Positions 1-43,580 of a stretch of DNA of 43,580 nucleotides are shown piece by piece. Source of the DNA: Candidatus Gastranaerophilales bacterium (lineage in GTDB: Bacteria; Cyanobacteriota; Vampirovibrionia; Gastranaerophilales; Gastranaerophilaceae); assembly GCA_944326585.1 (NCBI GenBank), contig CALVEN010000011.1:1-43580 (forward strand), given 5' to 3'. Positions within the stretch are counted from its first letter, which is position 1; each line of letters opens with the position of its first letter. Position numbers and translations under genes: made by a program. The notes under the pieces were generated by a model. It searched no databases, had not been told where the DNA came from, and saw only the letters and a list, made by a program, of their open reading frames with translations.

Positions 1-25
1 TGGCCTGAGATGCCGCCATACCCAT
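1..25 (-). CDS. 5' end of a MGMAASQA-type protein (partial)
   Basis: Only the first eight codons lie in the window, cut by the edge. On the minus strand an ATG at 25 reads MGMAASQA, identical to the first eight residues of the 664-aa protein at 39694, so this is almost certainly a paralog. An AAAGGGA-type ribosome site lies just upstream. A TTGTAACG element at 115-122 (minus) is 97 nt before the start, close to the distance seen for the 39694 paralog. Function is unknown; the shared start may be a localisation or secretion signal, which is only inference. Confidence 0.7.
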
Positions 26-114
26 GACTTGTTCCCTTTCATTTTTTCCTTGTGCTCATGTTTACGGCAGTTTTATTTTTTTCTTTAATTTTTTAATTCT
101 TTTTCTTAATATTT

Positions 115-122
115 CGTTACAA
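115..122 (-). promoter_or_regulatory. TTGTAACG upstream element of the edge gene
   Basis: Minus-strand TTGTAACG followed by an A/T-rich tract with TTAAGAAAA. The paralog at 39694 has TTGTAACGATTTGTTAATAAAA at nearly the same distance from its start. Possible operator or activator site; the role is inferred only from recurrence in the window. Confidence 0.35.
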
Positions 123-150
123 TAAACGCCATAATACACTGATAACAAGA

Positions 151-181
151 AAAAAGAGATTACACAACGTAATCTCTTTTT
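151..181 (-). terminator. Rho-independent terminator after the phosphorylase homologue
   Basis: A perfect 13-bp inverted repeat (151-163 with 169-181, stem AAAAAGAGATTAC, 5-nt loop) lies 27 nt beyond the stop of the minus-strand gene and is followed on that strand by a T-rich tract. The A/T flanks also allow function on the plus strand. Confidence 0.85.
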
Positions 182-208
182 AATGAAATATTCATAAAAG
201 TCAATATT

Positions 209-1900
209 TTATTTAATATTTGAGAAAGTCCAGGCATCAAATGTCGGAGTTTCAGAGATTTTCATCTCTTTTTTTGTTGTACCTGCACAGGAATCATCGT
301 GAGCAATAGGCTTGTACAGTCTGTTATAGTATTCTATTACCATACGATCTGAATTGAAGTAGGCTTCTGATGTTCTGATTGCCTGCCTCATTAATCTTGC
401 CCATTCGGTTTTATTTTCATAGTATGTAGGTATAATTTGATTTTCAATGATATTCATTAAGCAATCGTGATCTTTCCAGTGGCGTTCTTCCCACGGCATT
501 TCATCATCAAGCTCCGGATATTCAACCGTGTAGCCGTTTATTCCGTTGAAAGTACCTTCTACAGTCCAACCGTCATAAATGGATAGGTGCAAAGCGCCGT
601 TTGCATTTGCGGACATACCTGATGTGCCGGATGCTTCAAACGGTCTTAACGGTGTATTTAACCAGATATCAGAGCCGCGTTTAAGCATTCCTGACAACTG
701 TAATTCATAACCCGGAAGCACAACAACATTTTTTAATGTATGTGATTGGTTAAGAAGTTTATTGAACATTTCTTTGCCCATAACGTCATCCGGATGGAAT
801 TTGCCGGCAAAGATAATCTGAATTTTGTTTTCGTCCAAAAGCTTATTAATTCTTTCTCTGTCCATTAAAATAAGCCATGCACGTTTGTAATCCGCAAATC
901 TTCTTGCCCATGTAATTGTTAATACATCAGGATCAAATCTTTTACCTGCAACGTTTGCAATGTATTTAAACAATTCGCATTTCATTTCGCGTTTTACGGC
1001 CAGTAATTGTTCCGGTGTATGAGCTTCTTTTATGCGTTCATCCTGCCAGTAATGAAGATTTACGGCATTAGTGATTGCACGGATAGGACATCTGCCTTCA
1101 ACCCATTCCCACATTTTGTTCGCAACAAGACCGTGTAATTGTGACACTGCGTTTGCAATTCTGCTCATTCTGAGTGCCGCAACTGTCAATGAGAAGTTTT
1201 CACCGCCAAGATTAACTGCGGTTTCTCTTGAACAGCCTGCGAAAAATCCGCCTTCCATAAGAGTATCAACCCAGTGTACTTCGTTGCCTGCCGCAACAGG
1301 GGTATGTGTCGTGAATACGGTTTTCTTTTTAACTTCTTCAAGATTGCCGTTATACTGTCTTAAAAGTTCAAATGCCGCCGGAAGTGCGTGTCCTTCGTTC
1401 ATATGGATTACGTCAAAATTGTATCCGACAGACTGAAGTATTCTGATACCTGCAACGCCAAGAACAGTTTCCTGAGCTATTCTTATTTTTTCATTGCCGT
1501 CATAAAGTTTATAAGAAATGCTTTTTGCCCAGTCGCTGTTGCCGTCAATGTCAGTTGTTAAAAGATATACGGGGCATGTGCCGAATAATTCCGGCTCTAC
1601 TTTATAAGCTTTTACCTTGACTTTTTCGCCAAATATATCAACTTCCGTTGTTACGTTTATATCCGTCAAAAAATCATAATATTTTCTTATATATGCAACT
1701 TCAACCTGTCCCTTATGATCAATTCTCTGATCATAATAGCCGTATGACCAGAGCATTGTAACACCTACCATCGGCAATTGAAGATATCCTGCGGATAACA
1801 TGTGTGAACCTGCAAGAAATCCTAAGCCGCCTGAATAAGTGCTTAATGACTGATCCATAGCGATTTCCATTGAAAAATATGCTACGTTTGGTAATGACAT
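209..1900 (-). CDS. Alpha-glucan phosphorylase homologue (GT35) lacking the PLP lysine
   Basis: A 563-aa protein of the short, bacterial-type glycogen/alpha-glucan phosphorylase family. Recognisable blocks are AYFSMEIAMDQSLSTYSGGLG (residues 7-27), HMNEGHALPAAFE (166-178), TTHTPVAAGNE, RRFADYKRAW (333-342), IIFAGKFHPDD (362-372) and EASGTSGM (422-429). The family releases glucose-1-phosphate from glucan using PLP bound to the lysine right after the (T/S)GxM motif. Here that position is Ser430 (GTSGMSANANG against the usual GTSGMKAALNG), so the cofactor cannot be held as usual. I start at 1900, which has AGGAAAGG 8 nt upstream and matches the family N-terminus; an upstream in-frame start at 1987 would add 29 unrelated residues. 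It could be a glucan-binding pseudo-enzyme or a glycosyltransferase. Single gene ended by the terminator at 151-181. Confidence 0.85.
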   Translation of the reverse strand: MSLPNVAYFSMEIAMDQSLSTYSGGLGFLAGSHMLSAGYLQLPMVGVTMLWSYGYYDQRIDHKGQVEVAYIRKYYDFLTDINVTTEVDIFGEKVKVKAYKVEPELFGTCPVYLLTTDIDGNSDWAKSISYKLYDGNEKIRIAQETVLGVAGIRILQSVGYNFDVIHMNEGHALPAAFELLRQYNGNLEEVKKKTVFTTHTPVAAGNEVHWVDTLMEGGFFAGCSRETAVNLGGENFSLTVAALRMSRIANAVSQLHGLVANKMWEWVEGRCPIRAITNAVNLHYWQDERIKEAHTPEQLLAVKREMKCELFKYIANVAGKRFDPDVLTITWARRFADYKRAWLILMDRERINKLLDENKIQIIFAGKFHPDDVMGKEMFNKLLNQSHTLKNVVVLPGYELQLSGMLKRGSDIWLNTPLRPFEASGTSGMSANANGALHLSIYDGWTVEGTFNGINGYTVEYPELDDEMPWEERHWKDHDCLMNIIENQIIPTYYENKTEWARLMRQAIRTSEAYFNSDRMVIEYYNRLYKPIAHDDSCAGTTKKEMKISETPTFDAWTFSNIK

Positions 1901-2072
1901 AACCTGAACCTTTCCTAAAATATCTATAAACTTAAACACTCTATAATGAGATTTACTAACAGCATACCACAAAATTTCTATTGTCAAAGTTTTTAATATT
2001 TTGAAATCATGTAATCCTTGAGAATTAGTTATTAATAGTTATTTACAACTTAAAAAAACTTAACATTTACAG

Positions 2073-3305
2073 CTAAGCATAATATTTCTCAAGTATTTTT
2101 TTAAGTGCAATTTTAACGTGAGCGTAATTAAGCCCGCCCTGCATATATGCAACGTACGGAGGGCGCATAGGCCCGTCTGCCGATAATTCTATGGTAGAGC
2201 CTTCAATAAAAGTTCCGCCCGCCATAATTATCCGGTCTTCGTATCCCGGGACGTACTCGGGAATAGGGGTAACATATCCGTTAACAGGGGACAGCGACTG
2301 AATAGTGCGGCAAAAATGTTCCAGCGGCTCCGGTGCATTGAAAATAATATTTTGAATTATATCAGAGCGTTCGTCGTTGTATTTCGGGTAAGATTCAAAT
2401 CCGATATCGTCAAAAATTTTAGCGGCAAGAACAGCACCTTTAACGGCATCTGCTACAACAGACGGTGCCATAAACAAACCTTGAAAAATTAATCTGTGCT
2501 GATTAAACATTGCACCGCCTTCAAATCCTATTCCCGGGGCTGTAAGTCGGTTAGCCGCATGTGTAACAAGTTTTTCTTTACCCGCAATGTATCCGCCGGC
2601 TTCCACAATTCCCCCTCCCGGGTTTTTTATTAAGGAGCCTGCTATTAAATCTGCCCCAACTTCAAGCGGCTCAATTTTTTGTACAAATTCGCCGTAACAA
2701 TTGTCAACAAAACATATGCAATCAGGATTTTTTCTTTTAACAATTTCGCAAATTTTTCCGATTTCTTCAACAGTAAGAGATTTTCTTGTCGAATAACCTT
2801 TTGAACGTTGAATTAAGACCATTGTAACAGCAGTATCAATATTTTGCTCAATAGCCTCTAAATCAATTTCATTTTCGTTTTTGAGAGGAATTTCATCATA
2901 TTGAATACCGTGAGCAATTAATGAATCTGCCTTTGTATCGTTATCGCCTGCGGTTCCTATAACTTCAAGCATGGTATCATAGGGCGTCCCGGCAACAGAT
3001 ACAAGCTTGTCGCCCGGCCTTAAGTTACCAAAAAGACAGCAGGCAAGAGTATGGGTTCCTGAGGCAAAGTGTATGCGTGCTATGGCTTTTTCGGCTTTAA
3101 AAACATCCGCAAATACTTTGTCGAGAACTTCCCGCCCCAAATCATCATGCCCGTATCCGGATACCGTATAAAAATGCTCGGGCGCTACTTTATTTTTCAC
3201 AAAAGCATTTAATACTTTTTCCTGATTGAAATCTCTTATATCGTCTATTTTTTCAAATTGTTCCCTTAAGGTCTGCTCTGCCTTTTTAATTAAATCTTTA
3301 TTCAT
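2073..3305 (-). CDS. Alum_res/YnbB-type PLP enzyme (methionine gamma-lyase-like)
   Basis: About 410 aa, cytosolic. It resembles the 'aluminium resistance / methionine gamma-lyase-like' group (Pfam Alum_res) of fold-type I PLP enzymes, usually about 410-420 aa. Visible features: SGYGHDDLGRE near the N-terminus, FASGTHTLACCLFG cofactor-phosphate region, CFVDNCYGEF with the ring-stacking aspartate, and AGSLIKNPGGG containing the likely PLP lysine. In vivo substrate is not established; family members are often annotated as C-S lyases. The ATG at 3305 has no Shine-Dalgarno; an in-frame TTG at 3326 would add seven residues and also lacks one. A CATAAA hexamer sits exactly 6 nt before the ATG, weakly favouring leaderless initiation. 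Confidence 0.82.
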   Translation of the reverse strand: MNKDLIKKAEQTLREQFEKIDDIRDFNQEKVLNAFVKNKVAPEHFYTVSGYGHDDLGREVLDKVFADVFKAEKAIARIHFASGTHTLACCLFGNLRPGDKLVSVAGTPYDTMLEVIGTAGDNDTKADSLIAHGIQYDEIPLKNENEIDLEAIEQNIDTAVTMVLIQRSKGYSTRKSLTVEEIGKICEIVKRKNPDCICFVDNCYGEFVQKIEPLEVGADLIAGSLIKNPGGGIVEAGGYIAGKEKLVTHAANRLTAPGIGFEGGAMFNQHRLIFQGLFMAPSVVADAVKGAVLAAKIFDDIGFESYPKYNDERSDIIQNIIFNAPEPLEHFCRTIQSLSPVNGYVTPIPEYVPGYEDRIIMAGGTFIEGSTIELSADGPMRPPYVAYMQGGLNYAHVKIALKKILEKYYA

Positions 3306-3387
3306 AGTATTTTTATGATATTGCAAGAAAAAATAAAGGTCAATCAGGTTAAGGCAAACGCGAAATGAAAATATTTAATTTATGGTC

Positions 3388-3393
3388 GATAAT
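3388..3393 (+). promoter_or_regulatory. -10-like GATAAT placed for a leaderless start at 3400
   Basis: GATAAT matches TATAAT at five of six bases and leaves exactly six bases before ATG 3400, so transcription would begin on or next to the start codon. A weak ATGAAA lies 17 bp upstream as a -35. There is no ribosome site. Confidence 0.4.
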
Positions 3394-3399
3394 TTTTGT

Positions 3400-4113
3400 A
3401 TGTTGAGGTTAATTTTGATTGTTATATTGTGTATATTTGGATGTGCTCGCGCTGACGAATACAGAGTGTACAGTCCTGAAAATTATCGTCTTAAGTCCGA
3501 AAATGAAGAAAGAATATTGTTTATACTGGATTTTTCAAACAGTATGACTGAGTATTTGGAAGGAAAAGAAAAGGTCGAATTAATGATAGACACAATGGCG
3601 AAAATTTTACCGAATATAAATCCGAAAACTCAGATAGGGTTAAGAGTTTACGGGCATAAATCCGGATTTACAGCAATGGATGCGTGCCGCGCGTCAACAC
3701 TTCTTGTGCCTGTGTCTGCTGCAAGTGCAGGACAAATCGCTCAATCTTTATATAAAACTTCCCCTAAAGGCATGACACCTATTACTTATTCTTTAAAGCA
3801 GGCAGTGAAAAACGATTTTTTAGGTTTTTCAGGCAAAAAGAGAATTATACTTTTAACGGACGGAGGTGAAAATTGTGATGAAAGCCCGTGCGAATACGCA
3901 ATTGAGCTTGTAAAAACAAGAAAAGACATCCATATTGACGTCATAGCCTTTAACATAAATGACGATGAAGATTTGGAACAGCTTAAATGTGCGGCACTTG
4001 TCACAAGCGGAAAATTTTATACGGCAAATACCGCTGCCGAGCTTGCAAAAAGTTTATCTAACAGCATTAACGCACAAAAAAACGTTGACGCAAAAATTAT
4101 TACAAATTACTGA
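3400..4113 (+). CDS. Exported von Willebrand factor A domain protein
   Basis: A 237-aa protein with an N-terminal hydrophobic signal (MLRLILIVILCIFGCARADE) followed by one vWA domain. The metal-ion-dependent adhesion site is intact: DFSNSM (DxSxS), a threonine in KGMTPITYS and the aspartate in LLTDGGENCDE. Cleavage after ARA would give a soluble extracytoplasmic protein; FGC could instead be a poor lipobox. vWA domains bind proteins through a divalent metal. An in-frame ATG at 3382 adds six residues, but 3400 gives a cleaner signal peptide and sits 6 nt after GATAAT. Single gene, convergent with the PLD gene downstream. Confidence 0.75.
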   Translation: MLRLILIVILCIFGCARADEYRVYSPENYRLKSENEERILFILDFSNSMTEYLEGKEKVELMIDTMAKILPNINPKTQIGLRVYGHKSGFTAMDACRASTLLVPVSAASAGQIAQSLYKTSPKGMTPITYSLKQAVKNDFLGFSGKKRIILLTDGGENCDESPCEYAIELVKTRKDIHIDVIAFNINDDEDLEQLKCAALVTSGKFYTANTAAELAKSLSNSINAQKNVDAKIITNY

Positions 4114-4136
4114 GATATTGATAAAATTTTAGATAA

Positions 4137-5912
4137 TCATTTGCACGCGGAATCTTCAAAGTCCGTTAATCCGTCAAAATCGTTGTCAATTCCGTCAGTA
4201 CAGGAGCCGATTGTATCCTTGCCTTCGGCTCTGGCGTTTCGGGTAAGATATATATCAGGTATTTTTGCCCAGAGGTATGTAAAAAATTTTCGGTAACTCT
4301 TTGCAAGCTCTGAATTCTCTATGACGAGTGTGTTTTCATCGTTTTTATTTTCACCGCTGTTTGAAAAATTCATTGAGCCCAGAATTATGTATTTGTCATC
4401 AATTATCATTGATTTTGAGTGCAGTTTGCCTGCGTAATTTTCTGTTTTTACGGGAATTTTGTTTTCGCGCAGCACCAAATATTTTGTATTACGGGTTGTT
4501 GTGCTGTTTGCATCAATTATGATTTTTACATCCACATTTCGATTTTTTGCGTGAATCAGTGCCGATGTAATCTTCTCATGAGTAATTAAGTAAGCAGGAA
4601 CATAAATATAGGATTTTGCCCCGTCGATTATCTGAATAATTTTTTCGGATGTTTTGTCATATGGTGAGAAATAAACGCTTATTTTGGACCCATTTAAATT
4701 GAAATTATACGGCAGATCAGGCTTTGTCTTAAGTTCGTGAAATTTTCCGGATAGCATTTGTTCAAACTCTGCAGTGTAGAGTTTTGCAATGTCTTTTGAG
4801 TTAATTATCACGACAGCGTCGGAGTTATAGCCTGAAAGTCCTGAATAACTAAGGTTCATAGAACCTGTAAATACTGTTTCGTTATCGAAAATAACAAATT
4901 TATTATGCATTAATTTGTTTGTGTAGCCGGGTTTGTCCGCAATAAAATCGGATTTGTACTGATGTATGAGTTTTAAAAATTGTTCTGTTTCGGTGTAATA
5001 ATCCTTATCTGAAGATGATTTGTCATAAACCATTCGGATAACTACGCCTCTGTTTCGTGCATTATACAAAGCCTCATACACAGCGGGTACGATATTCATG
5101 CCGTAAACCGCCAAATCTATTGAATTTTGTGCTTTGTTTATTTCATCACACAATGCAGTACAGCCTTGTGTGTCGCAGTTTTTGTCAGGTTTTAATTTTT
5201 GGGTAAAATCTGAAAGGATTAATCTGATACTTCCTGATGCTGCGGTACTGTCCGGTGGTTTTATGTTATTTTTAATTGTGCTTTTTTCAGGGTGAATTCT
5301 GCAATATTTGCAGGGCTTTGCGTTTTTGGGCAGCTGGCTTTCGGGAATAATTGAATAATCTGAACTCATTAATCCGTATTTGCAATCCGTATTGTGATAT
5401 TTGCCGCTTTTTATATTGTAAATAACAAGTTTATTCTTAGCTGTAAATTTTAATTTTTCAAGGAATTTTTCTTTTATAAATTCACCTTTTAATGACGCAA
5501 ATCCTGATTCCTGCAAAAGCTTTGAATAATTTTTATTATTAATGTAAACATCGCCGTATTTGCACTCGGGCGTAATTTTACCTGTAAATTTAACCTTGAC
5601 CGGCTTTGACAAAAGTATGCTGTTTGCATAATTGTCAGCCATATAACCCAGAGTGATTATTTCTCTTGTTGTAAGCTTGAATTCTTTTGCAAACGCAGGC
5701 GCTTTTTCTTTATCATAAAGAGAAAATACTTCGGTTTCAGGGATACAAACTGTTTCACCGTCGTCAATTTTTCCGTTATTATTAAGGTCAACTTGAACTG
5801 TTGCAGGATTTATAAGATTTAATACAGGGGTGTATTTTTGTCTGTAAACAGTAAAAATTGCGAACAGAACAAAAAGTAAAACAATTATGCCGATTGCAAA
5901 GTATTTTTTCAT
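4137..5912 (-). CDS. Membrane-anchored phospholipase D-family protein with calcium-type loops
   Basis: 591 aa. In order: a membrane anchor or signal (residues 5-22); an EF-hand/dockerin-like loop DLNNNGKIDDGE (42-53); a region containing the zinc-type motif YHNTDC...PCKYC (172-204), as seen C-terminal to some secreted nucleases; two PLD-like catalytic modules with HxKx4D motifs, HNKFVIFD (336-343) and HSKSMIID (498-505), each followed by GSMN; and a C-terminal CTDGIDNDFDGLTDFEDSAC (571-590), a calcium-binding-type tail of secreted proteins. Two HKD motifs form one active site for phosphodiester cleavage, on phospholipid or nucleic acid. The start overlaps the deacetylase stop by 4 nt (ATGA), so the two are translationally coupled. 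Substrate is open; an extracellular nuclease is my preference. Confidence 0.82.
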   Translation of the reverse strand: MKKYFAIGIIVLLFVLFAIFTVYRQKYTPVLNLINPATVQVDLNNNGKIDDGETVCIPETEVFSLYDKEKAPAFAKEFKLTTREIITLGYMADNYANSILLSKPVKVKFTGKITPECKYGDVYINNKNYSKLLQESGFASLKGEFIKEKFLEKLKFTAKNKLVIYNIKSGKYHNTDCKYGLMSSDYSIIPESQLPKNAKPCKYCRIHPEKSTIKNNIKPPDSTAASGSIRLILSDFTQKLKPDKNCDTQGCTALCDEINKAQNSIDLAVYGMNIVPAVYEALYNARNRGVVIRMVYDKSSSDKDYYTETEQFLKLIHQYKSDFIADKPGYTNKLMHNKFVIFDNETVFTGSMNLSYSGLSGYNSDAVVIINSKDIAKLYTAEFEQMLSGKFHELKTKPDLPYNFNLNGSKISVYFSPYDKTSEKIIQIIDGAKSYIYVPAYLITHEKITSALIHAKNRNVDVKIIIDANSTTTRNTKYLVLRENKIPVKTENYAGKLHSKSMIIDDKYIILGSMNFSNSGENKNDENTLVIENSELAKSYRKFFTYLWAKIPDIYLTRNARAEGKDTIGSCTDGIDNDFDGLTDFEDSACK

Positions 5913-6745
5913 AGGTTTAAATTTTTGTAATTTGTAACTTCAAAACCCAGTCTGCGAATTTTATCTTCAAGTTTTTTATCAAGCGTTACGGCAAATTCTT
6001 CCGTGTGGGAATTTTTGCCGGAAAAACACCACGGGTGGATTAAAGCTTCAGCAATACAATCTTCGTCCAGATTTTTTAATCCGTATTCAACTGTTAAAGA
6101 ATCCATCATGCCGGTGTAGCCGACACCTAATATGTAGTCGTTTGTCGATAAATTGAATGCGGTCAGAGTCTTTTTGTTTATACGTGTGAATGTATTCAAA
6201 AGCAGGATTTTAATTATATTAATAAAATATGCTGGAGTCAGATGTTTTTTAAAGACCGGAACTGTGTAGATTTTTTCGTGCTGGGTCCTTATAAAAGGAA
6301 TTTCATATTCCTGCGCGAGCTTGCAGACGAGTTCAAATATTTTGGGAATTGCATGAATATGAACGTGAGAATCAATATGATCGGGTTTTGAATATTTTTT
6401 AACCAGTTCAATTTGTGCTCTGAATTCATTCTCAAGCTCCGTCAAAAATTCTTTTTTGCCGGAATTTAGCATAAAATAAAGGTATCCTTTGTCAAAAAGC
6501 CCGTTTTTACCGGTTAAAAGTCTGCAGTCTGTAAGCGGTTTTCCTTCAATAACATTCAAATGCACTCCGATACCCAGCCCCTGACAATCTGGCAGAATAT
6601 CATTTACGGCTGCAGAAAAGGCATTACCGTTTGCGCAAAGGCTTGCTGAGGATAAAAATCCGTTGTTGAAGCCGTCAAGCACAGCTTTATTTAATTCTTT
6701 TGTCATGCCGAAATCATCGGCATTCAGTATAAATTTTTTCCCCAT
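5909..6745 (-). CDS. ChbG/HpnK-family carbohydrate deacetylase (YdjC-like)
   Basis: 278 aa. The N-terminus FILNADDFGMTKELNKAV is the hallmark of the YdjC/ChbG/HpnK family of metal-dependent deacetylases acting on N-acetylated sugars, and GIGVHLNV and DHIDSHVHIHAIP carry further metal-binding and catalytic residues. The start at 6745 has AAGGAA 6 nt upstream; an earlier in-frame ATG at 6772 lacks one. It heads a two-gene operon with the PLD protein and is divergent from a glycosyltransferase with only 46 bp between the starts, suggesting envelope glycan or glycolipid work. Confidence 0.85.
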   Translation of the reverse strand: MGKKFILNADDFGMTKELNKAVLDGFNNGFLSSASLCANGNAFSAAVNDILPDCQGLGIGVHLNVIEGKPLTDCRLLTGKNGLFDKGYLYFMLNSGKKEFLTELENEFRAQIELVKKYSKPDHIDSHVHIHAIPKIFELVCKLAQEYEIPFIRTQHEKIYTVPVFKKHLTPAYFINIIKILLLNTFTRINKKTLTAFNLSTNDYILGVGYTGMMDSLTVEYGLKNLDEDCIAEALIHPWCFSGKNSHTEEFAVTLDKKLEDKIRRLGFEVTNYKNLNL

Positions 6746-6778
6746 AAAAAATTCCTTGCATTTATTATACAAATATTA

Positions 6779-6784
6779 TAGTAT
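6779..6784 (+). promoter_or_regulatory. Possible promoter of the glycosyltransferase gene
   Basis: TTGCAT at 6756-6761 and TAGTAT at 6779-6784 are separated by 17 bp, predicting a start at about 6791, one base before ATG 6792. No ribosome site is visible, so initiation may be leaderless. Other A/T hexamers such as TATTAT at 6774 could serve instead. Confidence 0.35.
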
Positions 6785-6791
6785 AAAAATA

Positions 6792-7751
6792 ATGAGTGAG
6801 TTTAAACCGATACTTGCAATAGTTATTCCGTGTTTTAATGAAGAATTGTGCGTTAATTCTACTGCCGAAAAACTTTTGGAAATTTTGCGTATTCTGTCGG
6901 ATAAAAATAAAATTAGTGAAAAAAGCTATCTTTATTTTGTGGATGACGGTTCAACCGATAAAACCTGGCAAATTATAGAGGAACTTCATAATGCAAATCC
7001 TCTTGTAAAGGGTCTGAAATTTATTCGTAATTTCGGAAATCAGAAAGCGCTTATTGCAGGATATGAAGGGGTTCGGGATATAGGCTGCGATTGTGCGGTA
7101 TCTATTGATGCGGATTTGCAGCAGGATGAGTTTGCAATAGAAACTTTTGTCGATAAATTTACTTCCGGTGCTGATATCGTGTCAGGTATCAGAAACAGCC
7201 GTGATACTGATACTTTTTTCAAAAAAACATCAGCCGTAATGTTTTATAAACTGATGAATATGCTGGGTGCTAAAATTCCTTTAAATCATTCGGATTACCG
7301 CCTTGTAAGCAAACGCGCCCTTGATATTATGGAAATGTACCCTGAAAAATATCTGTTTTTAAGAGGTTTTTTTAATGATGTCGGCCTGAAAACGGAATAT
7401 GTAAATTTTGACGTTAAACCGAGAATGGCGGGTGAGTCAAAATTCAATTTTGTAAAGCTTATGGGGCTTGCGCTGAACGGTATAACTTCATTCAGTGTTG
7501 TGCCGCTGCGTATCGTGTCGATTCTCGGATTTATTATGGCTTTTGTCAGTTTTTTGATAGGACTTGAAACAATTTTTGAAAAAATATTTCTGCATAACAC
7601 TCCGAACGGCTGGGCAACGACAATATTGTTGCTATGCTTTTTCGGCGGAATACAAATATGCTGTCTCGGTGTAATAGGTGAATATGTCGGACAGGTATAC
7701 AGAGAGGTCAAAGCGCGTCCCAGATATATAAAAGAAACCGAATTAAAATAA
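6792..7751 (+). CDS. Polyprenyl-phosphate glycosyltransferase, family 2 (GtrB/DPM-like)
   Basis: 319 aa with the GT2 A-fold: VIPCFNEE (nucleotide binding), FVDDGSTDKTW, DADLQQDE (metal-binding DxD region) and a C-terminal pair of membrane helices (about 235-258 and 275-300). This architecture matches GtrB/ArnC/DPM-like enzymes that move a sugar from a nucleotide onto undecaprenyl phosphate at the inner face of the membrane. The ATG at 6792 fits the family start; the open frame upstream overlaps the divergent gene and is not homologous. It converges on the SRP RNA, whose terminator reaches its stop codon. Confidence 0.85.
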   Translation: MSEFKPILAIVIPCFNEELCVNSTAEKLLEILRILSDKNKISEKSYLYFVDDGSTDKTWQIIEELHNANPLVKGLKFIRNFGNQKALIAGYEGVRDIGCDCAVSIDADLQQDEFAIETFVDKFTSGADIVSGIRNSRDTDTFFKKTSAVMFYKLMNMLGAKIPLNHSDYRLVSKRALDIMEMYPEKYLFLRGFFNDVGLKTEYVNFDVKPRMAGESKFNFVKLMGLALNGITSFSVVPLRIVSILGFIMAFVSFLIGLETIFEKIFLHNTPNGWATTILLLCFFGGIQICCLGVIGEYVGQVYREVKARPRYIKETELK

Positions 7752-7754
7752 AAA

Positions 7755-8012
7755 GCCGCGCCACTGTCTATCGAATTTGAAAAAATAAAGTCTTTATAAA
7801 TCTAATCTCTTTTTAAAAATATCACACCCGCAAAGGTTGCCTTAGTGCTGCTATGTTTCCATCCTGACACGGTTCGACAGTTTACGCCGCAATACGTTTA
7901 AACGTCAACGATTATATCTATATCAACAATATTTCTTAAACCCTCACAACAGGCTCTGCACCCCGCGTAAGCTTCGGGTCAAGAGATCGCAACTCCCCGT
8001 GGAGCGCGGCTT
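7755..8012 (-). ncRNA. ffs: Signal recognition particle RNA, large (Alu-containing) type
   Basis: About 258 nt on the minus strand. The domain IV core at about 7836-7880 reads GTGTCAGG, a GGAA-type apex, then AGCAGCACTAAGG, the hallmark of bacterial SRP RNA. The ends pair: GCCGCG near 8010 with CGCGGC near 7755, then GTGG with CCAC. The 5' part (CACGGGGAG...GCGGGG...GTGAGGGTT) resembles the Alu domain of Bacillus-type scRNA rather than the roughly 110-nt E. coli 4.5S RNA. A strong promoter precedes it and a T-rich tract follows the closing helix. It acts with Ffh in co-translational membrane targeting. Confidence 0.9.
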
Positions 8013-8018
8013 GTTTTT

Positions 8019-8047
8019 AGTATAGCACAAAATTATTTAATCAACAA
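8019..8047 (-). promoter_or_regulatory. Promoter of the SRP RNA
   Basis: Minus-strand -35 TTGTTG (8047-8042), 17-bp spacer, -10 TATACT (8024-8019), predicting a start near 8012, two bases before the closing helix of the RNA. The -35 lies inside the last codons of the upstream gene. Confidence 0.8.
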
Positions 8048-8783
8048 TTTTTAAGCTTAATGTCGGCAGGTTGTTGTAAAAATAAGGCAGACTGTCGCAT
8101 GAAGTTGTTCTTGCTATCCACAAGACTCCTTTCGGAGTTTCTGCAAGACGTTTTTCAATGTTTGAGCAGCTTTCCATTTTTCCGACTTTCAGGTTGCTTA
8201 TGCGGCTCAGGTCACCTATATTCACAATTGCGCATTCGCCTGTTGATTTGTAGTGTGCTATTGCGTTATTAAGCGCCTTGTGAACCTCTTTAAGTCTGTG
8301 CTTTTTGTCAGGATACTTTATTTCTTCCACGTGGATATCAATAGCCCGTGCATGCGATAAAATTGCTTTTATATAGGTTTTTAGTTTTGTTTCATCTGTA
8401 TCTGCAAGAATCAGACCGGTTTTCATATCAGCGTCGAGAAGTCTTTTATCACCCATTAATACAGCTTTCATCGGGTACAGAATTTTTTCTTTTATCATAG
8501 CCGTTGTTCTCCCGCCGAAAATAAGCCTGTTGAGTGCGGACTGTCTGTTTTTGGGCTCTACAACCGATTGCGGAATCATGTTTCTGCCAAAAAATTTTTT
8601 TAATGATAATATTGCAAGTCCGGCTGCAACTAATCCTCCGATATATTCAATTTTATGCTCTTTAAAAGTATTTTTAGGCTTGTAATTTTGATTAGCAGTA
8701 TACAAAAACGGATTTGAAATGTCCGTGCGTTTCCCTTCAGAGGTGAATTTCGGATTATAAATTGAGACTGCAGAAATTTTCAT
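8037..8783 (-). CDS. Lineage-type protein of unknown function with one membrane segment
   Basis: 248 aa. I do not recognise a family function. The start MKISAVSIYNPKFTSEGK is of a type I associate with Gastranaerophilales proteins. A hydrophobic stretch IGGLVAAGLAILSLKKFFG (about 48-66) could span the membrane once. The C-terminal half (ADTDETKLKTYIK... GVLWIARTTSCDSLP... LPTLSLKI) is faintly like the end of an AAA+ module, with a sensor-type strand, but no Walker A or B is visible. There is no Shine-Dalgarno; TAAAAT sits exactly 6 nt before the ATG. Its last codons carry the SRP RNA -35 box. Confidence 0.65.
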   Translation of the reverse strand: MKISAVSIYNPKFTSEGKRTDISNPFLYTANQNYKPKNTFKEHKIEYIGGLVAAGLAILSLKKFFGRNMIPQSVVEPKNRQSALNRLIFGGRTTAMIKEKILYPMKAVLMGDKRLLDADMKTGLILADTDETKLKTYIKAILSHARAIDIHVEEIKYPDKKHRLKEVHKALNNAIAHYKSTGECAIVNIGDLSRISNLKVGKMESCSNIEKRLAETPKGVLWIARTTSCDSLPYFYNNLPTLSLKIVD

Positions 8784-8918
8784 AACATTATTTTAAAACG
8801 AGTGATTATTTTTTTTGCTACAATATTAAGATTTTTAAAGATTATATTAATGGCTTCCTGCAACAGGGCAATGGAAAAGACAGTTGAGTGTATTATTCTC
8901 CGAATAAGGGAGGTAAAA

Positions 8919-9314
8919 ATGACAGAACGATTACAAATATACCGCTGTGAAGTCTGCGGAAATATTGTGCAGGTCTTAATAGAAGGTCATGGCGAACTTG
9001 TATGCTGCGGGGAACCTATGACATTATTAAGTCCTAAAATTAATGAAAACGAAGGCTTGGAAAAACATATTCCGGTTTTTGAACAAAATGAAAACGGCGA
9101 ATTGATTATCCGTGTAGGTTCAACGCCGCATCCTATGATTGACGAACATTATATTCAATTTATTGAAACAATTTCCGACGACAGACAAAAAGTTTGTCTT
9201 AAATATTTAAAACCCGGTATGGCGCCGGAAATTATAATTGACACAACAAAAGATAACATTACGGCTTATGAATATTGTAATATTCACGGGCTGTGGGAGG
9301 GCAAAAATGATTAG
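8919..9314 (+). CDS. dfx: Desulfoferrodoxin (superoxide reductase)
   Basis: 131 aa, cytosolic. It reduces superoxide to hydrogen peroxide without making oxygen, the usual defence in anaerobes. The N-terminal desulforedoxin iron site has all four cysteines (Cys10, Cys13, Cys29, Cys30). The catalytic iron site has His50, His71, His77, Cys120 and His123, with the EKH motif (48-50) that holds the catalytic lysine, so this is a two-iron class I enzyme. ATG 8919 is preceded by GGGAGGT; longer upstream readings lack a ribosome site. A small hairpin (TTATTC-TCC-GAATAA, 8893-8907) lies just before that site. It overlaps the ferritin gene by 8 nt. Confidence 0.95.
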   Translation: MTERLQIYRCEVCGNIVQVLIEGHGELVCCGEPMTLLSPKINENEGLEKHIPVFEQNENGELIIRVGSTPHPMIDEHYIQFIETISDDRQKVCLKYLKPGMAPEIIIDTTKDNITAYEYCNIHGLWEGKND

Positions 9315-9816
9315 TGATAAAGTAAAAAATATTTTGAATGAACAAATTAACAAAGAATTTTATTCCGCGTATCTTTATCTTGCAATGTCTGCGTATTTTG
9401 ACGATATGGGTTTGTACGGTTTTGCAAACTGGACAAAGGTTCAGGCAAAAGAAGAAGTCGATCACGGTATGATAATTTTTGACTATATGATTGACCGTGA
9501 TACAAAAGTTCAATTAAAACAAATTGACGTGCCCGATATGAATTTCACCTCACCCTTGCAGGTTTTTGAAAAAATTCTTGATCACGAACTTTATGTAACT
9601 TCATCAATAGAATCTATTGCAAATCTTTCGATGGATGAATGCGACCTTGCAACGCGTAATTTTATAAACTGGTACCTGAAAGAACAGGTTGAAGAAGAAA
9701 AAAATGCACGCGACATTATAACAAGCCTTAAACTTTTCGGCGATGAAAAGGCGTCTTTGTATCTTTTGAATGATGAACTTGCAAAGCGTGAATATCACAA
9801 GCACGAATACAATTAA
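9307..9816 (+). CDS. ftnA: Ferritin (non-haem, bacterial type)
   Basis: 169 aa. The ferroxidase ligands match E. coli FtnA numbering: Glu17, Glu50, His53, Glu94, Gln127 and Glu130. It oxidises Fe(II) and stores it as a mineral core in a 24-mer shell. The start at 9307 lies inside the end of the desulfoferrodoxin gene (8-nt overlap) with GGAGGG upstream, so the two proteins are made together: superoxide reductase makes peroxide while ferritin removes the iron that would react with it. Confidence 0.94.
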   Translation: MISDKVKNILNEQINKEFYSAYLYLAMSAYFDDMGLYGFANWTKVQAKEEVDHGMIIFDYMIDRDTKVQLKQIDVPDMNFTSPLQVFEKILDHELYVTSSIESIANLSMDECDLATRNFINWYLKEQVEEEKNARDIITSLKLFGDEKASLYLLNDELAKREYHKHEYN

Positions 9817-9861
9817 ATATTTCGAATTTGTAAACAATTTGTCTTTAACACAATAATAGAT

Positions 9862-9870
9862 TATTATTAT
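9862..9870 (+). promoter_or_regulatory. -10 region of the histidine kinase operon
   Basis: TATTAT occurs at 9862-9867 (17 bp after TTGTCT at 9839-9844) and again at 9865-9870, exactly 6 nt before ATG 9877. Either predicts a leader of 0-3 nt. No ribosome site is present. Confidence 0.45.
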
Positions 9871-9876
9871 AGTGTT

Positions 9877-11463
9877 ATGGGTAAGATTGTAGTAGTCGAT
9901 GATGAAAAAATGGTTACATCAGCTTTCAAAACTTTGCTTAAAGTTGAAGGTTTTAATGACGCTGCATTTTTTAACAACCCGAAAGAAGCCGTTGAATATT
10001 TAAAAACAGAAACTCCGGATATAATAATTTCAGACTTTATGATGCCTGAGATGAATGGTCTGGAGTTTTTAACAAAAGCTAAAAAACTTCATCCCGAAGT
10101 CAGTATGATTCTTCTGACAGGTTATGCTGACAAAGAAAATGCAATAAAGGCAATTAACGAAATCGGCTTGTATAAGTACATTGAAAAGCCGTGGGATAAT
10201 GACGACTTGATAATTAATATTAGAAACGGCATAGAAAGAAGTCATCTTTTGTCAAATTTACGCGAAAAAATTTCAGAATTGGAAGATGCCAAGTCAAAAT
10301 TAGAAGATTATTCGGAAAATTTGGAAAAAATGGTAAAAGAAAGAACCGCGGAATTGTCTGATGCGAACGCAAAACTCAGCGGAATAATAAATTACTGCGC
10401 GGACGGAATAATTATCATTGATAATCTCGGTATTATAGAACAGGTAAATCCTGCGTGTGAAAATATGACAGGACTTTCATCACAGGCACTCTGTCATATG
10501 AAATTGCAGGAAATCGCATTTTCAGATAATGTTGACTTTAACAAAGCCGGCAAAAATAAAAGCGGTATTTTCGGACTCGGTCCGGATAAATCCGAAATTC
10601 TCATAAGAGATTGCTTTATCAGAAATTCTTTGAGTGATAAAAATATTCCGGTAGAAATCAATTTTGCACTTATATCGTCTGAAGGAAAGGCGCGTTATGT
10701 CGGTGTAATTCGCGATGTGAGTATGCAAAAAGATACCGAAAGGTTAAGAGATGATTTTATTGCGACTTTGACGCATGATTTGAGAACGCCGCTTCTTGCA
10801 GCTATCCAAACTTTGAAATTTTTCCTTGACGGATCTTTGGGCGAGCTTGATGATAAACAAAAGGTGCTTTTGTCTACTATGCTTCAAAGCAATGAGGATT
10901 TGCTCGGGCTTGTCAACGCACTGCTGGAGGTTTATAAATTTGAAAGCGGGAAACTGTCACTTTGCAAGACAGTATTCTGTGCAAAAGATTTGATTAAACT
11001 GTGTTATGATGAATTAAAACCGCTTGCTGAGCATAAAAACATTGAATTTGTTTTGGATTGTGATGTTGATGATGAAGTTAACATTTATGCGGACAAAACT
11101 GAAATCAAAAGGGTTATGATAAACCTTTGCGGTAATGCTGTTAACTATACTAATAAGAATGGTAAAATAGTCATTTTTGCAAAAGCGCAGGAGGGTGACT
11201 TTATATTTTCCGTATCAGATAACGGAAACGGGATTCCGAAAGAGGATATACCGCATTTATTTATGAGATTTTCTCAGGGAACAAGCAAGAAAAGGTCAAC
11301 CGGAACAGGTTTGGGATTATATTTATCAAGACAAATTGTAGAGGCTCACGGCGGCAAAATTTGGTTAGAGAGTAAAATGACAAAAGGAAGTGAATTCAGT
11401 TTTCTTTTGCCGAACGTCGTTGTGAAAAATTCAGTTAAGGAAAGACAGGTTATTAATGGCTAA
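9877..11463 (+). CDS. Receiver-PAS-histidine kinase (soluble)
   Basis: 528 aa without membrane segments. Order: CheY-type receiver (1-125) with phospho-acceptor Asp53 in ISDFMMPEMNG, the TGYAD loop and Lys104 in EKPW; coiled coil (about 125-165); PAS domain (about 168-285); dimerisation/phospho-acceptor domain with His300 in THDLRTPLL; ATPase domain with NLCGNAVNYT, DNGNGIP and GTGLGLYLSRQIVEAHGG. The receiver precedes the kinase, so the kinase is likely tuned by phosphorylation of its own N-terminus, possibly from another kinase. It overlaps the next gene, a LuxR-type response regulator, by 8 nt, making a cognate pair very likely. Input signal unknown. Confidence 0.9.
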   Translation: MGKIVVVDDEKMVTSAFKTLLKVEGFNDAAFFNNPKEAVEYLKTETPDIIISDFMMPEMNGLEFLTKAKKLHPEVSMILLTGYADKENAIKAINEIGLYKYIEKPWDNDDLIINIRNGIERSHLLSNLREKISELEDAKSKLEDYSENLEKMVKERTAELSDANAKLSGIINYCADGIIIIDNLGIIEQVNPACENMTGLSSQALCHMKLQEIAFSDNVDFNKAGKNKSGIFGLGPDKSEILIRDCFIRNSLSDKNIPVEINFALISSEGKARYVGVIRDVSMQKDTERLRDDFIATLTHDLRTPLLAAIQTLKFFLDGSLGELDDKQKVLLSTMLQSNEDLLGLVNALLEVYKFESGKLSLCKTVFCAKDLIKLCYDELKPLAEHKNIEFVLDCDVDDEVNIYADKTEIKRVMINLCGNAVNYTNKNGKIVIFAKAQEGDFIFSVSDNGNGIPKEDIPHLFMRFSQGTSKKRSTGTGLGLYLSRQIVEAHGGKIWLESKMTKGSEFSFLLPNVVVKNSVKERQVING

Positions 11464-12127
11464 GATAAGAGTTTTGATTGTAGAAGATCACGATATGGCA
11501 AGAATGGGGCTGTCGGTAATTTTATCCAAAAATTCCGATATAGAAATTGCGGACATGTCAGCTGACGGCGAAGAAGGTGTTGAAAAAGCATTAAAACTCA
11601 AACCCGATGTCGTTATTATGGATATAGGGCTTCCGACAATTGACGGAATTGAAGCCACACGTAAAATTAAAAATTCCAATCCCGATATAAAAGTTTTGAT
11701 GTATACCTCACGTGAAGAAGAAGATGATATTTTTGATTCGTTTAAAGCGGGTGCTGACGGATATATTACAAAAGGTGCAACCTCCGAACAGACTGTTGCT
11801 GCGGTTATTGCAGTGTCAGAAGGCGCAGGCTGGCTTGACCCCGCAATTGCAAAAATCGTGCTTACAAATATCAGAAAATCGTCAGATGTGGAGAGAAAAC
11901 GCGGCGTTATTAATTACAAACTCGGCAAAAACTTGTATGGCTTGACTGAACGCGAAATGGAAGTTCTTGCGTTGATTGTTGACGGTATGAGTAATCCTCA
12001 AATTTCCGAAAAACTCGTTATTACTTTGTCTACAACTAAAACCCATGTTCACAGTATTTTGCAAAAATTGTATGTAGAAAGCCGCTCAAAAGCCGTTGCA
12101 ACCGCGATGAAAGAGGGTCTGGTATAA
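11456..12127 (+). CDS. NarL/LuxR-family response regulator
   Basis: 223 aa. Receiver with acidic pair Asp11/Asp13, phospho-acceptor Asp56 in VIMDIGLP and the YTSREE / GYITKGAT switch positions, then a LuxR-type helix-turn-helix (LTEREMEVLALIVDGMSNPQ onward, about 162-220). A transcription factor activated by phosphorylation. Its ATG lies inside the last codons of the kinase gene (8-nt overlap), and the third gene starts 2 nt after its stop, so all three are one transcription unit. Targets are not evident; the exported third protein is the obvious candidate. Confidence 0.92.
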   Translation: MAKIRVLIVEDHDMARMGLSVILSKNSDIEIADMSADGEEGVEKALKLKPDVVIMDIGLPTIDGIEATRKIKNSNPDIKVLMYTSREEEDDIFDSFKAGADGYITKGATSEQTVAAVIAVSEGAGWLDPAIAKIVLTNIRKSSDVERKRGVINYKLGKNLYGLTEREMEVLALIVDGMSNPQISEKLVITLSTTKTHVHSILQKLYVESRSKAVATAMKEGLV

Positions 12128-12129
12128 AG

Positions 12130-13470
12130 TTGCGCAAAGGGATTTTTTTATTAGCTCTAATACTGTTTTTGAATTCGCTGAGTGTTTCGGCATTTTCTTT
12201 CCGAAAAAAAGAGGCCAGAGACAGGGAAGCGGAATATATACATAATGTTTTAAAACAGGAAGAGAAAGAAAAATACGAGCGTAAAAAACTTGATTATAAA
12301 CCGTCAGGATTTATGACGGTTGAAGAATACGAGTCACTTTCAACATATCGCGACAAAACCCGTGACGATATAGAAATTCCGAAAATTCAAAAAGGTTCGG
12401 ATATGAAATACGTTCCGCAGCCGACATATAAAATCGTGCGCTATAATGATCCGCCCGGAAGTCCTGAACTTAATATTACAAAACAATTTTATAAAATGCG
12501 CCAGTACAACGGGCAGGGAATCGCATCTCCTGATTTTTCCATAATGGTATATCCGGTTGTGTATTATTATCCGAATAGCGCGTCGACTGCAGCGGATTTG
12601 TTTATAATAAAGCTGGAGGAAAACGAATCGCCTTTAAACAGGCTTTTGCTAGCAAATGTTAAAAAACGCCTGCCTGAGCCTATTGTTTCAACCGAAAAAT
12701 CCATTGATAATAATACTGCTTTCAGAACTCTCACGCCCGTTGATTTTTCATCCGACGGAACAAAGCTTTTGATTAAAGAAAAAATCGGCAGCTCACAAGA
12801 CGGTATCTGGAAAACAAATGCCATAGTCTACGACTTTGATACACAAACTTCCTATAATCTCGTTGAACTTCGCGATGCTATTATTTATTACTGGAAAGAA
12901 AACAAAGGCTTAAATCTTGATAACGCAAGGTGGGATATTTATCCTCTGGGATTTTTAAAGGATGAACCGCACAGAATTGCGGCATACGGCTATGCTTATA
13001 CCGGCAGAAAACCGGTTTTTCTTGGAATTTGGAGCGTAGATTCGCACGGTGAACAATCCAGACTCTTGACCTTTGACCCCGAAAGCATAGAACTCAGTGT
13101 GAACGGTTTTAAACTTATTCAAGACGGGGTTGTTCGTCCCGTAATTTTGGAGCAGGAAGAAGAAGCTTTGAAACGAACGGAAAAAATGCAGGAAAAAGCA
13201 GCCAAAGAAAAAGAAAAGGCTGATTTTAAGCAAATGGAGCTTGAATATAAAGAAAAAATAAAACAAATGGATGCCGAGTTTAAAGAACAGCGTAAGGATT
13301 TCCTTAAACAGCAAAATCTGGGCGGCACAACAACGTTTAATGAGGCTCCGGCGGAGTTTAGGGAAATCAAAATTAAAGAACTGCAAAAAGAGATTAAAAA
13401 AGGTGAAAAAGAACTTGAAAAACAGCTTAAATACATACAAAAGCTTGATAAAAAATTGGAGAAATTGTAA
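12130..13470 (+). CDS. Exported coiled-coil protein of unknown function
   Basis: 446 aa starting with TTG, 2 nt after the response-regulator stop. A clear signal peptide (RKGIFLLALILFLNSLSVSA) is followed by a charged segment, a central globular part (about 100-330) with aromatic-rich beta-type sequence such as FSIMVYPVVYYYP, and a Lys/Glu-rich coiled-coil C-terminus (about 335-446). I recognise no family. Its position in a two-component operon suggests an envelope protein that is sensed or regulated by that system. The coiled coil could support oligomerisation or cell-wall contact. The coding frame stays open on other strands here because of biased lysine codons; those frames are not genes. 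Confidence 0.7.
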   Translation: MRKGIFLLALILFLNSLSVSAFSFRKKEARDREAEYIHNVLKQEEKEKYERKKLDYKPSGFMTVEEYESLSTYRDKTRDDIEIPKIQKGSDMKYVPQPTYKIVRYNDPPGSPELNITKQFYKMRQYNGQGIASPDFSIMVYPVVYYYPNSASTAADLFIIKLEENESPLNRLLLANVKKRLPEPIVSTEKSIDNNTAFRTLTPVDFSSDGTKLLIKEKIGSSQDGIWKTNAIVYDFDTQTSYNLVELRDAIIYYWKENKGLNLDNARWDIYPLGFLKDEPHRIAAYGYAYTGRKPVFLGIWSVDSHGEQSRLLTFDPESIELSVNGFKLIQDGVVRPVILEQEEEALKRTEKMQEKAAKEKEKADFKQMELEYKEKIKQMDAEFKEQRKDFLKQQNLGGTTTFNEAPAEFREIKIKELQKEIKKGEKELEKQLKYIQKLDKKLEKL

Positions 13471-13479
13471 AATAAAGCA

Positions 13480-13728
13480 TTAGCGGGTTATAAATTTTTC
13501 TTTTTCTGCGCGTGGAAGACGCTTTATCCGGTATTCTTCTTTTTGTGCTTCCGATTTGGAATTAAATTCTTTTTGCCATACGATTTTAACGGGTTTATTG
13601 GCGCGGGTATATTTGGCGCCGTGACCTTCAAGGTGCGCTTTAAAGCGTTTTTCTACGTCATCCGTGTAGCCGCAGTATAGAGTATTGCGTTCTGTCAGGA
13701 GCATGTATACGTAATATTTTTTCTCCAT
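13480..13728 (-). CDS. GIY-YIG nuclease-domain protein (UPF0213/YhbQ-like)
   Basis: 82 aa, a single GIY-YIG domain. The signature is YYVYMLLTERNTLYCGYTDD, followed by the conserved arginine in VEKRFKAH, with the conserved glutamate in KEEYRIKRLPRAEK. Members are small stand-alone proteins of poorly defined role, thought to act on DNA or RNA ends. It converges on the coiled-coil gene (9 nt between stops). No Shine-Dalgarno precedes the ATG. Confidence 0.88.
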   Translation of the reverse strand: MEKKYYVYMLLTERNTLYCGYTDDVEKRFKAHLEGHGAKYTRANKPVKIVWQKEFNSKSEAQKEEYRIKRLPRAEKEKFITR

Positions 13729-13745
13729 AATATTATTTAAACAAA

Positions 13746-13772
13746 AAAGAACGGTTTTTATAACCGCTCTTT
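13746..13772 (-). terminator. Terminator after the Gly/Cys-tailed small gene
   Basis: Minus-strand stem AAAGAGCGGTT / AACCGTTCTTT with a 5-nt loop, one G-U pair and a following T-run. The pairing is better on the minus strand, matching the gene that stops at 13797. Confidence 0.85.
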
Positions 13773-13796
13773 GATGTATTTAATAAACTTTTTTTG

Positions 13797-14141
13797 TTAG
13801 CAGACTGATGAAAATCCTCCGCCGCAGGAACCGCCTCCGCAGCTTCCGGCTGAAAATCCGCCTGAAAAACCGCCTGCGGAAACTCCGCCAAGAGTTGATA
13901 CCGCATTTGAAAAACTGCTTAAAAATCCGCCCATTGCAACTGAATCACCACTATCTGAATACATGCTGTAATCTACGGCAAACGGATTGCTTGAGATAAA
14001 TTCATCATATTGACCCATTGTCATTAATCCGTTTTCAAAAAGCATTGCAAGAGAGCCTGCAGTTTCAACTGCTTCTGCCGGTTTTTGCGCTTCAGCAACG
14101 TATCCTTTATCCATTTTTGATGGCTTTGATAGTGTGATCAT
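13797..14141 (-). CDS. Small lineage-type protein with a Gly/Ser/Cys-rich tail
   Basis: 114 aa, no recognised family. The N-terminus (MITLSKPSKMDKGYVAEAQ) has no signal peptide. A middle segment LFENGLMTMGQYDEFISS looks helical. The last 30 residues are a low-complexity Gly/Ser tail with three regularly placed cysteines (GSCGGGSCGGGFSSVC) ending in Cys at the C-terminus. Such a tail could bind metal, form disulfides or be modified; none of this is shown. GAGGT lies 7 nt before the ATG. It has its own terminator and shares the upstream region, with GTTAAC/GTNAC sites, with the divergent gene at 14333. Confidence 0.65.
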   Translation of the reverse strand: MITLSKPSKMDKGYVAEAQKPAEAVETAGSLAMLFENGLMTMGQYDEFISSNPFAVDYSMYSDSGDSVAMGGFLSSFSNAVSTLGGVSAGGFSGGFSAGSCGGGSCGGGFSSVC

Positions 14142-14204
14142 CTTAATACCTCGTTCGTCTTACATATATATAAAGGTTATAAAAAATCTTCAATTTCAGC
14201 ATGG

Positions 14205-14232
14205 ATATTTTTTGTAACAATCGTTAACAAAA
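14205..14232. promoter_or_regulatory. Palindromic GTAAC/GTTAAC element between divergent genes
   Basis: ATTTTTTGTAAC-AATC-GTTAACAAAAAAT is an inverted repeat with one extra base in one arm, lying between the starts at 14141 (minus) and 14333 (plus). The minus strand reads GTTAACGATTGTTACAAAAA, which aligns with the element upstream of 23278. Candidate operator serving both directions. Confidence 0.4.
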
Positions 14233-14332
14233 AATCTAAAACCATTGATTTAGCTTAAGATAAACCTTTGGATTGATGTTATATTGAGGACATGGCTTTA
14301 GTATAGTAATAGAGAAAGACTAGGGGATAATT

Positions 14333-14953
14333 GTGAAAAGAATAATTTTAGTATTAACAATTCTATTTATGGGACTTGTCGCGAATGCGTCTGAGAATTA
14401 TCTTAGAACAGTTGTGGTTGAAGGTACTGATGACGGTTACAATATTATTTTGAAAACCGATGCTTTACCTGAAGTTAAAAAAACGGTAAAAGGCAGCGAT
14501 AATATTACTCTGGATGTAAAAGGTATTACGACTTCGTCTTCCGTGAATGCAATTTACAAAAGTACTGCAAGCGTAAACGGATTGATTGTTGAAAATGTTG
14601 CGGATGACGAATTGAAAGTTTATATTCAGGCAAAAGACATCGCAAAAGCCACGATAATGGCGCAAACTTCATCAGGTGAACCAGTTATATTAAGCGAACG
14701 TTTTCCCGTTGAAAAAGTTTTGTGGTCAATTGCCGTACTCGCAATACTGGCGGCAGTTGTAAGATCGGCAAAAGCTATAACGGATTATGAAAATTCAATT
14801 GTAATCAAAAAAGACATAAAAGACCGCGAAATTGAATTGTACAGAAACTTTCAAAAAGAGCTTGCAAGCATGCCTAAAATCAATTGCAAAATCAACAATG
14901 CATACTCCGTGATGCGTTCAAGACGCAACTACAAAGAGCTTGCGAGAAGATAA
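14333..14953 (+). CDS. Exported or membrane protein with AMIN-like beta domain
   Basis: 206 aa starting with GTG; TAGGGGATA provides the ribosome site. Signal peptide (RIILVLTILFMGLVANA), then about 90 residues of beta-type sequence (YLRTVVVEGTDDGYNIILKT...) resembling AMIN domains that place proteins in the periplasm or near peptidoglycan; this likeness is by eye. A second hydrophobic segment (VLWSIAVLAILAAVVRSA, about 129-146) would anchor it, leaving a basic C-terminus (RSRRNYKELARR) in the cytoplasm. No catalytic motif. Divergent from the Gly/Cys-tailed protein gene. Confidence 0.65.
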   Translation: MKRIILVLTILFMGLVANASENYLRTVVVEGTDDGYNIILKTDALPEVKKTVKGSDNITLDVKGITTSSSVNAIYKSTASVNGLIVENVADDELKVYIQAKDIAKATIMAQTSSGEPVILSERFPVEKVLWSIAVLAILAAVVRSAKAITDYENSIVIKKDIKDREIELYRNFQKELASMPKINCKINNAYSVMRSRRNYKELARR

Positions 14954-14964
14954 TATGTTGGACT

Positions 14965-15040
14965 AGAGCTGTAAACATATTTTTTCGACGACGCTCCCGC
15001 CTCCGGCTTCGCTATAGTCTCAAAAATATTTTACAGCTCT
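14965..15040. repeat. 76-bp palindromic element between convergent genes
   Basis: Arms AGAGCTGTAAACATATTTTT (14965-14984) and AAAAATATTTTACAGCTCT (15022-15040) pair over 19 bp with one bulged base. The 37-bp centre is GC-rich in an AT-rich setting and contains nested pairs (GCC-TCC-GGC). No T-run follows either arm, so it does not look like a normal terminator; a dispersed palindromic repeat is more likely. No second copy was seen in the window. Confidence 0.55.
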
Positions 15041-15051
15041 GCTATAATAAT

Positions 15052-16170
15052 TCAATTTGCAAAATAATTTCTGATAATCTTCTCAATTTTTTGGGAAGAT
15101 TTTCCGTTACCGTAAGGGTTTTGAGCCTGAAGTCTTGAGCCTGATTTTGATTTGGAAAGCACTTCTTCGCTGTAGTCAATAATTTTATCATAATCCGCGC
15201 CTACAAGCACCGAAACTCCCGCGTCAATTCCTTCCTGACGCTCGGTTTCATAGCGCATTACAAGTGTCGGGCAGCCGAAAGAGGGGGCTTCTTCTTGAAT
15301 TCCGCCGGAATCTGTCAAAATTAATTTGGCATTTTTCATTAAATACACAAGATAAGGATAATCAAGCGGCTTTAATAATTTAATCTGAGGGTATTTGCTG
15401 AGCCGTGAATGAATTTTATCGTGCACATTGGGGTTCGGGTGCACGGGAATGACAAAAGTATGATCCGAATATTCTTTTGCAAGATATTCAATCGCATCAA
15501 TAATCCTGTCAATTCTTGCCCCGTGGTTTTCGCGCCTGTGTGCCGTTATTAAAACGAGTTTATCATCAACAGGAATTTGATTTTTACGAAAGAATTCCGC
15601 AGCCTTATTTAAAACCTCGTCAGACAAACAAAAAAGCGCATCAATAACTGTATTGCCCGTAACAAAAATTTTATCCTCAGAAATATTTTCTTTTAAAAGC
15701 GCCTCTCTATTTTTTTTAGTAGGGGCAAAATTCAATTCTGCAACGCGGGTTGTCATCTGGCGCATAATTTCTTCCGGAAACGGCTCATAAATATCATAAG
15801 ATCTTAAACCCGCCTCTACGTGGAATACGGGAATTTTGCGGTAATAGCTTGCAAGCGCCCCACACAAAACCGTCATTGTGTCACCTTGCACTATTGTTGC
15901 GTCAAACGAATTTTCTTCAAAAACTTTATCCAGTGCTGTCAAAATTCTGCTTTGAACAGAAATCAGCGACTGATTTTCTCTCATACAGTCAAGGTTGATA
16001 TCAGCTTTTAGTCCGAAATATTCAAGGGTCTGGTTTGACAATTCTTTTTGCTGCTCGGTGTTACAAATAACTACATTGTACTCATGCGGATATTTCCTGA
16101 GTTCAAGTATAACCGGAGCAAGCTTTATAACCTCCGGACGGGTTCCGAATACTACCAATATGTTTTTCAT
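15052..16170 (-). CDS. wecB: UDP-N-acetylglucosamine 2-epimerase (non-hydrolysing)
   Basis: 372 aa, the usual length. It converts UDP-GlcNAc to UDP-ManNAc for surface polysaccharide or teichoic-acid-type linkage units. Motifs: VVFGTRPEVIKLAPV at the start, VQGDTMTV (catalytic Asp), FHVEAGLRS (Glu), EPFPEEIMRQ (Glu), ITAHRRENHG (His) and LTDSGGIQEEAP (nucleotide binding). All catalytic residues are present. Single minus-strand gene. No Shine-Dalgarno; TATAAT lies 12 nt before the ATG, predicting a leader of about 6 nt. Confidence 0.95.
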   Translation of the reverse strand: MKNILVVFGTRPEVIKLAPVILELRKYPHEYNVVICNTEQQKELSNQTLEYFGLKADINLDCMRENQSLISVQSRILTALDKVFEENSFDATIVQGDTMTVLCGALASYYRKIPVFHVEAGLRSYDIYEPFPEEIMRQMTTRVAELNFAPTKKNREALLKENISEDKIFVTGNTVIDALFCLSDEVLNKAAEFFRKNQIPVDDKLVLITAHRRENHGARIDRIIDAIEYLAKEYSDHTFVIPVHPNPNVHDKIHSRLSKYPQIKLLKPLDYPYLVYLMKNAKLILTDSGGIQEEAPSFGCPTLVMRYETERQEGIDAGVSVLVGADYDKIIDYSEEVLSKSKSGSRLQAQNPYGNGKSSQKIEKIIRNYFAN

Positions 16171-16281
16171 ATTTCAAAGTTTATTATAAACAATTAAAGC
16201 ATGCAAGATTAGCCGGATTGCTGTACAATGCGGTGATTTATTAAGCGGTGTATTTTTTATAATTAAATTGCGGAGGCATTT

Positions 16282-16512
16282 ATGATTGATTTATATGTTT
16301 TGGAAACCTGCCCGTATTGCAGGAAAGTAATGGATTTTTTAGAAGAAAATAATATTTCGTACAATAAATTTGATATAACTGACCCCGAAAATCATGTAAA
16401 ACTTCTGGATTTGGGCGGGTCTGATCAGGTACCTTTTTTATATGACAGTAAAAATAATATTAAAATGTACGAGTCAGATGATATCATTGCATACATGACA
16501 AAAAGGTGTTGA
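16282..16512 (+). CDS. Glutaredoxin
   Basis: 76 aa with the thioredoxin fold: redox motif CPYC (Cys10, Cys13) and the cis-proline motif QVPFL. It reduces disulfides or mixed glutathione/low-molecular-thiol disulfides. CGGAGG precedes the start. The next gene begins 4 nt after its stop, so it is co-transcribed with a hybrid-cluster-protein homologue. That pairing suggests thiol or nitrosothiol chemistry, but the partner has lost its cluster ligands. Confidence 0.9.
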   Translation: MIDLYVLETCPYCRKVMDFLEENNISYNKFDITDPENHVKLLDLGGSDQVPFLYDSKNNIKMYESDDIIAYMTKRC

Positions 16513-16515
16513 GAT

Positions 16516-18102
16516 ATGTATAACAGGGAAAATTTATTTGAATATAATGAATGCACCGGACGCGGTATGTGTTCGATATTTCCGGCAGTGTCATCTTTTC
16601 AGGAAGTTATGCTGGTTATATACAGGACAATGAGTTATTATATTTTAAAGTCCGAAAATTTAGGCGAAGATTTGAGTGAAATAAAAACAAAGGTTATAGA
16701 CGGGATTTCAAATCTGATATCTACTACCGGTTATTCGGATGAACAACTTTTAAGCATTATCATAAGCAGCTACAGTGACCTTATAAAAATCAGGAAAAAA
16801 TACGTCAATATATGTAAAGCACAAAATCTTACGTGTAAAGATATAAAACTTACGTTAAAACTTACGCCTGATATGAGTTTTTCTGACGTAATCGCACTCG
16901 GGCACAAGACAATTACTGATAAAAACAAAAAAATGGATTCCGAACAAAAATGCTATTCGGAATTGTTGTTTGTTGTAATAAAGAGTGTTTCTTTGAGTTT
17001 AGTCAAGCTTTTTGATTACGGTTTATCTGATAAAGAGGCTGTGGATGAGGTTTTGGCAGGTTTGTCCGTACTAAATTTCAGCAGATTTTCCGTAAACAAG
17101 GCTAAAAAAATTATTAAAAAGTTGGCAGAATGTGACTTAAGGTTGTGGAAAAAACGTGAAGCCGCACAGCAAAAAAGTTTCGGCAATATCACGCAAACAA
17201 GCGTTTCTTTTTCAACAAAACCCGGTAAAGCAATACTTGTTTCGGGGTCTTGCCTGAATGATTTAAAAAATGTACTCGAGTCGGTAAATGATATTGATGT
17301 GTACACTCACGGCGATTTGTTAATCGCGCACGCCTTTGAAAAATTTAACTATTACAAAAATTTAAAAGGACATTTTGGAACGTCAAGCGACAATTGCGTT
17401 CTGGATTTTGCGACGTTTCCCGGAGCAATTCTTCTTACAAAGCACGCAACTCAGAATATAGAATTTTTAATCCGCGGCAGACTGTTTACGACTGACGATA
17501 TAGCGCCGAAAGGTGTTTTAAGCGTATCGGATGAAGATTTTTCACAGGTTATTAAAGCTGCTAATGACTCAAAAGGCTTTTCAAAAGGGCGGAACAAGGA
17601 GCCGCAGTCCGTCGGATTTAATTATGAAGACGTTAAAGAAAAAATAACTGAATTAACCCAAATGTTCAATTCAGGACAATTGCGGCACCTGTTTATACTT
17701 GGAATGTCAAACTTCAGCTATGAACAAAACGATTATTTCAAAAATTTTTTAAAAAACATGCCGGATGATTGCTTTGTAATAAGTTTTTCATATGATTTTG
17801 ATTATAAAAATTTGTTTCACATAAACGTTGTGAACAATTTTCCCCTGCAGCTTTCGGTTTTGGAACTTTTATTTGACAAAATACCCGTAAACTCCGAAAA
17901 ATTAACTTTTTTCCTTACAAAATGCGATTCTAACACAATATCTATGATGGTTAATTTGAAGCAAAAGGGTGTCAAAAATATTTACCTTGCAAACTGTCCT
18001 CCGACAGTGATAAATCCGGCAGTTATGGCATCTTTTATGAATTTATACTCTATTTTGCCGATAACAGATGCAAAGAGTGATCTGGAAAATATTTTAAAAT
18101 AA
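16516..18102 (+). CDS. Hybrid cluster protein (Hcp/prismane) homologue without cluster ligands
   Basis: 528 aa, close to Hcp length, and alignable by eye over most of it: LVSGSCLNDL for LVSGHDLxDL, DVYTHGDLL for DVYTHGEML, GHFGTS, GAILLTKHA for GPILMTTNC, LFTTDDIAP, DFSQVIKAA, HLFILGMSN for HIFLVGGCD, KGVKNIYL and YSILPITDA. Canonical Hcp reduces hydroxylamine or nitric oxide at an Fe-S-O cluster held by His, two Glu and four Cys. Here these are Ser245, Asp267, Ala311, Ser398, Tyr426, about Val439 and Asp471. Of the four N-terminal cluster cysteines only two remain (Cys13, Cys19, correct spacing). It therefore probably binds no hybrid cluster. AAAAGG lies 8 nt before the start. A structural or regulatory role is inferred. 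Confidence 0.82.
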   Translation: MYNRENLFEYNECTGRGMCSIFPAVSSFQEVMLVIYRTMSYYILKSENLGEDLSEIKTKVIDGISNLISTTGYSDEQLLSIIISSYSDLIKIRKKYVNICKAQNLTCKDIKLTLKLTPDMSFSDVIALGHKTITDKNKKMDSEQKCYSELLFVVIKSVSLSLVKLFDYGLSDKEAVDEVLAGLSVLNFSRFSVNKAKKIIKKLAECDLRLWKKREAAQQKSFGNITQTSVSFSTKPGKAILVSGSCLNDLKNVLESVNDIDVYTHGDLLIAHAFEKFNYYKNLKGHFGTSSDNCVLDFATFPGAILLTKHATQNIEFLIRGRLFTTDDIAPKGVLSVSDEDFSQVIKAANDSKGFSKGRNKEPQSVGFNYEDVKEKITELTQMFNSGQLRHLFILGMSNFSYEQNDYFKNFLKNMPDDCFVISFSYDFDYKNLFHINVVNNFPLQLSVLELLFDKIPVNSEKLTFFLTKCDSNTISMMVNLKQKGVKNIYLANCPPTVINPAVMASFMNLYSILPITDAKSDLENILK

Positions 18103-18103
18103 C

Positions 18104-18129
18104 AAAAAAGCCCCTTTCGGGACTTTTTT
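18104..18129. terminator. Bidirectional terminator between the Hcp homologue and rpsG
   Basis: A7-type flanks enclose a CCC/GGG stem. The minus-strand reading AAAAAAGTCCCGAAAGGGGC has a GAAA tetraloop and ends in T6, the stronger direction, serving rpsL-rpsG; the plus strand also ends in T6. Confidence 0.88.
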
Positions 18130-18145
18130 GTATTTATAACCAAAA

Positions 18146-18616
18146 TTAGTATCTATAGTGAGCAAATGCTTTGTTAGCTTCTGCCATTTTGTGGGTGTCT
18201 TCGCGTTTTTTGCAAGCAGCACCCTGACCGTTTGAAGCATCAATAAGCTCGTTGGTTAATTTATCAATAAATGATTTGCCGTGGCGCTTTTTAGCTGCTT
18301 CAATAAGCCATGAAGATGCAAGAGCAAAGCCTCTGTCAGCTTTAACTTCAATAGGCACCTGATATGTAGAACCGCCGATACGTCTTGCTTTAACTTCCAA
18401 TAACGGAGTTGCATTAGCTAACGCTTTCTGGAATAAATCCATCGGTTTTTCGTTGGTTCTTTCTTCAATTTTAGTCATTGTAGAATAAAAAATCTTTTCA
18501 GCGAGAGATTTTTTACCGCGTCTCATAATTCTGTTGATAAATTTTGAAATATCAACACTGTTGTATACCGGATCCGCCAACGGTACTCTTTTTGCCGGTT
18601 TAGAACGTCTTGACAT
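18146..18616 (-). CDS. rpsG: 30S ribosomal protein S7
   Basis: 156 aa, full length. Starts [20 protein letters not shown] and contains the RNA-binding KARRIGGSTYQVPIEV block; it nucleates assembly of the 16S 3' domain and lines the exit site. Its ATG overlaps the rpsL stop by one base (TAATG), with GGGAGG inside the end of rpsL. A terminator follows directly, so fusA and tuf, which usually continue the str operon, are not here. Confidence 0.98.
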   Translation of the reverse strand: MSRRSKPAKRVPLADPVYNSVDISKFINRIMRRGKKSLAEKIFYSTMTKIEERTNEKPMDLFQKALANATPLLEVKARRIGGSTYQVPIEVKADRGFALASSWLIEAAKKRHGKSFIDKLTNELIDASNGQGAACKKREDTHKMAEANKAFAHYRY

Positions 18617-18996
18617 TACTTACCTCCCTTTGCTCTTTTAGCACCGTATTTAGATCTGCTTTGTGCGCGGTTAGCAACACCTGCAGTATCCAATGTACCT
18701 CTTACAATGTGATATCTTACACCCGGAAGGTCTTTAACCCTTCCGCCTCTTATCAGAACAACACTGTGTTCCTGAAGATTGTGGCCGATACCCGGGATAT
18801 ATGAAGTAACTTCAAATCCGTTGGTCAAACGTACTCTGGCAACTTTTCTAAGTGCTGAGTTTGGTTTTTTAGGGGTTGTAGTGTAAACCCTTGTGCACAC
18901 TCCGCGTCTTTGAGGGCAATCCATCAAAGCAGGAGATTTTGTTTTGTCTGTTAGCTTTTTGCGTTCTCTGCGAACAAGCTGGTTAATTGTAGGCAT
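18616..18996 (-). CDS. rpsL: 30S ribosomal protein S12
   Basis: 126 aa, full length. [17 protein letters not shown] and [22 protein letters not shown] are the decoding-site loops; the two lysines whose substitution gives streptomycin resistance in E. coli (PKKPN and GGRVKDLPG) are wild type. AAGGAG precedes the start. A leader of about 200 nt with strong secondary-structure potential lies upstream. Confidence 0.98.
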
Positions 18997-19204
18997 TTGT
19001 TTCTCCTTTTTTATTTTTACTTACATCCGGCAGAAAATTTATTTTTAACCTGAAACCCTTACTCATTCCGGTTATTTGGGGTCTGAAATTGTTATATCCG
19101 ATAGCGCATAACTTTTAACATTTTGAACGCCGCCGTTCAATTCCCGGGACCCTTTTCTGCCCCACTCTGCCGTCAAATCCAGCACGAAAATTTCGACTGA
19201 GTGT
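18997..19204 (-). promoter_or_regulatory. Structured 5' leader of rpsL-rpsG
   Basis: About 208 nt between the predicted transcription start and rpsL, with no open frame. Visible pairings on the minus strand: a perfect TTGAACG-GCGG-CGTTCAA hairpin (about 19122-19139) and a long-range match between TTTTCTGCC near 19029-19037 and GGCAGAAAA near 19153-19161 that would close the leader. GC content is above that of neighbouring spacers. A ribosomal-protein feedback leader is plausible. It does not match any riboswitch or T-box signature I know. Confidence 0.45.
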
Positions 19205-19210
19205 AACTCT

Positions 19211-19239
19211 ATCTAACAACAAGCATGGTTAAATGTCAA
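19211..19239 (-). promoter_or_regulatory. Promoter of rpsL-rpsG
   Basis: Minus-strand consensus -35 TTGACA (19239-19234), 17-bp spacer, and a weaker -10 TTAGAT (19216-19211). It lies just after the leuD stop. Confidence 0.6.
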
Positions 19240-19249
19240 TATTCCGGCG

Positions 19250-19744
19250 CTAAACCAATTTAAAATCGCCATTTTTCTTAATATGTTCAACGAGCCCGCC
19301 GTCATTAAGAAGTTTAATCATAACCGGCGGAATCGGTTCAATTTGAGTAATCGTGCCGTTTGTAAGATTTTTTATAATACCTTTTTCAATATCAAGTTCA
19401 AGTTCATCACCGGCATCGATTGAATCCGTATCGCATTCAATTGCAAGAAGTCCGATATTAATTGCATTTCTGTAAAAAATTCTTGCAAATGATTTTGCTA
19501 TAACCGCGCCGACGCCTGCCATTTTCATAATCAAAGGCGCGTGTTCGCGGGAAGATCCGAGTCCGAAGTTATGCCCGGCAACAACAAAGTCACCGGGTTT
19601 CATTTTAGAGGCAAAAGTTTCATCGGCATCTTCCAGAACATGTTTTGCAAATTCCGGCAGGTTTGAACGCAGGTGGTACAATCTTCCCGGTGCTATGTGG
19701 TCTGTAGAAATATTATCGTCGAATTTGAATGCTTTTCCTCTCAT
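19250..19744 (-). CDS. leuD: 3-isopropylmalate dehydratase small subunit (LeuD/HacB-type)
   Basis: 164 aa, the short archaeal/bacterial-type swivel subunit. Motifs: FDDNISTDHIAPGRLY, DFVVAGHNFGLGSSREHAP (the substrate-recognition loop) and AKSFARIFYRNAINIGL. With the large subunit LeuC it isomerises 2- to 3-isopropylmalate in leucine synthesis; close relatives use other 2-alkylmalates or homoaconitate. No large subunit gene is adjacent. AGGAGAG lies upstream of the ATG. Confidence 0.92.
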   Translation of the reverse strand: MRGKAFKFDDNISTDHIAPGRLYHLRSNLPEFAKHVLEDADETFASKMKPGDFVVAGHNFGLGSSREHAPLIMKMAGVGAVIAKSFARIFYRNAINIGLLAIECDTDSIDAGDELELDIEKGIIKNLTNGTITQIEPIPPVMIKLLNDGGLVEHIKKNGDFKLV

Positions 19745-19825
19745 AAATCTCTCCTATTTACATCAATTGTACTACAAATTTATACAAAACTATGCTATAA
19801 TTAAGAAAAATAAAGAGGTTATGAT

Positions 19826-20452
19826 ATGTATTTCAGCAGAAAATGTAAAATTACTTTTATATGCCACGGAGCAACAATATATTCGGAAGAAAACAGACTT
19901 TCAGACGTTGAAAATTACCCGCAGTTGAGTGAACTCGGGCAGGACGAAGTTGAAAGGATTACCGAATATTTGCGCAGGCGTGCCGTGAAAAATGACGTTA
20001 TATACACATCTCCTTCAGTCAGGACAATGCAGACCGCAAAGGTTATATCCAAGCTTTATAAAGAAGAAGCAATTGTTCTTGAAGACTTGCATCCGAGAAA
20101 ATGCGGCAAGTTAAACGGTTTGACGCTCGAGCAGATTGAAACCAAATATCCTGATCTTCTTGAAAGCTGGTTTAATAATCAGGAATACGACGAAGATTTG
20201 GAGGCGGAAAGTATTAATGATTTCATAGCAAGAGTTAAAAAAATTATTGATGAAGTTGTAGCGCAAAACGAAGGCAACAGGGTAATTATCGTAACTCATC
20301 CAGATGTAATTCAGGCGGCAATATGTGCTGCGCTTGAAATGCCGGCAAACAAGATTGCCAAAATATTTATTCGTACAGGCAGTGCAACGCAAATCAGCTA
20401 TTATGAAAAATGGTCAAGTCTTGTTTATTCAGACTACACACCGCTTTTCTGA
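19826..20452 (+). CDS. Histidine-phosphatase superfamily protein with RHG changed to CHG
   Basis: 208 aa with the phosphoglycerate-mutase-like fold: ITFICHGATIYSEENRLSD at the start (normally RHGET..N), YTSPSVRTMQTAKVI (second phosphate-binding Arg retained) and VTHPDVIQAAI (second catalytic His retained). The first arginine is Cys13 next to His14, and the usual acid motif (E..FGxWEG) reads LHPRKCGKLNGLT without a clear acid. Catalysis is therefore doubtful. AAAGAGG and a TATAAT lie upstream. Its 3' end overlaps the convergent radical SAM gene by 24 nt. Confidence 0.82.
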   Translation: MYFSRKCKITFICHGATIYSEENRLSDVENYPQLSELGQDEVERITEYLRRRAVKNDVIYTSPSVRTMQTAKVISKLYKEEAIVLEDLHPRKCGKLNGLTLEQIETKYPDLLESWFNNQEYDEDLEAESINDFIARVKKIIDEVVAQNEGNRVIIVTHPDVIQAAICAALEMPANKIAKIFIRTGSATQISYYEKWSSLVYSDYTPLF

Positions 20453-21985
20453 TAAAAGCCGTTTGCTTTCTTCTGTTAAAAACGTTTTTCCTGGTTTAGT
20501 GTCTATAAAATCCCACGGCAGCGGCATTTCATAGGGGTAATTTTCGAGCGCATAGTAATCTGTATTAATCTTATTTTTTGCCGAGCTTTTGAAAGAGCCG
20601 AGTTTAAAGCCGTTTTTGTAGGCATTAAGTATAAAATCCGTCAGCTTTTCGTCACCGCGGGATAAAACCGCCTGATAATAATCCCATTTTATGCTTGAAA
20701 ATTGCGCTTTTACGCCGATTTTGTGGAGTTCTTTTTTCAGATATTGAACCTTTTTCTCCAGAGATTTTGTATCTTCTCTGCCGCACCACTGAAAAGGCGT
20801 ATTTGCTTTCGGAACAAAGCTTGAAAATCCGAATGATATATCAAAGCCTTTGTATCTTTGCTTAATTTTTTCTGCAAGAGAAAGCATTTCGTCGAGGTCG
20901 TCACAGGTTTCTGTCGGAAGTCCGAGCATACCGTAGAACTTGAAACCTTTTAAGCCGTTTTCACGCGCAATATCGACCGCTTTAAAAATTTGATCTTCCG
21001 TAAGATTTTTATTAATAACTCTCCTGAGCCTTTCGCTTCCTGCTTCAATTGCAAGGGTTGTATTTTTTTGACCTGCGGCAACAAGAGTTCTGACAACCTC
21101 GGGACAGAATGAATCAACCCGCATGGAAGATATACTCATGCTGATTTTTTTGCCCGAGGTAATTTTATCGTATATATACGCGCAAATTTCTTTAAACTGC
21201 GGGTGAGCTGTAATCTGTGCGCCCAAAAGTGCGATTTTATCCGTGTATTTCAGTCCTAATTCGATTGTATCAATTATTTTTTCGTAACTTACGAATCTTA
21301 CGGGTAAATTCAAATATGACGCAAGACAAAAACCGCAGCGGTTAGCGCATCCCCGCTCAACTTCAATAATAAAAGTGTTTTTAAAAAACGCATTTTCGCT
21401 TATTACGGGTGTGTAAATACATTCATCAAGGCGTTTGGTAACTTTTTTTACACTATTTTGTCTTACGGTCGGAACATAAATTCCCTCAATTTCTGACAAA
21501 ATTCGCAAAATTTCCTGCCGATTTTTTTCTCTGTTTTCCCTGCAAATTCGTGCAACCAAAAGATTTAAATCTTCCCCGTCACCGATTATAAAAAAGTCAA
21601 AAAAGTCTTTGTACGGCACAGGATTTGCGGTAATAACAGGACCTCCTGCAAAAATAAGCGGATGTTCGGCGGTTCTTTCGGAACTTTTCAGCGGAATTTT
21701 ATGCTGGTCAAGCATTCCGAGGATTGTAAAAATATCCATATCAAATGAAAACGAAAACCCCATAAGGCTTACGTTTTCAACCGGAACACGGGTTGATGCC
21801 GTGTCCTGATATATTGCCTCAATGTTGATATCATCAGTTTCGTCAATTGATTTAAACATCCACAAAAAACCGAGTGACGAAAGTGCAAAAGATTCAGGTC
21901 CGGGAAACGCCATCCACATGTTAAAGTCGGCTTTTTTATACGGATTTCTTTTGTATAGATAAATTTTATTCTGCTGTTTCTTCAA
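20429..21985 (-). CDS. Radical SAM protein with N-terminal B12-binding-like domain
   Basis: 518 aa. An N-terminal Rossmann-like part (about 1-150; LIFAGGPVITANPVPY and FFIIGDGE are typical of cobalamin-binding radical SAM proteins) precedes the core with the iron-sulfur motif CANRCGFC (Cys213, Cys217, Cys220). Later blocks (TTLAIEAGSERLRRVINKN, KFYGMLGLPTE) match the TIGR03960-type group, which is often followed by a DUF2344 domain that is absent here. Reaction unknown; group members may act on tRNA or protein. The proposed start is TTG at 21985, with AGGAG 8 nt upstream, inside the end of the permease gene (20-nt overlap). Confidence 0.82.
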   Translation of the reverse strand: MKKQQNKIYLYKRNPYKKADFNMWMAFPGPESFALSSLGFLWMFKSIDETDDINIEAIYQDTASTRVPVENVSLMGFSFSFDMDIFTILGMLDQHKIPLKSSERTAEHPLIFAGGPVITANPVPYKDFFDFFIIGDGEDLNLLVARICRENREKNRQEILRILSEIEGIYVPTVRQNSVKKVTKRLDECIYTPVISENAFFKNTFIIEVERGCANRCGFCLASYLNLPVRFVSYEKIIDTIELGLKYTDKIALLGAQITAHPQFKEICAYIYDKITSGKKISMSISSMRVDSFCPEVVRTLVAAGQKNTTLAIEAGSERLRRVINKNLTEDQIFKAVDIARENGLKGFKFYGMLGLPTETCDDLDEMLSLAEKIKQRYKGFDISFGFSSFVPKANTPFQWCGREDTKSLEKKVQYLKKELHKIGVKAQFSSIKWDYYQAVLSRGDEKLTDFILNAYKNGFKLGSFKSSAKNKINTDYYALENYPYEMPLPWDFIDTKPGKTFLTEESKRLLSEKRCVV

Positions 21986-23012
21986 TATCTTTGCTCCTGT
22001 TTATCGGAATAAGATATAATTCATCAATTAAAACACAGACCGTTGCGGCAATTGCAGGAGCTAAGATTACTCCCCATACTCCCAAAAACTGCTGTGCGAC
22101 AAACAATGAGAAAAATACCATCAGCGGATGTAATGCCATAAATTTTCCGAATAAAAACGGTCTTATCATATAGTTTGAAATCTGCTGCACAATCAAAAAT
22201 GCGACAATTGCAAGCAAAACCTTAACCCAACCGGCTTGAGCCGCAACAAGGATTATCAAAGCAACCGCAATTGTGGGTCCCAAAAGCGGAATTATGTCCA
22301 AAATACCTGATATCAAGCCCAGAAGCAGCGCATAATCAATTCTTAAAATCATAAGCGAAATCATAACCATGACGCCCACGGTTATCATTGACAAAATCTG
22401 TGCTCTGACGTAACTTCCGACCTTTAACGTAATTGATGAAAGTATGCAGCTTGCCATATCTTTAAGATTTGGCGGAAAAAATTCCAAAAATTTCGTTCGC
22501 AAATAGCTTTTATCAACCAGAAGATAAAATACAATCATAAATATTGCAAAAGCTACAACAATGACCTGTGTAAAGCCCATTGTAATATTCCAGGACTGGC
22601 TGAAAATATTCTGTGCAATGTTTGATGAGGAGCCGAGAATTGAGTTTAAATCAACCATATCCGAAATGCTCTGACCGTTAAATTTTTGAGCCAGAATAAA
22701 ATTTGTTAGCGCGGTGAGCTTTTCAGGAAGCATTGCAACAAAAACCCGAATTTCTCTGTATGCTATGATAAATATCGGTAAAAACAAGGCTATAACTGCA
22801 ATCAAACCGCCTGATATAACAATTGTTGACGCTAAACCTCTGCTCATTTTGCTTTGTAATTTGTTTACATAAGGATTCAGCGCCGCTGCAATTACGTAAG
22901 ACGCAAAAAATAACAGCAAAATCCCTGAAATTTTCGGCAGAAAAATTAATAAAATTATCGTTAAAATTAAAAATACAACATTTTTCGTTGTCCAAAAGTT
23001 CTTTTTAAACAT
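21966..23012 (-). CDS. AI-2E family transporter (PerM/YdbI-like permease)
   Basis: 348 aa with about eight membrane segments in the usual pattern: two near the start (about 12-45), one at 60-85, a soluble middle (about 90-145), and a C-terminal cluster containing the signature GISGILDIIPLLGPTIA-like stretch (here LISGILDIIPLLGPTI). The family exports small molecules or ions, including autoinducer-2 in E. coli; the specific substrate is uncertain. GAGGT lies upstream of the ATG. It precedes and overlaps the radical SAM gene. Confidence 0.9.
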   Translation of the reverse strand: MFKKNFWTTKNVVFLILTIILLIFLPKISGILLLFFASYVIAAALNPYVNKLQSKMSRGLASTIVISGGLIAVIALFLPIFIIAYREIRVFVAMLPEKLTALTNFILAQKFNGQSISDMVDLNSILGSSSNIAQNIFSQSWNITMGFTQVIVVAFAIFMIVFYLLVDKSYLRTKFLEFFPPNLKDMASCILSSITLKVGSYVRAQILSMITVGVMVMISLMILRIDYALLLGLISGILDIIPLLGPTIAVALIILVAAQAGWVKVLLAIVAFLIVQQISNYMIRPFLFGKFMALHPLMVFFSLFVAQQFLGVWGVILAPAIAATVCVLIDELYLIPINRSKDIEETAE

Positions 23013-23070
23013 AATACCTCGTTTTTCTTAATTTTATACGAAAAATGGGTTTATGGCAATAAGCAGGGGA

Positions 23071-23185
23071 ATAAGTGAATAAGGTAATAATAAGTATTAT
23101 ATAAAAATTGATATTGATTAATTCTGCTCAGATTAATAAAAGATACAACTGATTCACCTATTCTCTTATTTACTTATTCACTTAT
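23071..23185. repeat. Inverted repeat flanking an AT-rich spacer
   Basis: ATAAGTGAATAAG (23071-23083) and CTTATTCACTTAT (23173-23185) are perfect inverted copies about 90 bp apart, with a looser continuation on the inner side. The 265-bp gap 23013-23277 holds no gene. It could be a small mobile-element remnant or a hairpin upstream of the coiled-coil gene. Confidence 0.45.
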
Positions 23186-23205
23186 GTTAACTTTTGTAAC
23201 AAAAC
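23186..23205 (+). promoter_or_regulatory. TTGTAAC element upstream of the coiled-coil gene
   Basis: GTTAACTTTTGTAACAAAAC begins directly after the inverted repeat; TTGTAAC is 84 nt before the ATG. TTTATATA follows at 23241. A matching arrangement occurs upstream of 29658 and, in reverse at 14205, upstream of 14141. Confidence 0.4.
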
Positions 23206-23277
23206 ACCTCAAATACAGCAATATTACATGATATATATACTTTATATATTTAACGAGGATAAACACGAGGACGAAAC

Positions 23278-23889
23278 ATGGGTTTCTTATTAGGCGCATA
23301 CGGAAAATTAATGGCCGGCAAGAGAGTTCGACAACTCCAGGCCCGTATGATGAGCGTTCAATCACAATTGAGACGCGCTACTCGTGATATCGAAAATATG
23401 GAAAAAATGATCAATTCTCAGCAAAGACAAATGACTAATTCAATGAGAATGTTCAGTACAATGCAAATGGCAGGTATGCAAACCGGATTGAATGTTTCAT
23501 TATCCACTTTGCAACAAAGCATATTTGGCAAATTCTATGAAAAGTATGGTAATGATAATACTAAATGGGATGCAGAAGCTCAAAAAATGTACGCTTCATT
23601 AACTACAGATTATCAAATGCAAGCTCAATTGGCTAATAATAGTATGACTTCTATGCAGCAAATGATGCAAACATCAATGATGCAGCAACAGCAGCAGGTT
23701 GAAAATTACGTTGAGATGATGAAAGAAATGCAGCTTGAGCCGTTGAAAGATGTTGAAGAAGATCTGCAAATGGAAAAAGAATCACTTGAATCACAAATTC
23801 AGTTAGCACAACAGGATTACGAAGCTTGCAAAGAAATGGAAAAAGCAGGCGCTAAATCTTTAGTCCCGAACTACACAGGGCAAGGGTAA
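23278..23889 (+). CDS. Met/Gln-rich coiled-coil protein of unknown function
   Basis: 203 aa, no recognised family and no signal peptide. The N-terminus MGFLLGAYGKLMAGKR is followed by long helices (about 17-60 and 120-190) extremely rich in Met and Gln, including TSMQQMMQTSMMQQQQQ, and an acidic stretch. Composition and length recall rod-like secretion-apparatus or filament-associated proteins, but no homologous motif supports that. GAGGA lies before the ATG and a strong terminator follows, so it is a single-gene unit. Its upstream TTGTAAC element and TTTATATA are shared with other lineage-type genes here. Confidence 0.7.
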   Translation: MGFLLGAYGKLMAGKRVRQLQARMMSVQSQLRRATRDIENMEKMINSQQRQMTNSMRMFSTMQMAGMQTGLNVSLSTLQQSIFGKFYEKYGNDNTKWDAEAQKMYASLTTDYQMQAQLANNSMTSMQQMMQTSMMQQQQQVENYVEMMKEMQLEPLKDVEEDLQMEKESLESQIQLAQQDYEACKEMEKAGAKSLVPNYTGQG

Positions 23890-23909
23890 TATAAATAAAA
23901 TGGTTATTT

Positions 23910-23947
23910 AAACAAACTCGAAGCCACTGCTTTGAGTTTGTTTTATT
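23910..23947 (+). terminator. Terminator after the coiled-coil gene
   Basis: 15-bp stem AAACAAACTCGAAGC / GCTTTGAGTTTGTTT (one G-T pair) with a CACT loop, followed by TATTT. Confidence 0.9.
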
Positions 23948-23948
23948 T

Positions 23949-23975
23949 GTCATTCTGAGCGGAAGCGAAGAATCT
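23949..23975. repeat. GTCATTCTGAG...GAAGAATCT dispersed repeat
   Basis: GTCATTCTGAGCGGAAGCGAAGAATCT without its middle varies little from a repeat type I know from intergenic regions of several gut bacteria. A longer version occurs at 37889-37949. It lies between convergent genes. Confidence 0.6.
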
Positions 23976-23991
23976 ATTTTATTATTGATGC

Positions 23992-24174
23992 TTATTCACT
24001 TATATCAATAGCCTTAACAGGGCATTCTATTGCCGCATCAATGCAGCTTTCTTCGTTTCCTGACACGTAATACGGGTTTACAACCGCAAAATTGCTTGCA
24101 ATTTCAAAAACTTCAGGGTTAATTGCGGAACACGCACCGCAGCCGACACATTTGGACGAAATACTTACATGCAT
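23992..24174 (-). CDS. Ferredoxin, single [4Fe-4S]
   Basis: 60 aa. CVGCGAC and a distant CP motif (ECPVKAIDI) supply four cysteines for one cluster. A low-potential electron carrier. I take ATG 24174 (MHVSISSKCVGCG); an ATG five codons earlier also lacks a ribosome site. CATAAT sits exactly 6 nt before 24174, so it may have its own leaderless transcript although it lies 46 nt behind thrB on the same strand. Confidence 0.9.
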   Translation of the reverse strand: MHVSISSKCVGCGACSAINPEVFEIASNFAVVNPYYVSGNEESCIDAAIECPVKAIDISE

Positions 24175-24180
24175 AAACAA

Positions 24181-24186
24181 ATTATG
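24181..24186 (-). promoter_or_regulatory. -10-like CATAAT for leaderless ferredoxin mRNA
   Basis: Minus-strand CATAAT (five of six matches) with six bases to the ATG at 24174. No convincing -35 was found. Confidence 0.3.
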
Positions 24187-24220
24187 CACTATTTTGCGGA
24201 ATAATTTATGCCCTGAAAGT

Positions 24221-25168
24221 TTAATCTTCGTTATTGACGACCTGTGCGCCGTTTTGTTCGATTTGAAGAGTCTTTATGACCGCTTTTACGTTCAAGTCAG
24301 CCCAGGTATCTTTTACTATTGAATGAATTTTATCAAGGTTGTTTTTCTGCGAAATGATAAGAATTGACGGACCTGCACCGCTTAAAACACACCCGAGAAC
24401 GTTTTCTTCGTGTCTTAAGTTTTCCATAATCTTTTCAAGCCCCGGCACAAGCTTCATTCTGTACGGCTGGTGAAGTCTGTCCTGCAGCGCCAATTTCATT
24501 AATTCCGCGTCTTTTGTATTAATTGCATCAACAAACATTGCCATGCGTTTTGCATTGAATACTGCATCCTTCATCGGAACTTCTTTTGGCAGAACAGAAC
24601 GCGAAATGTCTGTTGACAACTCATAATCAGGTATACAAACCGTTATAGACCACTCTTCAGGCCAGTTGAGCTTGCGGTAAACGATTGTGCAGTCATCTTC
24701 CTGAGATGAAATAACCAGACCGCCGACAATAGCGGGAGTAATGTTATCAGGATGCCCTTCGACCTCGGTTGCAATTGACAAAAGCGCTGCTTCGTCCGCA
24801 GGCTTGCCTAAAAGTTCGTTTGCAGCAAGCAGACCGCCGACAATTACTGATGCGCTGCTGCCTAAACCGCGTGCAATCGGGATGTTTGAATGTATTGTTA
24901 TCTTTAATTCGCTCGGCGACTGCCCTATAGAGTTATACAAAAGCTCTACGGCTTTATAAACAAGACTGTTTTCGTCCAGAGCAAGATGCTCGATAGACAG
25001 TTCATCGACCGCCGCATCTTCGGATATAACGTTAATTTGAACCCCTGTACCGGGTAAAACAGTTTCCTCTATTGTAATTGTGTTATATATCGGCAGTGCC
25101 AATCCAAGACAATCAAAGCCGGGACCTATATTTGCCGCTGTAGCCGGCACTTTTACGCTTATTTTCAT
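24221..25168 (-). CDS. thrB: Homoserine kinase
   Basis: 315 aa GHMP kinase. Motifs: VKVPATAANIGPGFDCLGLAL, the ATP-binding PIARGLGSSASVIVGGL and VLGCVLSGAGPSILI near the end. It phosphorylates homoserine for threonine synthesis. AGAGG precedes the ATG. Other threonine genes are not adjacent; a small ferredoxin follows after a 46-nt gap. Divergent from the MnmC-like gene. Confidence 0.96.
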   Translation of the reverse strand: MKISVKVPATAANIGPGFDCLGLALPIYNTITIEETVLPGTGVQINVISEDAAVDELSIEHLALDENSLVYKAVELLYNSIGQSPSELKITIHSNIPIARGLGSSASVIVGGLLAANELLGKPADEAALLSIATEVEGHPDNITPAIVGGLVISSQEDDCTIVYRKLNWPEEWSITVCIPDYELSTDISRSVLPKEVPMKDAVFNAKRMAMFVDAINTKDAELMKLALQDRLHQPYRMKLVPGLEKIMENLRHEENVLGCVLSGAGPSILIISQKNNLDKIHSIVKDTWADLNVKAVIKTLQIEQNGAQVVNNED

Positions 25169-25234
25169 ATTTTCCTCTTATAATTATTATACCAAAAACA
25201 TAAAAAAATGCTAATAATAAGATTTTTAACATAT

Positions 25235-25262
25235 TTGAACTATTTGAAAATAAAGCTATAAT
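25235..25262 (+). promoter_or_regulatory. Promoter giving a leaderless MnmC-like mRNA
   Basis: -35 TTGAAC (25235-25240), 16-bp spacer, perfect -10 TATAAT (25257-25262), then exactly six bases to ATG 25269. No Shine-Dalgarno. The clearest leaderless arrangement in the window. Confidence 0.65.
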
Positions 25263-25268
25263 TGCATT

Positions 25269-26471
25269 ATGTACGAATTATACCCATATTTTACAAACGA
25301 CGGCTCTGTGGGACTTTTTAGTCCGAAAGACGATGATATCTATCATTCTACATACGGCGCTTTATCCGAGGCTTACGAAAAATTTATTCTGCCTGCCAAT
25401 TTAGATGCGTTTTTAAAAAATCATAACGAAATAAAAATTTTGGATATTTGTTTTGGAATCGGTTATAATTCAAAATCTTTTTTGAATTATTTTTTCGAAA
25501 ATTTTGACAAAAAATTGTCCGCCTTAAATACTACTATCGACACGATAGGTACCGATAACAAATTTTGCAAAATTTCCGTAACAGGGATTGATACGGATAA
25601 AAATTTAATATATTTATCACCGTTCATAAGGAGTGAAAATAAAAATTTATTTCACAACAGGATAAATTTTAAGCACGAAAAAATTTCCAAACTTTTATCA
25701 AAACACACAAAATCAAAGTATAAATTAAATAAATTTATAAATATAATTTTTTTGAAAAAAATAATAAAAAATCATCCGGAAATTTTTGAAGATGACGAAT
25801 TCAATTCAATAATCGCCTCAAAAAAATATCGCAAATATTTAGACCCGTATATTTGCCGTTTATACGCGTTTTATAAAAACAGGGGATATGTTTATACCCC
25901 CTGGAGACGTTTAAACGCCTTCTTACATAATATATATTATAGGTATCTATCAACCAGCTATAAAAAGGCTGCTAAATACCTGAAAATAAACGATTTTAAT
26001 TTGGACGTTAAAATAGGGGATGCAAGAGATTTTATCCTGAGCGATAAAAATTTGTATAATTACATATTTTTGGATGCTTTTACCCCTGCAAAGTGTCCGT
26101 GCCTTTGGACGGTTGACTTTTTTAAAGAGCTTCACAAGCATCTTGATGATGACGGATTAATTTTAACGTATTCAAATTCGGCCGCTGTCAGAAACGCATT
26201 TATTCAAGCAGGATTTTGGACAGGGAAAATTTATAATAAAGAGCAGGACAAGTTTATGGGTACAATTGCCGCGAAAAAATTGGAGCTTATAAAAAACGGA
26301 CTCTCAGAATACGATTTAGGGCTTATAAAAACAAAAGCGGGTATTGTTTATAGGGACGAAAAATTATCGCTTGATAACGGGGCTATAATCGCGGCTCATG
26401 AAAAAGAGGTTGCACAAAGCCGCCTGATGTCGAGTTCCAAGTTTATAAAAACATTCAGAGGTGCAAAATGA
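25269..26471 (+). CDS. MnmC-like tRNA methyltransferase-domain protein
   Basis: 400 aa. The start GSVGLFSPKDDDIYHSTYGA and SAM-binding ILDICFGIGYNSKSF match the DUF752/MnmC methyltransferase family, and YIFLDAFTPAKCPCLW with the following GLILTYSNSAAVRNA completes it. MnmC methylates aminomethyl-uridine at tRNA position 34. An insert of roughly 150 residues, rich in Lys/Asn/Ile, splits the domain and makes the protein much longer than the isolated domain. It overlaps the next gene, an FAD-dependent oxidoreductase, by 4 nt. In E. coli MnmC the methyltransferase is fused to an FAD domain, but that domain belongs to a different FAD family. Confidence 0.8.
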   Translation: MYELYPYFTNDGSVGLFSPKDDDIYHSTYGALSEAYEKFILPANLDAFLKNHNEIKILDICFGIGYNSKSFLNYFFENFDKKLSALNTTIDTIGTDNKFCKISVTGIDTDKNLIYLSPFIRSENKNLFHNRINFKHEKISKLLSKHTKSKYKLNKFINIIFLKKIIKNHPEIFEDDEFNSIIASKKYRKYLDPYICRLYAFYKNRGYVYTPWRRLNAFLHNIYYRYLSTSYKKAAKYLKINDFNLDVKIGDARDFILSDKNLYNYIFLDAFTPAKCPCLWTVDFFKELHKHLDDDGLILTYSNSAAVRNAFIQAGFWTGKIYNKEQDKFMGTIAAKKLELIKNGLSEYDLGLIKTKAGIVYRDEKLSLDNGAIIAAHEKEVAQSRLMSSSKFIKTFRGAK

Positions 26472-27763
26472 AATACGACGTAATCGTTATTGGCGGCGGA
26501 ACAGCCGGTTGTGCAGCGGCTTATACGGCAGGCAGACTCGGGCTAAAGACTTTATTGATTGAAAAAAACATACATCTCGGCGGCACAATTACCTCTGCGC
26601 TTGTTGTTCCGGCAATGAAATCCGGTGAACATCAAATCAATACGGATTTTTACAATGATTTAATCGCTGAATTGCACTCAATTGGCGGGCAGGCAACATA
26701 TCTAAATAATCCTGGCTGGTTTAATCCGGAACTTACAAAAATTGCTCTTGATTCACTTATGGCAAAAGCCGGTGTGGAAGTGTATTTTGATACCCATATA
26801 CGTGATGTAAAGCTTGACGGACATAAGATTAAGTCTATAGTTATCTCAAAAGAAATGTTATCAGTATATAACGAAACGATAGAACAGAACAATAAAACAT
26901 TATCGGTATCTATCGACGCGAGGTATATAATTGATGCAACGGGAAATTGTGAAATCGGAAAACTTTGCGGCTGCGAATTTTTAGACGGAGAAAATGAAAA
27001 TCAGCCTGTAAGTTTGCGGTTTATGATGGGAGGAGTGGACGTTCCGCTTTTTGCAGAGTGGTTAAAGGAATATGATACAGACAGAAACGTTACGAATGTA
27101 GAGGATATAAACGGCTTTATACACCTATCAACCGCTTATACGTGGGATAAAGACAAAACATGGGCGCTAAGTCCGCTGTTTGAGGACGCCGTAGCAAAAG
27201 GTATTCTGAAAGACCACGACAGGAACTATTTTCAGATATTTACGGTAGCCGGAATGCGCTCTACAATTGCGTTTAATTGCCCGAGAGTTATAGATTACAC
27301 AAAGACTCTGGACGTTGCAAATATGTCAAAAGCCTTGCAGTTAGCGAGAAAGAACATATTCAGGCTGGCGGAATTTTGCAGAATATATTTTCCGGGGTTT
27401 GAAAACGCATATATATCAAACATTGCGGATATGCTCGGGATAAGGGTTTCAAGGCGGATTAAGGGAAAATACGTTTATACAATTGATGATTTAAAATCCG
27501 GCAGAAAATTTGAACATCCAGTTGTTGTGTCGAATTATCCCGTTGACGTTCATTCGGATAAAAAAGACAGCTCAACGCTTGATATGGTGCAGGATTATGA
27601 GCTTCCTATAGAGAGCTTAATGTCAGCAGACATTGATAATTTATTTGTGGCGGGCAGATGTTTGTCTGCGGATTATATGGCACAGGGAGCGTTAAGGGTG
27701 CAGGCAAGCTGTTTTTCAATGGGTGAAGCCGTCAGCAAATATATCAAATCTAATCTTTTCTGA
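26468..27763 (+). CDS. FAD-dependent oxidoreductase (FAD_oxidored / PF12831-like)
   Basis: 431 aa. N-terminal dinucleotide fold VIVIGGGTAGCAAAYTAGRLG (positions 5-25), acidic strand end in LLIEKN, YIIDATGNCEIGKLCG, and C-terminal NLFVAGRCLSADYMAQGALR with FAD contacts. The family oxidises or reduces small substrates through bound FAD; the substrate is not predictable here. Translationally coupled (ATGA) to the MnmC-like gene, suggesting a joint pathway, possibly tRNA wobble uridine modification. Its 3' end overlaps the convergent gene by 14 nt. Confidence 0.85.
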   Translation: MKYDVIVIGGGTAGCAAAYTAGRLGLKTLLIEKNIHLGGTITSALVVPAMKSGEHQINTDFYNDLIAELHSIGGQATYLNNPGWFNPELTKIALDSLMAKAGVEVYFDTHIRDVKLDGHKIKSIVISKEMLSVYNETIEQNNKTLSVSIDARYIIDATGNCEIGKLCGCEFLDGENENQPVSLRFMMGGVDVPLFAEWLKEYDTDRNVTNVEDINGFIHLSTAYTWDKDKTWALSPLFEDAVAKGILKDHDRNYFQIFTVAGMRSTIAFNCPRVIDYTKTLDVANMSKALQLARKNIFRLAEFCRIYFPGFENAYISNIADMLGIRVSRRIKGKYVYTIDDLKSGRKFEHPVVVSNYPVDVHSDKKDSSTLDMVQDYELPIESLMSADIDNLFVAGRCLSADYMAQGALRVQASCFSMGEAVSKYIKSNLF

Positions 27764-29111
27764 TTTTTTCAAGAAGAAGCTGTGCAGCGTTTAAAAGCGG
27801 ATCTATAGTCGGTGAAAACGGCGGTGCATATGTCAGGTCGTTTTTTGTGAATTCTTCAACCGTGAGTCTGCCGATTAAAGCGCCGGTCAAGGCGTTAATT
27901 CTTTTATCCGCATCGCCGGCGCCTATTGCCTGTCCGCCCAATAAAAGCCCGGTCGTTTTATCTGCAATTAATTTTAAGGTAATATTATTCACATCAGGCA
28001 TATAGCCGACCCTGTCATATTTGGTAACGCTGACCGATACGGGCTGAAAACCTGCCTGTGAAGCTTTTTTCTCTGTATAGCCCGTCATTGACATGGTAAG
28101 CGAAAGGCATCTTACAACGGCAGATCCGAGAACGCCTTCAAAATCTTCGTCGCCGCCTGCAAGGTTAACGGCAGCTGCCCTGCCCTCCTTGTTTGCGGTG
28201 GAGCCGAGCGGAATCCAGACTTTTGAACCGTCTATTAAAAATGTTTTTTCTGCGCAATCACCGCAGGCGTAAATATTCCAAATATTGGTTAACATGTGTT
28301 TATTAACCTTGATGGCGCCGGTTTCGCCGATTGCAATGCCTGCTTCCGTTGCAAATTCTATGTTAGGCTTTACACCGGTGCAAATTACAACCATATCAGT
28401 TTTAAATTCTTTTCCTGAGCCTGTTTTAAAGCCTGTAACCTCACCCGTATCATTTGAAAAAAGTTCAGTTACGAGTTCTGACGTCAAAATTTCGAATCTG
28501 CCGTCAGCAATACCTGTCAATTGCTGTTGAATAAGCTTTGAAATATCGTTATCAAAAACAGGCAGAATATACGGCGCAAATTCAACAACAGTAACCTTAA
28601 GCCCCAATTCAACAAAGGCTTCGAGAAGCTCCATTCCGATGTAACCGCTTCCGATAATTGTTGCATGCTTTGACTTCAGTGCCTTTTCACGGATTTTGAT
28701 ACCGTCCTCAATACGGCGGACAGTAAATACATTTTTCAAATTAATATTATCAATTGGCGGCATAACAGGTCTTGCGCCTGTTGCTATAACCAGTCTGTCG
28801 TATTCCGTCAAATATGCCCTGTTTTCCGACAAATCCTGTATCAGAACCTGATTGGCTTCGGGCAGAATTTTAATAGCACGCGACCTTAAATGTATATGAA
28901 TGTTTTGCTGCTCAAATTCTTCGGGCGAGCGTACAAGAAGCGTTTTATAGTCGGTAAAATTACCTTGAATATAGTAAGGCAGACCGCACGCCGAATATGA
29001 AACGTGGGTATCATCCGTGTATAAATCTATTTCCGCATCAGGCAAAAGTCTGCGCGCTTTGGCTGCTGCTTTTGAGCCGGCAGCAACCCCGCCGAGTATT
29101 ACAATTTTCAT
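27750..29111 (-). CDS. CoA-disulfide reductase / NADH-dependent flavin oxidoreductase
   Basis: 453 aa of the CoADR/Npx/Nox group. FAD fold VILGGVAAGSKAAAKARRL, the single redox cysteine Cys42 in SYSACGLPYY, a second nucleotide fold ATIIGSGYIGMELLEAF for NAD(P)H, and IYACGDCAE for FAD. These enzymes reduce CoA disulfide or related persulfides, or oxygen/peroxide. No rhodanese domain is fused. It fits the redox-defence theme with desulfoferrodoxin and ferritin elsewhere in the window. No Shine-Dalgarno; TAAATT lies 6 nt before the ATG, weak support for leaderless initiation. Confidence 0.88.
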   Translation of the reverse strand: MKIVILGGVAAGSKAAAKARRLLPDAEIDLYTDDTHVSYSACGLPYYIQGNFTDYKTLLVRSPEEFEQQNIHIHLRSRAIKILPEANQVLIQDLSENRAYLTEYDRLVIATGARPVMPPIDNINLKNVFTVRRIEDGIKIREKALKSKHATIIGSGYIGMELLEAFVELGLKVTVVEFAPYILPVFDNDISKLIQQQLTGIADGRFEILTSELVTELFSNDTGEVTGFKTGSGKEFKTDMVVICTGVKPNIEFATEAGIAIGETGAIKVNKHMLTNIWNIYACGDCAEKTFLIDGSKVWIPLGSTANKEGRAAAVNLAGGDEDFEGVLGSAVVRCLSLTMSMTGYTEKKASQAGFQPVSVSVTKYDRVGYMPDVNNITLKLIADKTTGLLLGGQAIGAGDADKRINALTGALIGRLTVEEFTKNDLTYAPPFSPTIDPLLNAAQLLLEKIRKD

Positions 29112-29157
29112 AAATACAATTTATGAAAAAAATATCCCGCAAACATTCCACATCGGA

Positions 29158-29298
29158 CTAATTTATACCAGATGTATTTAAAAACATGCCCTTCATAAAT
29201 TCGCAATACGCGTCAATTTCAGACTTGTATTCTTCTGCCGCATCAATCAATGTTTTTAATTCAACAATTACATCTTCTTTTTTAAAATCTTCGTTCAT
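29158..29298 (-). CDS. Small 46-aa acidic helical protein, hypothetical
   Basis: An open frame of 46 codons in an otherwise empty 286-bp gap. The product (MNEDFKKEDVIVELKTLIDA...) is acidic, amphipathic and probably helical, with one Cys. Codon use resembles neighbouring genes. GGGGTG about 10 nt upstream is a poor ribosome site. No homologue recognised. It could be a real small protein or chance. Confidence 0.45.
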   Translation of the reverse strand: MNEDFKKEDVIVELKTLIDAAEEYKSEIDAYCEFMKGMFLNTSGIN

Positions 29299-29397
29299 AA
29301 AAATACACACCCCGTATTATCTTCTTACATGAGTACTTACGGAATGTGTATTTAAAAACTTTAATAAAATATTCAATTTTTTACATAATTTAAAAAA

Positions 29398-29658
29398 TTA
29401 TGCAAGAATGTTTAATTTTTTAGCGTTAAAACCTCCGTTACTCTCAAAATTAATACTGCCCTGCGGATCAAATTGTTCCACATCAAATCCTTTATTTTCA
29501 GCCTTTTTATTAACCTTGTTAATGCCTGATACAGCGACAAAATTATTATATTCGGAATAACTGATAACACCGTCGCCGTCTTTGTCATATTCATCAAACG
29601 TCAACTGATCCATTGAGTTCAATGAAGCTCTTGTTAAACCCTGTGTGATAGCTAACAT
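29398..29658 (-). CDS. Single EF-hand small protein
   Basis: 86 aa with one canonical calcium loop DKDGDGVISYSE (residues 25-36) preceded by a helix (NSMDQLTFDEY). No signal peptide. GAGAGGAG lies 8 nt before ATG 29658; a longer in-frame start at 29721 lacks one. The type (short protein, MLAITQGLTRAS start, EF-hand, Asn-rich tail) looks lineage-specific. It probably binds calcium; the partner is unknown. Upstream are TTTATATA (29687) and the TTGTAAC element. Confidence 0.75.
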   Translation of the reverse strand: MLAITQGLTRASLNSMDQLTFDEYDKDGDGVISYSEYNNFVAVSGINKVNKKAENKGFDVEQFDPQGSINFESNGGFNAKKLNILA

Positions 29659-29721
29659 ATCAAATGCTCCTCTCTTATCTATATAAAGTTTTTGTGAAAA
29701 ATACGATTTCAAGTGTTGCAA

Positions 29722-29740
29722 TTTTTGTTACAAATCTTAA
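29722..29740 (-). promoter_or_regulatory. TTGTAAC element upstream of the EF-hand gene
   Basis: Minus strand ATTAAGATTTGTAACAAAAA; TTGTAAC starts 75 nt before the ATG at 29658. Aligns with GTTAACTTTTGTAACAAAAC at 23186. Confidence 0.4.
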
Positions 29741-29782
29741 TTTTATTGATGTTATAATTAAAAACAACAGGAGAGGGAAATT

Positions 29783-31057
29783 ATGACTACACAAATTATT
29801 GAAGCGAAAAAAGGCAATATTACGGAAGAAATGAAATATATCGCATTAAAAGAAGGGGTAACCCCTGAATTTGTGCGTGAAAAAGTTGCTCAGGGACGTG
29901 TTGTAATATTGAAAAACAACCGCCGCGAGAACGTAATTCCGACAGCAGTGGGCGAGGGGATGACAGTTAAAATTAACGCAAATATCGGGACTTCAATGGA
30001 GCGTTCAAATGTTGAGCAAGAGCTTGAAAAAGTCAGAATAATTGAGGCAACCGGCGCGGATGTTTTAATGGATTTGTCAACGGGTTCCGACATTGACGGC
30101 ACAAGAAAACAAATTATTGCCGCAACAAAACTTCCTATCGGAACTGTTCCCATGTATCAGGCAGGCAAAGAAGCCATTGACGAATATAAGGACATCTCAA
30201 AGCTTTCCAAAGAAAAATTATTTTCGGATATAAGAAAGCAATGCGAGGACGGAATAGATTTTATAACAGTACACTGCGGAGTTACAAAATTTGTAGTTGA
30301 ACAAATGGAAAAACAGGGCAGAATAATGGATATAGTATCCCGCGGCGGTGCAATGCTTGCGGCATGGATTAAGGCTACAGGCAAAGAAAATCCGCTTTAC
30401 GAATACTATGACGAACTGCTTGAAATCGCACGCGAATATGACTGTACACTTTCGCTCGGAGACGGCTTAAGACCGGGATGTATTGCGGATGCGGGGGACC
30501 GCGGTCAGGTCGCAGAAACAATTGTACTCGGTGAACTTGTAAAACGCGCAAGAGATTTCGGCGTTCAGGCAATGGTCGAAGGTCCGGGGCATGTTCCTTT
30601 GAATAAAATTCCGGCAATGATAGAAACTGCAAAAGTTTTAACGGATTATGCGCCGCTGTACGTATTAGGACCGCTGGTTACCGATATTGCACCGGGGTAT
30701 GATCATATTACATCAGCCATCGGCGGAACCCTTGCCGCATATCACGGCGCGGATTTCTTATGCTACGTAACCCCTGCAGAACACATCGGGCTTCCTGATG
30801 CAAAACAGGTCAGAGAAGGTATCATAGCAAGCAAAATCGCGGCACACGCAGCAGATTTGGCAAGAGGAAACAAACAGGCTTACAAGATGGATTTGGACAT
30901 GGCAATTGCACGTAAAAACCTTGACTGGAACGCTCAACGCGCAGCAGCTATCGACAAATGCACCCTTGAGGATATTGATAACGGCGAACCCTGCACAATG
31001 TGCGGCAAATACTGCAGTGTCAAAGTATTTAAAGAATACTTTAACGAGTGCAAATAG
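29783..31057 (+). CDS. thiC: Phosphomethylpyrimidine synthase (ThiC, short form)
   Basis: 424 aa. A radical SAM enzyme turning aminoimidazole ribotide into the pyrimidine of thiamine. Blocks: VKINANIGTS, TGADVLMDLSTGSDID, DFITVHCGV, SLGDGLRPGC, MVEGPGHVPLNKI and the C-terminal cluster motif CTMCGKYC (spacing C-x2-C-x3-C, one residue shorter than the E. coli motif, as I recall for other short ThiC). GGAGAGGG lies upstream. I see no thi box (TPP riboswitch) in the 125-nt leader region. The stop lies 2 nt from the stop of the convergent permease gene. Confidence 0.95.
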   Translation: MTTQIIEAKKGNITEEMKYIALKEGVTPEFVREKVAQGRVVILKNNRRENVIPTAVGEGMTVKINANIGTSMERSNVEQELEKVRIIEATGADVLMDLSTGSDIDGTRKQIIAATKLPIGTVPMYQAGKEAIDEYKDISKLSKEKLFSDIRKQCEDGIDFITVHCGVTKFVVEQMEKQGRIMDIVSRGGAMLAAWIKATGKENPLYEYYDELLEIAREYDCTLSLGDGLRPGCIADAGDRGQVAETIVLGELVKRARDFGVQAMVEGPGHVPLNKIPAMIETAKVLTDYAPLYVLGPLVTDIAPGYDHITSAIGGTLAAYHGADFLCYVTPAEHIGLPDAKQVREGIIASKIAAHAADLARGNKQAYKMDLDMAIARKNLDWNAQRAAAIDKCTLEDIDNGEPCTMCGKYCSVKVFKEYFNECK

Positions 31058-31059
31058 CT

Positions 31060-31938
31060 TTATTCCTCAATATAAACTAGTTTTTTACGCAAATTCCACT
31101 GAATAAGCGTCAAAACAAGGATTACAACAAACAAAACGTAGGCAATGGCAGATGCTTTGCCTACGTTAAAATATTCAAACGCGTTTTTGTAAATCGCATA
31201 AACAAGTACGTTTGTGCTGTCCAAAGGTCCGCCCTGCGTCATAAGATAAATTAAATCAAATATCTGGAATGAACTTATTGCCGTAATTATTACAACAAAA
31301 AATATCGTCGGCGACATCAAAGGCACCGTGACACTTTTGAATGTCTGAACAGGCGATGCGCCGTCTATTTTTGCCGCTTCAAACAAGCTTTGATTAATCG
31401 TACTTAACGACGACAAAAATATAATCATATTGTATCCGATAAGCTTCCACACAGAAACAATAATCAAAGCCGGCATGGCAAATCTCGTGTCATAAAGCCA
31501 ATTGATATGGATTTGTAATAAATTATTCAAAATTCCTATATTCGGGTCAAAAATCCACTGCCACACAACGCCTATTACAATCATCGGCGTTATAAACGGC
31601 AAAAAATAAGCAGTTTTATAAAATTCCGACCCTCTGATTTTATCGTTTAAGATTACCGCAAGAATTAACGGAATAATTACCCCGAAAACAGATGTCGATA
31701 CCGCAAAAACCATCGTATTCAAAAATATTTTGTAGAATAAGGGTTCCGTGAAAATTTCTCTGTAATTATCAAATCCGGCAAATTCAATCGGGTTAATCAA
31801 ATCCCAATTGCAAAAACTCAATCCGAAAGAACAGATTACAGGAATTATAATAAACACGAAAGTTCCTGCAAGTGCCGGCAAAATAAAAAGCCACGCAGCA
31901 TAATTTTCTTTATTAAATATTGCATGACACAACTTCAT
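31060..31938 (-). CDS. ABC sugar transporter permease (MalF/UgpA-like)
   Basis: 292 aa with six membrane segments and the ATPase-docking EAA loop EAAKIDGASPVQTFKSVTVP. Family members form the channel for sugars or glycerol phosphate together with a second permease, a binding protein and an ATPase; none of these is adjacent, so it is an orphan component. ATG 31938 (MKLCHAIFNKEN) is exactly 6 nt after a perfect TATAAT; an upstream ATG at 31974 would overlap the divergent gene and is less likely. Confidence 0.88.
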   Translation of the reverse strand: MKLCHAIFNKENYAAWLFILPALAGTFVFIIIPVICSFGLSFCNWDLINPIEFAGFDNYREIFTEPLFYKIFLNTMVFAVSTSVFGVIIPLILAVILNDKIRGSEFYKTAYFLPFITPMIVIGVVWQWIFDPNIGILNNLLQIHINWLYDTRFAMPALIIVSVWKLIGYNMIIFLSSLSTINQSLFEAAKIDGASPVQTFKSVTVPLMSPTIFFVVIITAISSFQIFDLIYLMTQGGPLDSTNVLVYAIYKNAFEYFNVGKASAIAYVLFVVILVLTLIQWNLRKKLVYIEE

Positions 31939-31940
31939 GA

Positions 31941-31950
31941 TATAATTATA
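31941..31950. promoter_or_regulatory. Overlapping divergent -10 elements (TATAATTATA)
   Basis: TATAATTATA contains a perfect TATAAT on each strand, sharing two bases: 31941-31946 for the phosphohexomutase and 31950-31945 for the permease. TTGCAT lies upstream in both directions (31920-31925 with a 15-bp spacer; minus 31974-31969 with an 18-bp spacer). The rightward mRNA would have a short leader with GGGAGAGG; the leftward would be leaderless. Confidence 0.6.
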
Positions 31951-31968
31951 CAATGAGGGAGAGGACTT

Positions 31969-33399
31969 ATGCAAAAATATGAACAGGCTTTCGGCAAAAA
32001 TGATATAAGAGGGATTTACGAAAAAGATATTACGGAAGAATTATACTACAATATCGGAATAGGATTTATTGAATGGTTAAAAGAAAAATCCGGCAAAAAA
32101 GCGTCTGATATGACGTTAACCGTTTGCCGCGATGCAAGACTGCATTCGCAGTCGCTTAGAAATGCATTAATTGCAGGGCTTACATCAACGGGAGCTAAAG
32201 TTATTGATCTCGGGCTTGCGCCGACACCTATCGGATACTATTCGGAAGTCACAATGCCTGAAGTTATATCTGCCATGATTATTACGGCAAGTCACAACCC
32301 GTCTGAGTATAACGGACTTAAAATGACTTATCAACATCAGACTCTTAACGAAAAACAGATTAAAGAAGTCCGCGACCTGACGTTTTCTCACTGGGCTGAT
32401 AAGCTGATGCCGGCAAATTCCGCACTTGTAAAGGAATATAATATAATTCCGGATTATATAGAAGATATGAAAAAACGCTTCGGGACAACAGGCAAAGGTA
32501 TTAAGGTTGTTGTCGACAGTGCAAATGCAACGGGCGGGATTGTCGGGCCGAAATTGTACCGTGAACTCGGCTGTGAGGTCGTTGAATTGTTCTCGGAACC
32601 CGACGGACGTTTTCCAAACCACCACCCTAACCCGAGCGATTTAAAAACACTTAAAGATATTGAAAATGCGGTTGTTCAAAATAAAGCGGATGTCGGGATT
32701 GCATACGACGGCGACTCTGACAGAATCGGCGTTATTGATACCGAAGGGCACCCCCTCACCGGTGACAAACTGCTTTTAATCTATGCAATGGATTTGATTT
32801 CTTCCTGCGGGGAAAAACCGACTGTTGTGTCAGAGGTTAAGTGTTCTCAGGTGCTTTATGACACAATTAACCAAACAGGCGCAAAAGCGGTTATGTGCAA
32901 AACCGGACACGGTTATATTAAAGAAAAAATGAAAGAAACCGGCGCAATTCTTGCGGGCGAAATGAGCGGTCACACGTTTTTTAAAGACAGATACTACGGT
33001 TTTGACGACGCAATTTACGCAGGCTGCAGAATTATTGAAATTATTGCCAAAAACAAAAAAAACAACCCGAATTTCAAAATTCAGGAACTTTTGAAACCTT
33101 TTGACGCGGTTTATACCTCAAACGAAGTTCGTTTCCCCTGTGCAAATGAGCTTAAAAAGCCTGTTCTGGAAAAATTAAAAGAATATGTTAATGAGCATAA
33201 AGATATGTTCGGCGCAGAAATCAAGGATATTGTAACTTTAGACGGTATGCGGATAGTTTTTGACGGCGGTTTTGCGCTCATCCGCCAGAGCAACACGGAA
33301 CCCGTTTTTACACTACGTTTTGAAGCCAAAACAAAATCCGAATGCGAACATATCCAAAAATGCATGCTCGATAAATTGGAAGAATTTGTAAATGGTTAG
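31969..33399 (+). CDS. Phosphomannomutase/phosphoglucomutase family protein
   Basis: 476 aa, alpha-D-phosphohexomutase. Four domain signatures are present: phosphoserine loop TASHNP (Ser108), metal loop DGDSDR, sugar-specificity loop GEMSGH and phosphate-binding RQSNTEP. It interconverts 1- and 6-phosphates of glucose or mannose, feeding nucleotide sugars for glycans; GEMSGH fits the bifunctional PMM/PGM type. Ribosome site GGGAGAGG before ATG 31969. Divergent from the ABC permease with overlapping -10 boxes. Confidence 0.93.
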   Translation: MQKYEQAFGKNDIRGIYEKDITEELYYNIGIGFIEWLKEKSGKKASDMTLTVCRDARLHSQSLRNALIAGLTSTGAKVIDLGLAPTPIGYYSEVTMPEVISAMIITASHNPSEYNGLKMTYQHQTLNEKQIKEVRDLTFSHWADKLMPANSALVKEYNIIPDYIEDMKKRFGTTGKGIKVVVDSANATGGIVGPKLYRELGCEVVELFSEPDGRFPNHHPNPSDLKTLKDIENAVVQNKADVGIAYDGDSDRIGVIDTEGHPLTGDKLLLIYAMDLISSCGEKPTVVSEVKCSQVLYDTINQTGAKAVMCKTGHGYIKEKMKETGAILAGEMSGHTFFKDRYYGFDDAIYAGCRIIEIIAKNKKNNPNFKIQELLKPFDAVYTSNEVRFPCANELKKPVLEKLKEYVNEHKDMFGAEIKDIVTLDGMRIVFDGGFALIRQSNTEPVFTLRFEAKTKSECEHIQKCMLDKLEEFVNG

Positions 33400-33445
33400 C
33401 AAAAAAAATTCTTTATAGGGTTTCTAAATTTTAAAAGGAGACTCT

Positions 33446-34045
33446 ATGCAGATTAATAAAGTCCATGGCACAAATTTTACAGGCATGTACAGAATTCCGC
33501 TTAACCAGAAAAATGTTGATTACGTGACAAAAGTCATTGTTCCGGCGTTTGGACGTGCACGAAACCGCGGCATTGACTACTTTTTCGGAGACAATCCCTA
33601 CAGAATAATTTCTGACTCCATAATAAAAGATATAGCTGATAAATCGGGTGCCTCGCTTTCCTGGCTCAGAAGCAATGCCGAGACTTTTAATCTTGATGTA
33701 TCAAATTTCGGAAATAAATATATGTATATAATAACCGGAGATAAAGATATTCTCGCCCTAAATTCGTATATTAATTCAAATACATCTAAAAATAAAAATT
33801 TTGTCAAAAACTATGCTAAAAACTGGAAGCCAACATTTAAAGATAAATTAAAACAACTTTTTTTACCTCAAATTGCGGAAAATGAAATTGATACGGCATT
33901 GCCTGAACATCTTCAAACATTAAAAAGAGTTATGGATTTTGCCAAAAAAAATACCGAAGATTTTGAACAATTTGCAAAAAAGAGAATTGTTGAACTGGAT
34001 TCGCCGGAAGAACTTGTTCTAAGACTCCTACTTGACTACGAATAA
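33446..34045 (+). CDS. Lineage-type protein of unknown function, tandem copy 1
   Basis: 199 aa. No signal peptide or known domain. The N-terminus MQINKVHGTNFTGMYRIPLN is shared with the next gene (MQINQTNNINFKGIYRLPLN), as are YFxGxNPY, LSWLRSNA/ENWLKYNA, a middle YIIT/YVVT strand and C-terminal LPEHLQTLKRVMDFAKKN...FAKKRI. A mixed alpha/beta fold with a helical C-terminus is likely. AAAAGGAG lies before the ATG. Function unknown. Confidence 0.7.
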   Translation: MQINKVHGTNFTGMYRIPLNQKNVDYVTKVIVPAFGRARNRGIDYFFGDNPYRIISDSIIKDIADKSGASLSWLRSNAETFNLDVSNFGNKYMYIITGDKDILALNSYINSNTSKNKNFVKNYAKNWKPTFKDKLKQLFLPQIAENEIDTALPEHLQTLKRVMDFAKKNTEDFEQFAKKRIVELDSPEELVLRLLLDYE

Positions 34046-34100
34046 AAATTTGTGCAATTAGCAAAAAAATTTTTAAAAATTACAATGACAAGGAAACAAT

Positions 34101-34706
34101 ATGCAGATTAACCAAACAAATAATATAAATTTTAAAGGAATATACAGGTTGCCTCTTAACAGGCAGGACAGTGACGGAGTCATTAAATATATAATTCCTG
34201 CATTTAAAACTGTTATGAAAATTGACGTTGATTATTTTGTGGGTGAAAATCCTTACGGGTACGTATCGGATAAACTGATTTCAAATCTCGCAAAATACCT
34301 CGGAGGCACTGAAAACTGGCTAAAATACAATGCGGATTTGCATAATATAGATACAAGTAATTTTACGAACGAGGCTTTGTATGTTGTTACAACCCAAAAA
34401 GACGTAAAAGATTTACATAAGTACATGATGCGTAAAGGATATTATGTTATGAAATTTCTGAGTAAAGAAGGCCGCCTTGATGATGGAAAACTTACCGACA
34501 TGATAAAACAAGTATTTTTTAAAGTGCCTGCTTTGGAAGATACTAACCTGCCCGCGCATTTAAAAATACTGAAAAAAATCCTGGATTTCACTAAAAAGAA
34601 TAACGATGACTTTAAAAAATTTGCAAAAGACAGAATTATTGATGTTGAATCCGCGGACGAATTGATGGTAAAACTTTCGCGCGAAAGGGACTCTATACAT
34701 ATTTAA
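34101..34706 (+). CDS. Lineage-type protein of unknown function, tandem copy 2
   Basis: 201 aa, a diverged tandem paralog of the preceding gene, alignable end to end (shared N-terminus, PAF, NPY, WL..NA, LPxHLxxLKxxxDF.KKN, FAKxRI). CAAGGAA precedes the ATG. The 55-nt gap between copies holds the same TTAGCAAAAAAA string found before copy 1, so the duplicated unit included its upstream region. Function unknown. Confidence 0.7.
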   Translation: MQINQTNNINFKGIYRLPLNRQDSDGVIKYIIPAFKTVMKIDVDYFVGENPYGYVSDKLISNLAKYLGGTENWLKYNADLHNIDTSNFTNEALYVVTTQKDVKDLHKYMMRKGYYVMKFLSKEGRLDDGKLTDMIKQVFFKVPALEDTNLPAHLKILKKILDFTKKNNDDFKKFAKDRIIDVESADELMVKLSRERDSIHI

Positions 34707-34749
34707 CCTTACCTCTTGCAATTTATTTTTATTTATGATAAATTGGTTC

Positions 34750-34778
34750 TTGTCAGAAAAGTTACTCACGAATATTTT
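34750..34778 (+). promoter_or_regulatory. Probable promoter of rpsE-rpmD-rplO-secY
   Basis: -35 TTGTCA (34750-34755), 17-bp spacer, -10 TATTTT (34773-34778). A small AGCTAA-TTT-TTAGCT hairpin follows at 34785-34799. Confidence 0.5.
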
Positions 34779-34862
34779 ATCAATAGCTAATTTTTAGCTT
34801 GTTTTTGATGTATTCGTTACCCGATAAAGAATTTACACTAAACTATGAAAGGTAAAAAATCA

Positions 34863-35567
34863 ATGGATTTAGAAAACAAAGACGAATTAAACGTTGAAAC
34901 AACTGCGGAAACTGCAGCTGAAGAAGAAAAAGTTGAAGAAACAAAAGCCGAAGAAACTGTTGAAACAGAAGAAGAAGTAAAAGCAGAAGAACCTGCAGAA
35001 GAACTTCAACCGGAAGAAGGCAAACCTTCAAAAAGACGCTCACGCGGCACTAAAAAACCGAGAATTGAAACAATTGAAGAAAAACCGCAGAGCGAATGGA
35101 CCGAACAGGTTGTTCAGATTAACCGCGTAACAAAAGTTGTTAAAGGCGGTAAAAAATTAAGCTTCCGCGCAATTGTTATTGTCGGAAACAAAAAAGGTCA
35201 AGTAGGTATCGGCTGTGCTAAAGCATCAGAAGTTATTATTGCTATCCAAAAAGCAATTGCAGACGGCAGAAAAAATCTTATCACAGTTCCTATCTTCAAA
35301 ACAACCATCCCTCACCCGATTTCAGGTAAATCAGGTGCAGGTGCCGTAATGCTCAGACCTGCATCTCAAGGTACCGGTATTATCGCGGGCGGCGCTGTTC
35401 GTCCCGTTCTGGAACTTGCAGGTATCGAAAATATTCTTGCAAAATCATTGGGTTCAAAATCACCTTTGAATGCGGCATACGCTACAATTAACGCATTAAA
35501 GGCTTTGACACCTTTCAATGAAGTTGCTAAAAAACGCGGTTTAACAATGGCAGAATTGTTAAATTAA
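34863..35567 (+). CDS. rpsE: 30S ribosomal protein S5 with acidic N-terminal extension
   Basis: 234 aa. The S5 core begins near residue 80 ([20 protein letters not shown]) and includes [15 protein letters not shown] and [13 protein letters not shown]. Before it stand about 55 residues made almost only of Glu, Ala, Thr, Val and Lys, then a basic patch [11 protein letters not shown]5 elsewhere starts a few residues before the core. The extension is probably disordered. I use ATG 34863, preceded by AAAGG; an ATG at 34845 would add six residues. First gene of the truncated spc cluster. Confidence 0.95.
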
Positions 35568-35622
35568 TCTGTTAAGTAATTGACTATTTAAGATAATATT
35601 ATTAAATAAAAGGATATAAATT

Positions 35623-35814
35623 ATGGCTAAAACAAAATCAAATACAGTAAAAATTAAACTCGTAAGAAGTTTAATCGGAGCATCAGAAGCTCAACGCAAA
35701 GTTGTTGCCTCTCTCGGCTTAACAAAAAAAGATCAGGTTGTTGAGCATTCCGAAACACCTACCATTATGGGTATGGTTAACAAAGTATCACACCTTTTGG
35801 AAGTGGTAAAATAG
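35623..35814 (+). CDS. rpmD: 50S ribosomal protein L30
   Basis: 63 aa, full length. VKIKLVRSLIGASEAQRKVV and GLTKKDQVVEHSETPTIMGM are typical. AAGGA lies before the ATG. It sits in normal spc order between S5 and L15. Confidence 0.96.
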   Translation: MAKTKSNTVKIKLVRSLIGASEAQRKVVASLGLTKKDQVVEHSETPTIMGMVNKVSHLLEVVK

Positions 35815-35818
35815 TACA

Positions 35819-35863
35819 AACCGCGTACAGTTACTAGTGTAACGACAGTGAATAGCGAGCGGT
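35819..35863 (+). other. Intercistronic hairpin between rpmD and rplO
   Basis: ACCGC (35820-35824) pairs with GCGGT (35859-35863), and inside it GTTAC-TAGT-GTAAC (35830-35843) forms a second stem. Possible mRNA stability or translation element. Confidence 0.35.
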
Positions 35864-35885
35864 AAATTAAAATGAGGAAAATAAA

Positions 35886-36335
35886 ATGACAAATATTACA
35901 TTAGAAGATTTAAGACCTGCAGAAGGTTCAACCCACAAAACAAAACGCGTAGGACGCGGAAGATCATCAGGCAGAGGTAAAACATCCTGCCGCGGTCATA
36001 ACGGTGAAGGACAACGTTCAGGAAGCAGCTCTAAAAGAGGTTTTGAAGGCGGTCAGATGCCGGCTTACAGAAGACTTCCGAAATTAAAAGGCTTCCAGAT
36101 TATCAACAAACTTAATTACGCTGAAATTAATGTTGGCAGAATTGCTCAGCTGGGACTTAAAGAAGTTTCTCTTGAAGTTTTGAAAGAAGCTAAAAGAGTT
36201 CACCCGTCCTCAGACGGCTTGAGAGTTCTCGGCAACGGCGAAATCAAAAAAGCAGTAACCGTTAAAGCAAGTTATGTAACACCATCAGCAAAAGAAAAAA
36301 TTGAAGCCGCAGGCGGAAAGGTTGAGTTAGTATAA
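35886..36335 (+). CDS. rplO: 50S ribosomal protein L15
   Basis: 149 aa. N-terminal LEDLRPAEGSTHKTKRVGRG with the glycine/arginine-rich rRNA-binding stretch and GFEGGQMPAYRRLPKLKGF. GAGGA precedes the ATG. Stop and secY start overlap by one base (TAATG). Confidence 0.97.
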   Translation: MTNITLEDLRPAEGSTHKTKRVGRGRSSGRGKTSCRGHNGEGQRSGSSSKRGFEGGQMPAYRRLPKLKGFQIINKLNYAEINVGRIAQLGLKEVSLEVLKEAKRVHPSSDGLRVLGNGEIKKAVTVKASYVTPSAKEKIEAAGGKVELV

Positions 36336-37672
36336 TGGCACAAGGGATTAAAATGCCGACAACTGAAGATTTGATGTCTATGTGGCAGGCATCAGGATTG
36401 AAGCAGAAGATTATCTTCACCTTCATCATGATAGCCGCATTCAGACTCGGTGTACAGATGCCTTTATTCGGGATTAACAATCAGATTTTCTCAAATATTG
36501 CTCAGGGCAATAACATAATCGGATTTCTTGATTTGTTCTCAGGAGGCGCGCTGGGTACGGTATCAATATTCGCACTGGGTATCGGACCTTTTATTACATC
36601 ATCAATCATAATTCAGCTTGTTTCTGTTGTAATTCCGTCACTGGAAAAATTGCAGAAAGAAGAAGGCGAAGCAGGCAGAAGAAAATTATCACAGTACACA
36701 AGAATTTTTACGGTAGTGCTGGCAGTGTTCCAGTCATTAATATTCATGCTTTATTTGCACCATTTACCGGGTGCGGTATTGCCGAATGTTAACCCCGTAA
36801 TGTTCTTTATAAGTTCTATTGTGGTATTAACCGCAGGATCAGTTCTTGTTATGTGGATATCGGAGCTTATTACAGAAAAAGGAATCGGCAACGGAGGTTC
36901 TTTGATAATCTTTGTCGGTATTTTATCCGGTATTCCGGTTTACGCTTCAAGAACAGCTCAAATGGTTGCAAACAGCACGGCTTTGCAGCTCGGGCTTGCG
37001 GTGCTTCTGGCAATATTCTTTGCAGCTATGGTATTTATTGTAGTTATGCAGGAAGCTGTCAGAAAAGTTATTATCGTAAATCCGAAAAGACAGGTCGGAA
37101 ACAAAGTTTACGGCGGTATGAATTCGTTTATTCCGTTCAAACTTAATCCGGGCGGCGTAATGCCGATTATCTTTGCGATTGCGATTTTGCTTTTCCCGTC
37201 AACTGTTTTAAGTCTTGTCGGACAGGCAAACTTTAAATCCGAAGCCGTAAAAAATGTTGTTATGTCTTTGAACCACTGGCTGAGTCCTGACGGAATCACC
37301 TATTATGTGTTGTATTTCTTGTTAATTGTTGCGTTAACTTTCTTCTACGCATCAATTATGCCGAATATGCAGCCGAAAGACATTGCGGACAACCTTAAAA
37401 AATACGGCTCATCAATCCCCGGCATCAAACCCGGCAAACCGACTGCGGAAGCACTGGATAAAATATTAACCAAAACGACATTTATCGGTGCTATGGGATT
37501 GGGTATAATTGCACTTGTACCGTCACTTGCAAGTTATTTAACCAATATCAAGACAATTCAAGGTATCGGTGCAACGTCCTTAATTATCATGGTCGGTGTT
37601 GCTCTTGACTTGATTAATCAGGTAAGAACACACCTTCTGGCAAGAAATTATGAATCTTTCTTAAAAGAGTAG
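36335..37672 (+). CDS. secY: Preprotein translocase subunit SecY
   Basis: 445 aa with ten membrane segments. The central channel of the Sec translocon. Recognisable: RLGVQMPLFGIN, DLFSGGALGTVSIFALGIGP (plug and second helix), EKGIGNGGSLIIFVGI and the conserved cytosolic loop MPNMQPKDIADNLKKYGSSI. Translationally coupled to rplO. A strong terminator follows, so adk, map and the alpha operon do not continue. Confidence 0.97.
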   Translation: MAQGIKMPTTEDLMSMWQASGLKQKIIFTFIMIAAFRLGVQMPLFGINNQIFSNIAQGNNIIGFLDLFSGGALGTVSIFALGIGPFITSSIIIQLVSVVIPSLEKLQKEEGEAGRRKLSQYTRIFTVVLAVFQSLIFMLYLHHLPGAVLPNVNPVMFFISSIVVLTAGSVLVMWISELITEKGIGNGGSLIIFVGILSGIPVYASRTAQMVANSTALQLGLAVLLAIFFAAMVFIVVMQEAVRKVIIVNPKRQVGNKVYGGMNSFIPFKLNPGGVMPIIFAIAILLFPSTVLSLVGQANFKSEAVKNVVMSLNHWLSPDGITYYVLYFLLIVALTFFYASIMPNMQPKDIADNLKKYGSSIPGIKPGKPTAEALDKILTKTTFIGAMGLGIIALVPSLASYLTNIKTIQGIGATSLIIMVGVALDLINQVRTHLLARNYESFLKE

Positions 37673-37691
37673 TAATTTAATATAAAAAAAC

Positions 37692-37718
37692 AGCCCCTGC
37701 TAAGGGGCTATTTTTTTT
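37692..37718 (+). terminator. Terminator after secY
   Basis: AGCCCC-TGCTAA-GGGGCT stem (37692-37709) followed by an A and T8, preceded by an A-run. Confidence 0.93.
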
Positions 37719-37725
37719 GTAATTT

Positions 37726-37836
37726 TAGCTGTTTCAGGTAATGTTTTGAGGAAAAAATCTTGTAAGATGAATATGTAAATCCTCAACTCTTCTGATTGCT
37801 CAGCTTTGCCTCTCATATTTTGGGAGGCATTTTTTT
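37726..37836 (+). ncRNA. Candidate small structured RNA or orphan terminator unit
   Basis: Between the secY terminator and the PilZ promoter lies a stretch with nested pairings: AGCTG (about 37727) with CAGCT (about 37801), TTGAGGA with TCCTCAA, an inner ATCTT-GT-AAGAT, and a final TGCCTC/GAGGCA hairpin (37807-37829) followed by T7, a good terminator. No open frame. A promoter is uncertain (TTTGTA-N17-TAATGT at 37716-37744). It may be a small RNA or merely a second terminator with structured spacer. Confidence 0.35.
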
Positions 37837-37852
37837 GTGTTTTGTTAAGTTG

Positions 37853-37881
37853 CTGACAAAATTTGACAAATCGGATATAAT
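37853..37881 (+). promoter_or_regulatory. Promoter of the PilZ gene
   Basis: -35 CTGACA (37853-37858), 17-bp spacer, perfect -10 TATAAT (37876-37881), predicting a start near 37888, exactly where the dispersed repeat begins. Confidence 0.65.
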
Positions 37882-37888
37882 AATATAT

Positions 37889-37949
37889 GTCATTCTGAGT
37901 AAGAGATACTTCGCTGCGCTCAGTATGACTACAGTGTGCGAAGAATCTC
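37889..37949. repeat. GTCATTCTGAG dispersed repeat with internal hairpin
   Basis: Begins GTCATTCTGAG, contains the near-inverse CTCAGTATGAC (37919-37930; one mismatch) and ends GCGAAGAATCTC. A shorter relative lies at 23949-23975. It forms most of the predicted 78-nt leader of the PilZ mRNA. Confidence 0.65.
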
Positions 37950-37965
37950 AAAGAAAGGAAAACCC

Positions 37966-38556
37966 ATGAGAGAATTAATTTCAAAAGATCAAAGAATAAT
38001 AATGGTTCCGCATGACTTTAAGTTCGCGAATAAAGGTATAATAACAGAGGTTGCGCCGGATTATTTCATGCTTGAATTGGATTACGCACCGGACGGAATT
38101 TTAAAAAGCAATTACTGCGAATTTTATACACAAACAAAATACGGAACGCTTTATTTTGACTCTTACGCAAAAGAAATTAACGGAAATACATTAAAAATAG
38201 CAAGTCCGGCAAAGCATAAATTCTTGCAAAGACGTCAATATACACGTATCAAATACATTCTTGATTTAGACATGTTTGACGGCGGAAATGCATTAAAGAT
38301 TACGACTCTTGACATATCCGCAGGCGGTATGAAGTTAAAAACAAATGACAATATAAGTATTGAAAAAGATTACACCATCACACTGCCGCTATCCGAAGAA
38401 CAAAATATTGAATGTAAATTTTCACCGATTCGTATAGAAAAAAATAACGAAGGCGGATATACCGTATCAGGCAGATTTGAATTCAACTCAAGCCACGACA
38501 AAATGACAATGATTCAATACTGTGCAAAACGCGACATCGAAATTAAGAATAAATAA
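37966..38556 (+). CDS. PilZ-domain protein (c-di-GMP binding)
   Basis: 196 aa. N-terminal beta domain (about 1-95) of the YcgR-N type, then PilZ with the two ligand motifs RRQYTR (about 91-96) and DISAGGM. Both c-di-GMP contact motifs are intact. Such proteins transmit c-di-GMP levels to motility, adhesion or exopolysaccharide systems. AAGGAA lies before ATG 37966; an earlier in-frame start would begin inside the repeat and is rejected. The next gene starts 2 nt after the stop. No diguanylate cyclase is in the window. Confidence 0.9.
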   Translation: MRELISKDQRIIMVPHDFKFANKGIITEVAPDYFMLELDYAPDGILKSNYCEFYTQTKYGTLYFDSYAKEINGNTLKIASPAKHKFLQRRQYTRIKYILDLDMFDGGNALKITTLDISAGGMKLKTNDNISIEKDYTITLPLSEEQNIECKFSPIRIEKNNEGGYTVSGRFEFNSSHDKMTMIQYCAKRDIEIKNK

Positions 38557-38558
38557 CC

Positions 38559-39596
38559 ATGAGTCTGGTAAAACTTTTAAAAAAGCGGAATAAAAAAGTA
38601 CTTTTTACAACTCCGTCGCATTCACAAAAATTTACCATCTACAAACCGTTAAAATCAATGTACAGAATTGATATTTCGGAAACGGACGCGCACAACCCGA
38701 CAGAAGCCCTTTCAAAGGCGGAAAAACGTGCGAAAAAGATTTACGGGACAAATTCCACATCATTTTTAACAAACGGCTCCACAAGCGGCATAATAGCCTC
38801 AGTTTTAACATGTACAAATCCGGGTGACAAAGTTTTGGTATGGAACAATGCACACCCGTGCCACTTAAATGCAATAAGACTTGCGGGAGCTATTCCGATT
38901 TTTTATGATGTTGAAGTGAACGAAGATTGGGGAATCCCTGCTGAAACCTCACCCGATATGATTGAAAATTATCTGAACGCCTATGATATAAAGGCTTTAA
39001 TTGTTACATCGCCAACCTATGAAGGTATTGTATCCGATATCAGAAAGATTAAATCGATTTGCGAAAAACACAACGTTTATTTAATTGTGGATGAGGCACA
39101 CGGGGCATTATATCCGTTTTCGGAAAGGCTTCCGGAAAGCGCGGTAAATATTGCGGATTTTACAGTACAATCGCTGCATAAAACTGCAGGCGGGCTTAAT
39201 CCGACAGCACTTTTACACTGCATGTGTAATCTGCGGGTTGAAAAGGCTCTTGGCATGATTAATACAACGTCGCCGTCATATCCCTTATTAGCATCAATTG
39301 AAGAAACCGTAAATTACCTCAACAGCTGGTGGGGACGGCGAAAGCTTGATCAGCTTCTTGATGAATTGGAAATTTTAAGGGATGAGTGTGATACCTGCGA
39401 ATTTTTCGGGGATGATTTGACAAAAATTTTAATCAAAGTTCCTGAGCTTTCAGGCGAAGAATTATCGGAAATCTTGTTTGATGAATATAATATAGAAGAT
39501 GAAAAAACAAACGAAAAATCGACCATGCTTTTGTGCGGTATAGGAACTGATAATAAAAAAATTCAAAAACTTAAAAAAGCATTGTTAAGTTTGTAA
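38559..39596 (+). CDS. Short Orn/Lys/Arg decarboxylase-fold PLP protein
   Basis: 345 aa, fold-type I PLP protein of the Orn/Lys/Arg decarboxylase major domain: LTNGSTSGIIASVL, SPTYEGIVSDI (150-161), IVDEAHGALYPF (176-187) and SLHKTAGGLNP with PLP Lys208. Usual family members are about 450-490 aa with a C-terminal domain needed for oligomerisation and the active site; here only about 50 residues follow the last core helix, so the domain is reduced. The N-terminal TTPSHSQKF differs from the usual HTPGHK. It may decarboxylate an amino acid or do another PLP reaction. Coupled to the PilZ gene (2 nt gap, no own ribosome site). Confidence 0.78.
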   Translation: MSLVKLLKKRNKKVLFTTPSHSQKFTIYKPLKSMYRIDISETDAHNPTEALSKAEKRAKKIYGTNSTSFLTNGSTSGIIASVLTCTNPGDKVLVWNNAHPCHLNAIRLAGAIPIFYDVEVNEDWGIPAETSPDMIENYLNAYDIKALIVTSPTYEGIVSDIRKIKSICEKHNVYLIVDEAHGALYPFSERLPESAVNIADFTVQSLHKTAGGLNPTALLHCMCNLRVEKALGMINTTSPSYPLLASIEETVNYLNSWWGRRKLDQLLDELEILRDECDTCEFFGDDLTKILIKVPELSGEELSEILFDEYNIEDEKTNEKSTMLLCGIGTDNKKIQKLKKALLSL

Positions 39597-39612
39597 CGAT
39601 TTGTTAATAAAA
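39583..39612 (+). promoter_or_regulatory. TTGTAACG element upstream of the 664-aa gene
   Basis: TTAAGTTTGTAACGATTTGT followed by TAATAAAA; TTGTAAC at 39591 is 103 nt before the ATG and overlaps the stop of the previous gene. It resembles the element of the paralog at the left edge (115-122). Confidence 0.4.
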
Positions 39613-39693
39613 TAACTAAAAATATTAAAGTTTTGCGCAGAAACAGCCGATAACCGTAGTAAGGATACAATCAGGAAAGGACGGACGCCAACT

Positions 39694-41688
39694 ATGGGAA
39701 TGGCAGCCTCACAAGCAAGATTATTATCAATAACATCTCGTATGGCTGATAACGAGCTGAGGTCTCAGATTATCAACAATTCGAAGATGCGTCTTGCGAC
39801 TGAAAGTTCAAAAGTCAGTGAGGACTATATTAATGCCTTGAACTCCGCAACAATGATGATGTCCAATTATGATACAACAGGCGAAAGCCAGTATCAAAAA
39901 TTGACATTCAATTCATTGACAAGCTACAGTTCATACAATAACCAGTACGGTTTGGTAAATGCAAACGGGAATATAATGGTCTCCGAACACGATGCAGCTA
40001 TATACAGAGACATTAAAAAAGCAGGCGGCGGTCTGGATGAATATCTTGCCGCATACGGCTTGGAATACACTTCAACCTACTTCACAAAAGACACGTTTGA
40101 CAGTGATCCTGTAGAGATTACTTTTGAGGATTATGAAGGTGAAACGCAGACTCTGGGCAGTTTTACGGTTGAAGATCTTGAAGCAATGTACTACGGTGAC
40201 GACAAAAACATTGGATATAATGAAGCACTTCAGTCACCTGAATATGTCAACTTTGCCGATTACTATGAAGAATTAGTGCTGGCAGATGACAACTACTACT
40301 TTGCAACAAAAGAAGCAATTGAAAAAGACATTTTTGAAACAAATTGGTCAGACACTTCACCGAAAGGATGGCAGGAAGCATATGACAAGTATGTTGCCGG
40401 CGGAGTTTTAGATTCTGTAAACGATTATGAAGCCGCAAAAGATTTTCTTACTGATTTTCTTAATCATTTGGCAGCTGAAGGTAAAATCAGCAATGATAAT
40501 CAGTGGGTTAAAGATATGCGTGCCATGATAAACTCCCTTACGTTTTCAAATGGCGAAGTACATATTGAAAGTGATATTGAAGTTGAGGACTCAGGCAACG
40601 GAGAATATCAAATAGGTGATTTATTAACAATAACAAATCTTGGCGAAGACGAAAACGGCAATATAAAATACCATATAGAGCATATCCAGGACAAAGATAC
40701 CGGTACAACTTTTGAATATTCATATTTCGGCATTAATGTTGATGATGATGGCAATTTCACATTGCCTAAAGATCAAGCAGCAGTACAATTTGAGGTTACA
40801 ACAAAAGAAACTTCAGAAGATGATGGTGAAACCTCTGAATATACATACTGCGTTCATTGGCTGAATGACCAGTCAAAAATGGACACAGTTCGTGTAATAA
40901 ATTATTATGATACTCCGGATCCGGTAAAAAGTATGATTACAAAATTATATGATGAATTCCAATCCGGTATAACAAGTGCTATTAACAGAGATGAATATGC
41001 AGATTACAATGATGCAACAAAAGCCGCAAAAGAAAGATTTGACGAAGCAATTGAAAAATATGCAACACTTATTTTCGGCAATAATCTGTCACAAGACGTA
41101 TATGATTTAATAAAAAACAATCTGGTAAGATTAAGCAATCCCGGAGACATAATGGATTTTGCTCAGGAAAAGGGATTAAATTTAACAGAAGAATTTGATG
41201 TTATAAAACAGATATTTATACTTGACCAATTGTTCAACGTATACGGTGAACCCTCCGCGGGCTGGATTGATACGAATAATCCTGATGAGAATGCGGATGC
41301 AAAAGTTCAATGGTACACAAACCTTTATAACCGTATGGAAAAAGGTTATGTTGTACTTGAAGACGGTCTTGCCTCAAGCAACGAATGGATTGAATTTGCA
41401 TTTGAAAGCGGGCTTGTAACAATGGAACAGGTTGATTCAAATAACAACTGGGTATCAACTATTTATACAAATTGCAGCGATATTACGGAAGTTACGGATG
41501 ATGCAGCTGTTGCCAGAGCCGAGGCTGAATACAACAAAGCAATGAATAATATCGAAAATAAAGACAAACGTTTTGATATGGAATTGAAAAATATCGATAC
41601 CGAACATAATTCTCTCCAGACGGAATACGATTCGGTCAAATCGGTTATTGATAAAAATATTGAAAGATCCTTTAAAATATATTCATAA
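39694..41688 (+). CDS. MGMAASQARLL-type large helical protein, unknown function
   Basis: 664 aa. The N-terminus MGMAASQARLLSITSRMADN with following helices (about 1-60, rich in Ser/Asn/Met) looks like the amphipathic N-terminal helix of flagellar rod/hook-family proteins, but no C-terminal partner motif is present. The middle is acidic, Asp/Asn/Tyr-rich, with a beta-rich part near 290-410; the C-terminus (about 600-660) is coiled coil (NKDKRFDMELKNIDTEHNS). No signal peptide or membrane segment. AGGAAAGG lies before the ATG; single-gene unit with a terminator. A paralog starts at the left edge. Possible substrate of a non-Sec secretion system; this is speculation. Confidence 0.75.
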   Translation: MGMAASQARLLSITSRMADNELRSQIINNSKMRLATESSKVSEDYINALNSATMMMSNYDTTGESQYQKLTFNSLTSYSSYNNQYGLVNANGNIMVSEHDAAIYRDIKKAGGGLDEYLAAYGLEYTSTYFTKDTFDSDPVEITFEDYEGETQTLGSFTVEDLEAMYYGDDKNIGYNEALQSPEYVNFADYYEELVLADDNYYFATKEAIEKDIFETNWSDTSPKGWQEAYDKYVAGGVLDSVNDYEAAKDFLTDFLNHLAAEGKISNDNQWVKDMRAMINSLTFSNGEVHIESDIEVEDSGNGEYQIGDLLTITNLGEDENGNIKYHIEHIQDKDTGTTFEYSYFGINVDDDGNFTLPKDQAAVQFEVTTKETSEDDGETSEYTYCVHWLNDQSKMDTVRVINYYDTPDPVKSMITKLYDEFQSGITSAINRDEYADYNDATKAAKERFDEAIEKYATLIFGNNLSQDVYDLIKNNLVRLSNPGDIMDFAQEKGLNLTEEFDVIKQIFILDQLFNVYGEPSAGWIDTNNPDENADAKVQWYTNLYNRMEKGYVVLEDGLASSNEWIEFAFESGLVTMEQVDSNNNWVSTIYTNCSDITEVTDDAAVARAEAEYNKAMNNIENKDKRFDMELKNIDTEHNSLQTEYDSVKSVIDKNIERSFKIYS

Positions 41689-41710
41689 AAATTTCCCGAT
41701 TTTTTCCCAT

Positions 41711-41737
41711 AACGACCCCGAAAGGTCGTTTTTTTTT
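41711..41737 (+). terminator. Terminator after the 664-aa gene
   Basis: AACGACC-CCGAAA-GGTCGTT stem (41711-41730) followed by a T-run. Confidence 0.93.
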
Positions 41738-41758
41738 ATATCTTTATAAAGATATAAA
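41735..41758. repeat. 24-bp perfect AT-rich palindrome
   Basis: TTTATATCTTTA and its exact inverse form a gapless 24-bp palindrome immediately after the terminator and 74 bp before the HEAT-like gene. Possible protein-binding site or cruciform. Confidence 0.55.
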
Positions 41759-41832
41759 GATTATGTAAGGAAATCCGAAATAGTACAAATTTTGAATTAT
41801 AATAATAACAAAGGTACGAAACGGAGACAAAA

Positions 41833-42117
41833 ATGGAAACTATAAACGATATTCTCAGTAAATTAGACACAGCAGATAACACAACCAAAAACGAACTTGA
41901 AAATGAACTTGTAAATATAGGTTCATCAGTTGTACCGCAGCTTGTAGATCAATTACAGGTAGTAAGAGGTATCAAACGCGGTGTTGTTGCCATGACTCTT
42001 ATAAGAATCGGCGATGCTTCAGTTAAATATTTGAAAAAAGCAGCCGAAATTAATAAAGATTTTGAATGGGTTGCCGAATACTTAATCAGAGAAATTCAAG
42101 GCGTTCAGGCAGCTTAA
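41833..42117 (+). CDS. Small HEAT-repeat-like protein
   Basis: 94 aa, all helical by appearance, with two to three HEAT-type helix pairs (VPQLVDQLQVVRGIKRGVVAM, LIRIGDASVKYLKKAAE). HEAT repeats mediate protein contacts; no catalytic residue. Such short HEAT proteins are frequent in cyanobacterial relatives as partners of other proteins. GGAGA precedes the ATG; TATAAT at about 41797 is a likely -10. A weak terminator follows. Confidence 0.7.
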   Translation: METINDILSKLDTADNTTKNELENELVNIGSSVVPQLVDQLQVVRGIKRGVVAMTLIRIGDASVKYLKKAAEINKDFEWVAEYLIREIQGVQAA

Positions 42118-42135
42118 CACAACCTCGAAAAAATA

Positions 42136-42164
42136 AAAAGCCGGATATCCTCCGTTTTTTTTTA
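42136..42164 (+). terminator. Weak terminator after the HEAT-like gene
   Basis: AAAAA-GC-CGGA / TCCG-TTTTT hairpin with a TATCC loop and a long T-run (42155-42163). Short GC stem. Confidence 0.6.
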
Positions 42165-42173
42165 TGCTAGTAT
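42165..42173 (+). promoter_or_regulatory. Extended -10 for a leaderless patatin mRNA
   Basis: TGCTAGTAT is an extended -10 (TGn plus TAGTAT), with exactly six bases to ATG 42180 and no Shine-Dalgarno. The upstream terminator T-run abuts it. Confidence 0.45.
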
Positions 42174-42179
42174 AAAGTC

Positions 42180-43382
42180 ATGGTAAATAATTCTTTAAAA
42201 TACACATGTTTATTCGGAGGAGGAGCAATCCGCGGTGCGGCATATGCAGGCGCCGTAAAAGCGCTGGAAGAATTAAACATAACACCGGAAAACATCGGCG
42301 GTTCATCAGTCGGCTCAATTGTAGCAGCATTAATGGCTGTAGGATACAATGCCGATGAATTAAAGGAAATTTTTCTGGATGTAAATTTTGACCTGTTCAG
42401 GGACTTTCAATTCGGATTAGGCCCGAAATTTGCCCTGAGTAAAGGCGAAGTTTTTCTCGACTGGATAAGAGATTTAATAGAACAAAAATTTTACGGTGAA
42501 AACTATGAAAAAGGCAGAAACAAAGCCGTAACATTTAAGGAACTGAAAAAAAATCTTTATATTATAACAACTGATTTATCAAACTTTGAATGCAAAGAGT
42601 TTTCAAAATTTGAGACCCCTGACTTTGAAATAGCGACTGCCGTGAGAATTTCGTGCAGCATGCCCGGGTTAATGAAACCCATGGAATACAATAATACCCT
42701 GCTTGTCGACGGAGATTTACAAAAAAGCGTACCTATGTGGAAGCTTTCAAAAAATCTTACAAATGACGACGAACGAATTCTGGAATTCAGACTTGAAGGG
42801 GATTTTGAAGGTTCAAACAGAAATGCACTGGATTACGTGAATACAATTTACAGCTGCATAACCTCAATTGCGACGTCGTTTATTGTTGAATTGTACGGCA
42901 AGAAGGACAGATATGACTGCATAGTCCTCAATACGGGCGACGTAATTGTCGTTGATTTTAATTATCCGAAAGAAAAGCGTGAAGATTTGATAAAATCCGG
43001 CTATGAACAGACCATGGCTTATTTTACAAAAACTTTACCGCAGAAAAAAGAGAATTTACTTGATAATTACTATATTCTGAACAAAAATCTTAAAAAGATT
43101 GAAAAATTTATCGAGAGCAAAAAAATCGTAAAAGCAAAGCATGCTCTGTCAGAACTTTTTGTATTATTGTGTGATATAAAAGACTACATAGATGCCAATG
43201 TAACAAATGCGGTACAAGAATTCAACCGGGAATTTTGTAAAAACGTCCGTTACCCCGCACTATTCGGCAAAGCAAGGCTAGTAAACGAAACAGATGTAAA
43301 ATCAAACCTGCAGGCTATAATTAATCTTGTTACCGACAAAATTTACGAACTTGAATCCTATCTTGTTAAATTTCCCATTTGA
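42180..43382 (+). CDS. Patatin-like phospholipase
   Basis: 400 aa. Patatin domain (about 8-215): oxyanion loop FGGGAIRGAAYAG (12-24), nucleophile GSSVGS with Ser43, and the catalytic Asp177 in LLVDGDLQ; both dyad residues are present. Such enzymes hydrolyse acyl chains of phospholipids. The C-terminal 180 residues are helical, without a recognised domain. No signal peptide, so it acts in the cytosol or is exported by a non-Sec route. No ribosome site; a -10 lies 6 nt before the ATG. Confidence 0.9.
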   Translation: MVNNSLKYTCLFGGGAIRGAAYAGAVKALEELNITPENIGGSSVGSIVAALMAVGYNADELKEIFLDVNFDLFRDFQFGLGPKFALSKGEVFLDWIRDLIEQKFYGENYEKGRNKAVTFKELKKNLYIITTDLSNFECKEFSKFETPDFEIATAVRISCSMPGLMKPMEYNNTLLVDGDLQKSVPMWKLSKNLTNDDERILEFRLEGDFEGSNRNALDYVNTIYSCITSIATSFIVELYGKKDRYDCIVLNTGDVIVVDFNYPKEKREDLIKSGYEQTMAYFTKTLPQKKENLLDNYYILNKNLKKIEKFIESKKIVKAKHALSELFVLLCDIKDYIDANVTNAVQEFNREFCKNVRYPALFGKARLVNETDVKSNLQAIINLVTDKIYELESYLVKFPI

Positions 43383-43453
43383 CAAGTGAATACTTTTTAA
43401 GTAATATAAAAAGCGTGACATACGTGAGTTAGTCTAAGTCAACGGAGATTTGA

Positions 43454-43580
43454 CGCTCCAGTGGCAAGGACTCCGAAAATGTAATTGAATATTAAATTTT
43501 TGGAGATAGACGCTTTAAGATCGTGACTCTTGCCAATACATTGAAAACTTCTATAACTTCGCTCCAGTGGCAAGGACTCC
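43454..43580. repeat. Direct repeat CGCTCCAGTGGCAAGGACTCC at the window edge
   Basis: A 21-nt sequence occurs at 43454-43474 and again at 43560-43580 (106-nt period, the second cut by the edge). Between them lie CTTGCCA, an inverse of TGGCAAG, and GGAGATAGACGCT, a near copy of GGAGATTTGACGCT just before the first repeat. No open frame. The gap 43383-43580 holds nothing else I can name. Confidence 0.6.

Follow-up and report, generated by a model that had tools for sequence, protein, structure and literature searches.

The window analysed here, a stretch of 43,580 nucleotides from a Candidatus Gastranaerophilales bacterium, encodes a 528-residue homologue of the hybrid cluster proteins (Hcps), termed HcpL below, which keeps the fold of these enzymes, lacks all seven ligands of their hybrid cluster and lies directly downstream of a glutaredoxin. 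Judged by its residues, HcpL is predicted no longer to build the hybrid Fe-S-O cluster. The leading reading, put forward tentatively, is that it is a dithiol protein on an Hcp scaffold that is recycled by glutathione and glutaredoxin. Hcp and CODH are classic examples of metallocluster enzymes. The wider proposal, that their fold has given rise to a thiol enzyme that works without a cluster, has gained a cysteine pair where the active site used to be and has twice recruited a glutaredoxin as its dedicated reductant, is possible and is offered with slightly greater reserve. Within the Gastranaerophilales, a large order of gut bacteria that are non-photosynthetic relatives of cyanobacteria, an ancestral iron enzyme seems to have been converted to a different function. 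If so, the HcpL branch would show a metalloenzyme being rebuilt into a thiol protein, with the fold kept, the ligands dropped and a cysteine pair gained, and HcpL and its glutaredoxin would together be a hitherto unexamined module of a gut lineage that is for the most part uncultured.

The genome behind the window is 1.7 Mb in size and 99.7% complete, and the window is its contig 11. The glutaredoxin gene (16282..16512, + strand), which encodes a GST_N_3/YruB-like protein of 76 aa, is separated by 3 nt (16513-16515) from the HcpL gene (16516..18102, + strand); the sequence-only reading that preceded this analysis had correctly placed a glutaredoxin upstream, at a distance of 4 nt rather than 3. 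The pair is flanked by a UDP-GlcNAc 2-epimerase-like gene (15052-16170) and by rpsG (18146-18616), and because both of these lie on the - strand and the internal gap is so short, glutaredoxin and HcpL look like an isolated two-gene unit and would form a small transcription unit, or operon. A terminator-like hairpin of 13 pairs, which a scan picked up as a consensus match only, occupies the interval between HcpL and the convergent rpsG (18102..18131); it is near-symmetric, with an A-run, a stem and a T-run, and is left without a strand here, having been reported on the - strand. About 7 kb upstream of the pair, a desulfoferrodoxin (superoxide reductase-type) gene directly followed by a ferritin-like gene (8919-9813) makes up an oxidative-stress pair.

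HcpL matches the Pfam Prismane family (PF03063) with an E-value of 3.6e-25 and 89.1 bits, against a gathering threshold of 27. The NCBIfam hydroxylamine reductase profile is likewise matched over the whole length (residues 9-527), although at 197 bits the score is only about half of the curated cut-offs of 360-367. Annotation that relied on Pfam alone could nevertheless label these proteins hydroxylamine reductases. An AlphaFold2 model built from 81 sequences has a mean pLDDT of 88.1 and a pTM of 0.88, with only residues 1-21 and 313-317 below a pLDDT of 50. Hcps are the structures closest to it (TM up to 0.81, 7de4; Z 31-38), among them 1e1d, which aligns over 504 residues with a Z of 32.0, whilst CODHs come next with a Z of ~20.

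When the ligands in Desulfovibrio vulgaris Hcp numbering are mapped onto the window protein, H244, E268, C312 and C406 fall on S245, D267, A311 and S398, and C434, C459 and E494 on Y426, V439 and D471, so that none of the seven is kept. Two alignment methods are concordant at five of these columns; the Y426 column is a gap in the phmmer alignment and the V439 column is uncertain, its loop being shortened, and both loops are prone to indels. A Cys, His or Glu ligand was sought within 4 residues of each ligand column of the window protein and none was restored, whilst across its relatives the correct residue lies no more than 4 positions away in about 1-21%, depending on the ligand. Of the N-terminal cluster, C3 and C6 are lost and C15 and C21 are kept as C13 and C19, the remaining half of the [4Fe-4S] motif (C13-x5-C19; codons 16552..16572, + strand), each of which is 90% conserved in HcpL and lies in the tail modelled with a pLDDT below 50. 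Fifteen canonical Hcps from the host family and class, placed in the same alignment, have all seven hybrid-cluster ligands. The sequence-only reading had given the seven residues as Ser, Asp, Ala, Ser, Tyr, Val and Asp, had counted two of the four N-terminal cluster cysteines as gone and had taken the fold and the reading frame to be kept, and all of this is borne out by the alignments, the model and the intact 528-aa frame. Since C13/C19 and C470/C494 remain, freedom from every Fe-S cluster is a prediction only.

The same losses extend across a family. From 215 extracted proteins, 205 distinct ones remained after the removal of 10 duplicates between collections, and these fall into 190 with 0-3 of the seven ligands (HcpL) and 15 with all seven, with none between. 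The substitutions are family-wide and hence reflect more than chance. Divergent members are over-represented among the 190 HcpL, which come nearly all from the host family within the order Gastranaerophilales, and a maximum-likelihood tree of 87 of the distinct proteins separates HcpL from the canonical Hcps with 99% SH-aLRT, a support value that comes from a short search. HcpL is present in 15 of the 16 genomes of the host genus, and an Hcp-related match of either kind occurs in 182 of the 191 genomes of the family. A 96%-identical protein is encoded on a public contig labelled Candidatus Gastranaerophilales, which places the host in that order. Intact frames of ~480-560 aa occur in nearly all host-family genomes, and dN/dS values of 0.04-0.14 indicate purifying selection, slightly above the 0.04-0.06 of canonical Hcp; with the spread across the genus, this agrees with the earlier suggestion that the protein is selected for another job. 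Viral contigs yielded no relative of HcpL, and an origin from phage was accordingly rejected.

What the canonical proteins lack and HcpL has gained is a pair of cysteines beside the former active site. C470 (codons 17923..17928, + strand, together with D471 of the Glu494 ligand column) immediately precedes the seventh-ligand column, where canonical Hcp has Tyr (Tyr or Phe in 15 of 15), and is conserved in 95% of HcpL; its partner C494 (codon 17995..17997, + strand) replaces Thr, Ser or Asn in the 15 canonical proteins. Conserved cysteines that come and go together, as a recycled dithiol would have them, are what the 190 distinct HcpL display: 181 have both, 9 neither and none a single one. On a FastTree tree, whose underlying alignment included the two columns themselves, there are five state changes, each hitting both residues, and a sign test for co-loss gives p 0.0625, the minimum that only five events can yield. 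The joint presence or absence of C470 and C494 could also come from a structural disulfide or from ligation of a metal by both.

Strands 463-467 and 489-491 succeed one another in a beta-alpha-beta unit of the AlphaFold2 model; C470 comes after the first of them and C494 after the second. In the Hcp of M. marburgensis, the N-terminal region becomes disordered when its cluster is lost, and the loops around Glu434 and Trp461 move by 5.3-5.8 A, that of Glu434 towards the solvent side (PMC10502027). Glu434 corresponds to the D471 column of HcpL, and counting residues puts Trp461 four positions beyond the C494 column, so that these loops would be the counterparts of those that carry C470 and C494. 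We infer that the two cysteines lie close together and that loss of the [4Fe-4S] domain opens their loops to access.

The window glutaredoxin is itself ordinary. It matches Pfam GST_N_3 (1.2e-10) and Glutaredoxin (2.4e-9; PF00462, 37.7 bits against 22.9) and has a TCPYC motif (C10 and C13), a cis-Pro loop QVPFL and a C-terminal MYESDDII that resembles a glutathione site. Among 25 orthologues, C10, Q49-F52 and Y63-S65 are invariant and C13 is Cys or Ser, a variation compatible with a monothiol mechanism. The window's genome holds a second, ordinary glutaredoxin gene and, in common with its genus, the glutathione-synthesis genes GCS2 and GSH-S_ATP (GshB-type), from which the host probably makes glutathione.

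In the best 80 of 195 public relatives, those whose loci were read, a glutaredoxin stands directly upstream of HcpL in 80 of 80, at spacings from a 14 nt overlap to a 56 nt gap. Since wecB and rpsG both flank the pair in 70 of these 80 loci, this is largely one conserved neighbourhood, and linkage at that single site would alone be weak evidence. However, the usual neighbours are all absent in 7 of the 80 and the glutaredoxin is still adjacent (e.g. L095 and L110, beside tig-clpP-clpX-like genes), and a second HcpL branch, at another genomic site, has a different, GrxC-like glutaredoxin upstream in 11 of 12 distinct members sampled (L199, L210, L218-L220, L222, L224, L233, L234, L250 and L251; L194 is without). 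The linkage is therefore not a mere by-product of synteny, and inheritance of the second pairing from the genome's own housekeeping Grx3 locus was rejected, as the neighbours differ. The GrxC type also occurs beside L161, an isolated deep relative, and here as in the second branch the glutaredoxin gene lies 2-27 nt upstream of HcpL. Four second-branch loci that were fully read (L199, L210, L219 and L224) have the order TPR gene (~256 aa), GrxC-type glutaredoxin, HcpL, and a role for the TPR protein in this unit is possible. That HcpL has been paired at least twice, with glutaredoxins of different kinds, is difficult to put down to chance.

The partnership is common, not universal. In the divergence-enriched sample, 79 of 190 HcpL have no adjacent glutaredoxin and 73 of these 79 keep the cysteine pair, so either HcpL can do without the partner or a glutaredoxin encoded elsewhere takes its place; conversely, L273 and L274 are linked to a glutaredoxin yet have lost C470 and C494, and no association between glutaredoxin presence and the cysteine pair was found across the tree. 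The sequence-only reading had recognized the ligand loss, the selection and the glutaredoxin link, and had missed both the C470/C494 pair and the second glutaredoxin pairing.

Under the recycled-dithiol reading, HcpL would present C470 and C494 at the edge of an emptied pocket, in loops that follow consecutive beta strands. The pair would cycle between dithiol and disulfide (or a mixed disulfide or nitrosothiol), acting on a client thiol or on a small substrate in oxidised or nitrosated form, and would be re-reduced by the co-encoded glutaredoxin and glutathione; the disordered C13-x5-C19 tail may hand electrons on. A flexible cysteine tail passes electrons in class I ribonucleotide reductase. 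Reported activities of Hcp include NO reduction, weak peroxidase activity and trans-nitrosylation (PMC10210160), and by analogy NO-, peroxide- and nitrosothiol-related substrates are natural first candidates for HcpL.

Two other accounts of the conserved cysteines have to be weighed against this one. HcpL could be a non-catalytic pseudoenzyme, that is, a scaffold or a sensor (e.g. of NO, of thiol state or of canonical Hcp) whose disulfide is structural or regulatory and is reset by glutaredoxin. Several ligand columns have no fixed replacement, tandem HcpL copies occur in some genomes, and canonical Hcp is also present in 9 of the 15 family genomes looked at, all of which would suit such a role. 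However, no Prismane-family protein other than HcpL was found in the window's genome, so HcpL cannot act on a canonical Hcp there, and strongly conserved residues around the former active site (Y263, D297, F301, G303, R320 and G321) suggest a pocket in use; we regard this account as rather unlikely.

Alternatively, C13, C19, C470 and C494 could jointly ligate an Fe-S cluster, or Zn, where the proximal [4Fe-4S] cluster used to sit, two of its ligands having been exchanged for others, with the glutaredoxin delivering or repairing the cluster. Most HcpL carry all four cysteines, and some glutaredoxins are known to carry [2Fe-2S] clusters. The loops equivalent to those of C470 and C494 adjoin the [4Fe-4S]-binding domain in Hcp (PMC10502027). 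The two pairs, however, evolve independently: 7 of the 9 proteins without C470/C494 keep the Cx5C motif, an independent-pairs test of C13 against C470 counts no co-loss in 7, and HcpL paired with a GrxC-type glutaredoxin, L161 excepted, combine C470 and C494 with a single N-terminal cysteine. This disfavours a single four-cysteine site in all HcpL; in the model, residues 1-21 are disordered as well, although AlphaFold2 places no metals. A rebuilt metal site is thus judged unlikely, a shade more so than a pseudoenzyme. That HcpL is an ordinary NO or hydroxylamine reductase and that misalignment conceals its ligands, for which only the overall Hcp fold and the Prismane match speak, is highly improbable given the concordant columns, the failure to recover any ligand nearby, the scores far below the equivalog cut-offs and the correct alignment of canonical paralogues. 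A decaying gene, to which the variable ligand columns might point, is more improbable still and is refuted by the dN/dS values and the conserved frames.

With Hcp classes I and II (prismane, hydroxylamine reductase), HcpL shares the fold over its whole length, including a class I/II-type middle region, and part of the N-terminal cysteine motif; it differs in having no hybrid-cluster ligands, in missing two N-terminal cluster cysteines, in the new C470/C494 and in its neighbour, a glutaredoxin instead of an Hcr-type reductase. Ni,Fe-CODH and CODH-V belong to the same superfamily, with 10-12% identity at their distant fold match. The CODH ligands are equivalent to Hcp H193, C261, C347, C375 and C400 (Mm numbering; PMC10502027); the corresponding columns are lost in HcpL, which thus lacks the C-cluster set, and no CODH accessory gene was recognized among the neighbours seen. 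The likeness to glutaredoxin-dependent thiol enzymes (class I ribonucleotide reductase, Grx-coupled peroxiredoxins and Grx-dependent ArsC) is one of analogy only, in that an internal cysteine pair and a possible flexible cysteine tail would be re-reduced by glutaredoxin; the folds are unrelated and the activity of HcpL is hypothetical. Its partners are, by sequence (CPY[CS], cis-Pro loop), ordinary YruB/Grx2-like and GrxC-type glutaredoxins that stand apart in having HcpL as a neighbour.

Neither a cluster-less Hcp lineage nor a Grx-Hcp module was found described in the open-access literature, outside which lie many subscription works, Hcp reviews included; this matches the earlier impression that no module of glutaredoxin and pseudo-Hcp is on record. 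Searches that paired 'hybrid cluster protein' with Gastranaerophilales, or Melainabacteria with hydroxylamine reductase, found nothing, nor did one for Tyr493, and of the papers that name both Hcp and glutaredoxin none appears, from titles and abstracts, to describe such a module. A 2026 survey of 1,545 Hcp sequences checked key clusters and fold in its selection and reports that Fe-S proteins, regulators and oxidoreductases are often encoded nearby (PMC13056359).

Individual members of the family add further detail. Double and triple tandem copies include three different HcpL genes 7-14 nt apart and without a glutaredoxin (L193:1620-6485), the middle one without the N-terminal Cx5C. A short branch of 474-501 aa (L162-L167, L169, L172 and L175) is missing part of the C-terminal loop region and keeps C13/C19 and C470/C494, with no glutaredoxin neighbour. 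L173 and L174, from another family of the order, have C13/C19, no C470/C494 and two of the seven ligands left, possibly an early stage of cluster loss. In genome G023, the canonical Hcp gene (L182) is broken by an in-frame TAA and an intact HcpL is retained. Finally, L095, titled Fusobacterium sp., encodes a protein 92% identical to a Melainabacteria-labelled HcpL, and L101, titled Brachyspira sp., has Gastranaerophilales-like neighbours (wecB, rpsG and rpsL, 78-98%); both are probably mislabelled MAGs.
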